52,415 nucleotides of DNA from Cyanobacteriota bacterium (lineage in GTDB: Bacteria; Cyanobacteriota; Cyanobacteriia; PCC-6307; Cyanobiaceae). Positions 1 through 52,415 of this stretch are shown one piece after another (position 1 is the first letter of the stretch; each line of letters starts with the position of its first letter). The translations under genes and the position numbers were made by a program. Below the pieces are notes generated by a model. It worked only from the letters and a program-made list of their open reading frames with translations. It made no database searches and was not told the DNA's origin. The stretch is from positions 1 to 52,415 of the forward strand of contig JAPLIB010000163.1 of NCBI GenBank assembly GCA_026389335.1, written 5' to 3'.

Positions 1-203
1 CCATCGGCGGCGAAGAAGTGCCCCTCTCCCCCGATGGCACCTTCCGCATTCAGGTGCCCTTCCGCGATGGGCAGCAGCTATACCCCATCGAGGCCCTCGC
101 CGCCGATGGCGAGCAGCGCCGCAACATCACTCTCGAGTTCCAGCGGGTCACTCCCGAGGCCAACGTCAACACCAAGGAAGCAGCTGTTCCTGACTGGTTC
201 TGA
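1..203 (+). CDS. DUF4912 domain protein, C-terminal part
   Basis: The reading frame is open from the left edge (first full codon at base 3) and stops at 201-203, so only the last 66 codons or so are present. The residues include GGEEVPLSPDG, FRDG and a tail ending NTKEAAVPDWF. This pattern of a glycine-rich strand, a DG turn and a conserved terminal tryptophan is typical of the C-terminus of cyanobacterial DUF4912 proteins, whose role is not established. The stop codon lies at the edge of a 14-bp tandem repeat. The family is recognised from memory of the tail motif; the N-terminal part would be needed for certainty. Confidence 0.7.
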   Translation, partial: IGGEEVPLSPDGTFRIQVPFRDGQQLYPIEALAADGEQRRNITLEFQRVTPEANVNTKEAAVPDWF

Positions 204-269
204 GGCCCCGCTTCCAAGGCCCCGCTTCTAGGGCTCAGCTTCTAGGGCTCAGCTTTTCGGGCTCAGCGG
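202..269. repeat. 14-bp tandem repeat, about 5 units
   Basis: Units start at 202, 216, 230, 244 and 258. They begin as GAGGCCCCGCTTCC and drift to AGGGCTCAGCTTCT. The array starts within the stop codon of the gene on the left and runs into the last codons of the minus-strand gene that ends at 235, so both 3' ends are affected. Confidence 0.85.
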
Positions 270-1902
270 CGGCGGCGTTCAGCAACAGGTCGACCAGCCG
301 TTCCAGCTGGGCCCGCTCATCAGCACCGCTGCGGGCTTCAGCCTCGGGCCTGGCTGCTGGGCCGGGACGCTGCGCAGAACTCGCCTCAGCCACCAGGGTC
401 AGCGCCTGTTCAGAGGATTCCAGTGGTTGCCAGTGGCGCAGCTGCTGATCCAGTACGGCCGGATCCGCATCGGAGGGGTCCAGGCCCATGACCTGACGAG
501 CCCTGATGCGCCGTCGGGCCAGGTCTGGATCACAGCGGCAGTCGAGGATCAAGAAGCGAGCCCCGCAGCGGGCCGCCAGGGCCGCGAAGTTGCGGCGCTG
601 CTGGCGTTGGCCAAAGGTGGCATCAACAATCAGCGACAGACCCGCTCCCAGCACGGCCTCGGCACAGCGCGGCAGATGGTCGCCGTAGAGCTGCTCTGTC
701 ACCGCCGCGGCATAGAGATCGCCAGCGCGGGGCTCGCGCCGGGGAAGACCCCAGAGCCCGAACAGCCGCTTGCGCTCCACATCAGAGCGCAGCTGAATCC
801 AGCCGAGACGCCGGGCCAGGCGGCGGGCCAGATGGCTCTTGCCACTCCCGGAAATCCCATGGGTGATCAGCAGCAGGGGGGCGGGTTCGGCCGAGGCGGC
901 TTCAGCCAGGGCCAGATAGGACTGGATCACCAGCTGCTGGCTGGAGACTTCGGCGGCTGTCAGTTCAGCCTGCCGCAGCCGCAGGGCGGCCACCTTGGCC
1001 CGCACCAGGGCCCGATAGACGACGTACCAGCGCCAGGCCTGCAGACCGGCGTAATCGCCGCTGAGCTCCAGCCAGCGGTTCAGCACCAGGGCGGCCAGTT
1101 CGGGACGCTGGCGCTGGCGCAGATCCATCACCAGAAAGGCCAGGTCGCTGCTGGGGTCGATCCAGCGCAGGGCTGGGCTGAACTCCAGGCAATCGAAAAC
1201 GAGAATGCGCCCCTGCCAGAGGGCCATGTTGCCCAAATGCAAGTCGCCGTGGCCTTCGCGAATCCAGCCGCTGGCGCGGCGGGCCTCAAACCAGGGGGCC
1301 AGCTGCTGCGCCTGGGTCTCACTCCAGCGGCGCAGGGCCAGCAGGAGGGGATCGGCTCCGAGCGCGGTTTCGAGCACATCCAGGTTGGCGAGGGCGGGCG
1401 CACGAACCTGGGGGGCGGAACCGTAGCCATCGGCGACGGCCGCCTGGGCTGCAGCGGCATGGAAGTGGGCCAGGCTGTCGGCAAGCTGCTCGAACAGCCG
1501 CTCCAGCGCTTCTGGTGCCAGCGTTTCCGGTGCCAGGTCGTCGCGTTCGAGCACGGCGGGTAACAGATCCTGCTGCTGGAACTGGCGCATCTGAACGGCC
1601 ATCTCGATCACGGGCCCATCGCCGCAGAAACGGGCCGCAGCCGGCGGCCCATGAATCGGGGCCAGACCCAGATAGAGATCTGCGGCCAGCCGGCGATTGA
1701 GACGCAGCTCCTCCTGGCAGAACTGCAGGCGTCGTTCGGGGGTGCTGAAGTCGACGAAGCCCAGATTCACCGGCTTCTTGATCTTGTAGGCGTAGGCACC
1801 GGTGAGCAGCACCCAGGAGATGTGGGTTTCCAGCAGCTCAATCGTCCCCACGGGATGGGCGTAGGCCTCAGGGCGGAGCAGGGCGGTGATCAGGGGCTCC
1901 AT
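235..1902 (-). CDS. Fused aminoglycoside-phosphotransferase-like / P-loop kinase protein
   Basis: A 555-residue protein in two parts. The first 330 or so residues look like the APH/choline-kinase fold: a nucleotide-lobe lysine in YKIKKPVNLG and the catalytic loop GHGDLHLGN near residue 215, followed by the metal-binding segment VFDCLEFS. From about residue 340 a second domain starts with a Walker A loop (GISGSGKS) typical of zeta-toxin or gluconate-kinase-like P-loop kinases. This domain pair is known as a bifunctional phosphotransferase/ATP-binding protein, with no settled substrate. A cytosolic kinase of a small molecule is the likely role; antibiotic resistance should not be assumed. The start matches the usual N-terminus of the family. 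Its last codons lie in the tandem repeat at 202-269. Confidence 0.8.
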   Translation of the reverse strand: MEPLITALLRPEAYAHPVGTIELLETHISWVLLTGAYAYKIKKPVNLGFVDFSTPERRLQFCQEELRLNRRLAADLYLGLAPIHGPPAAARFCGDGPVIEMAVQMRQFQQQDLLPAVLERDDLAPETLAPEALERLFEQLADSLAHFHAAAAQAAVADGYGSAPQVRAPALANLDVLETALGADPLLLALRRWSETQAQQLAPWFEARRASGWIREGHGDLHLGNMALWQGRILVFDCLEFSPALRWIDPSSDLAFLVMDLRQRQRPELAALVLNRWLELSGDYAGLQAWRWYVVYRALVRAKVAALRLRQAELTAAEVSSQQLVIQSYLALAEAASAEPAPLLLITHGISGSGKSHLARRLARRLGWIQLRSDVERKRLFGLWGLPRREPRAGDLYAAAVTEQLYGDHLPRCAEAVLGAGLSLIVDATFGQRQQRRNFAALAARCGARFLILDCRCDPDLARRRIRARQVMGLDPSDADPAVLDQQLRHWQPLESSEQALTLVAEASSAQRPGPAARPEAEARSGADERAQLERLVDLLLNAAAAEPEKLSPRS

Positions 1903-1968
1903 GGCAAGACCTGGGCTCAGGACTGAGGTTGGCGCGGGCGGGACTGGCGAGGGGAGAGCGTCGGGGGC

Positions 1969-2421
1969 TTAGCAGCCCGGATTGAGCGAACGCATCTGCC
2001 AGGTGATCACAGCCTCAATCGGCGTCCAGAGCAGGAAGGGCAGCATCAATTGGGCTGACGAAGGGGAAATGGACAGCAGCAGCAGGGTGAGAATCAGTCC
2101 GTAGCTCCAGCCAACCAGACAGAGAACCGTACCGGCCGCCAGCTGCCGGGTGCGGCACATCAGCCAGGTGTGGCCCTCGGCAAAAATCAGCAGCAACACA
2201 TAGGCCAACACCAGGTTCCAGCTGTTCCTGGCATTCCAACTAAGCAGGGCTGAGAGGTAGAAGCAGGCGTGAATCAGCAGCCAGATCAGGGGGATCCAGG
2301 CGGAGAAGGTCACCCAGGTGGGGCGACGCAATCCCTGGTACCAGGCAAAATCCTGGCGGGTGGGGTTGATCAGCACGATCACTCCCTCCATCATGATCAA
2401 GATCAGCAACCAGGGAGGCAC
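1969..2421 (-). CDS. TspO/MBR-family membrane protein
   Basis: A 150-residue, strongly hydrophobic protein with five likely membrane spans, the usual layout of TspO/MBR tryptophan-rich proteins. It keeps tryptophans in RRPTWVTFSAWIPLIW and in the last span (LLWTPIEAVITW). TspO proteins bind tetrapyrroles or carotenoids in the membrane and affect stress responses in several bacteria. Similarity is moderate, so the family call is likely rather than certain. The gene follows the kinase fusion upstream on the map, on the same strand, 66 bp away. The first methionine leads straight into the first membrane span and is accepted as the start. Confidence 0.6.
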   Translation of the reverse strand: MPPWLLILIMMEGVIVLINPTRQDFAWYQGLRRPTWVTFSAWIPLIWLLIHACFYLSALLSWNARNSWNLVLAYVLLLIFAEGHTWLMCRTRQLAAGTVLCLVGWSYGLILTLLLLSISPSSAQLMLPFLLWTPIEAVITWQMRSLNPGC

Positions 2422-3034
2422 GGCAAGCGGTTCGGCGAGTGGTTGATCAATCCAGGCGCGGCGATCAGGGTCGTTGGGGTGTGGTGTTTTGGTGGCAAAA
2501 GGATGCTTTCCAGGGCCAGACTGGCTGAGAGCTGGCGAAGACAGCGACGAATCTCAAGATAGCCGGCAACCGCGGGGCTGAAACAGAACGCAGTCTTGGC
2601 CAGGAGCGATTGCGCGCGCCAGGCCGGTTGCGCGCCCAAGGCAGCAATGACGATCGCTTGATTCTGAAACCGGCAGGGGCCATGGGTGGGACATCACCGG
2701 CCCTAGGCGGCTGAAGTGTTGCTGAAGGCTGCAACCATCATCCTGCGACGTTCACAAACATCTGGGCTCGATACCGGCTCAAACGGTGGCCAGCAATGGC
2801 TGAAGTCTCCCCAGAATCACAGCAAACCGATCACGTCGTCAGCGCCGCAATCGCCGCTGGTGCCGCAATTCTCCCGGGAGTCAAGTCCTGGCTCCCGCCG
2901 TCGTGGTGCTGAAGCCGGTCTGCCGCCACGCCATCGAGATCGGCCTTGCTGCGAGCTCACCCCGATCAGTGCCACCCCGGTCAGTGCCACCATGCATTGG
3001 CGCCACCGCGGCTCCTGTCCGCCCCTTCCGCCCC
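2422..3034. other. Long spacer, mostly without recognisable genes
   Basis: About 600 bp between the TspO-type gene and the small membrane protein at 3035. I see only a weak 38-codon frame (2796-2912), a short inverted repeat (CGGGAG at 2875-2880 with CTCCCG at 2892-2897) and a two-unit 15-bp repeat near 2955-2985. It presumably holds the promoter of the TspO-type gene. Confidence 0.5.
2796..2912 (+). CDS. Possible 38-residue small protein
   Basis: ATG at 2796 and TGA at 2910-2912 enclose a frame with a polar N-terminus, an alanine-rich hydrophobic middle (SAAIAAGAAILPG) and a C-terminus ending SWC. It resembles no family I know. No ribosome binding site is clear. It is listed because the composition looks protein-like in a stretch that is otherwise empty; it may be chance. 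Confidence 0.22.
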   Translation: MAEVSPESQQTDHVVSAAIAAGAAILPGVKSWLPPSWC

Positions 3035-3148
3035 ATGGCCTTGCCTGACCGTCCCCGACCCGCCTGGCTCAACTGGTTGATCCTGCTGGCCTTTCTATGG
3101 TCGTCCTGGCAGCTCGCCGGGCTCTGGTTGCAGCGCTTCCACGGCTGA
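3035..3148 (+). CDS. Small single-span membrane protein
   Basis: A 37-residue frame with a basic, proline-rich N-terminus (MALPDRPRPAW) followed by one hydrophobic stretch rich in Leu and Trp (LILLAFLWSSW) and a short tail, LQRFHG. The layout fits a small membrane protein with its N-terminus in the cytosol. I do not recognise the family. It converges on the minus-strand gene ending at 3163, leaving only 14 bp. There is no obvious ribosome binding site, so the call is tentative. Confidence 0.4.
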   Translation: MALPDRPRPAWLNWLILLAFLWSSWQLAGLWLQRFHG

Positions 3149-3162
3149 GGCGCCGGGATGAT

Positions 3163-3402
3163 TCAGAGCTCAAGCTGATAGCCGGCTCCGCGCATCCAGC
3201 GTTCGAACTCGATCACCACCAGTTCATTGGGACAATCGATCAGGGAAAGGTTCCTGACGGTGCAATCCCCGTGGCCGCCGTGGTGCAAGGTGAGCAGAAA
3301 TTGGTCACCGCTGAGGCCACACACCTCAGGATCACTGCGGACCACCACATCGAGAGCCGCGCCCAGGCGGGCAACGCGACGGCGCAGATCGGACCAGGTC
3401 AT
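3163..3402 (-). CDS. Conserved hypothetical protein, 79 residues
   Basis: I do not recognise a named family. The product begins MTWSDLRRRVARLGAALD and has a central segment with Cys and His (DPEVCGLSG, LHHGGHGDC) followed by an alternating polar/hydrophobic C-terminal region, which suggests a small cytosolic alpha/beta protein. The start at 3402 is chosen over an in-frame codon 39 bp upstream because GGAGGAA lies a few bases before this ATG. It lies 46 bp beyond the end of the DUF4335 gene on the same strand and may share its transcript. Confidence 0.55.
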   Translation of the reverse strand: MTWSDLRRRVARLGAALDVVVRSDPEVCGLSGDQFLLTLHHGGHGDCTVRNLSLIDCPNELVVIEFERWMRGAGYQLEL

Positions 3403-3448
3403 CGTCTTCCTCCCAGGTCCGATCCATGGACCCGGTCCCACTCTCTCA

Positions 3449-4045
3449 TCAGGGCTTGCTGGCTGCGGCCGGAGCCGTGGGGGTCGGGGCTGGAACCGGT
3501 GGCGGCGGAATGATCAGGGCCAGGCAAGCTGCCGCGGCCAGGGCCGCCAGGCCGCCTACAGGAGCCGCGAGCCGCCGCTGCAACGGCAGACGCTCGGCCA
3601 GCTCCCGTTGCCGCAGGGGCAGGGGCTGGGGTAAAGCCAGCGAGAGCTGCAGCCTGGGGTCGAGCCGCAGACCATCGAGCACCCGCACCAGATCGGCGAG
3701 CTCGGCGTCATCGAGCTGCACCAGGAGGGAAGGGTTGCCGCTCTGACGGCTGCGCAATTCCAGCCGATGGCCACCACCGCTGTCCGGTTCGATCTGTACG
3801 GGCCGATCCTCGCCGCCGAAGCGGCGTCCGACGCCACTGATCAGATGGCGGGCGTAGGGAAGCACCACCTCCATCAGGGCCAGCAGATGCTCCCGTTCCC
3901 CTTCGAGTTCGGGGCGGCCCACCCACTGCAGCCGCCAGCCGGTGATGATCCCCACCGCATCGGCAGCCTGGCCGGCGGAGACATCGGGGACCCCGTCAAC
4001 CTGAAGCCGACAGGACAGCTGGTCGTGGCGCAGGGTCTGTTTCAT
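3449..4045 (-). CDS. DUF4335 domain protein
   Basis: A 198-residue protein starting MKQTLRHDQLSCRLQVDG, with PELEGEREHLLALM and LPYARHLISG in the first 80 residues. These are hallmarks of cyanobacterial DUF4335. A hydrophobic, alanine-rich segment near residue 160 and a proline-rich tail (PPPPVPAPTPT) suggest membrane anchoring close to the C-terminus. The function is unknown. The inner ATG at 4045 is preferred to one at 4063 because the conserved region begins right after it. It follows the DUF3038 gene by 59 bp, and the two families are usually neighbours in cyanobacteria, so an operon and a shared role are likely. Confidence 0.8.
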   Translation of the reverse strand: MKQTLRHDQLSCRLQVDGVPDVSAGQAADAVGIITGWRLQWVGRPELEGEREHLLALMEVVLPYARHLISGVGRRFGGEDRPVQIEPDSGGGHRLELRSRQSGNPSLLVQLDDAELADLVRVLDGLRLDPRLQLSLALPQPLPLRQRELAERLPLQRRLAAPVGGLAALAAAACLALIIPPPPVPAPTPTAPAAASKP

Positions 4046-4104
4046 CAAGGCACTCTGAAGCATCGGATTGATCGCACTCAGTGGCTGGGCCAGGTGTTCA
4101 TGCC

Positions 4105-4647
4105 CTAGGCAGCGGCATCGAGCAGGCTGGCCCGCAGGCGCTCGAAGCCTCCCTCCCCTGCGGCCAGGGAGAGGCTGCGCACCATCTGCCGCCGCTCAAC
4201 GGCTCCCATCGCCGGATCGAGCAGCTGTTGCACCCCACTGCGGCGAGGATTCATGCGCTCGCGGATCAGCTCAGCCAGGCGATCCTGAAACAATTGCCAG
4301 CGCTGGGCGAGCAGCTCAGGCGCCTCGCTGTTCGACAGCAGGGTGCGCAGCATTGGATAGAGGCGATCGGCCATCTGGCAGAGAATCCGGATCAAGGCAT
4401 CGGTTTCGTTGGCGGAGATCGAACCACGACGGCAAGCGCGCCGTAGGGGATTGTGACAACGCCGCTTCCAGAGTTCCACCCGATTGGGGAAGAGCTCACC
4501 AAAACCGAGTTGCGCCGACATCCACACCATGGCCTCGCCGCCATTGAGGTCGAGGGCTTCGAGCGACAGCAACAACAGATCAAGGCGCTCCAGGCCCCGT
4601 CGGGGCAGGGGACGGTCGAGATGGGCTGGGGAGGAAACCTGGGTCAT
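4105..4647 (-). CDS. DUF3038 domain protein
   Basis: A 180-residue protein, probably cytosolic and helical, with the segments [19 protein letters not shown] and [19 protein letters not shown] that mark DUF3038, a family confined to cyanobacteria and of unknown function. It is the first gene of the pair with DUF4335 and is divergent from apt, with 133 bp between the two starts that must hold both promoters. No catalytic motif is visible. The start agrees with the usual length of the family. Confidence 0.8.
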
Positions 4648-4780
4648 GGCTGCGATGATGCCAGCTGCAGGGGCGTTCCGTCACGTCGAGTCGGCGGCGG
4701 GGCCCCCGTCCGCCCTCTCTCCAGCCGGAGCCCGCGCCCCTCCGCGCGCCCTCGAGCCACCCTCTTTCCAGCCACCTGCC

Positions 4781-5401
4781 ATGAGCATCGAGTCCACGCT
4801 GTCCGCCACCCCAGATCCCGATCAGGATCGACAGCTAAACCAGGATCTGCCGCTGAAGCAGGATTTACCGCTGAAGCAAGATTTACCGCTGAAGCAGTGG
4901 ATCCAGGAACATCCCGACTTCCCCCAGCCGGGCATCCTGTTTCGCTGCATGATGCCGATGCTGCGGGATCCGCAGGGCTGGCAGGAGATGCTGCGGCAGA
5001 TGGGTAGAACCTGCGAGCGGCTGCAACCGGACCTGATTGTGGGCATCGAATCCCGGGGTTTCCTGGTGGGCACGGCGCTGGCCACGGCCCTGGAGCTGCC
5101 CTTCGCGCCGGTGCGCAAACGCGGCAAATTGCCCGGCGAGGTGCATGGCATCGACTACACCCTCGAATACGGCAGTGACCGGCTCGAAATCCATGTCGAT
5201 GGCTTCGAGCACCAGCCCTCGGTGTTGGTGGTCGACGATCTGCTGGCAACGGGGGGCACCGCCGCTGCCGCCGGCGAGCTGGTGACCCTGGCGGGAGGTC
5301 GCCTGTGCGGCTTCGCCTTTGTGATCGAGCTGGCCGATCTCAACGGCCGCCAGAAACTGCCGGCCGGTGTACCCGTGGATTCGCTGGTGGTCTACAGCTG
5401 A
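4781..5401 (+). CDS. apt: Adenine phosphoribosyltransferase
   Basis: A 206-residue cytosolic enzyme of purine salvage: adenine plus PRPP gives AMP and pyrophosphate. The PRPP loop [12 protein letters not shown] lies near residues 150-161, and [11 protein letters not shown] and [11 protein letters not shown] are family motifs. The family is usually about 170-180 residues long; the extra length is an N-terminal extension of some 38 residues that contains three tandem copies of a hexapeptide ([18 protein letters not shown]) just before the catalytic fold. The ATG at 4781 is chosen because upstream in-frame codons are Arg/Pro-rich and not protein-like. In-frame methionines downstream would remove part of the family core, so the extension is probably translated. 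Confidence 0.92.
4838..4897 (+). repeat. 18-bp in-frame tandem repeat in apt
   Basis: Three units at 4838-4855, 4856-4873 and 4874-4891, plus a partial fourth. The unit resembles AAGCAGGATTTACCGCTG and encodes K/N-Q-D-L-P-L. Because the unit is a multiple of three, copy number can change without shifting the frame. Confidence 0.9.
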
Positions 5402-5430
5402 AGGCCAGGTGCGGCTGAAGCTCAGGCGCT

Positions 5431-5646
5431 TCAGGGGCGCTGATCCTGCCAATCGAGCACCTGACCCAGCTGCTCCAGGCTGATCAGCCCATAGCGCCAC
5501 AACACCACCGGCAGGGGGGCCTGCTCCAGTTGGGCCTGCTTCAGGCCCAACTCCAGGGCGTTGTCGCTGAGGCCGATCTGCTGACGCAGAAACTGCAGCA
5601 GCAGCGGCGATGGCTGGGGCTGGGGACAGGAGCTGATCACCACCAT
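5431..5646 (-). CDS. DUF2949 domain protein
   Basis: A 71-residue protein with LLLQFLRQQIGLSDNALELG, then LPVVLWRYGLISLEQLGQVLDW, which is the DUF2949 pattern known from cyanobacteria: a small helical protein of unknown role. The start at 5646 is used because it leaves a 37-bp gap after the FAD hydroxylase gene on the same strand; an upstream in-frame codon at 5718 would overlap that gene by about 35 bp. Co-transcription with the hydroxylase gene is likely. Confidence 0.72.
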   Translation of the reverse strand: MVVISSCPQPQPSPLLLQFLRQQIGLSDNALELGLKQAQLEQAPLPVVLWRYGLISLEQLGQVLDWQDQRP

Positions 5647-5683
5647 GCTCGGACCTGGGCTCGCCACAGGCTGAACAGCCCGA

Positions 5684-6964
5684 TCAGTCTGGAGGCGAGT
5701 GCTGGATCGCGCCGACACCGGTGCTCATCACCGCCAGGGTGAGACGCCGCAGCCGGCGGAAGCGGGCCAGCAGCGTCAGCGCCAAGCCGCGTATCGGCAG
5801 CAGCCAGGGGGAGCGGTTCGAGAAGATCCTCACCAGCAGGTCGGTGGCCAGCAAGGTGAGCAGCAGATCCGGCCAGCGGCGGCGCCCATAGGCGGCGCCT
5901 AGCCGCCGCGGCTGCAGCTTGCCCTGGGCCGCGCGGCGGGCCAGGTGGTGCAGCACCGCCACATCACGCCAGCAGAGATTGAGGCCCTGGCCGCCGACCG
6001 GATGGCAGCGATGGGCGCTTTCTCCCACCAGCAGGGTGGAACCGCGGTGCAGACGCTGGGCGAGCAGCAGCTCCACCGGATAGGCCCGGGGTTGATCCAG
6101 CAGCACATCCGGTTGGAACCGATCTGGCAAGACTCCCGCCAGGCGATCGAGGAAGGCACTGGCCGGCAGGCTCTCGAGCTGGCGGCAGCGGGATTCAGGA
6201 GCGCTCCAGACCAGCTGGAAGCGACCCTCCCCAAGGGGCAAGACGGCGAACGGCCCCTCCGGCCGCAGCAGTTCCCAGGCCTGATCGTCCGCCGCCCCCC
6301 GCAGCTCCACTTCAGCTGTCAGACAGGATTGGCCGTAGGGCCGGCGCCAGCAGCTGATCCCGAGATTGCGGCGGGTCGCCGACTCCGGGCCATCGGCGGC
6401 GATCACCAGATCGAAGCGGGGCAGATCGGCCGCCTTCGGCGCCGGCGCTGGCGTTCGCCCCAGCTGCAAGCTGACGGCCTGCTGCTGCCCCAGTCGCTCC
6501 AACAGCAGCGCCATCAACTGGTCGTGACGTCCGATCCAGCCGATGGCGCTTACACCGCAGCGGCCCTGAGCTGGCTCCAGATCGTCAAGGCCAAAGACAA
6601 CCGCCCGCTCGGCGCCCAGATCCCAGAGCTGCAGTTCGTCGAACGCCACCAGCTGGGGCGCGAGCGCCGACCACAGGTCCAACCGTTGCAGCAGCTCCCG
6701 GCTGGACTGGTTGAAGGCATAGGCCCGGCGCCGCTGGCTCAAGGCCTCGGCCGTGAGCGGATCGCAGAGTTCCACAGCCCATCCGGCCTCCACCAGGGCC
6801 AGAGCCGCCAGGGCTCCGGTGGGACCGGCGCCGAGCACCCGGGCCAGCAGCCGGTCGCAGGGCGTCCGGCGAGCGGAGGAGGCGGCAATCACGGACAGGG
6901 AGGGGAGGACGGTGGGGAGACATGCAAAGCGCCGCAACAGAAACTGCTGCGGCGCAATGATCAT
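5684..6964 (-). CDS. UbiH/Coq6-type FAD-dependent hydroxylase
   Basis: About 426 residues of the aromatic-ring monooxygenase family. It has the FAD-binding GAGPTGALAALAL near the N-terminus, the DG motif VIAADGPESATRR in the middle, and the second FAD motif GESAHRCHPVGGQGLNL near residue 300. Relatives hydroxylate ubiquinone precursors in proteobacteria. Cyanobacteria make plastoquinone rather than ubiquinone, so the substrate here is unknown; a quinone-ring or other aromatic substrate is inferred. The true start could be a few codons inside the chosen ATG, because the first 35 residues precede the FAD fold and are not conserved. The DUF2949 gene follows it. Confidence 0.8.
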   Translation of the reverse strand: MIIAPQQFLLRRFACLPTVLPSLSVIAASSARRTPCDRLLARVLGAGPTGALAALALVEAGWAVELCDPLTAEALSQRRRAYAFNQSSRELLQRLDLWSALAPQLVAFDELQLWDLGAERAVVFGLDDLEPAQGRCGVSAIGWIGRHDQLMALLLERLGQQQAVSLQLGRTPAPAPKAADLPRFDLVIAADGPESATRRNLGISCWRRPYGQSCLTAEVELRGAADDQAWELLRPEGPFAVLPLGEGRFQLVWSAPESRCRQLESLPASAFLDRLAGVLPDRFQPDVLLDQPRAYPVELLLAQRLHRGSTLLVGESAHRCHPVGGQGLNLCWRDVAVLHHLARRAAQGKLQPRRLGAAYGRRRWPDLLLTLLATDLLVRIFSNRSPWLLPIRGLALTLLARFRRLRRLTLAVMSTGVGAIQHSPPD

Positions 6965-7025
6965 CAGTGCCAATGGAGCTGGCGGGCCTGAGATTGAAGG
7001 TGGGCCGGTCTGCCCTGGCCTGGAC

Positions 7026-7286
7026 TCAGCCGATGCCGAGCAGACCGCGGGTGAAGGCTTCGCCGCCCAGGGCGAACTCGGTGGCGAGCAGGGCGATGAA
7101 GCCAAGCATGGCCATGCGGCCGTTCAGCTTTTCGGCACGCACGTGGAAGCCCCAGCCGCTTTCAGCACTGACAACTTCCATGCGGGGCTCGGTGGCGAAA
7201 GCATTGAGGCGGCCGCCGTCTTCGGTGGTGACGGTGGCGCCGCGGATGACGGCGGAGGCAGCAGCGGTGGTAGGGGCTTGGGCCAT
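7026..7286 (-). CDS. High-light-inducible (Hli/Scp) chlorophyll-binding protein
   Basis: An 86-residue protein with the chlorophyll-binding helix motif [13 protein letters not shown] near residues 54-66, in which Glu and Asn would ligate chlorophyll, followed by a hydrophobic stretch that completes one membrane span. Hli proteins protect photosystem II intermediates and quench energy in thylakoids under stress. The N-terminus is a longer than usual, alanine-rich lead. The start at 7286 ([11 protein letters not shown]) has GGTTCCCC on the coding side just upstream, not a strong ribosome site, but residues upstream of it are not protein-like. It lies 61 bp before the FAD hydroxylase on the same strand. 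Confidence 0.9.
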
Positions 7287-7442
7287 GGGGAACCTCGTGG
7301 TGTGTGACGCAACTGTAACGCAATGTTGCAGGTTTTGGCGCAAGCGGCCCCATATCCGTTGGCTCAAGGCCCAGAACCCTGTCCCCCATTGGTCTGGGCC
7401 CCTGTTGGGCTGCGGGGCCCAGGTCACGGAGCCCGCACCTGA

Positions 7443-7462
7443 GGCTGCCGATCGCGGCAGCC
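7443..7462 (-). terminator. Perfect 8-bp hairpin after the 7482 gene
   Basis: GGCTGCCG (7443-7450) and CGGCAGCC (7455-7462) flank a 4-nt loop, 20 bp past the stop of the minus-strand gene at 7482. No run of T follows, so it may be an end-of-transcript structure that relies on other factors. Confidence 0.4.
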
Positions 7463-7481
7463 GCTGCAGATCTGGGGCCCT

Positions 7482-8132
7482 TCAGCGCAGGCGCAGCAGG
7501 CAGAGCTCTTCAAAGGCCGGGCGCAGCAGGAAGGGGTACTCCCCCACCCAAAGCTTCAGCTGGGGCAGCCAGGCATCGGTGAGGGCGCCAATGCGCCCGA
7601 AATCCTTGCGTTCGCTGAGCACCAGGGTGCGAATCACCATGCCGCGGCGGATCTTCTCGTGCTTCTTCTTATCCAGGGGGAAGCGCACCTGGCCCAGGTA
7701 GCCATCCTCATCCTCCAGCTCCAGGCACAGCCAGGTGCGGTGGTTCTCCACCAACTCCAGGCGGCCATCGTTGTTGGCCTGTTCGCGGCGATCCTCCACC
7801 ACATCCCGGGTGAACAGATCCGCCACCCTGCCCTCAAAGATCGCCGCCGCCGGATAGCGGCGCAGGGCCGCATTCTTCCGGCCCGCCTCCAGAATCGGCC
7901 CCCAGAGGATGTAAAGCAGAAACACCACGCCCACCACCAGCATCACCGGGGCGAACTGGCTGTTCATCGACAGCGCCTGGCTCACCAGCAGGGTGAGCAC
8001 CCCACCGATCACCGAGATCAGCACCCGTTGCAGCAACGTGCGTGGGTTGCCGCTGCAGGCATTGAACTGGGGTCCCGTGGCCACCGCCGGAATCAGGCGG
8101 CTGAACTCGTTGGGTTTGACCGGAATCAGCAT
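7482..8132 (-). CDS. Conserved cyanobacterial membrane-anchored protein
   Basis: A 216-residue protein. After about 35 residues it has two adjoining hydrophobic spans (VLISVIGGVLTLLVSQAL and a second one ending VVFLLYILWGP), followed by a soluble domain of about 140 residues rich in charged residues (RVADLFTRDVVEDRREQ, LELEDEDGYLGQVRFPLDKKKHEKIRRG). I recall orthologues throughout cyanobacteria, sometimes labelled as a phosphate transporter permease, but nothing in this sequence supports a transport role. It lies 30 bp downstream of dapB on the same strand. Function unknown. Confidence 0.65.
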   Translation of the reverse strand: MLIPVKPNEFSRLIPAVATGPQFNACSGNPRTLLQRVLISVIGGVLTLLVSQALSMNSQFAPVMLVVGVVFLLYILWGPILEAGRKNAALRRYPAAAIFEGRVADLFTRDVVEDRREQANNDGRLELVENHRTWLCLELEDEDGYLGQVRFPLDKKKHEKIRRGMVIRTLVLSERKDFGRIGALTDAWLPQLKLWVGEYPFLLRPAFEELCLLRLR

Positions 8133-8162
8133 CGCTTCAGGATCGCGCCTGGCAGGCCCCCA

Positions 8163-9041
8163 TCACAACAGCCGCTCCAGGCCGTAGACCAGCCCTTGGA
8201 GAGCCCGCACCCGCCGCACCGTGAGCAGTACGCCAGGCATGTAGGCGCTGCGTTCAATCGTGTCGTGGCGCAGGGTGTAGGTCTCGCCGGGGGCGCCGAA
8301 CATCACCTCCTGATGGGCCACCAGCCCGGGCAGACGGATCGAGTGGAGCCGCAGGCCGCTCTCGCGTTGGCCCCCGCGACAACCTGCCAGGGTTTCGTGC
8401 TCCTCCACCTGGGCTGGATTGAAGCTCTTGCCCAGCTCTTCGATCAGTTCGGCCGTCTTGATGCAGGTGCCGCTGGGGGCATCGGCCTTGCGGTTGTGGT
8501 GCAGTTCGGTGAGTTCAGCGAAGTCGTAGAAGCGGGCAGCGGCGGCGGCGGCCTGCTGCAGCAGCACCATGCCGACGCTGAAGTTGGGAATCACCGCGGC
8601 GCCGATCGACGCCTTGGCGGCAAAGCTGGCCAGATCCTGCAGCTGCTGGGGGCTGAGGCCCGTGGTGCCGATCACCGGATGGACGCCGTAGGCGATCGCG
8701 GCGCGGGTGTGCTCAAACACCACCGAGGGATGGGTGAAATCCACCAGCACAGCCCCGCCGCCGGGCCCGGCGTTACGCACCGCCTGGCTGGCCTGGCAGA
8801 GGCTGCCCTCGAAATCGGCCGTGATCGCCACCTCCAGTTCGCCGAGGCCCAGCTCCAGGCCGAGATCACAACCCTCCTTGCCGGCGGTGGTGTCGATCGC
8901 CCCCACCAGGGTGGTGTCGGGGGCGGCGAGGACCGCTTTCACCACCTCGGCTCCCATGCGCCCCAGGGCCCCGGCCACGACCACGGGGATCAGGGCCGGC
9001 TCGGCGGCGGAACTGGCGGCGGACGCGGTCGCGGTCGTCAT
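8163..9041 (-). CDS. dapB: 4-hydroxy-tetrahydrodipicolinate reductase
   Basis: A 292-residue cytosolic enzyme of lysine and peptidoglycan precursor synthesis that reduces dihydrodipicolinate with NAD(P)H. The nucleotide-binding [18 protein letters not shown] lies near residue 20. The catalytic region reads [14 protein letters not shown], with the conserved His, Lys and the APSGT loop. The family is usually about 270 residues; the extra length is an Ala/Ser-rich N-terminal tail of about 18 residues, and the true start could lie slightly inside. The gene is the first of a likely two-gene unit with the membrane protein at 7482. Confidence 0.95.
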
Positions 9042-9437
9042 GGCGATGGGGCAGATAGGGGCGGTTTGGCGCCGAGCCTATGAGGGGCCAGTGGCCGGGG
9101 TGAGCCAGGCAGCGGCGACCCGCAGGGCGGCCTCGTGTTGGAGGCGTGAAGCGAGAAGCGGCTCAAGGCTCGGCCTGGGCCTGAGCGGGAATCCTCATCC
9201 GATCCAGGCTGGGAGCGGCCTGCCCCCAGCAGGGGCCCCAGGCCAGCTTGAGCCTGGCCCGGTTCAGCGTTGGCCGCTGCGGATCGGGCGGTTTCAGTGG
9301 TGCGGTTTCAGTGGGGCCGTGACAGTGGGGCCGTGACAGCGGGGCCGAGAAAGCGGAGCCGAGACAGCGGGGCCGAGATAGTTGGGCCGTGCCTGCTGGA
9401 GGCCTCCAGATAATGAGGGGCCGCCCAGAGCCTGGAG
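9042..9437. other. Divergent spacer between dapB and the antiporter
   Basis: Nearly 400 bp separate the two divergent starts. The left part has no visible gene or strong structure. The right part is filled by a 14-bp tandem array (9285-9391). Promoters for both genes must lie here but no convincing -35/-10 pair stands out by eye. Confidence 0.6.
9285..9391. repeat. 14-bp tandem repeat, about 7.6 units
   Basis: Units begin at 9285, 9299, 9313, 9327, 9341, 9355, 9369 and 9383 (partial). The core form is GGGGCCGTGACAGT, drifting to GGGGCCGAGAAAGC. The left two units carry GCGGTTTCAGT instead, so the array has two subtypes. It ends 46 bp before the antiporter start. Confidence 0.9.
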
Positions 9438-10679
9438 ATGCTCCTCTCTCCCCTTGTCACGGCCCTGCTGGCTGTGGTCCTGATCATCAGCCTGGCCCAG
9501 CTGCTGGGTCAGCTGGCCGATCGCCTCGGCCAGCCTCGGGTGCTGGGCGACATCGTCAGCGGCATTCTGCTCGGACCAAGCCTGCTGGGGGCCCTGCAGC
9601 CGCAGTTCTCCGCCTGGATGTTCAGCCCGGCGGTGTGCAGCCAGCTCAATCTGCTGGGACAGCTGGGCCTGGTGTTGTTCATGTTCCTGGTGGGGCTGGA
9701 GCTCAACCCGAAGCTGCTGCAGGGCCGCATTCCCCTGGCCAGCCGCATCACCACGGTGGGAGTGCTGTTGCCGCTGGGGCTGGGGCTGGTGCTGGCGAAT
9801 CGCTTCGAGGCCTGGCAGCCGGAGCTGCTTCCAGGCAATTACGCCCTGGCGGGGGCGTTATTCATGGGCACGGCGATGGCGATCACCGCCTTCCCGGTGC
9901 TGGCGCGCATCCTGGCCGAGCGCAATCTGCTGGGCCAGCCCCTGGGGGCCCTGGCGATCACGGCGGCCGCCATCGACGACGTGGTGGGCTGGACCCTGCT
10001 GGCGGCGGTGGTGGCCTTCAGCCACTCCGGCTCGGCCATCGGGGCGGTGCCGACTCTGTTGGCCGCGGTGCTCTACGTCGTGGTGCTGCTGTGGGCCTCG
10101 GCGCCGCTGCGCCGCTGGATGGAGCGGCGCCAGCGCCGCGGGCACATGCCCGGACCGACCGGCCAGACCCTGGTGTTCGTCGGTGCGCTGCTGAGTGGGG
10201 TGGCCACCGAGCTGATCGGGGTGCACCTGATCTTTGGCGCCTTTCTCTGGGGCCTGGCCATGCCTCGCAATGAGGCCATCCAGTCCTGGCTGGCGCTGCG
10301 GCTGGAAACCGTCGTGCTGCGGCTGCTGTTGCCGCTGTTCTTCGCCATGAGCGGCCTCAACACCCGCATCGGCAGTCTCAACAGCGTTCAGCTCTGGCTG
10401 GCAGCCGGGCTGCTGCTGCTGGTGGCGGTGGCGGGCAAGTTCCTCGGCACCTGGGCCGTGGCGCGGGCCAGCGGCCTGCCGCAACGCGAAGCCCAGGCCC
10501 TCGGCTGGCTGATGAACACCCGCGGCCTCACCGAGCTGGTGGTGCTCAACGTGGGGCTCTCCCTGGGGGTGATCAGCACGGAGCTGTTCACCATGGGGGT
10601 GCTGATGGCCCTGATCACCACGGCCATGGCCGGTCCGCTGCTGGCCCGCTTGGGCTACAAGCGGCTGGCCTCCCCTTAG
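9438..10679 (+). CDS. CPA2-family cation:proton antiporter
   Basis: A 413-residue integral membrane protein of the Kef/NapA-like monovalent cation:proton antiporter-2 family, with about a dozen hydrophobic spans. Signatures are [16 protein letters not shown] near residue 35, the span with MFLVGLEL near residue 80, and [13 protein letters not shown] near residue 175, where the paired Asp residues are the expected ion-binding site. There is no cytosolic TrkA-N domain, so it is a membrane-only form. Likely role: Na+ or K+ exchange for protons in the plasma membrane or thylakoid. It is followed 82 bp later by chlH on the same strand. Confidence 0.88.
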
Positions 10680-10761
10680 CCGTCCTGTAACGCCTTGTCC
10701 GCTCCCCTCGCACAGACGGGGCACACTCCGTAGGCTCCTTCACATTGCTCAATCCCTTCAC

Positions 10762-13700
10762 ATGTTCACCCAGGTCCGTTCCGCCAGCCGCCGGGTCAGC
10801 CCCGGTCCCAGCGAGCGCAAGGATCGGGCGGTGATGAAGGCGGTGTATGTGGTACTGGAACCCCAGTACCAGAACGCCCTCACCACGGCGGCCACCAGCC
10901 TCAACGACCAGAACGGTCCCCTGGCGGTGGAACTGAGCGGCTATCTGATCGAAGAGTTGCGCGATCCGCAGAACTACGCCGATTTCTGCGCCGATGTGGC
11001 GGCGGCTGATGTGTTCATCGCCTCGCTGATCTTCATCGAAGACCTGGCGCAGAAAGTGGTGGAGGCCGTGGCGCCCCACCGCGACCGACTCAAGGCGGCC
11101 GTCGTGTTCCCCTCGATGCCGGAGGTGATGCGGCTCAACAAGCTGGGCACCTTCTCGATGGCCCAGCTGGGGCAGAGCAAGAGCGCCATCGCCCAGTTCA
11201 TGAAGAAGCGCAAGGAGAAGGGCGGCTCGGCCGGTTTCCAGGACGCCATGCTCAAACTGCTCAACACCCTGCCGACGGTGCTCAAGTACCTGCCGGTGGA
11301 GAAGGCGCAGGATGCCCGCTCCTTCATGCTCAGTTTCCAGTACTGGCTGGGGGGCACGCCGGACAACCTGCGCAACTTCCTGTTGATGCTGGCCGACAAA
11401 TATGTATTCCCCCGCAGTGGCTCGGACCGGGCGGCGGTCACCGTTGCTGACCCTGTGGTCTTTCCCGACCTGGGCCTCTGGCACCCGATGGCCGCCGGCA
11501 TGTTCGAGGACCTCAAGGAATACCTGAACTGGACGGCCAGCCGCGCAGATCTCTCCGAGAAGGCCCGCAAAGGCCCGGTGATCGGCCTGGTACTGCAGCG
11601 CAGCCACATCGTCACCGGCGATGACGCCCATTACGTGGCCATCATTCAGGAACTGGAATACCGCGGCGCCACCGTGATTCCGGTGTTCTGCGGCGGCCTC
11701 GATTTCAGCAAGCCCGTCAACGCCTTCTTCTACGACCCGCTCAACCCGGACATCCCCCTGGTGGATGGCGTGGTGAGCCTCACGGGCTTCGCCCTGGTGG
11801 GCGGTCCGGCCCGCCAGGACCACCCCAAGGCGATTGAGTCGCTCAAACGGCTCAACCGGCCCTACATGGTGGCGTTGCCCCTGGTGTTCCAGACCACCCA
11901 GGAATGGGAGGAAAGCGATCTGGGGCTGCATCCGGTGCAGGTGGCGCTGCAGATCGCCATCCCTGAACTCGATGGCGCCATTGAGCCGATCGTGCTCAGC
12001 GGCCGCGACGACGCCACCGGCAAGGCCCACACCCTGCAGGACCGGGTGGAGGCCATTGCCGAGCGTTCGATTCGTTGGGCTTCGCTGCGGATCAAGCCCC
12101 GGGCCGAAAAGAAATTAGCGATCACCGTGTTCAGCTTCCCTCCCGACAAGGGCAATGTCGGCACGGCCGCCTACCTGGATGTGTTCGGCTCGATTCATCG
12201 GGTCCTAGAGGAGATGAAGGCCAAGGGCTACAACGTGGCCGACATGCCCCGCGACTCCAAGGCGCTGATGGAGGCCGTGATCAACGATCCCGAAGCTCTC
12301 GCCGGTGCGCCGGAACTGGCGATCGCCCACCGCATGAGCGTGGAGGAGTATGAGCGGCTGACGCCCTATTCAGAGCGCCTGGAAGAAAACTGGGGCAAGC
12401 CCCCCGGCAATCTCAACTCCGATGGCACCAACCTGCTGATCTACGGCCGTCACTTCGGCAATGTGTTTGTGGGGGTGCAGCCCACCTTTGGCTACGAGGG
12501 TGATCCGATGCGATTGCTCTATTCGCGCAGCGCCAGCCCCCATCACGGCTTTGCCGCTTACTACACCTACCTGGAGAAGGTGTGGGGCGCCGACGCGGTG
12601 CTGCATTTCGGCACCCACGGCTCGCTGGAGTTCATGCCCGGCAAGCAGATGGGCATGAGCGAGTCCTGCTACCCCGATTCGCTGATCGGGGCCCTGCCGA
12701 ATCTCTATTACTACGCCGCCAATAATCCTTCCGAGGCCACCATTGCCAAGCGGCGCGGCTATGCCTCCACCATCAGCTATCTCACGCCGCCGGCCGAAAA
12801 CGCCGGTCTTTATAAAGGCCTCAAGGAGTTGGGTGAACTGGTGGGCAGCTACCAGCAGCTGCGTGAGAGCTCCCGCGGCGTGCAGATCGTCAACGCCATC
12901 GTGGAAACGGCGCGCCAGTGCAACCTCGATAAGGATGTGACCCTGCCGGAGGTTGACGGCTCCGAGCTGGACCTCGACGGTCGCGATGGCGTGGTGGGAG
13001 CGGTCTATCGCCAGCTGATGGAAATCGAGAGCCGGCTGCTGCCCTGCGGCCTGCACACGATCGGCAAGCCTCCCACCGCCGAGGAGGCGATTGCCACCCT
13101 GGTGAGCATCGGTGCCCTGGAGCGGGAAGAGGAGGGCCTGCGCGCCCTGCCGGGTCTGCTTGCCGAAAGCCGCGGGCGCACGATTGACGAGGTGTACAAG
13201 TCCAACGACGCCGGTGTGCTGGCCGATGTGGAGCTCAACCAGCTGATCACCGAAACCTGTCGCACGGCGGTGGCGGCGATGGTGCGCGAAGTCACCGGCA
13301 GTGATGGCCGTGTCAGCCTGCGCCGCAATTTCGGCTGGTTCTTTGAGCTGTTGGAACGTTTCGGTTTCAAGCTGCCATCGCCCTGGCTCTCGGCCTGCCG
13401 CAGCGCTGGGTTCGCCACGGTGGACCAACTGGAGCTGGACAAGACCTTCGCCTATCTGCGCTTCTGCCTCGAGCAGATCTGCGCCGACATGGAGATGGAG
13501 AGCCTGCTGCGGGCCCTCGATGGCGAATACGTGCTGCCCGGCCCCGGCGGCGATCCGATTCGCAACCCCGGCGTGCTGCCGAGCGGCAAGAACATCCATG
13601 CCCTCGATCCCCAGTCGATCCCCACCCGCGCCGCCATCGCTGCCGCCAAGGTGGTGGTGGATCGCCTGATTGAGCGCCAGAAGGCCGAGCAGGGCACCTG

Positions 13701-14775
13701 GCCGGAAACGATTGCCTGCGTGCTCTGGGGCACCGACAACATTAAAACTTATGGCGAATCCCTGGCCCAGATTCTCTGGTTCATCGGCGTGCGACCGGTG
13801 GCCGATTCCCTGGGCCGGGTGAACAAGCTGGAGCTGATTTCGCTCGAGGAACTGGGCCGGCCCCGTATCGATGTGGTGGTGAACTGCAGTGGTGTCTTCC
13901 GTGATCTGTTCATCAATCAGATGGGCTTGATTGACCAAGGGGTGAAGATGGCGGCCGAAGCCGAAGAGCCGCTGGAGCTCAACTTCGTGCGCAAGCACAG
14001 CCAGGACCAGGCCAAGGAGCAAGGCATTTCCCTGCGCGACGCCGCTACACGTGTGTTCTCCAATGCCAGTGGCAGCTACTCGTCGAATGTGAACCTGGCG
14101 GTGGAGAACAGCACCTGGGAGGAGGAAGGCGAACTGCAGGAGATGTATCTCTCACGCAAAACCTTTGCCTTCAATGCCGATAATCCTGGTGAAATGAATC
14201 AGAATCGTGAGGTGTTCGAATCAGCAATGAAAACGGCTGACGTGACCTTCCAGAACCTTGATTCCGCCGAGATCTCACTCACTGATGTCAGCCATTACTT
14301 CGATTCCGATCCCACCAAGTTGATTGCTGGCTTGCGTGCGGATGGCAAGGCGCCCACCAGCTACATCGCTGACACCACGACAGCCAATGCCCAGGTGCGC
14401 TCCCTGAGCGAAACGATCCGGCTTGATTCGCGCACCAAGCTGTTGAATCCCAAGTGGTACGAAGGCATGCTCGATTCCGGTTATGAAGGTGTGCGCGAGG
14501 TGGCCAAGCGCCTCAACTTCACCCTCGGTTGGAGTGCCACCAGTGGTGCCGTCGACAATTTTGTCTACGAAGAAGCCAATGAAACCTTCATCAACGATGC
14601 CGAGATGCGCAAGCGGCTGATGGAGCTCAATCCCCATAGCTTCCGCCGCATTGTTGGCACCCTGCTGGAGGTGAATGGCCGCGGCTACTGGGAAACCAGC
14701 GACGACAACATCGCCCAGCTGCAGGAGATCTATCAGGAGATTGAAGATCGCATCGAGGGGGTGAGCCAGGGCTGA
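10762..14775 (+). CDS. chlH: Magnesium chelatase subunit H
   Basis: A 1337-residue protein, the length typical of ChlH. This subunit binds protoporphyrin IX and, with ChlI and ChlD, inserts Mg2+ at the first committed step of chlorophyll synthesis in the cytosol and at membranes. Conserved stretches include [19 protein letters not shown], with the His and Glu residues of the cobaltochelatase/Mg-chelatase core, and near the C-terminus [17 protein letters not shown]. The start [15 protein letters not shown] agrees with relatives. A hairpin overlaps the stop codon. chlI and chlD are not in this window. Confidence 0.98.
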
Positions 14776-14784
14776 GCCCCCTCG
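14754..14784 (+). terminator. Hairpin across the chlH stop codon
   Basis: CGAGGGGG (14754-14761) pairs with CCCCCTCG (14777-14784), and inside it AGCC (14764-14767) pairs with GGCT (14770-14773). The TGA stop at 14773-14775 is inside the structure. No T-run follows. Confidence 0.4.
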
Positions 14785-15149
14785 GCTGCCGCTGCTGGTC
14801 CAAAGCTGGAGCCGGTTTGCTTTCACTGAACCAGATTGATATCTGATCAGGGTCGAAATCGAGACGATCAAGGCTTGCCCCACCGCCGCCGCCAATGGCG
14901 CCCTCTTGATGGGCCATGCCGACCGACTGCAGTGCTTGCAGGGTCAGCGCAAGCGCGCTCTGGCTGCAAAGTTTCGTGGTGCGGGAAGCACCTGAGCCAG
15001 GCAAGCGGATGGATCGGGCTCGGCTGCAGCCGACAGGAGGCCTGGATGGTCAAACTTGAAGATCAAGCTTGATCATCAATAAGGATTTGTGATGCAAGCT
15101 GAAAGGTGAGTGGCCATGGGCTATAAGGATCTTCGGACCCGATACAACA
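14776..15149. other. Spacer with a 14-bp palindrome
   Basis: About 370 bp between chlH and the Nif11-type gene with no coding signal that I trust. At 15061-15074 there is a perfect palindrome, GATCAAGCTTGATC, some 75 bp before the Nif11-type start; it could be a regulator site. The stretch after 15060 is AT-richer than its surroundings. Confidence 0.5.
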
Positions 15150-15350
15150 TTGTCAAAAGAATCACTGGAAGCCCTGCTGGCCAAGCTCAAAGACGATGAA
15201 GGGCTGCAACAGAGCCTCAAAAGTGCCACCAATCTTGACGAAGCCGTGGCCCTTGCCCAGGGAGCTGGTTTTGATGTCTCCAAATACGATTTTCTCGGGC
15301 ACAAACGCCTGATCGGCCCCCATTGGCTCTGGGAGTGGGACTGGATTTAA
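15150..15350 (+). CDS. Nif11-type small protein
   Basis: A 66-residue protein. Residues 1-48 match the Nif11 pattern: an amphipathic N-terminal helix (SKESLEALLAKLKDDEGLQ) followed by TNLDEAVALAQGAGFDVS. In picocyanobacteria Nif11 domains serve as leaders of lanthipeptide precursors, but free Nif11 proteins are also common. Here the leader-cleavage Gly-Gly and a Cys/Ser/Thr-rich core are missing; instead the tail is short and aromatic (GPHWLWEWDWI). A precursor role is therefore unlikely from the sequence. The start is TTG, with no close ribosome site, because no ATG or GTG is in frame before the conserved helix. No modification enzyme is adjacent. Confidence 0.75.
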   Translation: MSKESLEALLAKLKDDEGLQQSLKSATNLDEAVALAQGAGFDVSKYDFLGHKRLIGPHWLWEWDWI

Positions 15351-15461
15351 GGGGCTTGGCGGCAAGCGGGCGCATGGGGCCTGACTCCCTTGGTTAAAGT
15401 ACAACCAACGTCGAGGAAAGCAATCCGTGGAGCCTGAACAAGCTGGGCCGTATGCTCCCGC

Positions 15462-16514
15462 ATGTTGATTCTGCGTCAGCTACCCAACGAAGGCATTCTG
15501 ATCAGTCTCGGTCGCGTCCAGACTTTGTTGCCTGGCGTCGCCTTGTGCGTCGCGATCGGTGTCCTCTCTTGGCTGATCGATCAGGCTGAAGTAGCAGTCT
15601 TTGGCTATGCCAGCATTGAAGCCATTGTTATCGCCATTCTCATCGGTATGGCGAGCAGAACCGTTTGGATCCCGTCGAGGACTTTCCGGCCTGGGATTGT
15701 CTTCACGGCTCAGTTTGTGCTTGAGATCGCCATTGTCCTGCTCGGCGCCTCGCTGGACCTTCGCAGCCTGGAAGCACTCGGCTTTGCCCTGCTCGCGGCC
15801 GTGATCATCACCACCGCCATGACGCTTGGCCTGGGCGTCGTGGGCGGGCGGTTCGCTGGGCTCAGCGGCAAACTGGCGATCCTGATCGCTGTCGGCAACG
15901 CCATCTGCGGCAACTCCGCCATTGCAGCTGTCGCCCCGGTCATCCGCGCCAAAAAGGACGAGGTCGCAAGCGCCGTCTCGCTCACAGCGGTCCTGGGGGT
16001 GCTCGTGGTGCTCACCCTGCCATGATTAAAAGAACCCTTCGGGTTCAATGATTATCAGTACGGCATCCTCGCCGGCATGGTTGTCTACGCCGTGCCGCAG
16101 GTTCTCGCTGCCACCATCCCCGTCTCCGATGCTTCCGGCCAGGTAGGAGCCCTGGTCAAACTGATCCGCGTGGCCTTACTCGGTCCGGTTGTCGCACTGT
16201 TTGCACTCATGCATCGTGGTGGTTCCAAGGGCCAACCGGTCAGCTTGGCGCTGACGCGCTATCTGCTGTGGTTCGTGCACGGCTTCTTCCTCACCTCACT
16301 CCTTCGCACCGCCGGCATGGTCCCCGTTGAGCTGGGAAGCTCCGCCAAGGACCTGAGTCGCTGGCTCACCATCGCCTCCATGGCCGCACTCGGGCTGGGT
16401 GTGGATGTGCGTGCCGTGCGTAAGTCGGGACCAAAAGTGGCGCTGGTGGTCTGCGGACTGCTGCTGATGCTCGTCAGCCTGGGTATCACCCTGATCCGCC
16501 TGTTCCAGCTGTAA
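15462..16514 (+). pseudogene. YeiH-family sulfate-exporter-like transporter, in-frame stop
   Basis: Two halves in one frame are separated by a single TGA at 16023-16025. The first encodes about 187 residues with several membrane spans (AIVIAILIGMASR, GNAICGNSAIAAVAPVI); the second resumes GFNDYQYGILAGMVVYAVPQVLAAT and ends LIRLFQL. Together they span 351 codons, the full length of the UPF0324/YeiH family, putative sulfate exporters with about ten spans. Reading through would give TLP-stop-LKEPFGFNDYQYG, so one substitution accounts for the break. The TGA overlaps an out-of-frame ATG, and a small hairpin (GAACCC TTC GGGTTC, 16032-16046) follows. Either a recent pseudogene, a sequencing error, or a gene split into two pieces. 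Confidence 0.8.
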
Positions 16515-16658
16515 GCAGACGGCGGCATGGGCCTGTTCCCGTCCAAGCACGCAGCCGGCATCGATCAGGGCGGCTGCCGAAGGCCCAGCTCTCAGGCTGG
16601 TGCTGCCTCCCTGTCGGCAGCGGCCTTGAATCCATCCCGGAACGGAGGTTGGTGTCGA

Positions 16659-17549
16659 TCAGGGCGCGATCGGTCGCAGGGCGTCCGCCATGCGCACCAC
16701 CTGGCAAATCGGGGCCACATCGTGCACCCGCACCACCCGGGCTCCGGCGGCCACGGCCTGGGCACACACCGCTGCCGTGCCCCAGAGGCGGGCGCGGGGG
16801 CGGGCCTCCCCCAGTACGGCACCGATGAAGCGCTTGCGCGAAGGCCCCACCAGCAGCGGGTAGCCCTCGGCGCGCAGTTCGCCCAGGCGGCGCAGCAGCT
16901 CCAGGTTCTGGTCGGTGGTCTTGGCGAAGCCCAGCCCCGGATCCCAGATGATCTTCTCGGCCCGCACCCCCGCCGCCAGCGCCTGTTGCGTGGCCGCCAG
17001 CAGCTCGGAGCGCACCTCGGCCACCACGTCGCCGTACACCGCCAGATCATCCATGGTGTGGCTGCTGCCACGGCTGTGCATCAGCACATAGGGGCAGCCG
17101 CTGCGGGCGATCAGCGGCAGCATCTGCGGATCGCGCAGGCTGGCTCCGGTGCTACCCACGGTGAGATTGGCCCCGCGCACATCATTGATCCAGTCAGCCC
17201 CCGCCGCCAGGGTGGCTGCAGCCACGGTGGCATCAAAGGTGTCAATCGAGATCAGGAGGTGGGGATGGGCGCTGCGCAGCTCCTGCAGGGCTGCCAGCAC
17301 TGGCAGCAGCCGCTGCAGTTCCACCGCCGCACCGACGACTTCGGCCCCGGGTCGGGTGCTCTGGCCGCCGAGATCGAGTAGATCGGCCCCTTGGGTCAGC
17401 ATGCGCGTCGCCGCCTTCAGGGCGGCCGGCACAGCAACAAACCGGCCGCCATCACTGAACGAATCGGGGGTGAGATTGAGCACCCCCATCACCAGGGTGC
17501 GTCCAGCCGCTTCAGGCCAGGTCGCCGAGACCGCTGCAGGCAAAGCCAT
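16659..17549 (-). CDS. folP: Dihydropteroate synthase
   Basis: A 296-residue cytosolic enzyme of folate synthesis joining p-aminobenzoate to hydroxymethyl-dihydropterin pyrophosphate. It contains VMGVLNLTPDSFSDGGRF near residue 20, DLGGQSTRPGAE near residue 60 and IWDPGLGFAKT near residue 190, the standard pterin-binding motifs. The start at 17549 is preferred because it lies just after the tpiA stop (11-bp gap), whereas the next in-frame codon upstream, at 17591, would overlap tpiA. The two genes are probably one transcript with tpiA first. Confidence 0.95.
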   Translation of the reverse strand: MALPAAVSATWPEAAGRTLVMGVLNLTPDSFSDGGRFVAVPAALKAATRMLTQGADLLDLGGQSTRPGAEVVGAAVELQRLLPVLAALQELRSAHPHLLISIDTFDATVAAATLAAGADWINDVRGANLTVGSTGASLRDPQMLPLIARSGCPYVLMHSRGSSHTMDDLAVYGDVVAEVRSELLAATQQALAAGVRAEKIIWDPGLGFAKTTDQNLELLRRLGELRAEGYPLLVGPSRKRFIGAVLGEARPRARLWGTAAVCAQAVAAGARVVRVHDVAPICQVVRMADALRPIAP

Positions 17550-17560
17550 CGGGGCCGGCC

Positions 17561-18301
17561 TCAGGCCCTGACGGGAACCTGATAGTTGCAAATCCGGGCG
17601 AAACTGATGGGATCGAGTGAGGCCCCACCCACCAGCACGCCGTCAATGTCCGACTGCGCCATCAGGTCGTCGATCGTGGCCGGGTTGACTGAACCGCCGT
17701 ACTGCACCGTCACATCGGCATTGCCGACCCAGCCGCGAATCAGACCGCAGATGCGATTGGCCTCTTCGGCCGCGCAGGTCTTGCCGGTGCCGATCGCCCA
17801 GATGGGTTCGTAGGCCACAATCACCCGCAGCGGATCGAGGCCCTCCAGACCCTGCTCCACCTGGCGGTGAATGACCCGCTCGGTTTCGCCGGCCTCGCGT
17901 TGGTCCAGGCTCTCGCCCACACAGAGAATCGGCAATACGCCGGTGCGCTGGGCGGTGCGGGCCCGCAGGTTGATCTGTTCGTCCGTTTCGCTGTAATACT
18001 TGCGCGGCTCGCTGTGGCCGACGATGGCATGGGTTACCCCGTGCTCAATCAACATCGGCGCCGAAATCATGCCGGTGTAGGCCCCCTGCTCCTCCCAGTG
18101 CACGTTCTGGCCGGCAATGAACACACCCGCTCCCTCCAGATGGCGGCAGAGGGTGGGAATCGAGGTGAATGGCGGTGCGATCACCACCTCCCGATCGGAG
18201 GGCAGATCCGCGATCAGGGGCCGGAAGACCGCGGCGAACGCCCGCGTCTCAGCGCAGGTCATGTGCATCTTCCAGTTTCCGGCGATGACGGACTTCCGCA
18301 C
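17561..18301 (-). CDS. tpiA: Triosephosphate isomerase
   Basis: A 246-residue TIM-barrel enzyme that interconverts dihydroxyacetone phosphate and glyceraldehyde 3-phosphate in glycolysis and the Calvin cycle. Visible are AGNWKMHMT (catalytic Lys and Asn) near residue 10, [11 protein letters not shown] (catalytic His) near residue 95, and [14 protein letters not shown] (catalytic Glu) near residue 165. The GTG at 18301 is chosen as start because it gives the usual [13 protein letters not shown] beginning, with GAGAGGG a few bases upstream; a TTG one codon earlier is the alternative. folP follows. Confidence 0.96.
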
Positions 18302-18371
18302 CAAAGGGCCCTCTCAACGACGTCAAGGCCAAGTTAAGGCTTGGTGGCGCCACCCTCATCCGTGGCGTCCC

Positions 18372-18430
18372 AAGCCGTGGCTTCAGCAAGCCGTGGCTTC
18401 AGCAAGCCGTGGCCTCAGCAAGCCGTGGCA
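18372..18430. repeat. 16-bp tandem repeat, about 3.7 units
   Basis: Units at 18372-18387, 18388-18403 and 18404-18419 with a partial fourth; the unit is AAGCCGTGGCTTCAGC with one change in the third copy. It fills the gap between the S4-domain gene and tpiA, both on the minus strand. Confidence 0.9.
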
Positions 18431-18447
18431 AGTGAGTGCCTCGGCAA

Positions 18448-18633
18448 TCAGTGCCGCGGCATCACGATCAGCTCGTGGCCGTCGATCGCCACCGCATCGC
18501 CGCTGGCCAGCTGGCGGCCTCGGCGGGTCTCGATCACCCCATTCACCAGCACATCCCCCCGCTGGATGCGTTGCTTGGCCTCGCCACCGCTGGCTACCAG
18601 GGCCTGCCATTTCAGGAACTGATCCAGCTTCAC
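18448..18633 (-). CDS. S4-domain RNA-binding protein
   Basis: A 61-residue protein that is almost only an S4 RNA-binding fold: KLDQFLKWQALVASGGEAKQ, then GDVLVNGVIETRRGRQL and a last strand VAIDGHELIVM. Relatives (YbcJ-like) bind structured RNA, perhaps on ribosome precursors. The start is the GTG at 18633, because GGAG lies about 10 bases upstream and the fold begins right after it; longer readings upstream would run across the divergent ABC exporter start. It is divergent from that exporter, with a 43-bp gap. Confidence 0.85.
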   Translation of the reverse strand: MKLDQFLKWQALVASGGEAKQRIQRGDVLVNGVIETRRGRQLASGDAVAIDGHELIVMPRH

Positions 18634-18676
18634 AGCAGCGTCTCCTGCCCCCACAGAAGGGGCGTAAGGTGCCCCG

Positions 18677-20422
18677 ATGCTTGCACCCTCGCCGGCCGGC
18701 TTCCGCAGGCTGCTGCCCCTGCTGAGGCCCCATCGGCGCCGCCTGATCGCCGGATGGCTCTGCACATCGGTGTTTGTCGCCAGTTTTCCGGTGCTGGCCT
18801 GGCTGGCCGGCCAGCTGATTCCAGCCATCGGCGCCGGTGATATTCCCCGCGTGCTGCGGGCGGTCACGGCGGCTCTGGCGGTGTTTCTACTGCAGAAATT
18901 GGCCCAGTTCGGTCAGGACACCCTGCTGGCCGGTCCGGCGTTGCAGGTGAGTCAGGAGTTGCGGCGCCAGCTGTTCGCCAGGTTGCAACGGCTTGATTTC
19001 GCTGCCCTGGAGAAACTCTCGGCCGGCGATCTCACCTACCGCCTCACCGAGGATGCCGATCGGGTCGGAGAGGTGATCTACAAATCGATCCAGGACACCA
19101 CCCCCAGCGCCCTGCAACTGGTGGTGGTCCTGGGTTACATGCTCTGGTTGGACTGGCCCCTGGCGCTGGCCACCCTGCTGCTGGCCCCGATCGTCGCCCT
19201 GCTGGTGAGTGCCTTCGGCGCCCGGGTGATGACCGCGGCCGAACGCAGCCAGAAACAGGTGAGCGATCTGGCCTCCCTGCTGTCGGAGGCGATCGGCGGC
19301 CTGCCCCTGGTGCGGGCCTATGCCGCCGAACCCTGGTTGCAACGGCGCTTCGACCAGGAGATCGACCTGCATCGTCGGGCCCGCTACCGCACCATGACCC
19401 TGCTGGCCCAGCAGCATCCGGTGGTGGGCTTCATTGAAGCCTTCGGCATCCTGGCGGTGCTGGTGATCGGCGCTGTACGCATTCAGGCGGGTGGCCTCGA
19501 TGCCCAGGGTTTCGCCACCTTCATGACAGCCCTGTTGATGCTGATCGACCCGATCTCCCATCTCACCACCAACTTCAACGAGTTCCAGCAGGGCCAGGCC
19601 TCCCTGCGCCGCCTGCGGGCGATCGAATCGGAGCCGACCGAACCGTCCGATCGGCCGTCAGCTAGGCCGCTGGGGCAGGTCCAGGGGCGGCTGGTGCTGG
19701 AGGGCGTGACCTTCGGCTATGGGACCGACCAACCGGTGCTGCACGATCTCCATCTGGAGATCCAGCCGGGGCAGATGGTGGCGCTGGTGGGTCCTTCGGG
19801 TGCCGGTAAGAGCACCCTGTTTTCGCTGCTGTTGCGCTTCAACACCGCCCAGCGGGGCCGGGTGCTGCTGGATGGCCAGGATCTGGCCGAACTGCGGGCT
19901 CGGGAGTTGCGCCAAGCCGTCGCTCTGGTGCCCCAGCAAAGCAGCGTCTTTTCCGGCAGCGTCGCCGACGTGATTGCCTTCGGGCGTCCGGCCAGCCGCG
20001 ATCAGATTGTGGCGGCGGCTCGTCTGGCCAATGCCTCCGCTTTCATCGAAGCCCTGCCGCAGGGCTACGACAGCCGCATTGAGGAGCGTGGCAGCAACTT
20101 CTCCGGCGGCCAGCTGCAGCGCCTGGCGATCGCCAGGGCCGTGCTCGGCAATCCGGCGATTCTGTTACTGGATGAAGCCACCAGCGCCCTCGATGCCGAA
20201 GCCGAAGCGGCGGTGCAACAGGGCCTGGACCAGGCCATGGCCGGCCGCACCGTGCTGGTGATCGCCCATCGGCTGTCAACCGTGCAGGAGGCGGATCGCA
20301 TCCTGGTGCTGGAAGCCGGCCGGATTGTGCAGCAGGGCAGCCATGGCGAGCTGATGGCCGCCGGGGGCCGCTACCGCGATCTCTGCGAGCGGCAGTTCAT
20401 CCAGATGGAGCCCAAGGCCTGA
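18677..20422 (+). CDS. MsbA-like ABC exporter, fused permease and ATPase
   Basis: A 581-residue half-transporter: about six membrane spans in residues 1-310 (ABC type-1 exporter fold), then a nucleotide-binding domain with Walker A VGPSGAGKST near residue 371, signature NFSGGQLQRLA near residue 474, Walker B ILLLDEATSALD near residue 497 and the switch His in VIAHRLSTV. It should act as a homodimer in the inner membrane, moving lipid or a hydrophobic compound outward; the sequence does not decide the substrate. The DUF6447 gene follows 69 bp later. The ATG used lies 44 bp from the divergent S4 gene and is the first in frame. Confidence 0.9.
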   Translation: MLAPSPAGFRRLLPLLRPHRRRLIAGWLCTSVFVASFPVLAWLAGQLIPAIGAGDIPRVLRAVTAALAVFLLQKLAQFGQDTLLAGPALQVSQELRRQLFARLQRLDFAALEKLSAGDLTYRLTEDADRVGEVIYKSIQDTTPSALQLVVVLGYMLWLDWPLALATLLLAPIVALLVSAFGARVMTAAERSQKQVSDLASLLSEAIGGLPLVRAYAAEPWLQRRFDQEIDLHRRARYRTMTLLAQQHPVVGFIEAFGILAVLVIGAVRIQAGGLDAQGFATFMTALLMLIDPISHLTTNFNEFQQGQASLRRLRAIESEPTEPSDRPSARPLGQVQGRLVLEGVTFGYGTDQPVLHDLHLEIQPGQMVALVGPSGAGKSTLFSLLLRFNTAQRGRVLLDGQDLAELRARELRQAVALVPQQSSVFSGSVADVIAFGRPASRDQIVAAARLANASAFIEALPQGYDSRIEERGSNFSGGQLQRLAIARAVLGNPAILLLDEATSALDAEAEAAVQQGLDQAMAGRTVLVIAHRLSTVQEADRILVLEAGRIVQQGSHGELMAAGGRYRDLCERQFIQMEPKA

Positions 20423-20491
20423 TCCAGCTTCAGCGTCCAAGGGACTGGGTGAAGCTGACACTGGGGTCGTGGCAGCGGAGGCTTCCCTCTA

Positions 20492-20743
20492 TTGTTGCCG
20501 CTCACGCTTGACCTGGCCTTGAACACCCCGTCCCAACAACCTCCCGTTCTCACCTTCGAAGGCAAGCGTTACAACCTCAACGGCTTGCCCGATGAGATTC
20601 AGGAGTTGGTGCGGGGCATGCAGGTTGCCGATGCCCAGCTGCGCTTCCACGAAGACACCCTCAAGGTGCTTGCTATCGGCCGTCAGTCGATGGCGATGCA
20701 GTTGAATGAGCGCCTCAAGGACGTGCCGGCGATCGCAGACTGA
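20492..20743 (+). CDS. DUF6447 family protein
   Basis: An up to 83-residue protein. The conserved part starts with VLTFEGKRYNLNGLPDEIQ and continues ELVRGMQVADAQLRFHEDTLKVLAIGRQSM, a beta strand followed by long helices. This matches DUF6447, a small family of unknown function seen in marine and freshwater picocyanobacteria. The frame has only non-ATG starts before the conserved part: TTG at 20492 or TTG at 20519, which gives LNTPSQQPP as lead. The shorter form is as likely. A hairpin terminator follows at 20874. Confidence 0.7.
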   Translation: MLPLTLDLALNTPSQQPPVLTFEGKRYNLNGLPDEIQELVRGMQVADAQLRFHEDTLKVLAIGRQSMAMQLNERLKDVPAIAD

Positions 20744-20873
20744 TCAAGCGCAGCCAACCGATTGGGATTGGGGCCGACCAGGTCGGACCCAGTCCTGCAG
20801 GGACCGATCAAGGCGTAGAACGATCCGGAACTCCCGTGATTAAGCGTCTCGATTCTCCATCATTTCCATCAGG

Positions 20874-20903
20874 CTCCGCGACGATCCCGACAGCGTCGCG
20901 GAG
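20874..20903 (+). terminator. Hairpin terminator after DUF6447 gene
   Basis: CTCCGCGACG (20874-20883) and CGTCGCGGAG (20894-20903) form a perfect 10-bp stem with a 10-nt loop, followed by TCTATTT. This is a good factor-independent terminator candidate for the plus-strand exporter-DUF6447 unit. Confidence 0.7.
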
Positions 20904-20985
20904 TCTATTTCGTGCAGCCCCATCCAAGCGGGACACTCGCTGAATAGTGGTCCTACGGAATTATCTATGTGCTCCCGTGACTCTT

Positions 20986-21020
20986 TGGACTGGTCAGGCC
21001 AATCCTGATCAGTCCAGTTT
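20986..21020 (+). terminator. Second hairpin, 13-bp stem
   Basis: TGGACTGGTCAGG (20986-20998) pairs with CCTGATCAGTCCA (21004-21016) with one G-T wobble and a 5-nt loop; GTTTT follows. It could be a back-up terminator for the plus strand or end the minus-strand ABC transcript. Confidence 0.5.
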
Positions 21021-21029
21021 TAGGAAGTA

Positions 21030-21077
21030 CTCAGACTTATAAATGTTCAGACTTAGAGATGTTCAGATTTAGAGATG
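21030..21077. repeat. 16-bp tandem repeat, 3 units
   Basis: Units at 21030-21045, 21046-21061 and 21062-21077, consensus TTCAGACTTAGAGATG. The array ends 8 bp before the last codon of the minus-strand substrate-binding protein gene. Confidence 0.85.
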
Positions 21078-21085
21078 GTAGGCCT

Positions 21086-22105
21086 CTACTCGACTATCTC
21101 ATTCGCCGATTTGAGCACAGGCTCGGGGATGGTCAGGCCGATCTCTTTGGCTGTCGTCTTGTTGAGCCGCACGTCAATCTTGGTGAGGGGCAGGAACGGC
21201 ATCTTGGCTGGCGATTCTCCTTTGAGCACCTTCACCGCCAACTCACCGGCGGCGTAGCCGTCGTCGTAGTAGGACCAACCTAGGGTGGCCAGGGTACCCG
21301 GCAGTTTGATGTCATCGGCATCGACAGAGATCACCGGGATCTTGTTCTTCAGGCCCACCTTGGCGATGGAGGCAAAGCCCTGAATCGTGGCGTAATCGCC
21401 GATTTTCACAAACGCCTGCACCTGCTTCTGGGCGAGAGCTTCGGCTGCCTGCAGCACTTCGCCGGAGTTGGCCACCGCCTGCTCTTCGACCGTAATGCCC
21501 CGCTTGGCGGCCTCCTCCTTGAGCAGCTTGGCCTCGAACTCGGAGTTGGGTTCGCCGGGGTTGTAGATCAGGCCGACAGTCTTGAGCCCAGGTACCAGCT
21601 CACGGGCCAGATCCAATTCCTTGCCCACCGGGCTGGTGCCGATCGTGCCGATCACATTGGCCCGGTGCTGACCCACGCCACCAGGAGGGGTGCCGGCTCC
21701 GGCACCCCAGGGGTTGGAGGTGTAGGCGAAGAGCACGGGTGTCTTGGTGGGGATCTCCTTCATTGCCGCCTGCAGCGGTGGGGTGCCGATCGCGAAGACC
21801 AGCGCGGGGTTTTCGCCGGCAAACTGTTTCATCACCAATGTGGCGTTGGGGATCTCGCCGGCGGCATCTTTCTGGATGAAGTTGACGCTCTTTCCTTCGC
21901 TATAGCCGGCCTTGGCCAGCGCTGCGACGAAACCACGGCGCACCTCATTCGGGGGCGGCGCATCGACCATCTGCAACATTGTGATTGTTGGCCCCTTCAC
22001 CGCCGCCCCCGTCCCAGCACCCTTGCGACCGCAGGCAGCAAGAACCAGAGTGCTGCCCAGTCCGGTACCCACCAGGGCGAGAAAACTGCGACGGTCCAGG
22101 GACAT
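21086..22105 (-). CDS. ABC substrate-binding lipoprotein, TrpX-like
   Basis: A 339-residue periplasmic protein of the ABC_sub_bind family (TrpX/TyrA type, aromatic amino acids or related ligands). The N-terminus MSLDRRSFLALVGTG is signal-like with a twin arginine, and LVLAACG is a lipobox, so Cys near residue 26 would be lipidated. The body has GTPPLQAAMKEIPTKTPVLFA and VGLIYNPGEPNSEFEAK, typical of the two-lobed fold. The start at 22105 gives the cleanest signal peptide; an ATG 15 bp upstream also exists and overlaps the ATPase stop. It is the last gene of the unit permease - ATPase - binding protein. Confidence 0.85.
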   Translation of the reverse strand: MSLDRRSFLALVGTGLGSTLVLAACGRKGAGTGAAVKGPTITMLQMVDAPPPNEVRRGFVAALAKAGYSEGKSVNFIQKDAAGEIPNATLVMKQFAGENPALVFAIGTPPLQAAMKEIPTKTPVLFAYTSNPWGAGAGTPPGGVGQHRANVIGTIGTSPVGKELDLARELVPGLKTVGLIYNPGEPNSEFEAKLLKEEAAKRGITVEEQAVANSGEVLQAAEALAQKQVQAFVKIGDYATIQGFASIAKVGLKNKIPVISVDADDIKLPGTLATLGWSYYDDGYAAGELAVKVLKGESPAKMPFLPLTKIDVRLNKTTAKEIGLTIPEPVLKSANEIVE

Positions 22106-22116
22106 GGGGAAGACGA

Positions 22117-22908
22117 TCAATCGGTCTGGCGAACTCTGGCAGCCCCGTACATCTCCCGCAAGCCATCCGGAGTCAAGTGTTGTCGTTCCTGGGCATTCCA
22201 GTCCCCCAGAATCCGGCCCTCGTGCAGCATCACCAGTCTGTCGCCGTAGCGCAGGGCCTGGCTGAGGCTGTGGGTGACCATCAAGGTGGTGGTGCCCAGC
22301 TGCTGCACCAGCCGGTCGGTCAGATCCATCACCATCGCTTCGGCCTTGGGATCGAGCGCCGCCGTGTGTTCGTCCAGCAGCAGTAGCTGCGGATGGCCGA
22401 GGGTTGCCATCACCAGGCTGATGGTCTGGCGCTGGCCACCGGAGAGCTGGCCAACCAGGGTGTCGATGCGATCCGCCAGGGGCAGCCCCAGCTGCTCCAG
22501 CAGCTCCCGGTAGCGGCGCCGGTCCGCCTGGTTGGGGTGGATGCCTCGCAATCCATGCCAGCCGATCACAGCGCGACGGCGTCCTTCCGCCAGACGCAGA
22601 TTCTCGGCGATGGTCAGGCCGGGAGAGGTCCCCTCCAGGGGGTTTTGCATCACCCGGCCGATACGGCGGGCGCGGCGATGGTCTGGCAGCCGTTGCAGCG
22701 GTTGGTCATGGAGGCTGATGCTGCCGGAACCGCTGCGCAGGGTGCCGGCCAGCAGATTGAGGAAGGTGGATTTGCCGGAGCCATTGCTGCCGATCACCAC
22801 CGTGAACTCACCGGTGGGGCTCTGGTAATCGAAGTTCGCAAACAACTGCCTCCAGCCTCCCCCGGGCACGGCGTGGCCCCAACAGAGCTTGTCGACCCGA
22901 AGACTCAT
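22117..22908 (-). CDS. ABC ATPase, TrpZ-like
   Basis: A 263-residue nucleotide-binding subunit with Walker A GSNGSGKST near residue 43, signature LSGGQRQTISL near residue 152, Walker B LLLLDEHTAALD near residue 176 and the switch His in VTHSLSQAL. The aspartate-glutamate-His form DEHTAALD is characteristic of this importer family. Its start overlaps the permease stop by 4 bp, so translation is likely coupled, and the lipoprotein gene follows within about 11 bp. It would power uptake through the neighbouring permease. Confidence 0.92.
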   Translation of the reverse strand: MSLRVDKLCWGHAVPGGGWRQLFANFDYQSPTGEFTVVIGSNGSGKSTFLNLLAGTLRSGSGSISLHDQPLQRLPDHRRARRIGRVMQNPLEGTSPGLTIAENLRLAEGRRRAVIGWHGLRGIHPNQADRRRYRELLEQLGLPLADRIDTLVGQLSGGQRQTISLVMATLGHPQLLLLDEHTAALDPKAEAMVMDLTDRLVQQLGTTTLMVTHSLSQALRYGDRLVMLHEGRILGDWNAQERQHLTPDGLREMYGAARVRQTD

Positions 22909-23918
22909 GGCTGTTCTCCTGGCGAGGCGGGGCCGGCGGCCTTGGCGATCCCGGCCGATTGAGCGGCACCAGCCGACTGGGCTTCGTCCTGGGGTGGGGG
23001 AACCGCGGCATCGGGCCCATCGGCCAGGGCGGTGGCATTGACCCCCGGCAGTTTGATGTGGCCCAGGGACATGGCCACCAGCAGCAGCACCGCCGTCGTC
23101 AACTTGAGGTCGACCGGTTCGAGGCCCAGCTGCAGGGCGATGGCGATCAGCAGCCGAAACAGGATCGCCCCCACCACCACCGCCAGCAATGCCTTGGCCA
23201 CCGAGCGGGGCCGCAGTACCGATTCGCCGATGATCACCATGCCCAGGCCCAGGATCAGCGAGCCGATACCCATGGTCACGTCGGCGAAGCCCTGGTACAT
23301 CGTCACCAGCGCTCCGGAAAGGGCCACCAGAGCATTGGCGGCGGCGATCCCGAAGGTCAGACCCAGGCCCTGATGGATGGCGTTGGCCCTGGCCATGGAC
23401 GGGTTGTTGCCGATCGCCCGCAGGGCCAGGCCGAAATCCGTGGCCAGGAACAGGGCGATCAGACCGATCAACCCCAGCACCACCGTGGTCAGGGCAAGGG
23501 CCCAGCGGCCATCGTCGCCCATGCCGAAATCCGGCAGGTTGATCACGGGGTTTAGGTCGGTGATCGGGATGTTGGAGCGGCCCATCAGCCGCAGGGTGAT
23601 CGTGTAAAGGCCGGTGGTGGTGAGGATGCCGGCGAACAGATCATTGACCCCCAGCTTGGTGTGGATCAGGGCCGTGACGGTACCGGCCAGGGATCCCAGG
23701 ACCATGGCGGCCAACAGGGCGAAGGGAATCGGTACGCCCTTGGTGATCAATACGGCGGCCGTACCGCCGCCGAGGGCAAAGGAGCCATCGACGGTGAGAT
23801 CGGCGAAGTTGAGTACGCGGAGCGTGAGATAGGTGCCCAGGGCCAAACTGGCGTAGGCCAGTCCCTGGTCGTAGGCACCCAGCCAGAGGGAAAGCATCGG
23901 TGCATTGTGCCCGGTCAT
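22905..23918 (-). CDS. ABC permease, TrpY-like
   Basis: An up to 337-residue membrane protein of the branched-chain-type permease superfamily (BPD_transp_2), with about eight or nine spans. GTYLTLRVLNFADLTVDGSFALGGG near residue 30 is the family signature, here given in part. The last 40 residues are an Ala/Pro/Gln-rich soluble tail. The start could be 23918 or the ATG 21 bp inside (MLSLWLGAY), which begins close to the first span. First of the three importer genes, 58 bp after the DUF3386 gene on the same strand. Confidence 0.9.
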   Translation of the reverse strand: MTGHNAPMLSLWLGAYDQGLAYASLALGTYLTLRVLNFADLTVDGSFALGGGTAAVLITKGVPIPFALLAAMVLGSLAGTVTALIHTKLGVNDLFAGILTTTGLYTITLRLMGRSNIPITDLNPVINLPDFGMGDDGRWALALTTVVLGLIGLIALFLATDFGLALRAIGNNPSMARANAIHQGLGLTFGIAAANALVALSGALVTMYQGFADVTMGIGSLILGLGMVIIGESVLRPRSVAKALLAVVVGAILFRLLIAIALQLGLEPVDLKLTTAVLLLVAMSLGHIKLPGVNATALADGPDAAVPPPQDEAQSAGAAQSAGIAKAAGPASPGEQP

Positions 23919-23976
23919 CGCCCAATTGCCCGGCCTCCGTCAGACCGATTCGGCCGATTTGCCGCCCGGTTGGCCC

Positions 23977-24702
23977 TCAGCTGAGGGGCGCCAGTTCCTC
24001 GAACCGGAAGGTCTGGGTGGTGCTGCCATCGGCGGCCTCGCCGGCGGAAGGCTCGGTCACCACCACGCGCTCGCTCAGCACCCAGGGGCCGCCGCCCGGC
24101 AGGGCCACGAAGGTGTCGGTGAAGGTGCTGCGGCCACCACGGGGTTCACCAGTGGCCGGATCGCTGTACTGGCTGGTGTAGCTATGGCTGAGATAGCCGG
24201 CGCCGGTGTCGGTGATGGCGGTGGTGAAGATGGTCACCACCGTGCCATGGATGTGGCGGTGCACCATCGTCACCACGTCGTCCTTGATGCGGTAGCGATC
24301 GCCCTCGCCTTTGCCGCCGACGATCACTTCGGTACCGACGGCGTCGGTGTCGCCGGCACTGAAGATGTTCGCGCCGTGGGTCTGCTCAAAGGGGCGGCGG
24401 ACGCGGTGGATCGCCACCTCCCACAACTGGGAGGCGACGGCCTTGTGCACCTCCTCGTCGTCGAGGCCAGTGACCGTGGCCTTGAGATCGGCGCCGACCG
24501 TGAAGCGACCCTCTTCGCGCCGAGCGCCCTGCATCCAGAGGCAGCGGCCCCCGTAGCCGCCAAAGCCAGGCTCCCAGGTGTAACGGTTCTCGTAGGCGGC
24601 CTGAAACGCCTGGCGCAGATCGCTACCGGGGGCGGGGGTGGCGCCAGGAGCCGCCGAACTGGATTTAGCCGAACTGGATTCAGCCGTGGGAGCGGTGGTC
24701 AC
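23977..24702 (-). CDS. DUF3386 family protein
   Basis: A 241-residue protein that, after a low-complexity Ser/Ala/Pro lead of about 28 residues, has LRQAFQAAYENRYTWEPGFGGY, the signature of cyanobacterial DUF3386. The rest is rich in beta strands with several His residues (MVHRHIHGTVV). No signal peptide is apparent, so it is probably cytosolic. Function unknown. The lead contains a short two-unit DNA repeat (24653-24682) encoding a repeated Ser-Ser-Ala-Lys. It lies between carB and the TrpXYZ-type genes, all on the minus strand. Confidence 0.8.
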   Translation of the reverse strand: MTTAPTAESSSAKSSSAAPGATPAPGSDLRQAFQAAYENRYTWEPGFGGYGGRCLWMQGARREEGRFTVGADLKATVTGLDDEEVHKAVASQLWEVAIHRVRRPFEQTHGANIFSAGDTDAVGTEVIVGGKGEGDRYRIKDDVVTMVHRHIHGTVVTIFTTAITDTGAGYLSHSYTSQYSDPATGEPRGGRSTFTDTFVALPGGGPWVLSERVVVTEPSAGEAADGSTTQTFRFEELAPLS

Positions 24703-24817
24703 GCGGTAGCTGGTGGCAGGAGAATCACCCTAAGAGTTCGCTGAAAAAGCCGTGCCGCCCTGGGCCCCCTTGCTCCCGGCTCCCGGGCCCACCGGTCAGC
24801 AACAGCTGCAGAGCCCT

Positions 24818-24851
24818 GGCGTTGATTGGCCCTGCAGGGGCAATCAACGCC
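24818..24851 (-). terminator. Long hairpin after carB
   Basis: GGCGTTGATTG (24818-24828) pairs perfectly with CAATCAACGCC (24841-24851). Inside, CCC pairs with GGG around TGCA after one mismatch. It is 32 bp beyond the carB stop. No T-run follows on the minus strand, but the 15-position stem makes an end-of-transcript role likely. Confidence 0.6.
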
Positions 24852-24882
24852 GCGTCACCACCCAGCCTGTCCAACCCAGCGG

Positions 24883-27800
24883 TCACCAGGGCCGGTGAAT
24901 GTCCTGCAGGGCCGCAACCTCCACCTGCCCCTGCTGCTGCAGCGCGGCGATCGCTTCAACGGCGGCCCGGGCTGCCGCCAGGGTGGTGACCGTCGGCACG
25001 GCGTAATCGAGGGCGGCCCGGCGCAGGTAGCGGTCGTCGTGAACCGCCTGCCGGCCGATCGGGGTGTTGATGATCAACTGGATCAGACCGGTGCGGATTG
25101 CGTCTTCGATGTTGGGCCGGCCCTCATGGACCTTGAGCACCGGCTCCACCGTCAGGCCCGCTGCCGTCAGGACCTGGGCGGTGCCACTGGTGGCCATCAA
25201 GGCAAAGCCTTCCTCGGCCAGCCGCCGCGCCACCGGGATCAGCGCCGCCTTGTCGCGGTCGTGGGTGGAGAGGAACACCGTGCCGCCGGTGGGCAGTGGC
25301 TCGCCAGCGGCCAACTCGGCCTTGGCATAGGCCATGCCGAAACCGGCGGCGATGCCCATCACCTCGCCGGTGGAACGCATTTCCGGACCCAACAGGGTGT
25401 CGGCACCGGGGAAGCGCTTGAAGGGCAGCACCGCCTCCTTCACCGTCTGGCGGGGCGGCACCGGCTCGCTGGTGAGACCGAGCTCCAGCAGGGTGCGACC
25501 GGCCATCAGCTGGCTGGCGATCTTGGCCAGGGGCACACCGGTGGCCTTGGCCACGAACGGCACCGTGCGGGAGGCGCGGGGATTGGCCTCGATGATGAAC
25601 ACCCGCTCGCCCAGCTGCGGATCCACCTGCACCGCGAACTGCAGGTTGATCAGGCCGCGCACCTCCAGGGCCAGGGCCAGGGCTTGGCTCCACTGACGGA
25701 TCGTGGCCAGAGCTGCTGGGCTGAGGGAGACGGCGGGCAAAGCACAGGCTGAATCACCAGAGTGGATGCCGGCGGGCTCGATGTGCTCCATCAGGCCACC
25801 GATCACCACCCGGCCTTCACGGTCGCAGAGGGCATCGACATCCACCTCGATCGCATTTTCGAGGTATTCATCAATCAGCACCGGATGGTCGGGTGCCACC
25901 TGCACCGCCTCCACCATGTAGCGATTGAGCTCCTCCTGGTCATACACCACCTCCATGGCCCGACCGCCGAGCACATAACTGGGACGCACGACCACGGGGT
26001 AGCCGACGCGGGCGGCCACCGCACGGGCCTCCTGATCGCTGCGGGCCAGGCCGTTATGGGGCTGGCGGATTTCCAGCTGCCGCAGGATCGCCTCGAACTG
26101 TTCCCGATCTTCAGCTCGATCGATTGATTCCGGCGAGGTGCCCCAGATGCGGCTGCCGCTGGCCTGGCCCTGGGGTGTGGCCAACCAGTGCAGCAGCGGA
26201 ATCGCCAGCTTCAAGGGGGTCTGGCCACCGAACTGCACGATCACCCCTTCAGGGTGCTCGGCTTCGATCACGTTGAGCACGTCCTCGAAGGTGAGCGGCT
26301 CGAAGTAGAGCCGGTCGCTGGTGTCGTAGTCGGTGGACACCGTTTCGGGATTGCTGTTCACCATCACCGTGGCGAAGCCTTCCTGGCGCAGGGCGAAGGA
26401 GGCGTGGCAGCAGCAGTAGTCAAACTCGATGCCCTGGCCGATGCGGTTCGGACCGCCCCCGAGGATCATCACCTTGCGGCGTTGCTCCGGCCGCACCTCA
26501 TCTTCGGGGGGTAGCGCCTGCAGGGAACCGTCGGCGGCGAGGCGTTCCAGCGGCCGTTCGTAGGTGCCGTAGTGGTACGGGGTGGTGGAGGCGAACTCGG
26601 CGGCGCAGGTGTCCACGGTCTTGTAGACGACGTTGACGCCGAGTCCCTGGCGATGGCGGCGCACCTCGAGTTCATGGCTGTCGGTGGCCCAGGCGATCTG
26701 GCGATCGGAGAAGCCGAGCTGCTTGAGCTCGAGCAGCTCGGCTGCCGCCAACTGCTCGAGGCTGCGCCCCGCCAACAGGCGGGCCTGGGCTTGCACCAGG
26801 CCGCGCATTTTGGCCAGGAACCAGGGATCGATGGCGCTGAGCTGGTGAATCTCCGCATCCGTGCGGCCGGCCACCATGGCGGCCCGCACGGCGAAGATGC
26901 GGTCCGGGGAGGGCGTGCGCAACTGGCGGTCCAGATCGCCGGCTTCGATGACCAGCTCGTTGCGATCACAGCCCCAGCCGGCATGGCCCGTTTCCAGCGA
27001 ACGCAGGGCCTTCTGGAAGGATTCTTCGAAGCAGCGGCCAATCGCCATCGCCTCGCCCACCGACTTCATTGAGGTGGTGAGCACCGCTGGGCTGCCGCGG
27101 AACTTCTCGAAGGCGAAGCGGGGCACCTTGGTGACCACGTAGTCAATCGTCGGCTCAAAACAGGCCGGCGTCGCCCCGGTGATGTCGTTGACGATTTCAT
27201 CGAGGGTGTAACCCACGGCCAGGCGGGCGGCGATCTTGGCGATCGGAAAGCCGGTGGCCTTCGAGGCCAGGGCTGAAGAGCGCGACACGCGCGGATTCAT
27301 CTCGATCACCACCACATCGCCGTTGGCGGGGTTGATCGCGAACTGGATGTTGCTGCCGCCGGTGTCGACACCGATTTCGCGGATGATGGCGATCGACTGA
27401 TCGCGCAGGCGCTGGTATTCGCGGTCGGTGAGGGTCTGGGCCGGGGCGACGGTGATCGAATCGCCCGTGTGCACCCCCATCGGGTCGAGATTTTCGATGC
27501 TGCAGACGATCACCACGTTGTCGGCGGTGTCGCGCATCACCTCGAGCTCGAACTCCTTCCAGCCCAGCAACGACTTCTCGATCAGGATCTGGGAGACGGG
27601 GCTGGCTTCGAGGCCGCTCTTGCAGAAGGCCCGGAATTCCTCTGGGTTGTAGGCGATGCCGCCACCCGAGCCCCCCAGGGTGTAGGCCGGGCGAATGATG
27701 CGTGGATAGCTGGCGATCGTTTCGCCGACCACCTCGGCCTCCTCCAGGGTGTTGGCGATGCCTGACGGGCAGACACTGACGCCGATGCGGGCCATCGCCT

Positions 27801-28200
27801 CCTTGAACAGGAGCCGGTCTTCGGCCTTGCGGATCGCCTCGAGGCTGGCGCCGATCAACTCGACGCCGAAACGCTCGAGGGTGCCGTTCTCGGCCAGGGC
27901 CACCGCCAGATTCAGGGCCGTCTGCCCGCCCATGGTGGGCAGCAGGGCATCGGGCCGTTCGATTTCGATCACCCGCGCCACCACCTCGGGCGTGAGCGGC
28001 TCGACGTAGGTGCGATCAGCCAGGTCCGGGTCGGTCATGATCGAGGCCGGGTTGGAGTTCACCAACACCACCTCGTAGCCATCAGCCCTCAGGGCTTTGC
28101 AGGCCTGGGTGCCGGAGTAATCGAACTCACAGGCCTGGCCGATGACGATCGGCCCTGAACCCAGCAGCAGGATGCGCCTGAGATCCGTGCGGCGGGGCAT
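24883..28200 (-). CDS. carB: Carbamoyl-phosphate synthase large subunit
   Basis: A 1105-residue cytosolic enzyme that makes carbamoyl phosphate from bicarbonate, ammonia delivered by CarA, and two ATP, for arginine and pyrimidines. It shows two homologous ATP-grasp halves: the first begins [19 protein letters not shown], the second near residue 580 with [20 protein letters not shown]. The allosteric MGS-like domain occupies the last 140 residues. Each half has the conserved [18 protein letters not shown] or [18 protein letters not shown] segment. Length is normal. carA is not in the window. It diverges from the DUF3318 gene with a 136-bp gap. Confidence 0.97.
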
Positions 28201-28336
28201 GAAGTTTCACTGGCCAAACAGGCTTAGCCTCTCATGAGGGGCGGTCATCGTTCCCAGCCCTGTTCACACCAGGCACCGGCATGATCGCTAATCTGGGCGG
28301 ATCCCCGATTCTCGGCACACCCGGACGTCAGCAGCG

Positions 28337-28972
28337 ATGAGCGAACTCCAGCGCCTGAAGGGGCTGCTTCCCCCGGAAATGCAGAGCTGGGTGTTCGTGG
28401 AAGCCTCGGCCTCCGTCGATCCGCCACTGATCACGCTCGAAGAGATCGGACGGGACGAGATTGAGATTCAGGTGGACTTGGAGAAATGGGACGCCCTGGC
28501 CCTGGATCACCGCAACCTGCTGTTCTGGCATGAGGTAGGCCGGGTTCAGAACGATGCGGTGCCCCGCGATGGCTGGGAGATGGCGGCTCTGGCGATCGGC
28601 CTGGGCGGGGCCATCGGCGAACTCTGGGTTCAGGACGGCCTGCTGCTGGTGATGGCCATGGGCCTCTCCGGTTTTGCCGGCTACCGCCTTTACCTCAAGA
28701 ACAATTCCGAAAAGCGGCTGCGGGATGCGGTGCTGGCCGATGAGCGGGCGATTGATCTGGCCTGCCGGTTCGGCTACAGCCTGCCGAATGCCTACAAGAG
28801 CCTGGGCGGCGCCCTCAAGGAGCTGGTGGAGCAAACCCGTAAGAAGCGCCGCCGCGCCTTCTACGAAGACCGGCTGGAGGCTCTGCGCAAGAGTGCCGGC
28901 AAAGCCCGGGCCGAAATGGCCCAGCAACAGGGCTCTCGTCAATCCGTCAGTAGTGAGAATGTCTATGGCTGA
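28337..28972 (+). CDS. DUF3318 domain protein
   Basis: A 211-residue protein with LLPPEMQSWVFVEASASVDPP at the start and a central hydrophobic region of two spans (MAALAIGLGGAIG and VQDGLLLVMAMGLSGFAGY), followed by a basic helical tail. This is cyanobacterial DUF3318, function unknown, probably in the membrane with cytosolic ends. RNLLFWHEVGRVQ has an HEXXX-like look but not the zinc-protease HEXXH. Its stop overlaps the rsfS start, so it heads a run of four same-strand genes. Confidence 0.8.
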   Translation: MSELQRLKGLLPPEMQSWVFVEASASVDPPLITLEEIGRDEIEIQVDLEKWDALALDHRNLLFWHEVGRVQNDAVPRDGWEMAALAIGLGGAIGELWVQDGLLLVMAMGLSGFAGYRLYLKNNSEKRLRDAVLADERAIDLACRFGYSLPNAYKSLGGALKELVEQTRKKRRRAFYEDRLEALRKSAGKARAEMAQQQGSRQSVSSENVYG

Positions 28973-29477
28973 GGCCGATGCCCCGATGTCTGAATCCGCC
29001 CTTGCTGATTCCGCTCTGGTGGCTACCCCGGGTCCCGGGCCAGCTGCTGTGGGTGCTGCCCCGCTGTCCAACTTTGTGGGCGACAGCCGGGCCCTGGCCT
29101 TGCTCGCTGCCGAAGCCTGCGATGACCGCAAGGCCGTGGATATCCGCCTGATCCGCGTCGAGGAGATCTCGTCCCTAGCCGACTATTTCGTGATCTGCAG
29201 TGGCCTCACCGAGGTCCAGGTGCGGGCGATCGCCCGCTCGGTCGAGGACAGCCTCGAGCTGGAGGCGGGCCGTCTGCCGCTGCGGCGGGAAGGCCAGAGC
29301 GAAGGCCGCTGGGTGCTGCTCGATTACGGCGAACTGATCGTGCACGTGCTCACCCCCCAGGAACGCAGCTACTACGACCTGGAATCCTTCTGGGGCCACG
29401 GGGAGCAGGAGCTCTACATCAGTCCGCTGCAGCCCAGCGCCCCCGGCCCGACGGCCATCCCTTCCCAGCCCGCGTGA
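28965..29477 (+). CDS. rsfS: Ribosome silencing factor RsfS
   Basis: A 170-residue protein with a poorly conserved lead of about 40 residues and then the RsfS/Iojap core: ALLAAEACDDRKAVDIRLIRV, LADYFVICSGLTEVQVRAIA and GELIVHVLTPQERSYYDLESFWG. RsfS binds ribosomal protein uL14 and keeps the subunits apart when nutrients run low. The start is chosen at 28965, giving an 8-bp overlap with the DUF3318 gene; ATGs at 28959 and 28986 are alternatives. The CGLD27 gene overlaps its end by 4 bp. Confidence 0.92.
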   Translation: MAEADAPMSESALADSALVATPGPGPAAVGAAPLSNFVGDSRALALLAAEACDDRKAVDIRLIRVEEISSLADYFVICSGLTEVQVRAIARSVEDSLELEAGRLPLRREGQSEGRWVLLDYGELIVHVLTPQERSYYDLESFWGHGEQELYISPLQPSAPGPTAIPSQPA

Positions 29478-30004
29478 ACGCCGAGGCGACTGGCGGTGAT
29501 GCTGGCCAGGTGCAGGCCGCGATTCCCTGTCCGGTGCCGCCGGAGCAGCGGCCGCTGCGTGAATACGACCAACTGCTGCGCTCCTGGTTCTTCGTCTGGC
29601 CTTCAGGTCAGCCGCGGGCGCTGATCAAGCCGCTGCTGATCAGCTGGTTGTTGGCTCTGGCGCCAAGTCTGTTGGTGTCCAGCGGTAGCCTCAGCCTGCG
29701 CCATGATCCCGCGCGGTTGCTGCTGGCGGCGGCGGCGGCGGCCCTGCTGTTGCCCTTGTTTCTGCTGTTGCGGCAGTGGCTCGGCTGGACCTACGTGCAG
29801 CGGCGGCTGGTGGCGATCGAGGTGGCCTACGAGGAATCCGGTTGGTACGACGGCCAGATCTGGGAGAAGCCCCTGGCCTGGCGCCAGCAGGACCTGCTGG
29901 TGGCCACCCATCAGGTGAAACCGGTGCTGGTCCGTTTGCGGCGAACCATCCTGGCCACGACGGCCCTGCTGCTGGCCGGGACGGGACTCTGCCAGGCTTT
30001 CTGA
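29474..30004 (+). CDS. CGLD27-family (DUF1230) membrane protein
   Basis: A 176-residue protein with PCPVPPEQRPLREYDQLLRSWFFVWP near residue 17 (shown in part as the CPVPPEQRP signature), two hydrophobic spans around residues 55-95 and a final span. CGLD27 (Ycf36-like) proteins are conserved in green plants, algae and cyanobacteria; plant versions have been linked to photosynthetic function, but the mechanism is unknown. Its start overlaps the rsfS stop by 4 bp, implying coupled translation. Asparaginase follows 30 bp later. Confidence 0.85.
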   Translation: MNAEATGGDAGQVQAAIPCPVPPEQRPLREYDQLLRSWFFVWPSGQPRALIKPLLISWLLALAPSLLVSSGSLSLRHDPARLLLAAAAAALLLPLFLLLRQWLGWTYVQRRLVAIEVAYEESGWYDGQIWEKPLAWRQQDLLVATHQVKPVLVRLRRTILATTALLLAGTGLCQAF

Positions 30005-30034
30005 GCCCGAACGGCGCCAGCGCCGGATTCCGCC

Positions 30035-31009
30035 ATGGCCCAGTCGACCTCCAGCTTCCCCGGCTCCAGCCGTTCGCTGATTCCACCGCTGGAGGTGAGG
30101 CTCCTGCGCAATGGCATCGTCGAATCCCAGCACCGGGTGCATGCGGTGGTGTGCGACCAGCGCGGCCGCGTGCTGATGCGCTCCGGCGATGCCCAGCAGC
30201 TGAGTTTCATCCGTTCGGCGCTCAAGCCCTTCCAGGCCACGACCTTTGTCAGCAGTGGCGCCCTGGAAAAGGGAGGCACAGGCGATCGCGGCCTGGCGAT
30301 CGCCTGTGCCTCCCACGCCGGCACGCCGGCCCATGCCCGCGAGGCCTTCCGCGTGCTCTGGGGAGCGGAACTGGATGCGGAGCGGCTGCAGTGCCCGATC
30401 CCCACGGGCGGCCACAGCCCCTTGGAGCACAACTGCTCGGGCAAGCATGCCGCCTTTCTGGCCACCTGCCGCCAGATGCACTGGCCGCTGGAGAGCTACC
30501 TGCAAACAGCCCACCCGCTGCAGCAGGAGGTGATCAAACGGGTGGGAGAACTGCTCGGGTTGCCGGCGGCGGAGCTGGTGAGCGCCCGCGATGACTGCGG
30601 CGCGCCGACGCTGCAGCTGCAGCTGGCCCAGATGGCGCTGCTTTACGCCCACCTGGGCGCCAGCGCCCAGCCGGATCTCGAACAGATCAGCCGGGCGATG
30701 TTGGCCCATCCGGCCCTGATCGCCGGCCCGGGCCGCTTTGACACCGAACTGATGCGCCTCGGCCATGGCCAGGTGCTCAGCAAGGGGGGCGCCGAGGGCA
30801 TTCAGTGCCTCAGCCGCATCGGCGAAGGGCTGGGGGTGGCGATCAAGGTGGAAGACGGCGCCAGCCGGGCCAAACATGCCGTGGCCTTGCATCTGCTTGA
30901 GCAACTGGACTGGCTCACCCCCGCCAGCCTCGAAGAGCTGCGCCAGCACCATCTCAGACCCGCCGACCATCTGCGCCTGGATGTGCTCGGTGAACTGCGC
31001 TTCACCTAG
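30035..31009 (+). CDS. Asparaginase, AnsA/L-asparaginase II type
   Basis: A 324-residue protein of the rhizobial-type asparaginase family, distinct from the E. coli enzymes. Motifs are SALKPFQA near residue 67, AIACASHAGTPAH near residue 88, HNCSGKHAAFLATC near residue 132 and RDDCGAPTLQLQL near residue 187; the Ser, Lys and Cys residues of these motifs are expected at the active site. It would release ammonia from asparagine in the cytosol. Codons 80-93 lie inside a perfect 19-bp inverted repeat (30271-30314), an odd constraint in coding DNA. It ends about 65 bp before the initiator tRNA. Confidence 0.85.
   Translation: MAQSTSSFPGSSRSLIPPLEVRLLRNGIVESQHRVHAVVCDQRGRVLMRSGDAQQLSFIRSALKPFQATTFVSSGALEKGGTGDRGLAIACASHAGTPAHAREAFRVLWGAELDAERLQCPIPTGGHSPLEHNCSGKHAAFLATCRQMHWPLESYLQTAHPLQQEVIKRVGELLGLPAAELVSARDDCGAPTLQLQLAQMALLYAHLGASAQPDLEQISRAMLAHPALIAGPGRFDTELMRLGHGQVLSKGGAEGIQCLSRIGEGLGVAIKVEDGASRAKHAVALHLLEQLDWLTPASLEELRQHHLRPADHLRLDVLGELRFT
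30271..30314. repeat. Perfect 19-bp inverted repeat inside asparaginase
   Basis: GGGAGGCACAGGCGATCGC (30271-30289) and its exact reverse complement (30296-30314) flank GGCCTG. Each arm ends with the cyanobacterial HIP1 octamer GCGATCGC. Confidence 0.95.
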
Positions 31010-31021
31010 GGCGACGCGGGT

Positions 31022-31042
31022 CCCCCCTCTGGGGGAGGGGGG
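31022..31042 (+). terminator. GC hairpin after asparaginase
   Basis: CCCCCCTC (31022-31029) pairs with GAGGGGGG (31035-31042) around a 5-nt loop, 12 bp after the asparaginase stop. It lacks a T-run and is followed by more G, so termination is plausible but not certain. Confidence 0.45.
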
Positions 31043-31053
31043 GGACGATCGGC

Positions 31054-31062
31054 TGGTACAGT
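31054..31062 (+). promoter_or_regulatory. Possible extended -10 of tRNA-fMet
   Basis: TGGTACAGT at 31054-31062 resembles an extended -10 box (TGn plus TACAGT) and is placed 11 bp before the tRNA. No good -35 is seen. Confidence 0.3.
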
Positions 31063-31073
31063 AATCAGGTCGC

Positions 31074-31150
<77 letters not shown>

Positions 31151-31183
31151 ACTCCAGAACTCCTCAACTTCGAGGAATCAATT

Positions 31184-31218
31184 AACCCCTGGGTCTTTGA
31201 CTTGGGGGTTTGTTGTTG
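31184..31218 (+). terminator. Terminator of the initiator tRNA
   Basis: AACCCCTGGGTC (31184-31195) pairs with GACTTGGGGGTT (31199-31210) over 12 positions with three G-T wobbles and a TTT loop, followed by the T-rich TGTTGTTG. Confidence 0.75.
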
Positions 31219-31492
31219 ATCGGTTCCAGCAACCCGGGCCGGCGTCAGCGCTTGGAAGTCCATCGGTTCGAAAGCCTTCCTGCCGCCAGCGACGAGGGCC
31301 CATCAGGGAACCATGGGCCCTCGCCGATGTTGCTGTCGTCTGGGCTTTCGGGCGCCAGCGTGCCCATGGCTCCCCGGCATGCATCCGTCTGCAAGCCCCC
31401 GGTCCTTGGCCACGGGTCCTTGACCACGGAGGGCCACCGAGGGCCACGGCAGAATGATGGGCCATATTGAATCTCCCTGGGAGCCGCTGTTG
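31219..31492. other. Spacer with a nested inverted repeat
   Basis: No gene is seen before the glycosyltransferase. CGAGGGCCCAT (31293-31303) pairs perfectly with ATGGGCCCTCG (31313-31323), and outside it CATCGG (31261-31266) could pair with CCGATG (31324-31329). A two-unit GAGGGCCAC repeat is near 31428-31446. The structure might be a leader RNA or a second terminator. Confidence 0.5.
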
Positions 31493-32761
31493 ATGCCGCT
31501 TCGTGTTGGCATCGTTGCTCCGCCGGCGATCGGCCATCTCAATCCGATGGTGGCGCTGGCCCTGGAGCTGATTCGGCGCGGCCATGCGGTGGTGGTGTTC
31601 ACGGTGGCGGATGGCGCCCGCAAGTTGACCGGGCTGCCGCTGGAGCTGGTCACGATCGGCGCTGAGCGTTTCCCGCCCGGCAGCGTCGATGCGGCCTACG
31701 CCCAGCTCGGATGCCTGAGCGGTCTGGCGGGGCTGCGCTTCACGGTCAGCTACTTCCGGCAGGAGCAGGCGATGCTGCACGAGCAGCTGCCGGTATCGCT
31801 GCGGGCGGCCAACCTGCAGCTGCTGCTGGTTGATCAGGTGAGCCCGGCCGCAGCCACGGTGGCGGAGCGGTTGGGCCTGCCCTACGTCACGATCGCCAAC
31901 GCCCTGCCGGTGAACCGGGAAGCCGCCGTGCCGCCTTACTTCACCGGCTGGCAGCCCAGCCGGGCTCCCTGGTCCCGCTGGCGCAACCAACTGGGCAATG
32001 TCCTGCTCGACCGGCTCACTGCCCCGCTGTGGTGCGATCTGCAGCAGCAACGCCGGCGCTGGGGGCTGCCGGTTCTCCACCATCGGGAGCAGCTGCATTC
32101 GCCGCTACTGCAGCTGGCCCAGCTGCCGCGCAGGTTTGATTTTGCCCGCGAGCGGCTGGCCCCGCAGTTTCACTACGTGGGTCCGCTGGCGGATCCCTCC
32201 GGTCGGGAGCCGTTGCTGCGGGATGTCGCTCCCTTCCCCTGGGAGCGGCTGGATGGGCGGCCGCTGATCTATGCCTCCCTGGGCACCTTGCAGAACGGCC
32301 GGCCCGAACTGTTCGCCGCGATCGCCGCCGCCTGCGCCCCCCTCGACGTCCAGCTGGTGATCTCGATCGGCAAACCGGGGGCCACACCGCCGGCGCTGCC
32401 TGGCGAGCCGTTGGTGGTGGCGTTCGCGCCGCACCAGCAGCTGATTGCCCGCTCGGCACTGGTGATCACCCACGCCGGCCTCAACACCACGCTGACGGCC
32501 CTGGGTTGTGGCGTGCCGCTGCTGGCGATCCCGATCACTAATGAACAGCCCGGCATCGCCGCCCGCCTCGCCCACTGCGGCGCTGGCGCTGTCCTGCCGG
32601 TGAGCCAGCTCACGCCCCAACGGCTGCGGGCATTGGTGGCGACTCTGCTCCGCGATGAGCGCTATCGCCAGGCCGCCCGGCGGCTGCAGGCCGAGATCGC
32701 TGGCGCTGGCGGCGTGGCCCGGGCCGCCGAGCTGATTGAGGGATGCCTCGTCAGCGGTTGA
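31493..32761 (+). CDS. GT1-family glycosyltransferase, CrtX-like
   Basis: A 422-residue GT-B enzyme of the MGT/UGT type. The N-terminal Rossmann domain starts VGIVAPPAIGHLNPMVALALEL. The nucleotide-sugar site is in the C-terminal half: VAFAPHQQLIARSALVITHAG and LNTTLTALGCGVPLLAIP, with the conserved His in ITHAG and the Gln in NEQPGIA. The closest family in memory is zeaxanthin glucosyltransferase CrtX, so glycosylation of a carotenoid or another lipid is likely but the acceptor is inferred. The ATG at 31493 is chosen because the fold starts at once and GGGAG lies about 10 bases upstream; an ATG at 31454 would add 13 residues. Confidence 0.8.
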   Translation: MPLRVGIVAPPAIGHLNPMVALALELIRRGHAVVVFTVADGARKLTGLPLELVTIGAERFPPGSVDAAYAQLGCLSGLAGLRFTVSYFRQEQAMLHEQLPVSLRAANLQLLLVDQVSPAAATVAERLGLPYVTIANALPVNREAAVPPYFTGWQPSRAPWSRWRNQLGNVLLDRLTAPLWCDLQQQRRRWGLPVLHHREQLHSPLLQLAQLPRRFDFARERLAPQFHYVGPLADPSGREPLLRDVAPFPWERLDGRPLIYASLGTLQNGRPELFAAIAAACAPLDVQLVISIGKPGATPPALPGEPLVVAFAPHQQLIARSALVITHAGLNTTLTALGCGVPLLAIPITNEQPGIAARLAHCGAGAVLPVSQLTPQRLRALVATLLRDERYRQAARRLQAEIAGAGGVARAAELIEGCLVSG

Positions 32762-32807
32762 GACGGGCCGGCCGATAACGTGCCGCCAGCCCAGCCGCCC
32801 GTCCGCC

Positions 32808-33227
32808 GTGGATACCATCAGTCTCAAGGACCTGTTCACCAAGCCCTACGGTGCGCCGGCACCGACGCAGGACCAGTGGCGGGCGGCCTATGCCGAGGAT
32901 GTGCACTTCCAGGACCCCACCCAGGAGAAGCGCGGCCTCAGCGCCTATATCGAGGCCCAGGAGGGCCTGCTGCAGCGCTGCGATGGGGTGTATCTGAAGC
33001 CGGCGGCGATCGCGGTCGAGGGCAGTACGGCGTTTGTGGAGTGGGAGATGGGCATGAAGATCAAGGGCATCCTGTTCATTTACCCCGGCACGACCCGCCT
33101 GCAGTTCAACGACGACGGCAAGATCAGCGATCATCGCGACTACTTCGATTTCGTCGGCCCCACCTTTGCGCCGGTGCCAGTGGTGGGTGGGTTCGTGCGC
33201 TGGCTCTATGGCCGCTTCGTGTCCTGA
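32808..33227 (+). CDS. NTF2/SnoaL-like protein
   Basis: A 139-residue protein with the cone-shaped NTF2 pattern: WRAAYAEDVHFQDPTQEKRG near residue 25, then FVEWEMGMKIKGILFIYPGTTRLQF (part shown) and KISDHRDYFDFVG. Such domains bind small hydrophobic ligands or act as isomerases; in cyanobacteria one version is the carotenoid-binding C-terminal domain of OCP, but this is not an OCP. It follows the CrtX-like gene by 46 bp, which makes a carotenoid-related role a fair guess, nothing more. The GTG at 32808 is chosen because the upstream frame overlaps the glycosyltransferase. Confidence 0.7.
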   Translation: MDTISLKDLFTKPYGAPAPTQDQWRAAYAEDVHFQDPTQEKRGLSAYIEAQEGLLQRCDGVYLKPAAIAVEGSTAFVEWEMGMKIKGILFIYPGTTRLQFNDDGKISDHRDYFDFVGPTFAPVPVVGGFVRWLYGRFVS

Positions 33228-33499
33228 GCGGCGTGGTGCATTACTGAGAATGCCCAGACAAGTCGGTCTGAGCATTCGCTGCCGACCCTCGTCTGCAGCC
33301 CGGTAGTTGTTCAGTTGAAGCCCATCTTGCCCTTCGTCTTGTCCTAGTCGGCGCTGCGTTCACGCACACTGCTGGTTGCGTTATGCCCCAGCCGTTGGCC
33401 GTTGTCCGTCGAACGGAAACGGTGCTGCAGCCAGCTCGCCGGGGCGTGTGCCATGGAGCCAGTCAGTTGGACAGATGGCGATGTTTGCTCTCTACTGAC
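33228..33499. other. Convergent spacer
   Basis: About 270 bp with no gene. A hairpin at 33248-33277 (GAATGC, one mismatch, CAGAC; loop AAGTCG; GTCTG, A, GCATTC) lies 20 bp after the NTF2-like stop and may terminate it. From here rightward the DNA becomes less GC-rich. Confidence 0.55.
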
Positions 33500-33904
33500 C
33501 TACCGGCCCTCCACGGCATAGCGGCGCCAGGTTGCATAGGGTGCACCAAATTTGATGACCGCCTGCAACTGTGCGCCGTAGTACCACTTCTCCAAAGATT
33601 CGAGGTTGTCCCATACCTGGATGACCACACGTTTAGGCGGTGTTCCAGATAGAGCGGTAATTGGCTTGCCCCCTGACTCTCCACCGGCCATGATGATGCG
33701 TCCACCACTCCCTTCCACACTCTTCCAAGCCTTCGGGATGACTTCCTTCTCGAAGAATTCTTGGTCTTTGACATCAATTTCAGAGATGAGATAGACGGGA
33801 GGCTTTCCCTCCGCCTTCACATTGAGGGCTTGGACGCTGATCGCCCCCAAGCCAAAACCTGCGATGACTCCTATAGCGATAGCAAGGCGTGTTCTCATGA
33901 GCAT
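33500..33904 (-). CDS. DUF1330 protein with signal peptide
   Basis: A 134-residue protein. The first 26 residues are a membrane/export signal (MRTRLAIAIGVIAGFGLGA, then SVQA). The rest is DUF1330, a ferredoxin-like dimeric fold: PPVYLISEIDVKDQEFFEKEV, then GGRIIMAGGESG and VVIQVWDNLESLEKWY. DUF1330 proteins are small and of unclear function, usually cytosolic; a signal-bearing form is known in proteobacteria. ATG at 33904 is chosen for the start; one two codons later is equal. Base composition is lower in GC than the core genes, which fits transfer. Confidence 0.75.
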   Translation of the reverse strand: MLMRTRLAIAIGVIAGFGLGAISVQALNVKAEGKPPVYLISEIDVKDQEFFEKEVIPKAWKSVEGSGGRIIMAGGESGGKPITALSGTPPKRVVIQVWDNLESLEKWYYGAQLQAVIKFGAPYATWRRYAVEGR

Positions 33905-34252
33905 TTGGTTCGAAGGAACAGAGAAGTGGGGCCGCATGCGGCCGGCAAAAATTTTTAATCTGGGTATTTTGGTGATCATTGACCAATCAGAAGGCAAAGA
34001 ATGAGTAAAGCTTCATCAAGGGTTGAGTGCTGTGCCGTTCGTCTCCGGGCGTCTTCTGGTTTTAGTGAACCTTCAGGTCACTTATTCTATTCGGAAAAGC
34101 TTTGGGTCTGACCTATGTCGAACCGTAATTATGCTGTTGGTATGGAGGCCGCAATGCTGACAAAGATCAAAAGCTTGAAGCCTTGAGGCGCGCATACTCT
34201 CTGCTGTGCATTTTTGCATTCATCGGGGGACCGTGCGGTCGTGCGGTCAGAT
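33905..34252. other. AT-richer spacer without visible genes
   Basis: About 350 bp, clearly lower in GC than the flanking core. Short frames exist but none resembles a protein I know. It may contain decayed mobile DNA. Confidence 0.5.
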
Positions 34253-35272
34253 TTACGAGCCTTGATAAAGCCCGGGAATAAATGGATAGACAATACCAAT
34301 GGGCTCCCTGATGGCGTTAGGAGCCTGCAGGATGTAATCGGCTATGTCCAATTTTTTCATGAAGGACACGCCCTGTTTTTGCTGTGCGTAGCTTAAGAAC
34401 TCCCCCATGGTTTTCGCGTGGTCTGGACGCATGAGTCGATCGTGTATAGCGATCGACATCATGCGACGTCTTGACCCTGCCTCCTCATAAAGCTGATCAA
34501 AGGAGCGCTTCATTGCATCTTGCAAGTCGCCGTCTGAAAAATGACGTCCTTCATAGGCGAAGATGTCGTTGAGGTCGATTGTGTAAGGCACCACTGCAAT
34601 CTCTGATTTATTATTAATCTGCACCACAAATGGCTCGTCTCGACTTACGTCGTCAATATGATATTTGAAGCCGAGAGCATTGAGATTATGCAGAATATAC
34701 CTGGATGCTCTTAACCCTGGAGCGTTGAATCCTATCGCACGTTGTCCAGTGACTTCTTTAATAATATCTACGTTTTTTTTGATAAAGGCTTTTTCCTGCT
34801 CTTCGGTCATGGTCGATTGGGTTGACCAGTCCCAGCCATGGGCTGCAGCTTCGTGGCCTGCCTGGACAATTGATTTGGCAGTATCGGGATACATTTCCAC
34901 TGCCTTTCCTGCCATGTGTGAAGTGACAGTGATGTTTAGACGTTTAAACATCTCGAGAGCTCTAGGTATCCCTTCGGTCACACCGTAGCGGTACCATGTC
35001 ATGGTAGGCAGATCATAGATTCCCTCAGGAGGTACCCACCTGACCAACGGTGTTGGTGCTCCGAATCTTGGTTGAGCCCCTGATTCGAACATCAACGATA
35101 TCGAGATTGGCATGCGAATACCATCCGGCCAGAACTCTTCTGGGTTGCTCTTGGGGTGACTTGCTTTTTGATTTGTTGTGGCCGATTGCGCTGCAGCACT
35201 TTTGCTTATGCTGAGCCCAGCTGTCACTCCACCGGCGGCCAAGCCACTCCGTAAGATGTCGCGTCGTCGCAT
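34253..35272 (-). CDS. Tat-exported polysaccharide deacetylase-like protein
   Basis: A 339-residue protein. The start MRRRDILRSGLAAGGVTAG is a twin-arginine signal ending near KSAAAQS, so a periplasmic place is likely. The body resembles the NodB/PuuE (allantoinase-like) deacetylase family: PISISLMFESGAQ in place of the usual metal-binding TFDDG-like strand, AGHEAAAHGWDWS with the His motif, and GFNAPGLRASRY. The acid in the first motif is Glu rather than Asp, so activity is unproven. The inner ATG at 35272 is chosen because it gives a clean Tat signal. GC content is much lower than in the core genes. Probably acquired. Confidence 0.75.
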   Translation of the reverse strand: MRRRDILRSGLAAGGVTAGLSISKSAAAQSATTNQKASHPKSNPEEFWPDGIRMPISISLMFESGAQPRFGAPTPLVRWVPPEGIYDLPTMTWYRYGVTEGIPRALEMFKRLNITVTSHMAGKAVEMYPDTAKSIVQAGHEAAAHGWDWSTQSTMTEEQEKAFIKKNVDIIKEVTGQRAIGFNAPGLRASRYILHNLNALGFKYHIDDVSRDEPFVVQINNKSEIAVVPYTIDLNDIFAYEGRHFSDGDLQDAMKRSFDQLYEEAGSRRRMMSIAIHDRLMRPDHAKTMGEFLSYAQQKQGVSFMKKLDIADYILQAPNAIREPIGIVYPFIPGLYQGS

Positions 35273-35734
35273 GTGGTTTGAGTTTTTTCGCGCCAAACTT
35301 AGCAACGCATCGGATTCGAGGATACTTTTTTCAAAAAATTTCAAATCTCGTGTTTATTCGCTGACAATACCTGTTTGAGCTGATTAAGAAATGATACTAA
35401 TTCGGCGCCATGGGCCCGTCACCGCTAAAGAGCCACTCGAAGGCCCAGGTCAATTGTGGTCGAACTAGCTTATAATCATAGGCCAGTATTGGGACAATAC
35501 TTGTTAAGCAGTTCTGCATTACGCGCTATGAGCTGACCACCGCCAAGAAGCAGTCTAGACAGGAACAATTCCTGGTTGAGATGGAGGCGGAGGTCCTTGG
35601 CAGGTGCTGATCGACCTGATCGACCCCCACGCCACCAAATCAAATCGTCATGGCAGCTGCCGCCTCTGCCAGCAAGGATGACATCCCACCTCCTGACCCT
35701 TTGAAAAAGTGAAAGCGCACCAGGGTTTTGAGGC
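35273..35734. other. Spacer with transposase remnant
   Basis: AT-rich on the left, GC-rich on the right. The only recognisable content is the IS5-type fragment at 35521-35638. No clear terminal inverted repeats of an insertion sequence are seen. The spacer is the border between the AT-rich island and the arsenic genes. Confidence 0.6.
35521..35638 (+). pseudogene. IS5-type transposase, N-terminal fragment with frameshift
   Basis: The frame from 35521 reads TRYELTTAKKQSRQEQF then LVEMEAEV, and after a one-base shift near 35595-35598 continues WQVLIDLIDPHATK. This is the N-terminal block of IS5/IS1182-type transposases (RFL-E-E---PW-AL---I-P). The rest of the element is missing. Its place beside the acquired DUF1330/deacetylase genes suggests an old insertion that helped to build the island. 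Confidence 0.75.
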
Positions 35735-37051
35735 TCAATCGGCAGCGCCAGCTCCCTGAAGGTTGGCGCCGTGCTGGTGTCTGGGTGGGGCCGGTAAGCG
35801 CAGACTGCTCAGCCACGACAGGGCCACCAGCAGGGCCGAGCACCAGAGGCAGGCCTGCATGCCGCCTTGCAGGTACACCCAGCCCGAGCCGAGGGTGCCC
35901 AGCAGGCGACCGGCCGCATTGGCCATGTAATAGAAGCCAACGTTGAGACTCACCGATTCAGCGTCGGTGTAGGCCAGCACCATATAGCTGTGGATTGAGG
36001 AATTCATGGCAAACACCACCCCGAAGGCCGCCAAGCCCAGCACGAGCGCTAATCCGGGATGGGCCACCTGGCGCCAGAGCGCCAAGGCGATCAGGGCTGG
36101 AATCGCGGTGAGCAGGGCACTCCAGAACTGAACCGCCGCCGGGCCCGGCGGGGCCTTCTGGCCCCAGCTGCGGCGCAGGGAGGGGGCCGCGCCCTGCACG
36201 ATTCCGTAGCCGATCACCCAAAGGCCCAGGAAACCGCCCACCTCCCAGAAGCGCCAGCCCAGGTTGGCCTCCAGAAACACCGGCAAGGCCACCACGAACC
36301 AGACATCGCGGGCGGCGAAGAGAAACAAGCGGGCCAGCGACAGGATGTTGATTCCTTCGCTCTTGGCGAATAGCGCCGCCAAACCAGGCTTCTGTTTCAT
36401 TTTGCCGATCTCCCCCGGCAGCACCAGGGTGCCGACCAGGGCCAGCGACAGACCGGCCGCCAGGGCCGCCAGCGATCCGGCGAAGCCCAGGGTGGCCAGC
36501 AGCCCACCGCCGAGAAAAAAGCCCACCCCTTTGAGGGCGTTTTTGGAGCCGGTGAGTAGCGCCACCCATTGGAACAGCTGCTGTTCGCCTCTGGCTTCGC
36601 CAGGGGTTTCAGGCACCACGGTTTTGATGGCGCTCTTGGCGCTCATCTTGTTGAGATCCTTGGCGATGCCGCTGATTGCCTGGGCCGCCATCACATAGGT
36701 GACACTCAGCAGCCGGGGCCAGCTGGCTGATACCGGAATCAATAGCAGCAGGGCACCGATCTGCAACACCAGGCCAGCCCAAAGGGTCAAGCGCAGGCCG
36801 AAGCGGGCCCCCAGCCAGCCGCCGTAGAGGTTGGTGACAATGCCGAAGAACTCGTAGAACAGAAATAGAAAGGCAATCTCCAGTGTGGAGTAGCCGAGCT
36901 GGTGAAAGTGGAACAGCACCAGCATGCGCAGGGCGCCATCGCTGAGTGTGAAGGCCCAGTAGGCCCCAGTTACCACCAGATACTGCTGCAGGGCTGAGAG
37001 CGGAGCCCAAGCAAGTGGTGGCACTGAGGGGGGCTGCGGTTCAGGGCGCAT
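35735..37051 (-). CDS. arsJ: Organoarsenical efflux permease ArsJ
   Basis: A 438-residue MFS transporter with about twelve spans. The N-terminal region [20 protein letters not shown], then [21 protein letters not shown], and [17 protein letters not shown] near residue 135 are typical of ArsJ. ArsJ exports 1-arseno-3-phosphoglycerate made by the partner GAPDH, which detoxifies arsenate. It overlaps the end of the GAPDH gene by 11 bp (or 26 bp if the upstream ATG at 37066 is used), so translation is coupled. The C-terminal 30 residues are polar. Regulated with GAPDH, presumably by the divergent arsR. Confidence 0.92.
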
Positions 37052-38066
37052 CGATTCGGGCCACATGGCAGGCCAGATCCGCCAGGCGGCAGCTGTAGCC
37101 CCATTCGTTGTCGTACCAGGCGTAGACCTTGAGCTGGGTGCCGTTCACCACCAGTGTGGAGAGCCCATCGACGATGGCGCTACGGGAATCATTGACGTAG
37201 TCCACCGACACCAGCGGCCGGGTTTCGTAACCGAGAATCCCGGCAAGGGGACCGTTGGCGGCGGCTTCAAAGGCGCCATTCACCGCTTCGCTACTGACGC
37301 TGCGCTCCAGTTCGAACACCGCGTCGGTGAGGGAGGCATTGAGCAGCGGCACGCGCACGGCATGGCCGTTGAGCTTGCCCGCCAGTTCGGGGAAGATCAG
37401 GCCGATCGCCCTGGCCGAGCCGGTGCTGGTGGGGATCAGGCTGTGCAGGCAGGAGCGGGCGCGCCGCAGGTCGGATTTCAGGGCATCCACCACCACCTGG
37501 GTGTTGGTGACGTCATGGAGCGTGGTGATGGAGCCATGGCGAATGCCAAAGCTTTCCTGTACCACCTGGACCACGGGGGCCAGGCAATTGGTGGTGCAGG
37601 AGGCGGCCGTCAGCAGCCGATGGCGATCGGGGTCGTACAGCTGGTGGTTGATGCCGAAGACCACATTCAGCGCCTCCTCGCCGGCAATCTGTCCCTGTAC
37701 CGGGCAGGCCACGATCACCCGCCGCAGGCCGGCGCTGTCGAAGTAAGGCTGCAGGGTTGCCGGGGTTTTGCGCCTGCCGCTGCATTCGAGCAGCAGTTCA
37801 ACCCCGGCCTGGCGCCAGGCCACGGCGGTGGCGTCCTGTTCCTGGCAGTAACGGATGGGTTGGCTGTCAATCGAAAACCCACCGGGATGCGCTTGCACGG
37901 TTTGCGGCCAGCGGCCATGGACGGAATCGAAGACCAGCAGATGGGCGGCACTGGCCGCATCACCACCGGGGTCGTTGACTTGCACCAGCTCAATGCCGGG
38001 CCGCCCCCAGAGGGCACGAAACACCAGGCGACCGATGCGACCGAAGCCGTTGATGCCGATTTTCAT
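37041..38066 (-). CDS. ArsJ-associated glyceraldehyde-3-phosphate dehydrogenase
   Basis: A 341-residue [25 protein letters not shown] is the NAD site, [10 protein letters not shown] holds the catalytic Cys near residue 157, and the C-terminal [12 protein letters not shown] is conserved. [14 protein letters not shown] after the second strand is typical of the version paired with ArsJ. In arsenate stress it makes 1-arseno-3-phosphoglycerate for export by ArsJ. The start at 38066 places the fold at once; the frame extends 12 codons upstream without conservation. It is divergent from arsR with 45 bp between the starts, where an operator-like repeat is found. Confidence 0.93.
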
Positions 38067-38107
38067 CGCAGGATGGGCGCAGCAGGCCCCGAACCCCCGC
38101 AAAATAA

Positions 38108-38130
38108 ATCAATGAGAGTTGATGCATCAA
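38108..38130. promoter_or_regulatory. Candidate ArsR operator
   Basis: ATCAA (38108-38112), six bases, then TTGATGCATCAA (38119-38130), itself a perfect 12-bp palindrome. ATCAA-N6-TTGAT resembles inverted repeats bound by ArsR-type repressors. The arsR ATG (38112) lies inside, so binding could block arsR and the divergent GAPDH-arsJ pair together. Confidence 0.55.
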
Positions 38131-38465
38131 GGTCAGCCACTGCCGGCTGTGTTCTGGATCACCCTTTGGCCCATGAGCAGGCCCGCGCCCTGCTCAAAGC
38201 CTTGGCCGATCCCCTGCGCCTGCGGGTGATCGAGGCTCTCGGCCGGGGGGAGCGCTGCGTCTGCGAACTCACCGATGAGCTGGGCCTGGCCCAATCCAAG
38301 CTCTCCTTTCACCTCAGGGTGCTGAAGGACGCGGGCCTGCTCGAAGCGCGGGAGGAGGGCCGCTGGATCTACTACCGCCTTGAGCCCACAGCCATGATCG
38401 CGCTGCAGGACTGGCTCGGCCAGCTGGCCACCGGCTGCCGAACCCCAGCTCCGCCCTGCTGCTGA
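38112..38465 (+). CDS. arsR: ArsR-family arsenic-responsive repressor
   Basis: A 117-residue winged-helix repressor. ALADPLRLRVIEALGRGERCVCEL carries the Cys-x-Cys (about Cys49 and Cys51) arsenite site, here shown in part, followed by the recognition helix LAQSKLSFHLRVLKDAGLL and the wing EEGRWIYYRL. The tail ends CRTPAPPCC, with extra Cys. It should repress the divergent GAPDH-arsJ pair, itself and ACR3 until arsenite binds. Upstream frame is open but the fold starts here. The last 57 bases are part of the 145-bp direct repeat whose second copy lies before ACR3. Confidence 0.93.
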   Translation: MRVDASRSATAGCVLDHPLAHEQARALLKALADPLRLRVIEALGRGERCVCELTDELGLAQSKLSFHLRVLKDAGLLEAREEGRWIYYRLEPTAMIALQDWLGQLATGCRTPAPPCC

Positions 38466-38553
38466 GCACCCTCTCCATCCACCAGCCCCGAACAACCACC
38501 AGCTCCCGATCCCCATGGCCAAGCCTGCCCCCACCCGTCCCGGTCCGATCGCC
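38409..38553 (+). repeat. 145-bp direct repeat, copy 1 (arsR end / ACR3 start)
   Basis: Contains the last 19 codons of arsR and a truncated ACR3 start (ATG at 38515, MAKPAPTRPGPIAR, then out of homology). Aligns without gaps to 40598-40742; I count about 18 differences by hand. Confidence 0.9.
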
Positions 38554-38577
38554 CGGGACGGCATTGATAGGGTTTGA
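38515..38577 (+). pseudogene. Truncated ACR3 5' end
   Basis: ATG at 38515 starts MAKPAPTRPGPIARDGIDRV and stops at TGA 38575-38577. The first 14 codons match the ACR3 start at 40704 (MATPTPTRPGPIARG); the homology then ends. A remnant of the junction copied on the left of the DUF4114 gene. Confidence 0.7.
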
Positions 38578-38596
38578 CCAGCAGCCGAGGAACTTC

Positions 38597-40528
38597 GTGG
38601 CCATACGCTTCACCCCTCTGGCGGATCCGCTTCTCCGGTATGTCAATACTAGTCGCGCCGATCTCTCGGGGACTACGGCCAGTCTCCTGACTCCGATCAA
38701 CTACAATGCTGATATTTTCGCGGCCACTCCTACACTTCTCACGGGAAACTACGGCTTCGAGGGCTACCTAGGCATTCCAGGCCTGAGCGGTACCGGAACA
38801 ACAGCCCAAGCCACGGCCGCCGCCAACAATGTGGCCTGGCAAAACATCGATCCCTCCCTCAACGCCGCCCAGCGGGCCTACAGCTCGGCCGTCTCTGATA
38901 GCAACGCCCTGTCCGTCTACGGGCTGCCGTTGCTGCGCGCCGACACCCTGCCGTTGGTGTTCAGCCATCCCGTGTTGCCCACCAACCTGAACGGATCGGA
39001 TTTCAGGGTCACCCTCAGCAACGGCTCGGTGGTGACGCCCCAGACCGCAGCCTTCTCGCCGAATCTGGAATTCAACGAACGCCAAACGGTGGTGCTCGTC
39101 GGAGAGTTCGGGAACCGCCTACAGCCCGGGGATCCAGGAGCGCTTTATCCCACTTTGGTCACAGTCGTCAACGACGGAAGTCCCCTGGAGCTGCTCACCC
39201 GCAATGGACCGGTTACAGCCGTTGGTTTGAGTGTTGCCAGCTCCAATTCCTACGTCAGCGGAAACGGTCCAAGGGTGGTGGCCGCCAAATTGAATCGCTT
39301 CAGCAACCTGGGCGAAGGGGGACCCGTCGGCATCAGCCTGGCTTCCCAGTTCAATAGCGGCGGCGATCTCTACGGAGATCAGGCCCAGTTCAGGCTGCGC
39401 TTGTACATCAGTCTCGGCTTCTCCCCGGATGGCATCGCCAGCCTGCTGCCCAGCGAATTCTCCCGCTATTTCGTGCTGGAGGCCATCGCAGAGGATGGCT
39501 CCAAGATCACGATCAGCCAGGCTGGCACACCCGTACAGATTGGCAATCTGGGCGTGATCGAAGTGGTGGGCCTGGCGGATCTTGCCCAGGCCGGCACCCC
39601 CGAGAACGCCGCCTATGTGGAAGACCACGACAACTACTACGACATCATCTTGAAGGGTGACATTGCCGCCATCTCCCGGTTGTCGGCCGTGCGCATGCCC
39701 TCCTCCGGCTCCTATCAGGCGGTGTACGACCCTGGTGGCCCGGGGAATGATCCCGGCGCGCCCGGCGCAGCGCCCGGCCCCTTCACCGTGGCCAGCAGCG
39801 ATCACACTGTGGTGATCACCCCCGACCTGGAAGGCAGGGCGCTAGCGACGTTTGTGGAGGTGGAGGGGCCGGTGCTGCGCAACCCCTTCGATGGCCGGCC
39901 GATCGGCAGCTTGTTAGGGGTGGCGGTGGAGGACACCGAGACCGGCCAGCGGATCAACGCCTTCCGCGACCCCGAGGGCCCGCTCTTCTACAGCAGCTTC
40001 GCCCCGGCTTCCGACCAGGCCACCTCCCTTCCGGCGGGCCGCAGCCAGACCGACCCGATCGACCTGATCGACACCCGCGCCTTCACAGCGAGCAGCAGCG
40101 TCACGGTCAGTGGCTCCCTGAGCCGTTCGGCGGAATATGGCTCCACCCTGCAGTTCTACGCCGTGCTCGATCAGGCCGGAACGATTCAAGATCCCCTCAC
40201 CGGTCAGGTCCTCCAGCCCGGGCATCCGGGCTATCGCCAGGCCGCATTGAGCGCCACCAACCTGGTGACTGCGGCCGGATCCAACCTCAGCGCACCCAAC
40301 CTGGAGGTGCTGCCCTTCGCCTTCAGCGTCAGCGGCGGCCAGTTGTTCGCTCCGGTGTTGACTGTTTATGCCACCGGAGGCGTGTACTTCTCCTTCGGCG
40401 CCGCCAACCTGGATCGTGTCAGCCATTTCACCGGCTACGGCCCAAACCGTTACGGGATCGAGGATCTGGCTGGGGGCGGCGACGATGATTTTGATGACCT
40501 GATCGTTCGCTTCAACCTGTCGGTCTGA
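38597..40528 (+). CDS. Large DUF4114-ending protein inserted in ars locus
   Basis: A 643-residue acidic protein, rich in Ser, Gly, Thr and beta strands. Its last 70 residues (VYFSFGAANLDRVSHF, then YGIEDLAGGGDDDFDDLIVRF) match DUF4114, a C-terminal module of cyanobacterial surface proteins that probably binds calcium with its Asp-rich loop. A Pro/Gly linker (PGGPGNDPGAPGAAPGP) near residue 390 divides two halves. No classic signal peptide is visible; export by a type I system is possible. The GTG at 38597 is chosen because AGGAA is 5 bases before it; TTG at 38564 would lie in repeat-derived DNA. It splits arsR from ACR3 and has no known link to arsenic. Confidence 0.8.
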   Translation: MAIRFTPLADPLLRYVNTSRADLSGTTASLLTPINYNADIFAATPTLLTGNYGFEGYLGIPGLSGTGTTAQATAAANNVAWQNIDPSLNAAQRAYSSAVSDSNALSVYGLPLLRADTLPLVFSHPVLPTNLNGSDFRVTLSNGSVVTPQTAAFSPNLEFNERQTVVLVGEFGNRLQPGDPGALYPTLVTVVNDGSPLELLTRNGPVTAVGLSVASSNSYVSGNGPRVVAAKLNRFSNLGEGGPVGISLASQFNSGGDLYGDQAQFRLRLYISLGFSPDGIASLLPSEFSRYFVLEAIAEDGSKITISQAGTPVQIGNLGVIEVVGLADLAQAGTPENAAYVEDHDNYYDIILKGDIAAISRLSAVRMPSSGSYQAVYDPGGPGNDPGAPGAAPGPFTVASSDHTVVITPDLEGRALATFVEVEGPVLRNPFDGRPIGSLLGVAVEDTETGQRINAFRDPEGPLFYSSFAPASDQATSLPAGRSQTDPIDLIDTRAFTASSSVTVSGSLSRSAEYGSTLQFYAVLDQAGTIQDPLTGQVLQPGHPGYRQAALSATNLVTAAGSNLSAPNLEVLPFAFSVSGGQLFAPVLTVYATGGVYFSFGAANLDRVSHFTGYGPNRYGIEDLAGGGDDDFDDLIVRFNLSV

Positions 40529-40597
40529 ACCACTGGCCTCGATGCCGTTGAGATTGCGCTGGCCTGGAGTCCTCCACCCATCGTGATGGTGCGCCGC

Positions 40598-40654
40598 GAC
40601 TGGCTGGACCAGCTCGCCGCCGGTTGCCGAAGCCCGGCTCCGTCCTGCTGCTGA
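40598..40654 (+). pseudogene. arsR 3'-end fragment
   Basis: 18 codons and a stop (DWLDQLAAGCRSPAPSCC) match the arsR C-terminus DWLGQLATGCRTPAPPCC. Homology fades to the left of 40598, although MV-RRDW may still be related. No start exists for it. A relic of a second arsR ahead of ACR3. Confidence 0.8.
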
Positions 40655-40742
40655 GCACCCTCCCCTTCCAGCAGCCCCGAACAACCACCAGCTCCTGATT
40701 CCCATGGCCACCCCTACCCCCACCCGACCAGGTCCGATCGCC
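40598..40742 (+). repeat. 145-bp direct repeat, copy 2
   Basis: Second copy of the arsR-ACR3 junction; the offset to copy 1 is 2189 bp throughout, without gaps. Here ACR3 continues intact. Confidence 0.9.
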
Positions 40743-41798
40743 AGGGGCAGCGAGGCAGCGGCACGCTTGCCGTGGCTGGATCGGCTGCTGCCGCTCTGGA
40801 TCCTGTTGGCGATGGCGGCAGGCCTGTTGCTGGGTCGGCTGGTCCCCGGCCTGCAGGGGCTCCTGGGCATGGTGCAGGTGGGGCATACCTCTCTCCCCAT
40901 CGCCCTCGGCCTGCTGCTGATGATGTACCCGGTGCTGGCCAAGGTCCGCTACGGCGAGCTCGGCTCCATGGCCCGGGATCGGCGCCTGCTGACGATCACC
41001 CTGGCCCTCACCTGGGGCCTGGGACCACTGCTGATGTTCAGCCTGGCCTGGTTGTTCCTGCCGGATCAGCCGGCCTTCCGCACCGGGCTGATCCTGATCG
41101 GCATCGCTCCCTGCATCGCCATGGTGTTGATCTGGATCGATCTTGCCCAGGGAAACCGGGAAGCGGCCGCCCTGCTGGTGGCGATCAATTCGATCCTGCA
41201 GGTGTTGATCTATGCGTTGCTGGGCACTTTTTATCTGCAGATTCTGCCGACCTGGCTGGGGCTCGACACCGAAATCGTGCGCTTCTCCTTCGGAGAGATT
41301 GCCCGGGCGGTGCTGATCTTTTTGGGGATTCCTCTGGTGGCTGGCTTCCTCACCCGTTGGATCGGAGTCCGTCTCAAGGGGCCTCGCTGGTACGAGCAGG
41401 TCTTTCTGCCGCGGATCGGGCCCTGGGCTCTCTACGGCCTGCTGTTCACGATCGTGGTGATGTTCGCCCTGCAGGGTGAGGCGATCACCTCGGATCCAGT
41501 TCAGGTGATCCGAGTGGCCATTCCGTTGCTTCTGTACTTTGTGCTGATGTGGGGCATCGCGTTCGCGGTCGGCAAGCGAAGCGGCCTCGACTACCCCCGC
41601 ACCTCGGCCCTGGCTTTCACGGCAGCGGGTAACAACTTCGAGCTGGCGATTGCGGTGTGCATCAGCATCTGGGGTGTCGCCTCCCAGCAGGCCCTGGCTG
41701 GGGTGATCGGTCCGCTGATTGAAGTGCCGGTGCTGGTGACCCTGGTGTACGTGTCGCTCTGGTTGCGGGGCTTGTTGTTCCGCTCTGCGGAGGGCTGA
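40704..41798 (+). CDS. acr3: ACR3-family arsenite efflux permease
   Basis: A 364-residue membrane protein with ten spans. LLMMYPVLAKVRYGEL near residue 75, LIGIAPCIAMVLIWIDLAQGN near residue 132 (part), with the functional Cys, and SALAFTAAGNNFELAIAV near residue 300, with the conserved Glu, are ACR3 motifs. It extrudes arsenite using the proton gradient. In its usual place it would follow arsR directly; here a 2-kb insertion separates them, so its transcription may depend on read-through or a new promoter before 40704. It converges on the SQR gene with 218 bp between the stops, in which I see no gene. Confidence 0.95.
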   Translation: MATPTPTRPGPIARGSEAAARLPWLDRLLPLWILLAMAAGLLLGRLVPGLQGLLGMVQVGHTSLPIALGLLLMMYPVLAKVRYGELGSMARDRRLLTITLALTWGLGPLLMFSLAWLFLPDQPAFRTGLILIGIAPCIAMVLIWIDLAQGNREAAALLVAINSILQVLIYALLGTFYLQILPTWLGLDTEIVRFSFGEIARAVLIFLGIPLVAGFLTRWIGVRLKGPRWYEQVFLPRIGPWALYGLLFTIVVMFALQGEAITSDPVQVIRVAIPLLLYFVLMWGIAFAVGKRSGLDYPRTSALAFTAAGNNFELAIAVCISIWGVASQQALAGVIGPLIEVPVLVTLVYVSLWLRGLLFRSAEG

Positions 41799-42016
41799 AG
41801 CCCTCACCGCGACCTGAAGGCGTGGCTGCAGTCAGAGAGGCCCAGGTTTTGCTGCTCTGATCGATAAGAGGCTGGGTTCCTCGGCGGCGCTGATTCGGTG
41901 CCCAGGTTCCACTACCGCTGGGGCGCCGCATCCAGAAGTGTGCCCCAGGCCCCTGCTGCTCGGCCTGCTCAAACAAGAGCCGATGTTTGTCGGCGCGCTG
42001 ATCGAAAGCACAAACT

Positions 42017-43366
42017 TCAGCTACACCCCCCCGGGGCCTGGGCTTGCCACTGCTCCAGATCCGCTGCCGGGCGGTAAGCAAGCCCGAGGGCCTGCACCAG
42101 CGGCGCCAGGGGCTGAAGGTAACGACCCTCGTGGGGTGCTCCCTTCAGCACCCGATTCCAGTAGATCCAGGGCAGCAGTTTGGTCTTGAGCAGCCAGAAG
42201 CTCCAGCGTTCCCGGGTGGGATCGACCAGAAAGGTGCTGACTGGCTGCAGGGAGTAGTCAAACTCGGCCAGCAGCACCGAGCCGTAGCCCGTGATCAATG
42301 GGCAGACGGTGTAGCCGTCGTAGCGGCTGTTCAGGGGCTGACCGGCGAGGTAAGCCAGCAGGTTGGCCGCCAGGACGAAGGCGGCCCCCCGGGCGGCACC
42401 GGCGGTGCGAGATGTTGGCAGCGAAGAGCCATCTCCTGCCGCAAACACATTGGCGTAGCGCCGATGCTGGGTGCTGAAGGGATCCACCTCAACCCAGCCG
42501 CCGGGATCGTCACCGGCTAGGGGGCTGCTGGCGACGACCGCAGGCGCGCCCATCGGCGGCACCACATGCAACATCGCGAACGGGATCGCCTCCGTAGTGG
42601 TGCTGCCATCGCTCGCCGTCACCTCAAAGATGGCGACCTGCTCTGCCGCGCGCACCTCCCGTAGGTTGTGGCGCAGGCGCACCTCAATGCCGCGGCGCTG
42701 AATCACCCGGTGCAGGCTGCGGGCATAGGCCGGAATCGCGAACAGGGAGGCACCGGCGGTGCAGAAGATCACCCGACTGTTGACCCCGACTCCGCTCTTC
42801 GCTTTGAAATGGTCGTCCGCCAGGTACATCACTTTCTGGGGCGCCCCACCGCATTTGATCGGAGTTTCAGGAACGGTGAAAATCGCCGTGCCGCCTGAAA
42901 AATGCTGGATCGTCTCCCAGGTGTAGGCAGCGAAGCTGCTCCCATAGTTGCTGCATACGCCCTGCTGGCCAAGGGCCTGGGGCAAGCCCTTGATGCGCTC
43001 CCAGAAGCACTGCAGGCCCGGTGTCAGCACCAAGACGTCGTAGACGATCACGTCGCCATCGCTAGTGTGGACGCAGCTGTGCTCGGGGTCAAAGCCCACA
43101 GCAGCGGCGCGCAGCCAACGACAGCCCTTGGGGATCAGATCCGCCTGATCGCGGCGAGTCTGCTCGAGATGGATCAGGCCAGCGCCCACCAGGGTGAAGC
43201 CAGGTTGATACCAGTGGTCGGGGCTGGGTTCGAGGATCGTCAGCGCCAAGTGGGGCCGCTGGCGCAACAGCAGGTTGGCCACCGTGAGGCCAGCGGTGCC
43301 AGCGCCGACGATCAGGACCCGGGGCGGACCACTGGCATCGCCATCCATGCCGAAGCTTGGTGACAT
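42017..43366 (-). CDS. sqr: Type II sulfide:quinone oxidoreductase
   Basis: A 449-residue flavoprotein. VLIVGAGTAGLTVANLLL is the FAD site near residue 18. TPIKCGGAPQKVMYL holds Cys near residue 172 and YDGYTVCPLITGYGSVLLAEF (in part) Cys near residue 355: the two redox cysteines and flanks of type II SQR, like mitochondrial SQOR. It oxidises sulfide and passes electrons to the quinone pool at the cytosolic face of the membrane. The C-terminal amphipathic region ERWSFWLLKTKLLPWIYWN fits membrane contact. ATG at 43366 is chosen over a TTG three codons upstream; ATG 43348 is also possible. It follows psbA on the same strand, behind a terminator. Confidence 0.88.
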   Translation of the reverse strand: MSPSFGMDGDASGPPRVLIVGAGTAGLTVANLLLRQRPHLALTILEPSPDHWYQPGFTLVGAGLIHLEQTRRDQADLIPKGCRWLRAAAVGFDPEHSCVHTSDGDVIVYDVLVLTPGLQCFWERIKGLPQALGQQGVCSNYGSSFAAYTWETIQHFSGGTAIFTVPETPIKCGGAPQKVMYLADDHFKAKSGVGVNSRVIFCTAGASLFAIPAYARSLHRVIQRRGIEVRLRHNLREVRAAEQVAIFEVTASDGSTTTEAIPFAMLHVVPPMGAPAVVASSPLAGDDPGGWVEVDPFSTQHRRYANVFAAGDGSSLPTSRTAGAARGAAFVLAANLLAYLAGQPLNSRYDGYTVCPLITGYGSVLLAEFDYSLQPVSTFLVDPTRERWSFWLLKTKLLPWIYWNRVLKGAPHEGRYLQPLAPLVQALGLAYRPAADLEQWQAQAPGGCS

Positions 43367-43446
43367 CACAGTCAAAACTCATGCCCTCATCGTGGTTGCG
43401 TGTTATGGCGTACCTACCCGCTGGTCAAAATCAGCGAACACCAATG

Positions 43447-43470
43447 AAAAAGCCCGGAATGAATCCGGGC
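43447..43470 (-). terminator. Factor-independent terminator of psbA
   Basis: Read on the minus strand: GCCCGGA, loop TTCAT, TCCGGGC, then TTTTT. Perfect 7-bp stem and a T5 run, 82 bp beyond the psbA stop. It separates psbA from sqr, so sqr probably has its own promoter between 43367 and 43446. Confidence 0.88.
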
Positions 43471-43551
43471 GGAGCACCGCCAGGCCGCTATCGGGTAGCC
43501 GAAGCGAGCCGATGCTCATTCAGGGATGGCTGGGCGAGAGTCAAAGTCTCA

Positions 43552-44631
43552 CTAACCAATCGCCGGGGCTGTCAGGGCCACAGGCTGGGAGGCGATGGTT
43601 GCCAGATCGAGGGGGAAGTTGTGTACGTTGCGCTCGTGCATCGCCTCAATGCCGAGACCGCCACGGTTGAGCACATCGGCCCAGGTGTCGATCAGTCTTC
43701 CCTGGTGGTCGAGAATCGAGTGGTTGAAGTTCAGGCCGTTGAGGTTGAACGAGAAGCTCACCACGGCCAGGGCGGCAAACCAGATGCCCACCACCGGCCA
43801 GGCGGCCAGAAAGAAGTGCAGACTGCGGCTGTTGTTGAAGGAGGCGTACTGGAAGATCAGCCGACCGAAGTAGCCATGGGCGGCGACGATGTTGTAGGTC
43901 TCTTCCTCCTGGCCGAATTTGTAACCACGGTTCTGGGATTCGTTTTCGGTGGTTTCACGCACCAGGGAGCTGGTGACCAGGGAGCCGTGCATGGCCGAGA
44001 ACAGGCTGCCGCCGAAAACGCCGGCCACACCGAGCATGTGAAAGGGATGCATCAGCACATTGTGCTCGGCCTGGAGCACCAACATGAAGTTGAAGGTGCC
44101 GGAGATTCCCAGGGGCAGGGAATCGGAAAAAGAGCCCTGGCCGATGCCATAGACCAGCAGCACCGCGGTGGCGGCTGCCACGGGGGCGGAATAGGCCACC
44201 GCAATCCAGGGGCGCATGCCTAGCCGGTAGCTGAGTTCCCACTCCCGGCCCATCCAGCAGAAGATGCCGATCAGGAAGTGGAAGATGATCAGTTGATAGG
44301 GGCCACCGTTGTAGAGCCATTCGTCGAGGCTGCTCGCTTCCCAGATGGGATAGAAGTGCAGGCCAATGGCATTGCTGGACGGCACAACGGCCGCTGTGAT
44401 GATGTTGTTGCCATAGAGCAGGCCACCGCTCACGGGTTCCCGCACGCCGTCAATGTCAACCGGTGGTGCGCCGATGAAGGCGAGCACAAAGCAGACCGTG
44501 GCAACGAGCAGGCAGGGAATCATCAGCACCCCGAACCAGCCCACATAGAGGCGGTTGTCGGTGCTGGTGATCCAGTCCTGGAAAGATCTCCAGGGGTTAC
44601 CCCGGGAACGGGACAGGGAAGTGGTCGTCAT
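43552..44631 (-). CDS. psbA: Photosystem II D1 protein, D1-prime type
   Basis: A 359-residue thylakoid protein that aligns without gaps to standard D1. Ligands of the oxygen-evolving cluster are all kept: Asp170, Glu189, His332, Glu333, His337, Asp342 and Ala344; so are Tyr161, His190, His198, His215, Ser264 and His272. Position 130 is Glu. The substitutions Ala80, Leu158 and Ala286 replace Gly, Phe and Thr of ordinary D1, and these three positions define D1-prime, a form induced in low oxygen in several cyanobacteria. Gly162 replaces Pro next to Tyr161, and Ala144 replaces Cys. It is monocistronic, with its own terminator, and is divergent from the DUF3122 gene. Confidence 0.95.
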
Positions 44632-44749
44632 GGCAGGTCAGGCGCGGTGGGATCGAAAGGCAAAGGACAAAGCTGGCAAGCGCAGCGCAGCCCTTCGTCA
44701 ACCCCGAACAACGGGGCAGAGAAGCCCGTGACCGAGCTTCCATGGCTTG

Positions 44750-44783
44750 CGCATAACACGTTAGCGTTGAAAGCGCTTATGCG
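44750..44783. promoter_or_regulatory. Inverted repeat between psbA and DUF3122 gene
   Basis: CGCATAA (44750-44756) and TTATGCG (44777-44783) are exact reverse complements with 20 bp between, ending 12 bp before the DUF3122 start. It may bind a regulator or merely form a leader hairpin. Confidence 0.35.
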
Positions 44784-44795
44784 GTGAAAGGCAAT

Positions 44796-45461
44796 ATGGG
44801 ACTTTCTGCTCCTCTCGGTGGCCCGCTACGCGGCGGCCCGAGGCTCGCTCTGCGCTGGGTCGGCTGGAGAGCAGTTCTGGCAACTGTTCTGATGGGCTTG
44901 CTGCTGGCCCTGGCCCTGGTCCTGTCACAGCCGCTGCCGCTGCAGGCAGCCGACAGGTCGCCGGACTGGACGCTCCATGATTCAGCTGGTCGCCACTGGG
45001 GTCTGAACCTGTTAGTGGCATCCGATGCCACCGAGGCCTCCGGTTGGCGCCTGCGACTCCATGGCCGCTCCCCCGGTCTGAGACTGGATCATCAGCGGCC
45101 GCTGCGGCTGCGTGATGGCCTCGGCCACAGCTGGGAGCTGCCCAACCGCAGTGCTGAATTGGTGAGCGGCATCGGGGCTCTGATCCCGCAGTCATCGGCC
45201 CAATTCGATGCAATCGCCCTGGTGCCCAGGCCAAGCGAGGTGATTCCCCTCCAGCTGGCGATACCGCTCGAACCCGTCGACGAGCCAGCCGTCGATGGCT
45301 CAGCCATCGACCATCCAGCCATGGACCATCCAGCCATGGACCATCCAGTCATGGACAACGTAGCCGTGAACAACGCAGCCATGGACAGCACGGCCCTGGT
45401 GATGCTGCCACCCGAATTGGTCCGGGCCCTGCATGGCCTGCCAACCTCGCCCCGGAGCTAA
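44796..45461 (+). CDS. DUF3122 exported protein with internal repeat
   Basis: A 221-residue protein. After a basic lead there is one hydrophobic signal segment (AVLATVLMGLLLALALVL) with a cleavage-like LQAAD. The DUF3122-type core follows: DSAGRHWGLNLL, then LRDGLGHSWELPNRS. Residues about 170-190 are a low-complexity run of DHPAM units encoded by a 15-bp tandem repeat. Function unknown, probably lumenal or periplasmic. The ATG at 44796 has AAAGG five bases upstream, which decides it over the GTG at 44784. It precedes the ABC permease by 259 bp. Confidence 0.7.
   Translation: MGLSAPLGGPLRGGPRLALRWVGWRAVLATVLMGLLLALALVLSQPLPLQAADRSPDWTLHDSAGRHWGLNLLVASDATEASGWRLRLHGRSPGLRLDHQRPLRLRDGLGHSWELPNRSAELVSGIGALIPQSSAQFDAIALVPRPSEVIPLQLAIPLEPVDEPAVDGSAIDHPAMDHPAMDHPVMDNVAVNNAAMDSTALVMLPPELVRALHGLPTSPRS
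45311..45355 (+). repeat. 15-bp in-frame tandem repeat
   Basis: Three units (45311-45325, 45326-45340, 45341-45355), CCATCCAGCCATGGA, the last with one change. Encodes repeated D-H-P-A/V-M near the C-terminus of the DUF3122 protein. Confidence 0.9.
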
Positions 45462-45720
45462 CCACGCCTGCAGTGACCTCGTGGCCCGGTGTCGTCAGGT
45501 GCGGTGCTCCAGGGCGCTGCTCCCACCGCTGGGCTTGCTGCTGTCGGCTTCGGCGATGACCTGCGTCGGGGTCGATCGGGTGGCGACACGGTGCCGGGAG
45601 CAGTGGTCGACAGGCGGCCAGCCCCACACTTGTCAAGCCAGTCTCAAGCTGGCGCAAGGGGTTGTCGGCTGCAGCACCTGGACCGCTGCCTACAGTTCCG
45701 GTTCCCCTTGCCAGGCGGGC

Positions 45721-47448
45721 ATGAAGCCTCTGCCGCAACCCGAGGCGCTGCGCCAGCCGGCCGCCTTCGGGCTTGCTGATCTGGCCGTGATCCTTGGGGT
45801 GTTGACCCTGCTGACGCTGATCGCCCACGTGGGTGCCGGGGCGATGGTGAGCTTCCGGCCACCGGAGATCAGCCCCAGCATTTCGCTCGATCCCCGCAAC
45901 CTGCCGGACTATGCCGGCCGCTCAACCCTGCGCATGTTCATCGCTCTGGCGGCGTCCATGCTGTTCACCCTCGTCTACGGCTCACTCGCCGCCCATAACC
46001 GCCGGGCTGAACGGGTGCTGGTGCCCCTGCTCGACATCCTGCAGTCGGTGCCGGTGCTGGGCTTTCTCTCAATCACGGTGACTGGCTTCATCGCCCTGTT
46101 CCCCGGCAGTCTGCTGGGCTTGGAGGCGGCGTCGATCTTCGCGATTTTCACGAGCCAGGTCTGGAACATGACCTTCTCCTTCTATCAGTCGCTGCGCACG
46201 GTGCCCAAGGAACTCACCGAAGCCGCCAGCTTGTATCAGCTCTCCCGCTGGCAGCGCTTCAGCCGGCTGGAATTGCCCAGTGCCGCGATCCCACTGCTCT
46301 GGAACGCGATGATGAGCTTCGGCGGTGGTTGGTTTTTCGTGGCCGCCAGTGAGGCGATCAGCGTTCTCAACCACGACTACACCCTGCCGGGGATCGGCTC
46401 CTACGTGGCCGCTGCTGTCAGAGCCCGCGATCTACCGGCTCTGGGTTGGGCCAGCCTGACGATGGCGGTGGTGATTCTGTTGGTGGATCAGCTGTTCTGG
46501 CGGCCGCTGGTGGCCTGGTCCGATCGCTTCCGCCTCGAGCAGAGCGGCTCCGGTGATGCCCCCGAATCCTGGGTGTTGGACCTGCTCACCACCGCGCGCG
46601 TGCCGCAGCTGCTGGGCACGGCCCTCGCGCCACTGGCCGATCGTCTTGATCTGCTGCTGTCCGCCTTGCTCGGCCGCAGCCAGGACAGCGTTGCCGAACC
46701 ACAGCAGGCCGGTAGTGATCGCCTGTTCAACCTCTCCCTGCTGCTGGTGAGCGCGGTGCTGGTGAGCGTGTTGGTGCATTTCGTGCTGGTGCGGGTGGGC
46801 ATCATCGAGGTGACCACCACCTTCTGGTTAGGCGTGCACACCCTGGGTCGCGTCACCATCCTGCTGTTGCTGGCCACCCTGATCTGGACGCCGATCGGCG
46901 TGATGATCGGCTTTCAGCCGCAGCTGGCGCGGCGTCTGCAACCTCTGGTGATGTTCCTGGCGTCGTTTCCAGCCAACTTCATCTTTCCCTTCGCCACCCT
47001 GTTCTTCATCCGCAACCACATCAGCCTCGACTGGGGTTCGATTCTGCTGATGGCTCTGGGCTCCCAGTGGTACATCCTGTTCAACTCGATCGCCGGCGCC
47101 CAGATGATTCCCTCCGATCTGCGCGAGATGGCTGATGACGTGGGCCTGCAGGGTCTGCAGCGTTGGCGCCAATTGATCATTCCCGGCATCTTTTCGGCCT
47201 GGGTCACCGGCGGCGTGACCGCCTGTGGTGGCGCCTGGAACGCCAGCATCGTTTCCGAAGTGGTGAGCTGGGGAGGCACCACCCTGCAGGCCGACGGCCT
47301 GGGGGCCTACATCGCCGACGCCACCACCCATGGCGACTGGCCCCGCATCGCCCTGGGGATCGGAATGATGAGTCTGTTCGTGGTGGGCTTCAACCGTTTG
47401 TTCTGGCGGCGCCTCTATGGCCTGGCCGAACGCCGTTATCACCTCTGA
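45721..47448 (+). CDS. Double-length ABC permease, NitT/TauT type
   Basis: A 575-residue membrane protein made of two fused binding-protein-dependent permease domains, about residues 60-270 and 360-560. Each has an EAA-like loop facing the ATPase: KELTEAASLYQLSRWQRFSRL (part) and SDLREMADDVGLQGLQRW. The sequence looks like nitrate/sulfonate/bicarbonate-type importers, but no substrate-binding protein gene is adjacent, so the substrate is unknown. The frame is open for another 96 codons upstream, but those are Cys/Arg-rich without conservation, so ATG 45721 (MKPLPQPEAL) is chosen. The ATPase gene follows by 59 bp. Confidence 0.88.
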   Translation: MKPLPQPEALRQPAAFGLADLAVILGVLTLLTLIAHVGAGAMVSFRPPEISPSISLDPRNLPDYAGRSTLRMFIALAASMLFTLVYGSLAAHNRRAERVLVPLLDILQSVPVLGFLSITVTGFIALFPGSLLGLEAASIFAIFTSQVWNMTFSFYQSLRTVPKELTEAASLYQLSRWQRFSRLELPSAAIPLLWNAMMSFGGGWFFVAASEAISVLNHDYTLPGIGSYVAAAVRARDLPALGWASLTMAVVILLVDQLFWRPLVAWSDRFRLEQSGSGDAPESWVLDLLTTARVPQLLGTALAPLADRLDLLLSALLGRSQDSVAEPQQAGSDRLFNLSLLLVSAVLVSVLVHFVLVRVGIIEVTTTFWLGVHTLGRVTILLLLATLIWTPIGVMIGFQPQLARRLQPLVMFLASFPANFIFPFATLFFIRNHISLDWGSILLMALGSQWYILFNSIAGAQMIPSDLREMADDVGLQGLQRWRQLIIPGIFSAWVTGGVTACGGAWNASIVSEVVSWGGTTLQADGLGAYIADATTHGDWPRIALGIGMMSLFVVGFNRLFWRRLYGLAERRYHL

Positions 47449-47507
47449 ACATCAGCCCCGACCCCTCGTTTGCGTCTGTTCTTTTGTGTCCATCCGCTCC
47501 ACTGGCC

Positions 47508-48818
47508 ATGGCTCTGATCACGGTTGAGAACGTTTCCAAGCGCTTTCCCTTGCCGGATGGCAAAGGCGAGTTCACCGTGCTGGGGGACGTGAGCCTGGCG
47601 GTGAAGGCCGGCGAAGTGGTGGCCCTGCTCGGGCGCAGTGGCAGTGGCAAAAGCACCCTGCTGCGGATCATGTCGGGTTTGATTCGCCCCAGCCAAGGTG
47701 TGGTGTGCAGCAATGGCCAGCCGCTGCGCGGGGCCAACCCCAACCTGGCGATGGTGTTCCAGAGCTTCGCTCTGCTGCCCTGGCTCACCGTGCAGGACAA
47801 CGTTGAACTGGGCCTGGCGGCCCGGCATGTGCCGCGGCAGCAGCGGCGCGAGCGGGCCCTCAAAGCGATCGACCTTGTCGGTCTTGACGGCTTTGAGAAC
47901 GCCTACCCCAAGGAGCTCTCCGGTGGCATGAAGCAACGGGTGGGTTTCGCCCGCGCCTTTGTGCTGGAGCCGGAGGTGCTGTTCATGGATGAACCATTCA
48001 GCGCCCTTGATGTGCTGACAGCTGAAAACCTGCGGGGAGAAATCGATGATCTCTGGAATGCCGGCACCTTCCCCTCCAAGAGCATCCTGATCGTCACCCA
48101 CAACATCGAGGAGGCCGTGTATCTGGCGGATCGGGTCGTGATTCTGGGCTCCAAACCCGGCCGTATCCGTGGGGAGCTGGCGGTGAATCTGCCTCGTCCC
48201 CACGACCGCAGCAGCCCACGCTTCAAGGCACTGGTGGATTACATCTATTCGGCGATGACCAACCCCGACATCGAGGTGAGCGGCGAGGTGGCCGGTCGCG
48301 AAAGGCTGCCCCACGCCCAGCGCCAGGCGATCTCCCCCTTTGCCAAGGCCCTGCCCCACGTGCGGGTCGGTGGGATCAGCGGCCTGCTGGAGCTGATTGC
48401 GGAGAAGGGAAAAGGGCTCGACGACATCCCGCTGCTGGCCCAGCGGCTGCAGCTGGAGGTGGATGATCTGCTGCCCCTGCTCGATGCGGCCGTGATGCTG
48501 GGCTTCGCCGAGGTGACGAATGGTGATGTGCGGCTCACCCCGATCGGCAGCGACTTTGCCACCACCACGATTCAACGCAGCAAGGACCTGTTTCGCCAGC
48601 AGGCGCTGGGCCGGATTCCGGTGCTCAGCAGCATCGTCCACACTCTGCAGGAGAAGGAGAATCAGGCGATGCGCGCCGATTTCTTCCTCGGCATCTGGGA
48701 TGACTACTTCCCCCTGGAGGAGGCGGAGCGGCAGTTGGCCACAGCGGTGGACTGGGGTCGTTATGGCGAACTGTTCGAATACGACGCCAGCGAAGGGCGC
48801 TTCCATCTGGCGCGCTGA
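47508..48818 (+). CDS. ABC ATPase with AAA-associated C-terminal domain
   Basis: A 436-residue protein. Residues 1-260 are a nucleotide-binding domain of the nitrate/taurine type: Walker A LLGRSGSGKST near residue 43, signature ELSGGMKQRVGFARA near residue 140, Walker B VLFMDEPFSALD near residue 160, and switch His in VTHNIEEA. Residues 300-436 form the AAA-associated C-terminal domain seen in a subgroup of these ATPases (VGGISGLLELIAEKGKGLDD, FFLGIWDDYFPLEEAERQL in part), likely regulatory. It pairs with the double permease. Confidence 0.92.
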   Translation: MALITVENVSKRFPLPDGKGEFTVLGDVSLAVKAGEVVALLGRSGSGKSTLLRIMSGLIRPSQGVVCSNGQPLRGANPNLAMVFQSFALLPWLTVQDNVELGLAARHVPRQQRRERALKAIDLVGLDGFENAYPKELSGGMKQRVGFARAFVLEPEVLFMDEPFSALDVLTAENLRGEIDDLWNAGTFPSKSILIVTHNIEEAVYLADRVVILGSKPGRIRGELAVNLPRPHDRSSPRFKALVDYIYSAMTNPDIEVSGEVAGRERLPHAQRQAISPFAKALPHVRVGGISGLLELIAEKGKGLDDIPLLAQRLQLEVDDLLPLLDAAVMLGFAEVTNGDVRLTPIGSDFATTTIQRSKDLFRQQALGRIPVLSSIVHTLQEKENQAMRADFFLGIWDDYFPLEEAERQLATAVDWGRYGELFEYDASEGRFHLAR

Positions 48819-48903
48819 GGGCCAGTGCCTCCTGGCCCTGGACCGCCAGACTGGCGGAAGGCATCCATCTGGCCTTGCCGATTTCTGATCGAGGCTGAAA
48901 TGG

Positions 48904-49047
48904 ATGCTTTCCGGCCTGAATGGACTGGCGATGGCAGCCCGCATCTGTGCCCTGCACGGCGGCCAAATTCAACTGAGCAGTGAACTTGGAGCAGGCAGCT
49001 GTTTCGTGCTGGATTTGCCCACAATGGTTGATGTTAATTCATGCTGA
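48904..49047 (+). pseudogene. Histidine kinase C-terminal fragment
   Basis: 47 codons: GLNGLAMAARICALHGGQI, then LSSELGAGSCFVLDLP. This is the end of a HATPase_c domain (G2 box, helix with HGG, GSGS-like strand, hydrophobic end) without the phosphate-accepting His, the N and G1 boxes. A stop lies in frame about 15 bp upstream. A relic of a sensor kinase gene otherwise lost. Confidence 0.7.
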
Positions 49048-49088
49048 CAAAACGAAAGTGCAAATAAACCGAAGACTCGGCCGCTAAC

Positions 49089-49322
49089 CTAACTGCTGCA
49101 ATCTTTGCCCCAGCGTTGATAACAGAGGCCATTGTCGCGGCAGTCCACCCGCTTGAGGGGATGCTGAAACTTCTCAGACAGAGCATCCTGAACGATGACC
49201 GACGGAGCGGCGCCTAGAAACTCCTTGCTGACCTTGCAAGCAGCGGCAGCAAAGCATGCGCTCGGCAGCAACAGGGTGCAGGACAGGCAACCAAGAAGCA
49301 GCCAGTTCGAAGATAGCATCAT
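49089..49322 (-). CDS. Small exported Cys-containing protein
   Basis: A 77-residue protein with a signal-like N-terminus (MMLSSNWLLLGCLSCTLLL, then SACFAAAACK) and a short mature part with cysteines (CKVSKEFLG, VDCRDNGLCYQRWGKDC) that may form disulfides. No family is recognised. The ATG at 49322 is followed at once by another at 49319; upstream codons are less signal-like. No ribosome site is seen. The neighbourhood is decayed, so it might not be expressed. Confidence 0.45.
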   Translation of the reverse strand: MMLSSNWLLLGCLSCTLLLPSACFAAAACKVSKEFLGAAPSVIVQDALSEKFQHPLKRVDCRDNGLCYQRWGKDCSS

Positions 49323-49556
49323 CCGCTGATGTAGTAATGTCATCGATCGGGATATCAGTCTCATCAGGATGCGGGGTCAGTGATCTTCAGTATTCGTGAG
49401 ACTTTAGACCAAAAAACAAGTTTGCCCCGTCCAACGAAGACCACAATCAGTGAATTGGCCGTCTCCCTGGCAACGTCCCAGCAAGTCTAGGAGAACCTGA
49501 GGCTATGAAGCTGGCGAATGCAAGGTAGAAGATACGCCGGCCCTGGCTGGGTCGGA

Positions 49557-49829
49557 TCAGTCCTTGGCTCTTGATCTGCGGCGCGTGCGAAACCACATCA
49601 TCAGCCCCGTAATAATCAACAGCAGCAGACAAAAGCCAAGCACATAAGCGTAATAAGGTTGTAGGTTTATCGGTCCAAAATGGCCGCTATGAATTTGAAG
49701 CAGCCAGTCAGCCTCAATCTCCTTCTGTTCAAGAATGCTGAAGATCACGCCGGTTATGGCTGTGAGCATCAGTGGCAGGGCGGCAATCGGCACGATCGCC
49801 CGATGAGCAGAGCGAGATGATTGGAACAT
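49557..49829 (-). CDS. PepSY-associated membrane protein
   Basis: A 90-residue protein with two membrane spans (IVPIAALPLMLTAITGVIF in part, and VLGFCLLLLIITGLMMWF) and between them WLLQIHSGHFGPINLQPYY. The short loop with IHSGHFG and the second span ending MMWFRTRRR are typical of PepSY-associated TM proteins, some of which act in metal reduction or signalling. Here only the two-span module is present. Function unknown. Confidence 0.65.
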   Translation of the reverse strand: MFQSSRSAHRAIVPIAALPLMLTAITGVIFSILEQKEIEADWLLQIHSGHFGPINLQPYYAYVLGFCLLLLIITGLMMWFRTRRRSRAKD

Positions 49830-50022
49830 GGCAGGTGGGAGAGATGAGGATGGCCAATCTTGGTCGGAGCAAACAGAAGCAAGTGATCTTAATGCCTAAC
49901 TTTTAAAATTCGAAAGTGGTCTCAACCAGGCTACAAGAGTAGTAATGGACTCTTCGGAGGGGGCCTGCAATCGCCCACATATCCTCCTGGCCGGGACCCG
50001 GCCACTGAAGATGACGGTTCAC

Positions 50023-50328
50023 TCACGGCGAACCGATCGTCAACGGATCGAAGATTTCATCGATCGCCACCATATTGCCGCAATCGGCAATGTAGCCACA
50101 ATTTTGCTGGAAGACCATCTCCAGTTCATTCAGATCCCCGTGACAGAACGCTGAATCGGCAACTTGAGCTGAGCGCAACACCGTATGTAGCAGATCCATT
50201 CCATTATAACTGGTATCGAAGTTCAATCCCAGCCATCGTTGAACGTGGTTCCCCCGTCGGCGCCCTGAGCTGTGTTCATCAGATAGGTGTCGAGCCCCCA
50301 AAAGCATCGGCACCAAGACCGTGCTCAC
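50023..50328 (-). pseudogene. Possible LanM lanthipeptide synthetase tail fragment
   Basis: The minus-strand frame contains DLLHTVLRSAQVADSAFCHGDLNELEMVFQ (given here only as motif: LLHTVLRS, then FCHGDLNELE near residue 66). LanC-type cyclase domains of LanM enzymes have LCHGDLGNLELL at this place, where Cys and His bind zinc, and an A-L-x-T-T-L-x-x-G stretch just before. The match is short and lacks the rest of the domain. The upstream side (toward 50337) is cut by a transposase fragment. I give it as a candidate; it may also be an unrelated small frame. Confidence 0.4.
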
Positions 50329-50336
50329 TGTCGGGC

Positions 50337-50463
50337 ATGGAGCATTTTGGCAAGCGCCACCGCCAGAAGCTCAACGAGCTGCTGGGTAGGTGTTTTGGCA
50401 GTTCGCCCTCGGATTCATCTTCCTGAGGCTTCTGGTCCAGCTGGACGTGGACGTCCCCCCAGA
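50337..50463 (+). pseudogene. ISAs1-type transposase fragment, frameshifted
   Basis: From ATG 50337 the frame reads MEHFGKRHRQKLNELLGRCF, then SSPSDS, and after a shift near 50420-50432 continues FLRLLVQLDVDV. ISAs1 transposases have FGKRHRQ-L---L and PSDSTFRLLLAQLDV in this order near their N-terminus. The remainder is missing. It sits directly against the possible LanM fragment. Confidence 0.65.
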
Positions 50464-50627
50464 CCACCCTCTGGCGAATGGAGGCCAATCTGGTGATAGC
50501 CACTGAACAAGCCAATCGTGCTGGCTTGACTCTGGCTCCATCAGCATCGGCCAGGGTGATCCAGTTGCCTCAGAATATTCCTAAGATTGGGTAGCTGGTG
50601 GAGCTGGGAGCTTTGTACAACTTGCTC
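50464..50627. other. Decayed spacer
   Basis: No recognisable gene. It could contain further debris of the ISAs1-type element; no terminal repeat is identified. Confidence 0.4.
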
Positions 50628-52349
50628 CTAGTTCACTCCTGTGACTTCGAGGGTACAATCATTCCAATCGTAATCTGAAAATGTGCCCTGCAGATCCTCA
50701 AAGCTGAGTTTATTCTGGCCGAGTAGCCGAAGCTGTTGGGGCGCTTCACTGCTTGAGTTGCCTGGCATGGCACTGAATACCATGCCTCCGGGAGTTCTTA
50801 GAACCGGTGCGTAGATGCCGTCGTGCAGGACGTTCCATTTCAAGTTCGATGTCACCCGTCTACCGCCCTGTTGGTGCTGGAAGTCGGAATCGAGAAGAGA
50901 GTCGATCTGCTCGCGGAATTGGGAACTGTTGATTAAGATTCGATCCGATCCCACGGTGTATTCGGGCAAGCCTGTGACTGGATCAAGATTGAGCTTGACA
51001 AAGCCCAGTTTGTTCTCGAAGTCACAGTCTGTACTCACCTTGAGGTTGAGTATCTGGCCCTTGGTGAGTTGCAGCAAGGCTTCGGAGGCGCGGCCCTGGG
51101 CAGCGGCGATGCGATCGAGGGCGGAGAGAGTGAAGCTCTGATCTGCAGTCATCACACCGAAGTGCAAGCTGGATTGGTCTTCACCTGTCGTGTTCCGAAC
51201 GATGACGTTGTATCCCGGAGCCCCATCTCTTTCGTAGACCTCTGTTGTGAAGGGATCAGCGCCAAGTCCGTCGCTTGAGAGCAACTGAAAGTCCAGGCGG
51301 TCGCCTACCTGTACGAGAAATATCCCTTCGCCGAGGGATTGCAGCTGGCTGGCATCGGCAGTGGTGCCACCGATGGTTCCGAGGATCTCGTAGGTTCCAT
51401 CCCGTCTCGTGCGAAGGATCTGCAAATGCAGGGGACGTTTCCCATGCTGCTGCTCGACGTTGAGGCGGATGGGGAGGATGCCGAAATCCTCGCTTGCAAT
51501 CCTGATGGATTGGCCTTCTAGTACCAGGGAAGGGTTATTGGCATGGGGCTTCAGGAATTGGCCAAACCAGTCGATGAAGTTCTGGTCGGTACCGCCGGGG
51601 TTCGCGGGGGATGCGAAAAGGCCATTGAGGAAAGTCTGGCGGTGGGAGGCGTCGCTTACGGGCACCAGATTCACCTGGGGACCGCCCGCTTCAACTATGC
51701 CAGGGTCGACGAGTTCGACCGGCAGGGCTTCGTCGCTTCCCCCGTACCATGCCTTGAGCGGTGATGAGTATTTCCTGTAGCGGGGTGAATTGAGCGATAA
51801 CTGTTGCAGAAACTTTTGGGCAACGCTTCCTGGTTGATTCAGAGCATCTTCTACCATGAAATCTTGACCCGCAAATCCAGGAATTGTGGTCCAGATTGGC
51901 TTGCCTTCACGCATAATCTTAATCCGCCAAGAATCATTACTGAATACATCTGCCGGGCCAAATGTTACAACTGAACTTCCTTCAGATGCAAAGCTGCTGA
52001 GTATCTCACGGTAGGTTACGGCGTAGGGATTCGCAATTAATACTCCCTGTGAATCTTTTCGATCTGGAATCACTACGTCCTTGACCAAGCTTTTGAACAG
52101 TCCATCCAGGCCATACCAGTACTCATAGCTCTTGAAGAGGATGGCAGCGCATAGTGGCAGCCATGGGCCAGGATCCAGGGGAATCGAGGGTTCATTCAGT
52201 GCACGACTCAGCCACCAGCGGGTAGTCGCTTCCATTTCATTGAACGGGCTCTGGATTGCCGTGGCAGCAACCGGTCTGACTGACCGACACAAGTCCAAGA
52301 ACCCATGCGAGAGCATGGGTCTCAGGTCATTGGGTGGGCAGGGAGCCAT
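50628..52349 (-). CDS. Large protein with DUF4114-like C-terminus
   Basis: A 573-residue protein. Its end (LSFEDLQGTFSDYDWNDCTLEV) follows the DUF4114 plan F-ED-x-G-x-D-D-(F/W)-D-D, with DYDWND in place of DRDFND. The middle holds a Tyr/Gly-rich YYWYGLD-like stretch (YEYWYGLDGLF near residue 76) and many beta strands (LHFGVMTADQSFTLSAL). No signal peptide is evident. The 5' end is near the window edge, and two starts are possible: ATG 52349 or ATG 52316, next to a hairpin (52301-52320). Function unknown. Composition is less GC-rich than core genes. It is not close in sequence to the DUF4114 protein in the ars locus except at the end. Confidence 0.65.
   Translation of the reverse strand: MAPCPPNDLRPMLSHGFLDLCRSVRPVAATAIQSPFNEMEATTRWWLSRALNEPSIPLDPGPWLPLCAAILFKSYEYWYGLDGLFKSLVKDVVIPDRKDSQGVLIANPYAVTYREILSSFASEGSSVVTFGPADVFSNDSWRIKIMREGKPIWTTIPGFAGQDFMVEDALNQPGSVAQKFLQQLSLNSPRYRKYSSPLKAWYGGSDEALPVELVDPGIVEAGGPQVNLVPVSDASHRQTFLNGLFASPANPGGTDQNFIDWFGQFLKPHANNPSLVLEGQSIRIASEDFGILPIRLNVEQQHGKRPLHLQILRTRRDGTYEILGTIGGTTADASQLQSLGEGIFLVQVGDRLDFQLLSSDGLGADPFTTEVYERDGAPGYNVIVRNTTGEDQSSLHFGVMTADQSFTLSALDRIAAAQGRASEALLQLTKGQILNLKVSTDCDFENKLGFVKLNLDPVTGLPEYTVGSDRILINSSQFREQIDSLLDSDFQHQQGGRRVTSNLKWNVLHDGIYAPVLRTPGGMVFSAMPGNSSSEAPQQLRLLGQNKLSFEDLQGTFSDYDWNDCTLEVTGVN
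52301..52320. repeat. 8-bp perfect inverted repeat
   Basis: ACCCATGC (52301-52308), GAGA, GCATGGGT (52313-52320). It covers the alternative ATG at 52316 of the minus-strand gene and could hide or define its start. Confidence 0.5.
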
Positions 52350-52415
52350 GGGAGTTTGGGGTTCTCACACCAAACCAAACCCCAGTGGTTTCCCCGACCC
52401 GTCTCCATGCTGAGC

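Follow-up and report, generated by a model that had tools for sequence, protein, structure and literature searches.

A D1-prime psbA gene next to a type II-like sulfide:quinone oxidoreductase gene in a picocyanobacterium: a probable reduced form of a low-oxygen and sulfide locus

Microaerobic or anaerobic psbA genes lying close to sqr, the gene for sulfide:quinone oxidoreductase (SQR), were described in 15 genomes by Grim and Dick in 2016, Geitlerinema, Cyanothece, and Leptolyngbya being among those in which a group 2 or 3 psbA has an sqr in its vicinity, while psbA of group 1 or 4 in that set had no sqr nearby; the psbA-sqr link was described there as untested (PMC5061849). The window, that is, the whole stretch of 52,415 nucleotides analysed here (contig JAPLIB010000163.1, family Cyanobiaceae), carries psbA and sqr side by side and thus lies well within the published proximity, the largest gap in the available part of that paper being 19 genes. 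Since group 2/3 psbA-sqr proximity has been published, the window adds a picocyanobacterial version of an association already on record. Yet the word Cyanobium is absent from that text, and the ordered locus with Tll0287, Kir, persulfide dioxygenase (PDO), TauE, and cydAB described below was not encountered in its available part. Related clusters, psbA1-DUF2892-petC-rhodanese in Acaryochloris and slr1181-slr1185 in Synechocystis, are induced under micro-oxic conditions and likewise place a rhodanese gene and an alternative petC together with a low-oxygen psbA; as described in the accessible sections, they hold no SQR, whereas the window holds an SQR and no second Rieske protein (PetC2) (PMC5295598). 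The same paper cites the view that photosystem II (PSII) containing psbA1 product is unable to evolve oxygen, whereas the window D1 retains its manganese ligands. In Thermostichales and Gloeomargaritales, sqr-petC2 and arsR-sqr-tauE clusters share the SQR neighbours PetC2, ArsR, and TauE with the locus of the window's relatives, but petC2 there flanks a type I sqr, and D1-prime is absent from the clusters as described in the portion available (PMC11304991). The Tll0287 heme protein is reported to be tied biochemically to PsbA2-PSII of Thermosynechococcus (Boussac 2013, cited in PMC4582080), whereas here its gene is found beside D1-prime in relatives and not in the window genome. When PCC 7002 was exposed to polysulfide, transcript levels went up for psbA (of a type unstated in the sections available), petC, pdo, rhod, and tauE but down for sqr (PMC12466478). 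According to a 2014 review, as far as its accessible text goes, the physiological significance of D1-prime PSII was unclear (PMC4582080).

The psbA gene of the window (43552–44631, minus strand) encodes D1-prime (group 3 D1), as determined by TIGR01151, diagnostic residues, and a tree. Its product of 359 amino acids scores 710.6 bits against TIGR01151 (cut-off 596), and the aligned residues are A80, E130, L158, Y161, G162, D170, E189, A286, H332, E333, H337, D342, and A344, along with S171. The D1-prime identity proposed in an earlier note from Ala80, Leu158, Ala286, and Gly162 was therefore borne out, while its wording on manganese is open to misreading: the ligands D170, E189, H332, E333, D342, and A344 are all intact in the alignment, so the D1 retains its manganese ligands, but Ala80, Leu158, and Ala286 are the D1-prime signature rather than ligands. 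When 42 D1-prime and 33 standard sequences were compared, columns 80, 158, and 286 were the only ones without a common residue. The phylogeny suggested as a check places the window D1 with D1-prime, in a family clade of 27 sequences (support 100/100), away from standard D1; the branch separating the 33 standard sequences is supported at 81/97, with a bootstrap that had not settled. A psbA piece on contig C139 of the same genome was considered as a second D1-prime (91% identity) and rejected as standard type because it carries Phe158 and Pro162. Divergently from psbA runs a gene for a DUF3122 protein (Pfam PF11320; 44784–45461, plus strand), which is also the divergent neighbour of D1-prime in most family loci fetched.

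The sqr gene (42017–43375, minus strand) lies on the same strand, its TTG start 176 bp past the psbA stop; from an alternative ATG three codons later the distance is the 185 bp reported earlier. The product is supported as an SQR-family protein by a PDB search, alignments, and trees. The closest solved structure is mitochondrial SQOR (6oi5, which we take to be human SQOR), with E 1.6e-108, followed by flavocytochrome c with 1.6e-19, while NCBIfam models match below their cut-offs only. The FAD motif GxGxxG and both redox cysteines are present; the latter, Cys175 and Cys358, align with those of 6oi5 and are invariant across 16 aligned proteins. Hence the SQR assignment of the earlier note stands, while "type II" is better worded as type II-like, being a matter of resemblance to SQOR. 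In the SQR tree, the window protein belongs to clade A (24 sequences, 99/93), in which every D1-prime-linked SQR of the family placed in the tree also falls. Clade A comprises two subgroups about 60% identical, and its tree includes long branches for the SQRs of G031 and Cyanobium sp. ATX 6A2.

Relatives carry a more extensive locus, which consists of D1-prime, DUF4079, a Tll0287-like heme protein, a second Rieske PetC, a Kir-type channel, and SQR, continuing with ArsR, PDO, rhodanese, TauE, and cydAB; the SQR-linked ArsR has a conserved cysteine pair. DUF4079, Tll0287, PetC2, and Kir, which separate D1-prime from SQR in relatives, are missing from the window, while Kir, ArsR, PDO, rhodanese, and TauE are found on contig C6 of the same genome, which has one PetC and gave no match for Tll0287. 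Judging from this gene content, the window pair appears to be a reduced version of the relatives' locus. Of the 42 genomes of the genus, 10 have the Tll0287 gene as a neighbour of D1-prime, an arrangement for which no report was found in the literature.

D1-prime and SQR are linked beyond chance. The search for other picocyanobacterial psbA-sqr neighbours proposed in the earlier note was productive: of the 20 genomes in the genus whose D1-prime is intact, 12 have, on the same strand of the same contig, a clade A SQR downstream of it at distances of 150 bp to 23 kb; contig ends interrupt two more, as many contigs stop within the loci, and no clade A SQR was found in the other six. Conversely, G031 has a clade A SQR and no D1-prime was found there. 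On their own contigs, the 27 clade B SQR copies found in the genus never have a D1-prime within 25 kb or, among the matches listed and given short contigs, any psbA within that distance. Across the genus, both genes occur in 15 genomes, SQR-A alone in one, D1-prime alone in seven, and neither in 19 (Fisher p 2.3e-5, which ignores kinship). In this table, G040 counts as having SQR-A from fragments falling in clade A, G038 and G002 as having D1-prime from two contig-end pieces and from residues 46-359, respectively, G022 as lacking D1-prime, its copy being disrupted, and G017 as lacking SQR-A, its fragment not having been placed in the tree. D1-prime is also upstream of SQR on the same strand in G412, G415, G375, a UW140 MAG, and Cyanobium sp. 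ATX 6A2, the last a cultured relative that has Tll0287 as well. The low-oxygen/sulfide neighbourhood postulated earlier is kept in the genus, two other family genera, and Cyanobium sp. ATX 6A2. It recurs in Oscillatoria and a Leptolyngbyaceae MAG, with an SQR of another clade followed by D1-prime after 556 bp in Oscillatoria princeps and 340 bp in Oscillatoria sp. HE19RPO; proximity counts in other families are to be read as "at least". No sulfur genes of the locus were seen near D1-prime in G009 and G014 within the stretches fetched, and outside the family the partner genes were absent from five of the D1-prime stretches fetched. The truncated D1-prime of G375 is 24.2 kb away from a clade B SQR. 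Separately, G402 has an untyped psbA 4.3 kb from its SQR.

Within the gap between psbA and sqr lies a terminator-like hairpin (43452–43470, minus strand) with a 7-bp stem (6 G-C) and a U-rich tail; the stem is identical in G028, and the fold is not exceptional against shuffles (z -0.84). If there is no read-through from psbA, the sqr promoter would have to lie at 43376–43451 (minus strand), a segment without the palindrome ATGCG-N6-CGCAT, which 13 of the 18 related SQR genes have on their 5' side. This palindrome, not present 5' of the window's own sqr, was found 5' of none of 27 D1-prime genes and one of 19 PDO genes; no operator common to D1-prime and sqr was found in this way. The strength of the palindrome is overstated: the SQR sequences scanned had already been inspected when its pattern was picked, single-base shuffles served as controls, and the sequences are related. 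The psbA/DUF3122 divergent intergenic region (44632–44783) contains the block CAACGCTA, which by eye recurs 5' of many other D1-prime genes, and a sigma-70 scan gave no match. Taken on sequence features, the case for a joint psbA-sqr transcript or common control is weakened.

The pair is probably a reduced picocyanobacterial low-oxygen/sulfide photosynthesis locus, coupled by conditions and linkage selection, and its neighbourhood hints that the D1-prime photosystem variant may be used where sulfide is present. As oxygen falls and sulfide appears, D1-prime would take the place of standard D1, giving a PSII in which water splitting may still be possible with altered P680/TyrZ chemistry. SQR would oxidize sulfide to sulfane sulfur while reducing plastoquinone, thereby protecting the manganese cluster and feeding cytochrome b6f/PSI or a terminal oxidase, and the dioxygenase, rhodanese, and TauE encoded on contig C6 would dispose of the sulfur. 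Coupling of D1-prime and SQR would come from shared conditions and linkage selection, not from a single transcript or operator. An alternative, which we regard as unlikely, is that rearrangement or deletion merely brought the two genes together, each serving independently, in low oxygen and in general sulfide detoxification, respectively. The intervening hairpin, the missing palindrome, and the absence of the intermediate genes together with the presence of others on contig C6 would fit this, yet the wider linkage is held across genera and both clade A subgroups and recurs in other families in a different order.

It is less probable still, and in our view improbable, that psbA copies are recombination hot spots at which sqr, sulfur, and arsenic blocks gather without functional meaning. 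The arsenic block of the window comprises arsJ for an organoarsenical efflux transporter (35735–37066, minus strand; NF033734), an ArsJ-associated glyceraldehyde-3-phosphate dehydrogenase gene (37041–38102, minus strand; NF033735), an arsR of the ArsR/SmtB family (38112–38465, plus strand; NF033788), and acr3 for an arsenite efflux transporter (40704–41798, plus strand; TIGR00832); acr3, arsJ, and the dehydrogenase each exceed the NCBIfam cut-off. This ArsR has a CVC motif, presumably the As(III) site, and differs from the SQR-linked ArsR of relatives. Near a psbA, arsJ was found in 12 of 20 stretches, six of which (G008, G022, G013, G024, G040, G003) had been chosen for a psbA already visible nearby; among the remaining 14 stretches the number is six. 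The block adjoins D1-prime in G000, G028, and G011 in differing orientations, and a standard-type psbA end in G026 has both arsJ and sulfur genes next to it. Such gathering would suit hot spots, but the genus SQRs near psbA among the matches listed are those of clade A at D1-prime rather than clade B, and the group 1 and 4 psbA of Grim and Dick have no sqr nearby in the available part of that set (PMC5061849). The earlier proposal that sulfide and arsenic genes form a joint module, placed together since both occur in reduced waters, is highly improbable: sqr and ars genes have been recorded together in other settings (PMC5061849 and PMC11304991, in the portions available) and arsJ is close to the D1-prime locus in G000, G028, G011, and G375, yet orientation varies among lineages. 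Mapping arsJ across the genus led us to reject arsenic as an explanation of the neighbourhood, because arsJ occurs in 38 of 42 genomes, whether or not they have D1-prime or SQR-A, and often by a psbA that is standard in all nine typed cases. The block thus appears to be a separate neighbour of the pair.

Beyond the reading of the pair as a reduced low-oxygen/sulfide photosynthesis locus, it could be speculated that D1-prime, Tll0287, DUF4079, the second Rieske PetC, SQR, and cytochrome bd form one alternative electron-transport chain for sulfidic, low-oxygen water, with a locus order changeable across cyanobacteria. In this tentative and somewhat doubtful scheme, the TyrZ/Cl-1-channel loop of D1-prime would be reshaped by one or the other of two interchangeable changes, the loss of Pro162 or the replacement of Pro173 by Met, slowing the water-splitting cycle; PSII would thereby survive as electrons come from SQR. 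The combination of D1-prime, sulfide oxidation, an alternative Rieske protein, and a Tll0287 relative suggests a concrete, testable role in picocyanobacteria and may be relevant to how oxygenic photosynthesis managed in waters containing sulfide. No account of an either/or pattern at Pro162 and Pro173 was found in the literature; in all D1-prime sequences compared, exactly one of the two prolines is substituted.

The association of a D1-prime psbA gene (the group 3 low-oxygen form) with a sulfide:quinone oxidoreductase (SQR) gene is real, conserved and interesting, and already known in kind; the window holds a reduced picocyanobacterial member of it. Here, psbA (43552-44631, minus strand) is directly followed by the SQR gene (42017-43375, minus strand), with a gap of 176 bp if SQR starts at a TTG codon and 185 bp if it starts at an ATG three codons on. 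A divergent DUF3122 gene lies upstream of psbA, and past SQR follow acr3, a 654-aa protein of unassigned function (38564-40528, 93% identity in G011), arsR, an ArsJ-associated GAPDH gene, and arsJ. A nitrate/taurine-type ABC transporter, composed of a two-domain permease and an ATPase with a C-terminal AAA-associated domain, is encoded at 45433-48818. The window genome (G000) comprises 171 contigs and 4.05 Mb, with a completeness of 99.39%.

The earlier note took the window psbA to encode D1-prime with its manganese ligands kept; residue alignment and tree placement bear out the D1-prime type, and the alignment shows the ligands retained. The comparison comprised 75 distinct D1 rows (71 from genomes and 4 from PDB alignments) with residues 80-333 covered and an identity of at least 60%. 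Ala80/Leu158 together with Ala286 (Ser286 in one) occur in 42 rows and Gly80/Phe158/Thr286 in 33, and positions 80, 158 and 286 are the sole columns of 1-344 without any residue common to both sets. The 7yq2 chain, PsbA2 of Thermosynechococcus, displays the Ala80/Leu158/Ala286-type pattern. In a 71-row tree, the window D1 falls inside a 27-row family clade (support 100/100), and the standard D1 of the same genome (contig C50) groups with the 33 standard rows on a branch supported at 81/97, with a bootstrap correlation of 0.982 that is not settled. Some copies deviate: the D1-prime of G014 (L084 11528-12604) has Gln at manganese ligand position 332, reflecting a degenerate copy or a sequencing error, and a second copy in G021 (contig C81, L146 1382-2458), of the Gly162 type, contains two in-frame TAG codons.

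The SQR is most similar among solved structures to mitochondrial SQOR (E 1.6e-108), followed by a flavocytochrome c subunit (1.6e-19), and Cys175 and Cys358 are invariant in 16/16 aligned proteins. Membership of the SQR family with both redox cysteines stands as previously claimed; the "type II" label, based on likeness to SQOR, is tentative. The D1-prime-linked SQRs of the family form clade A (98/92 in a 59-row tree, 99/93 in a 65-row tree), which splits into two subgroups; both occur together in G012 (L087, L099) and G032 (L069, L100). The second SQR of the window genome (G000:C37:2035-3246) belongs to clade B (32 rows, 100/100) and lies on a contig where no psbA was found.

Intact full-length D1-prime genes were found in 20 of the 42 genomes of the genus, and in 12 of these a clade A SQR lies downstream on the same contig and strand. 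The shortest distances are 150 bp (G029) and 179 bp between aligned ends (G000 and its close relative G028), followed by 1.4 kb (G021, G032), 2.7 kb (G035), 3.0 kb (G041), 5.4 kb (G020), 10.6 kb (G013), 18.6 kb (G004), 20.0 kb (G025) and 22.8 kb (G018). G012 and G040 carry both genes on contigs that end, and no clade A SQR was detected in the intact D1-prime genomes G006, G008, G009, G011, G014 and G015. Including contig-end and partial copies, both are encoded in 15 genomes, the clade A SQR alone in one (G031), D1-prime alone in seven and neither in 19 (Fisher p 2.3e-5, not corrected for kinship). The 27 clade B copies of the genus placed in the tree all lack a D1-prime within 25 kb on their own, often short, contigs; G375, from outside the genus, has a clade B copy 24.2 kb from a truncated D1-prime.

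Several relatives display a larger locus. In G041 (L089), the order is D1-prime, DUF4079, a Tll0287-like heme protein (PF11845), a second Rieske protein (PetC2), a Kir-type channel (opposite strand), SQR, ArsR (opposite strand), persulfide dioxygenase (PDO), rhodanese-TM, TauE and c26. G038 (L090) has this set plus cydAB, with D1-prime represented solely by its 3' end; in G035 the genes are D1-prime, Tll0287, PetC2, Kir, SQR, cydA and cydB; and G015 has D1-prime, Kir, ArsR, PDO, rhodanese, TauE and c26, with SQR missing. Of the 19 judgeable genomes with intact or partial D1-prime, 13 have PDO no more than 25 kb from it. PF11845 occurs in 14/42 genomes and adjoins D1-prime in 10 of those, a count that takes in G038 (contig-end D1-prime pieces) and G020 (transposase and PetC2 intervening). 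The window genome has no PF11845 match and one PetC, and contig C6 carries its genes for Kir, ArsR, PDO, rhodanese, TauE and c26, making the window locus a reduced or broken-up version. The Kir-type potassium channel gene is divergent beside SQR in many loci (e.g., L068 12018-12908), and the one-contig genome G022, without a clade A SQR, still has PDO, rhodanese and TPMT close to a disrupted D1-prime remnant (L149 8331-9309).

Outside the genus, G412 and G415 encode D1-prime, Tll0287, Kir, PetC2 and SQR in line, and G375 the truncated D1-prime, a PetC2 piece, Kir, SQR, ArsR, PDO, rhodanese and TauE, with Tll0287 farther away. Scanning named genomes gave 80 loci; titles mark 27 as cyanobacterial, and six of these 27 have D1-prime within the examined flank: two UW140 MAGs (one being G028), Cyanobium sp. 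ATX 6A2 and, with SQR preceding D1-prime, Leptolyngbyaceae M33_DOE_097 (a G218 contig), Oscillatoria princeps RMCB-10 and Oscillatoria sp. HE19RPO. A third SQR group (98/87) is made up of the sequences from Oscillatoria, G245 and the Leptolyngbyaceae MAG. In G273 and G313, the D1-prime stretches contain D1-prime, ICMT, rhodanese and PetC2 without SQR, resembling the Synechocystis slr1181-slr1185 cluster, and those of G420, G286, G438, G212 and G402 (17-19 kb each) contain no partner genes. Two Mastigocoleus testarum contigs encode a rogue-like D1 with E170, D332, Y337 and S344 (L201, L203, 9-680) ~9 kb from an SQR-PDO-cydAB cluster.

In the accessible text of Grim and Dick 2016, sqr is near low-oxygen or anaerobic psbA in 15 genomes and near none of groups 1 or 4, and the link to sulfide is described as untested (PMC5061849). 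One Phormidium in a low-oxygen mat is reported to have had dominant type 3 psbA transcripts and also sqr transcripts (PMC8651085), and in PCC 7002 transcripts of psbA, petC, pdo, rhod and tauE reportedly went up under polysulfide and those of sqr went down (PMC12466478). The accessible parts of three further papers treat psbA or sqr without mentioning adjacency (PMC5776472, PMC8002359, PMC12694226). Within literature searched mostly outside subscription journals, no statement was found of a picocyanobacterial D1-prime/SQR locus or of Tll0287 beside D1-prime.

Positions 162 and 173 of D1 follow a further pattern. Both prolines are present in 33/33 standard rows, and exactly one is replaced in each of the 42 D1-prime rows (both lost 0, both kept 0): 37 lose Pro162 and keep Pro173 (22 Ala, 11 Ser, 4 Gly, the window having Gly), and five, including the 7yq2 chain, keep Pro162 with Met173. 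Judging by the tree, these changes probably arose only a few times independently, perhaps twice, so the exclusivity should be read as a pattern rather than a statistic. Besides the window, L198, L202, L212 and L142 are stretches illustrating it; the two Mastigocoleus pieces, outside the 42, have Leu158, Ala286 and both prolines. P173M reportedly makes the Cl-1 channel narrower, and slow P680+/TyrZ kinetics have been linked to it (PMC9709244), whereas a 2025 computational study did not reproduce the crystal-water loss (PMC12107152). Chlamydomonas P162S, in the available excerpt, was modelled with an extra hydrogen bond to the Asp170 backbone and had lower electron transfer efficiency with oxygen evolution retained (PMC3020971). 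No account joining the two positions was found in the literature text available.

Regulatory signals were also inspected. A hairpin 3' of psbA has a 7-bp stem and a U-rich tail; five such sites occur in 3.3 kb versus 2.0 expected, and its fold is unexceptional (z -0.84). G028 has an identical stem, and that of G029 seems weaker. A 16-bp palindrome, a possible operator, precedes 13/18 SQR genes (0.2/18 in shuffles), mostly at 108-123 bp upstream (L070, L072, L076, L077, L087, L089, L090 and others), with both arms of ATGCG-N6-CGCAT in eight and one arm a base short in five. It was found upstream of 0/27 D1-prime and 1/19 PDO genes, and is absent in G000, G028, G004, G412 and G415. Cys42 and Cys100 are present in 15/15 rows of the SQR-linked ArsR, which presumably resembles the SqrR/BigR dithiol sensors; the BigR model matches it far below the model cut-off.

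The arsenic genes, which the earlier note had placed with a low-oxygen/sulfide module through co-occurrence of arsenic and sulfide, did not hold up as part of it. arsJ occurs in 38/42 genomes of the genus, and in 20 of the 38 that were examined, six of them picked since psbA was already visible nearby, psbA lies 0.7-6.9 kb from arsJ in 12: five full standard genes, four pieces with Thr286 and three too short for typing. arsJ is near D1-prime in G000, G028 and G011, ~20 kb off in G029 and ~12 kb off in G375. Being common and often near standard psbA, the arsenic block is a general psbA neighbour, specific to neither D1-prime nor SQR, and its presence in the window is incidental. In the 12 stretches (L168-L173, L175, L179, L181, L185-L187), the block consists of arsJ, GAPDH and mostly arsR, with psbA standard in 9/12. 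One of them (L186, G026:C50) has TauE, rhodanese, a PDO piece, ArsR and a Kir piece between the standard-type psbA end and arsJ-GAPDH.
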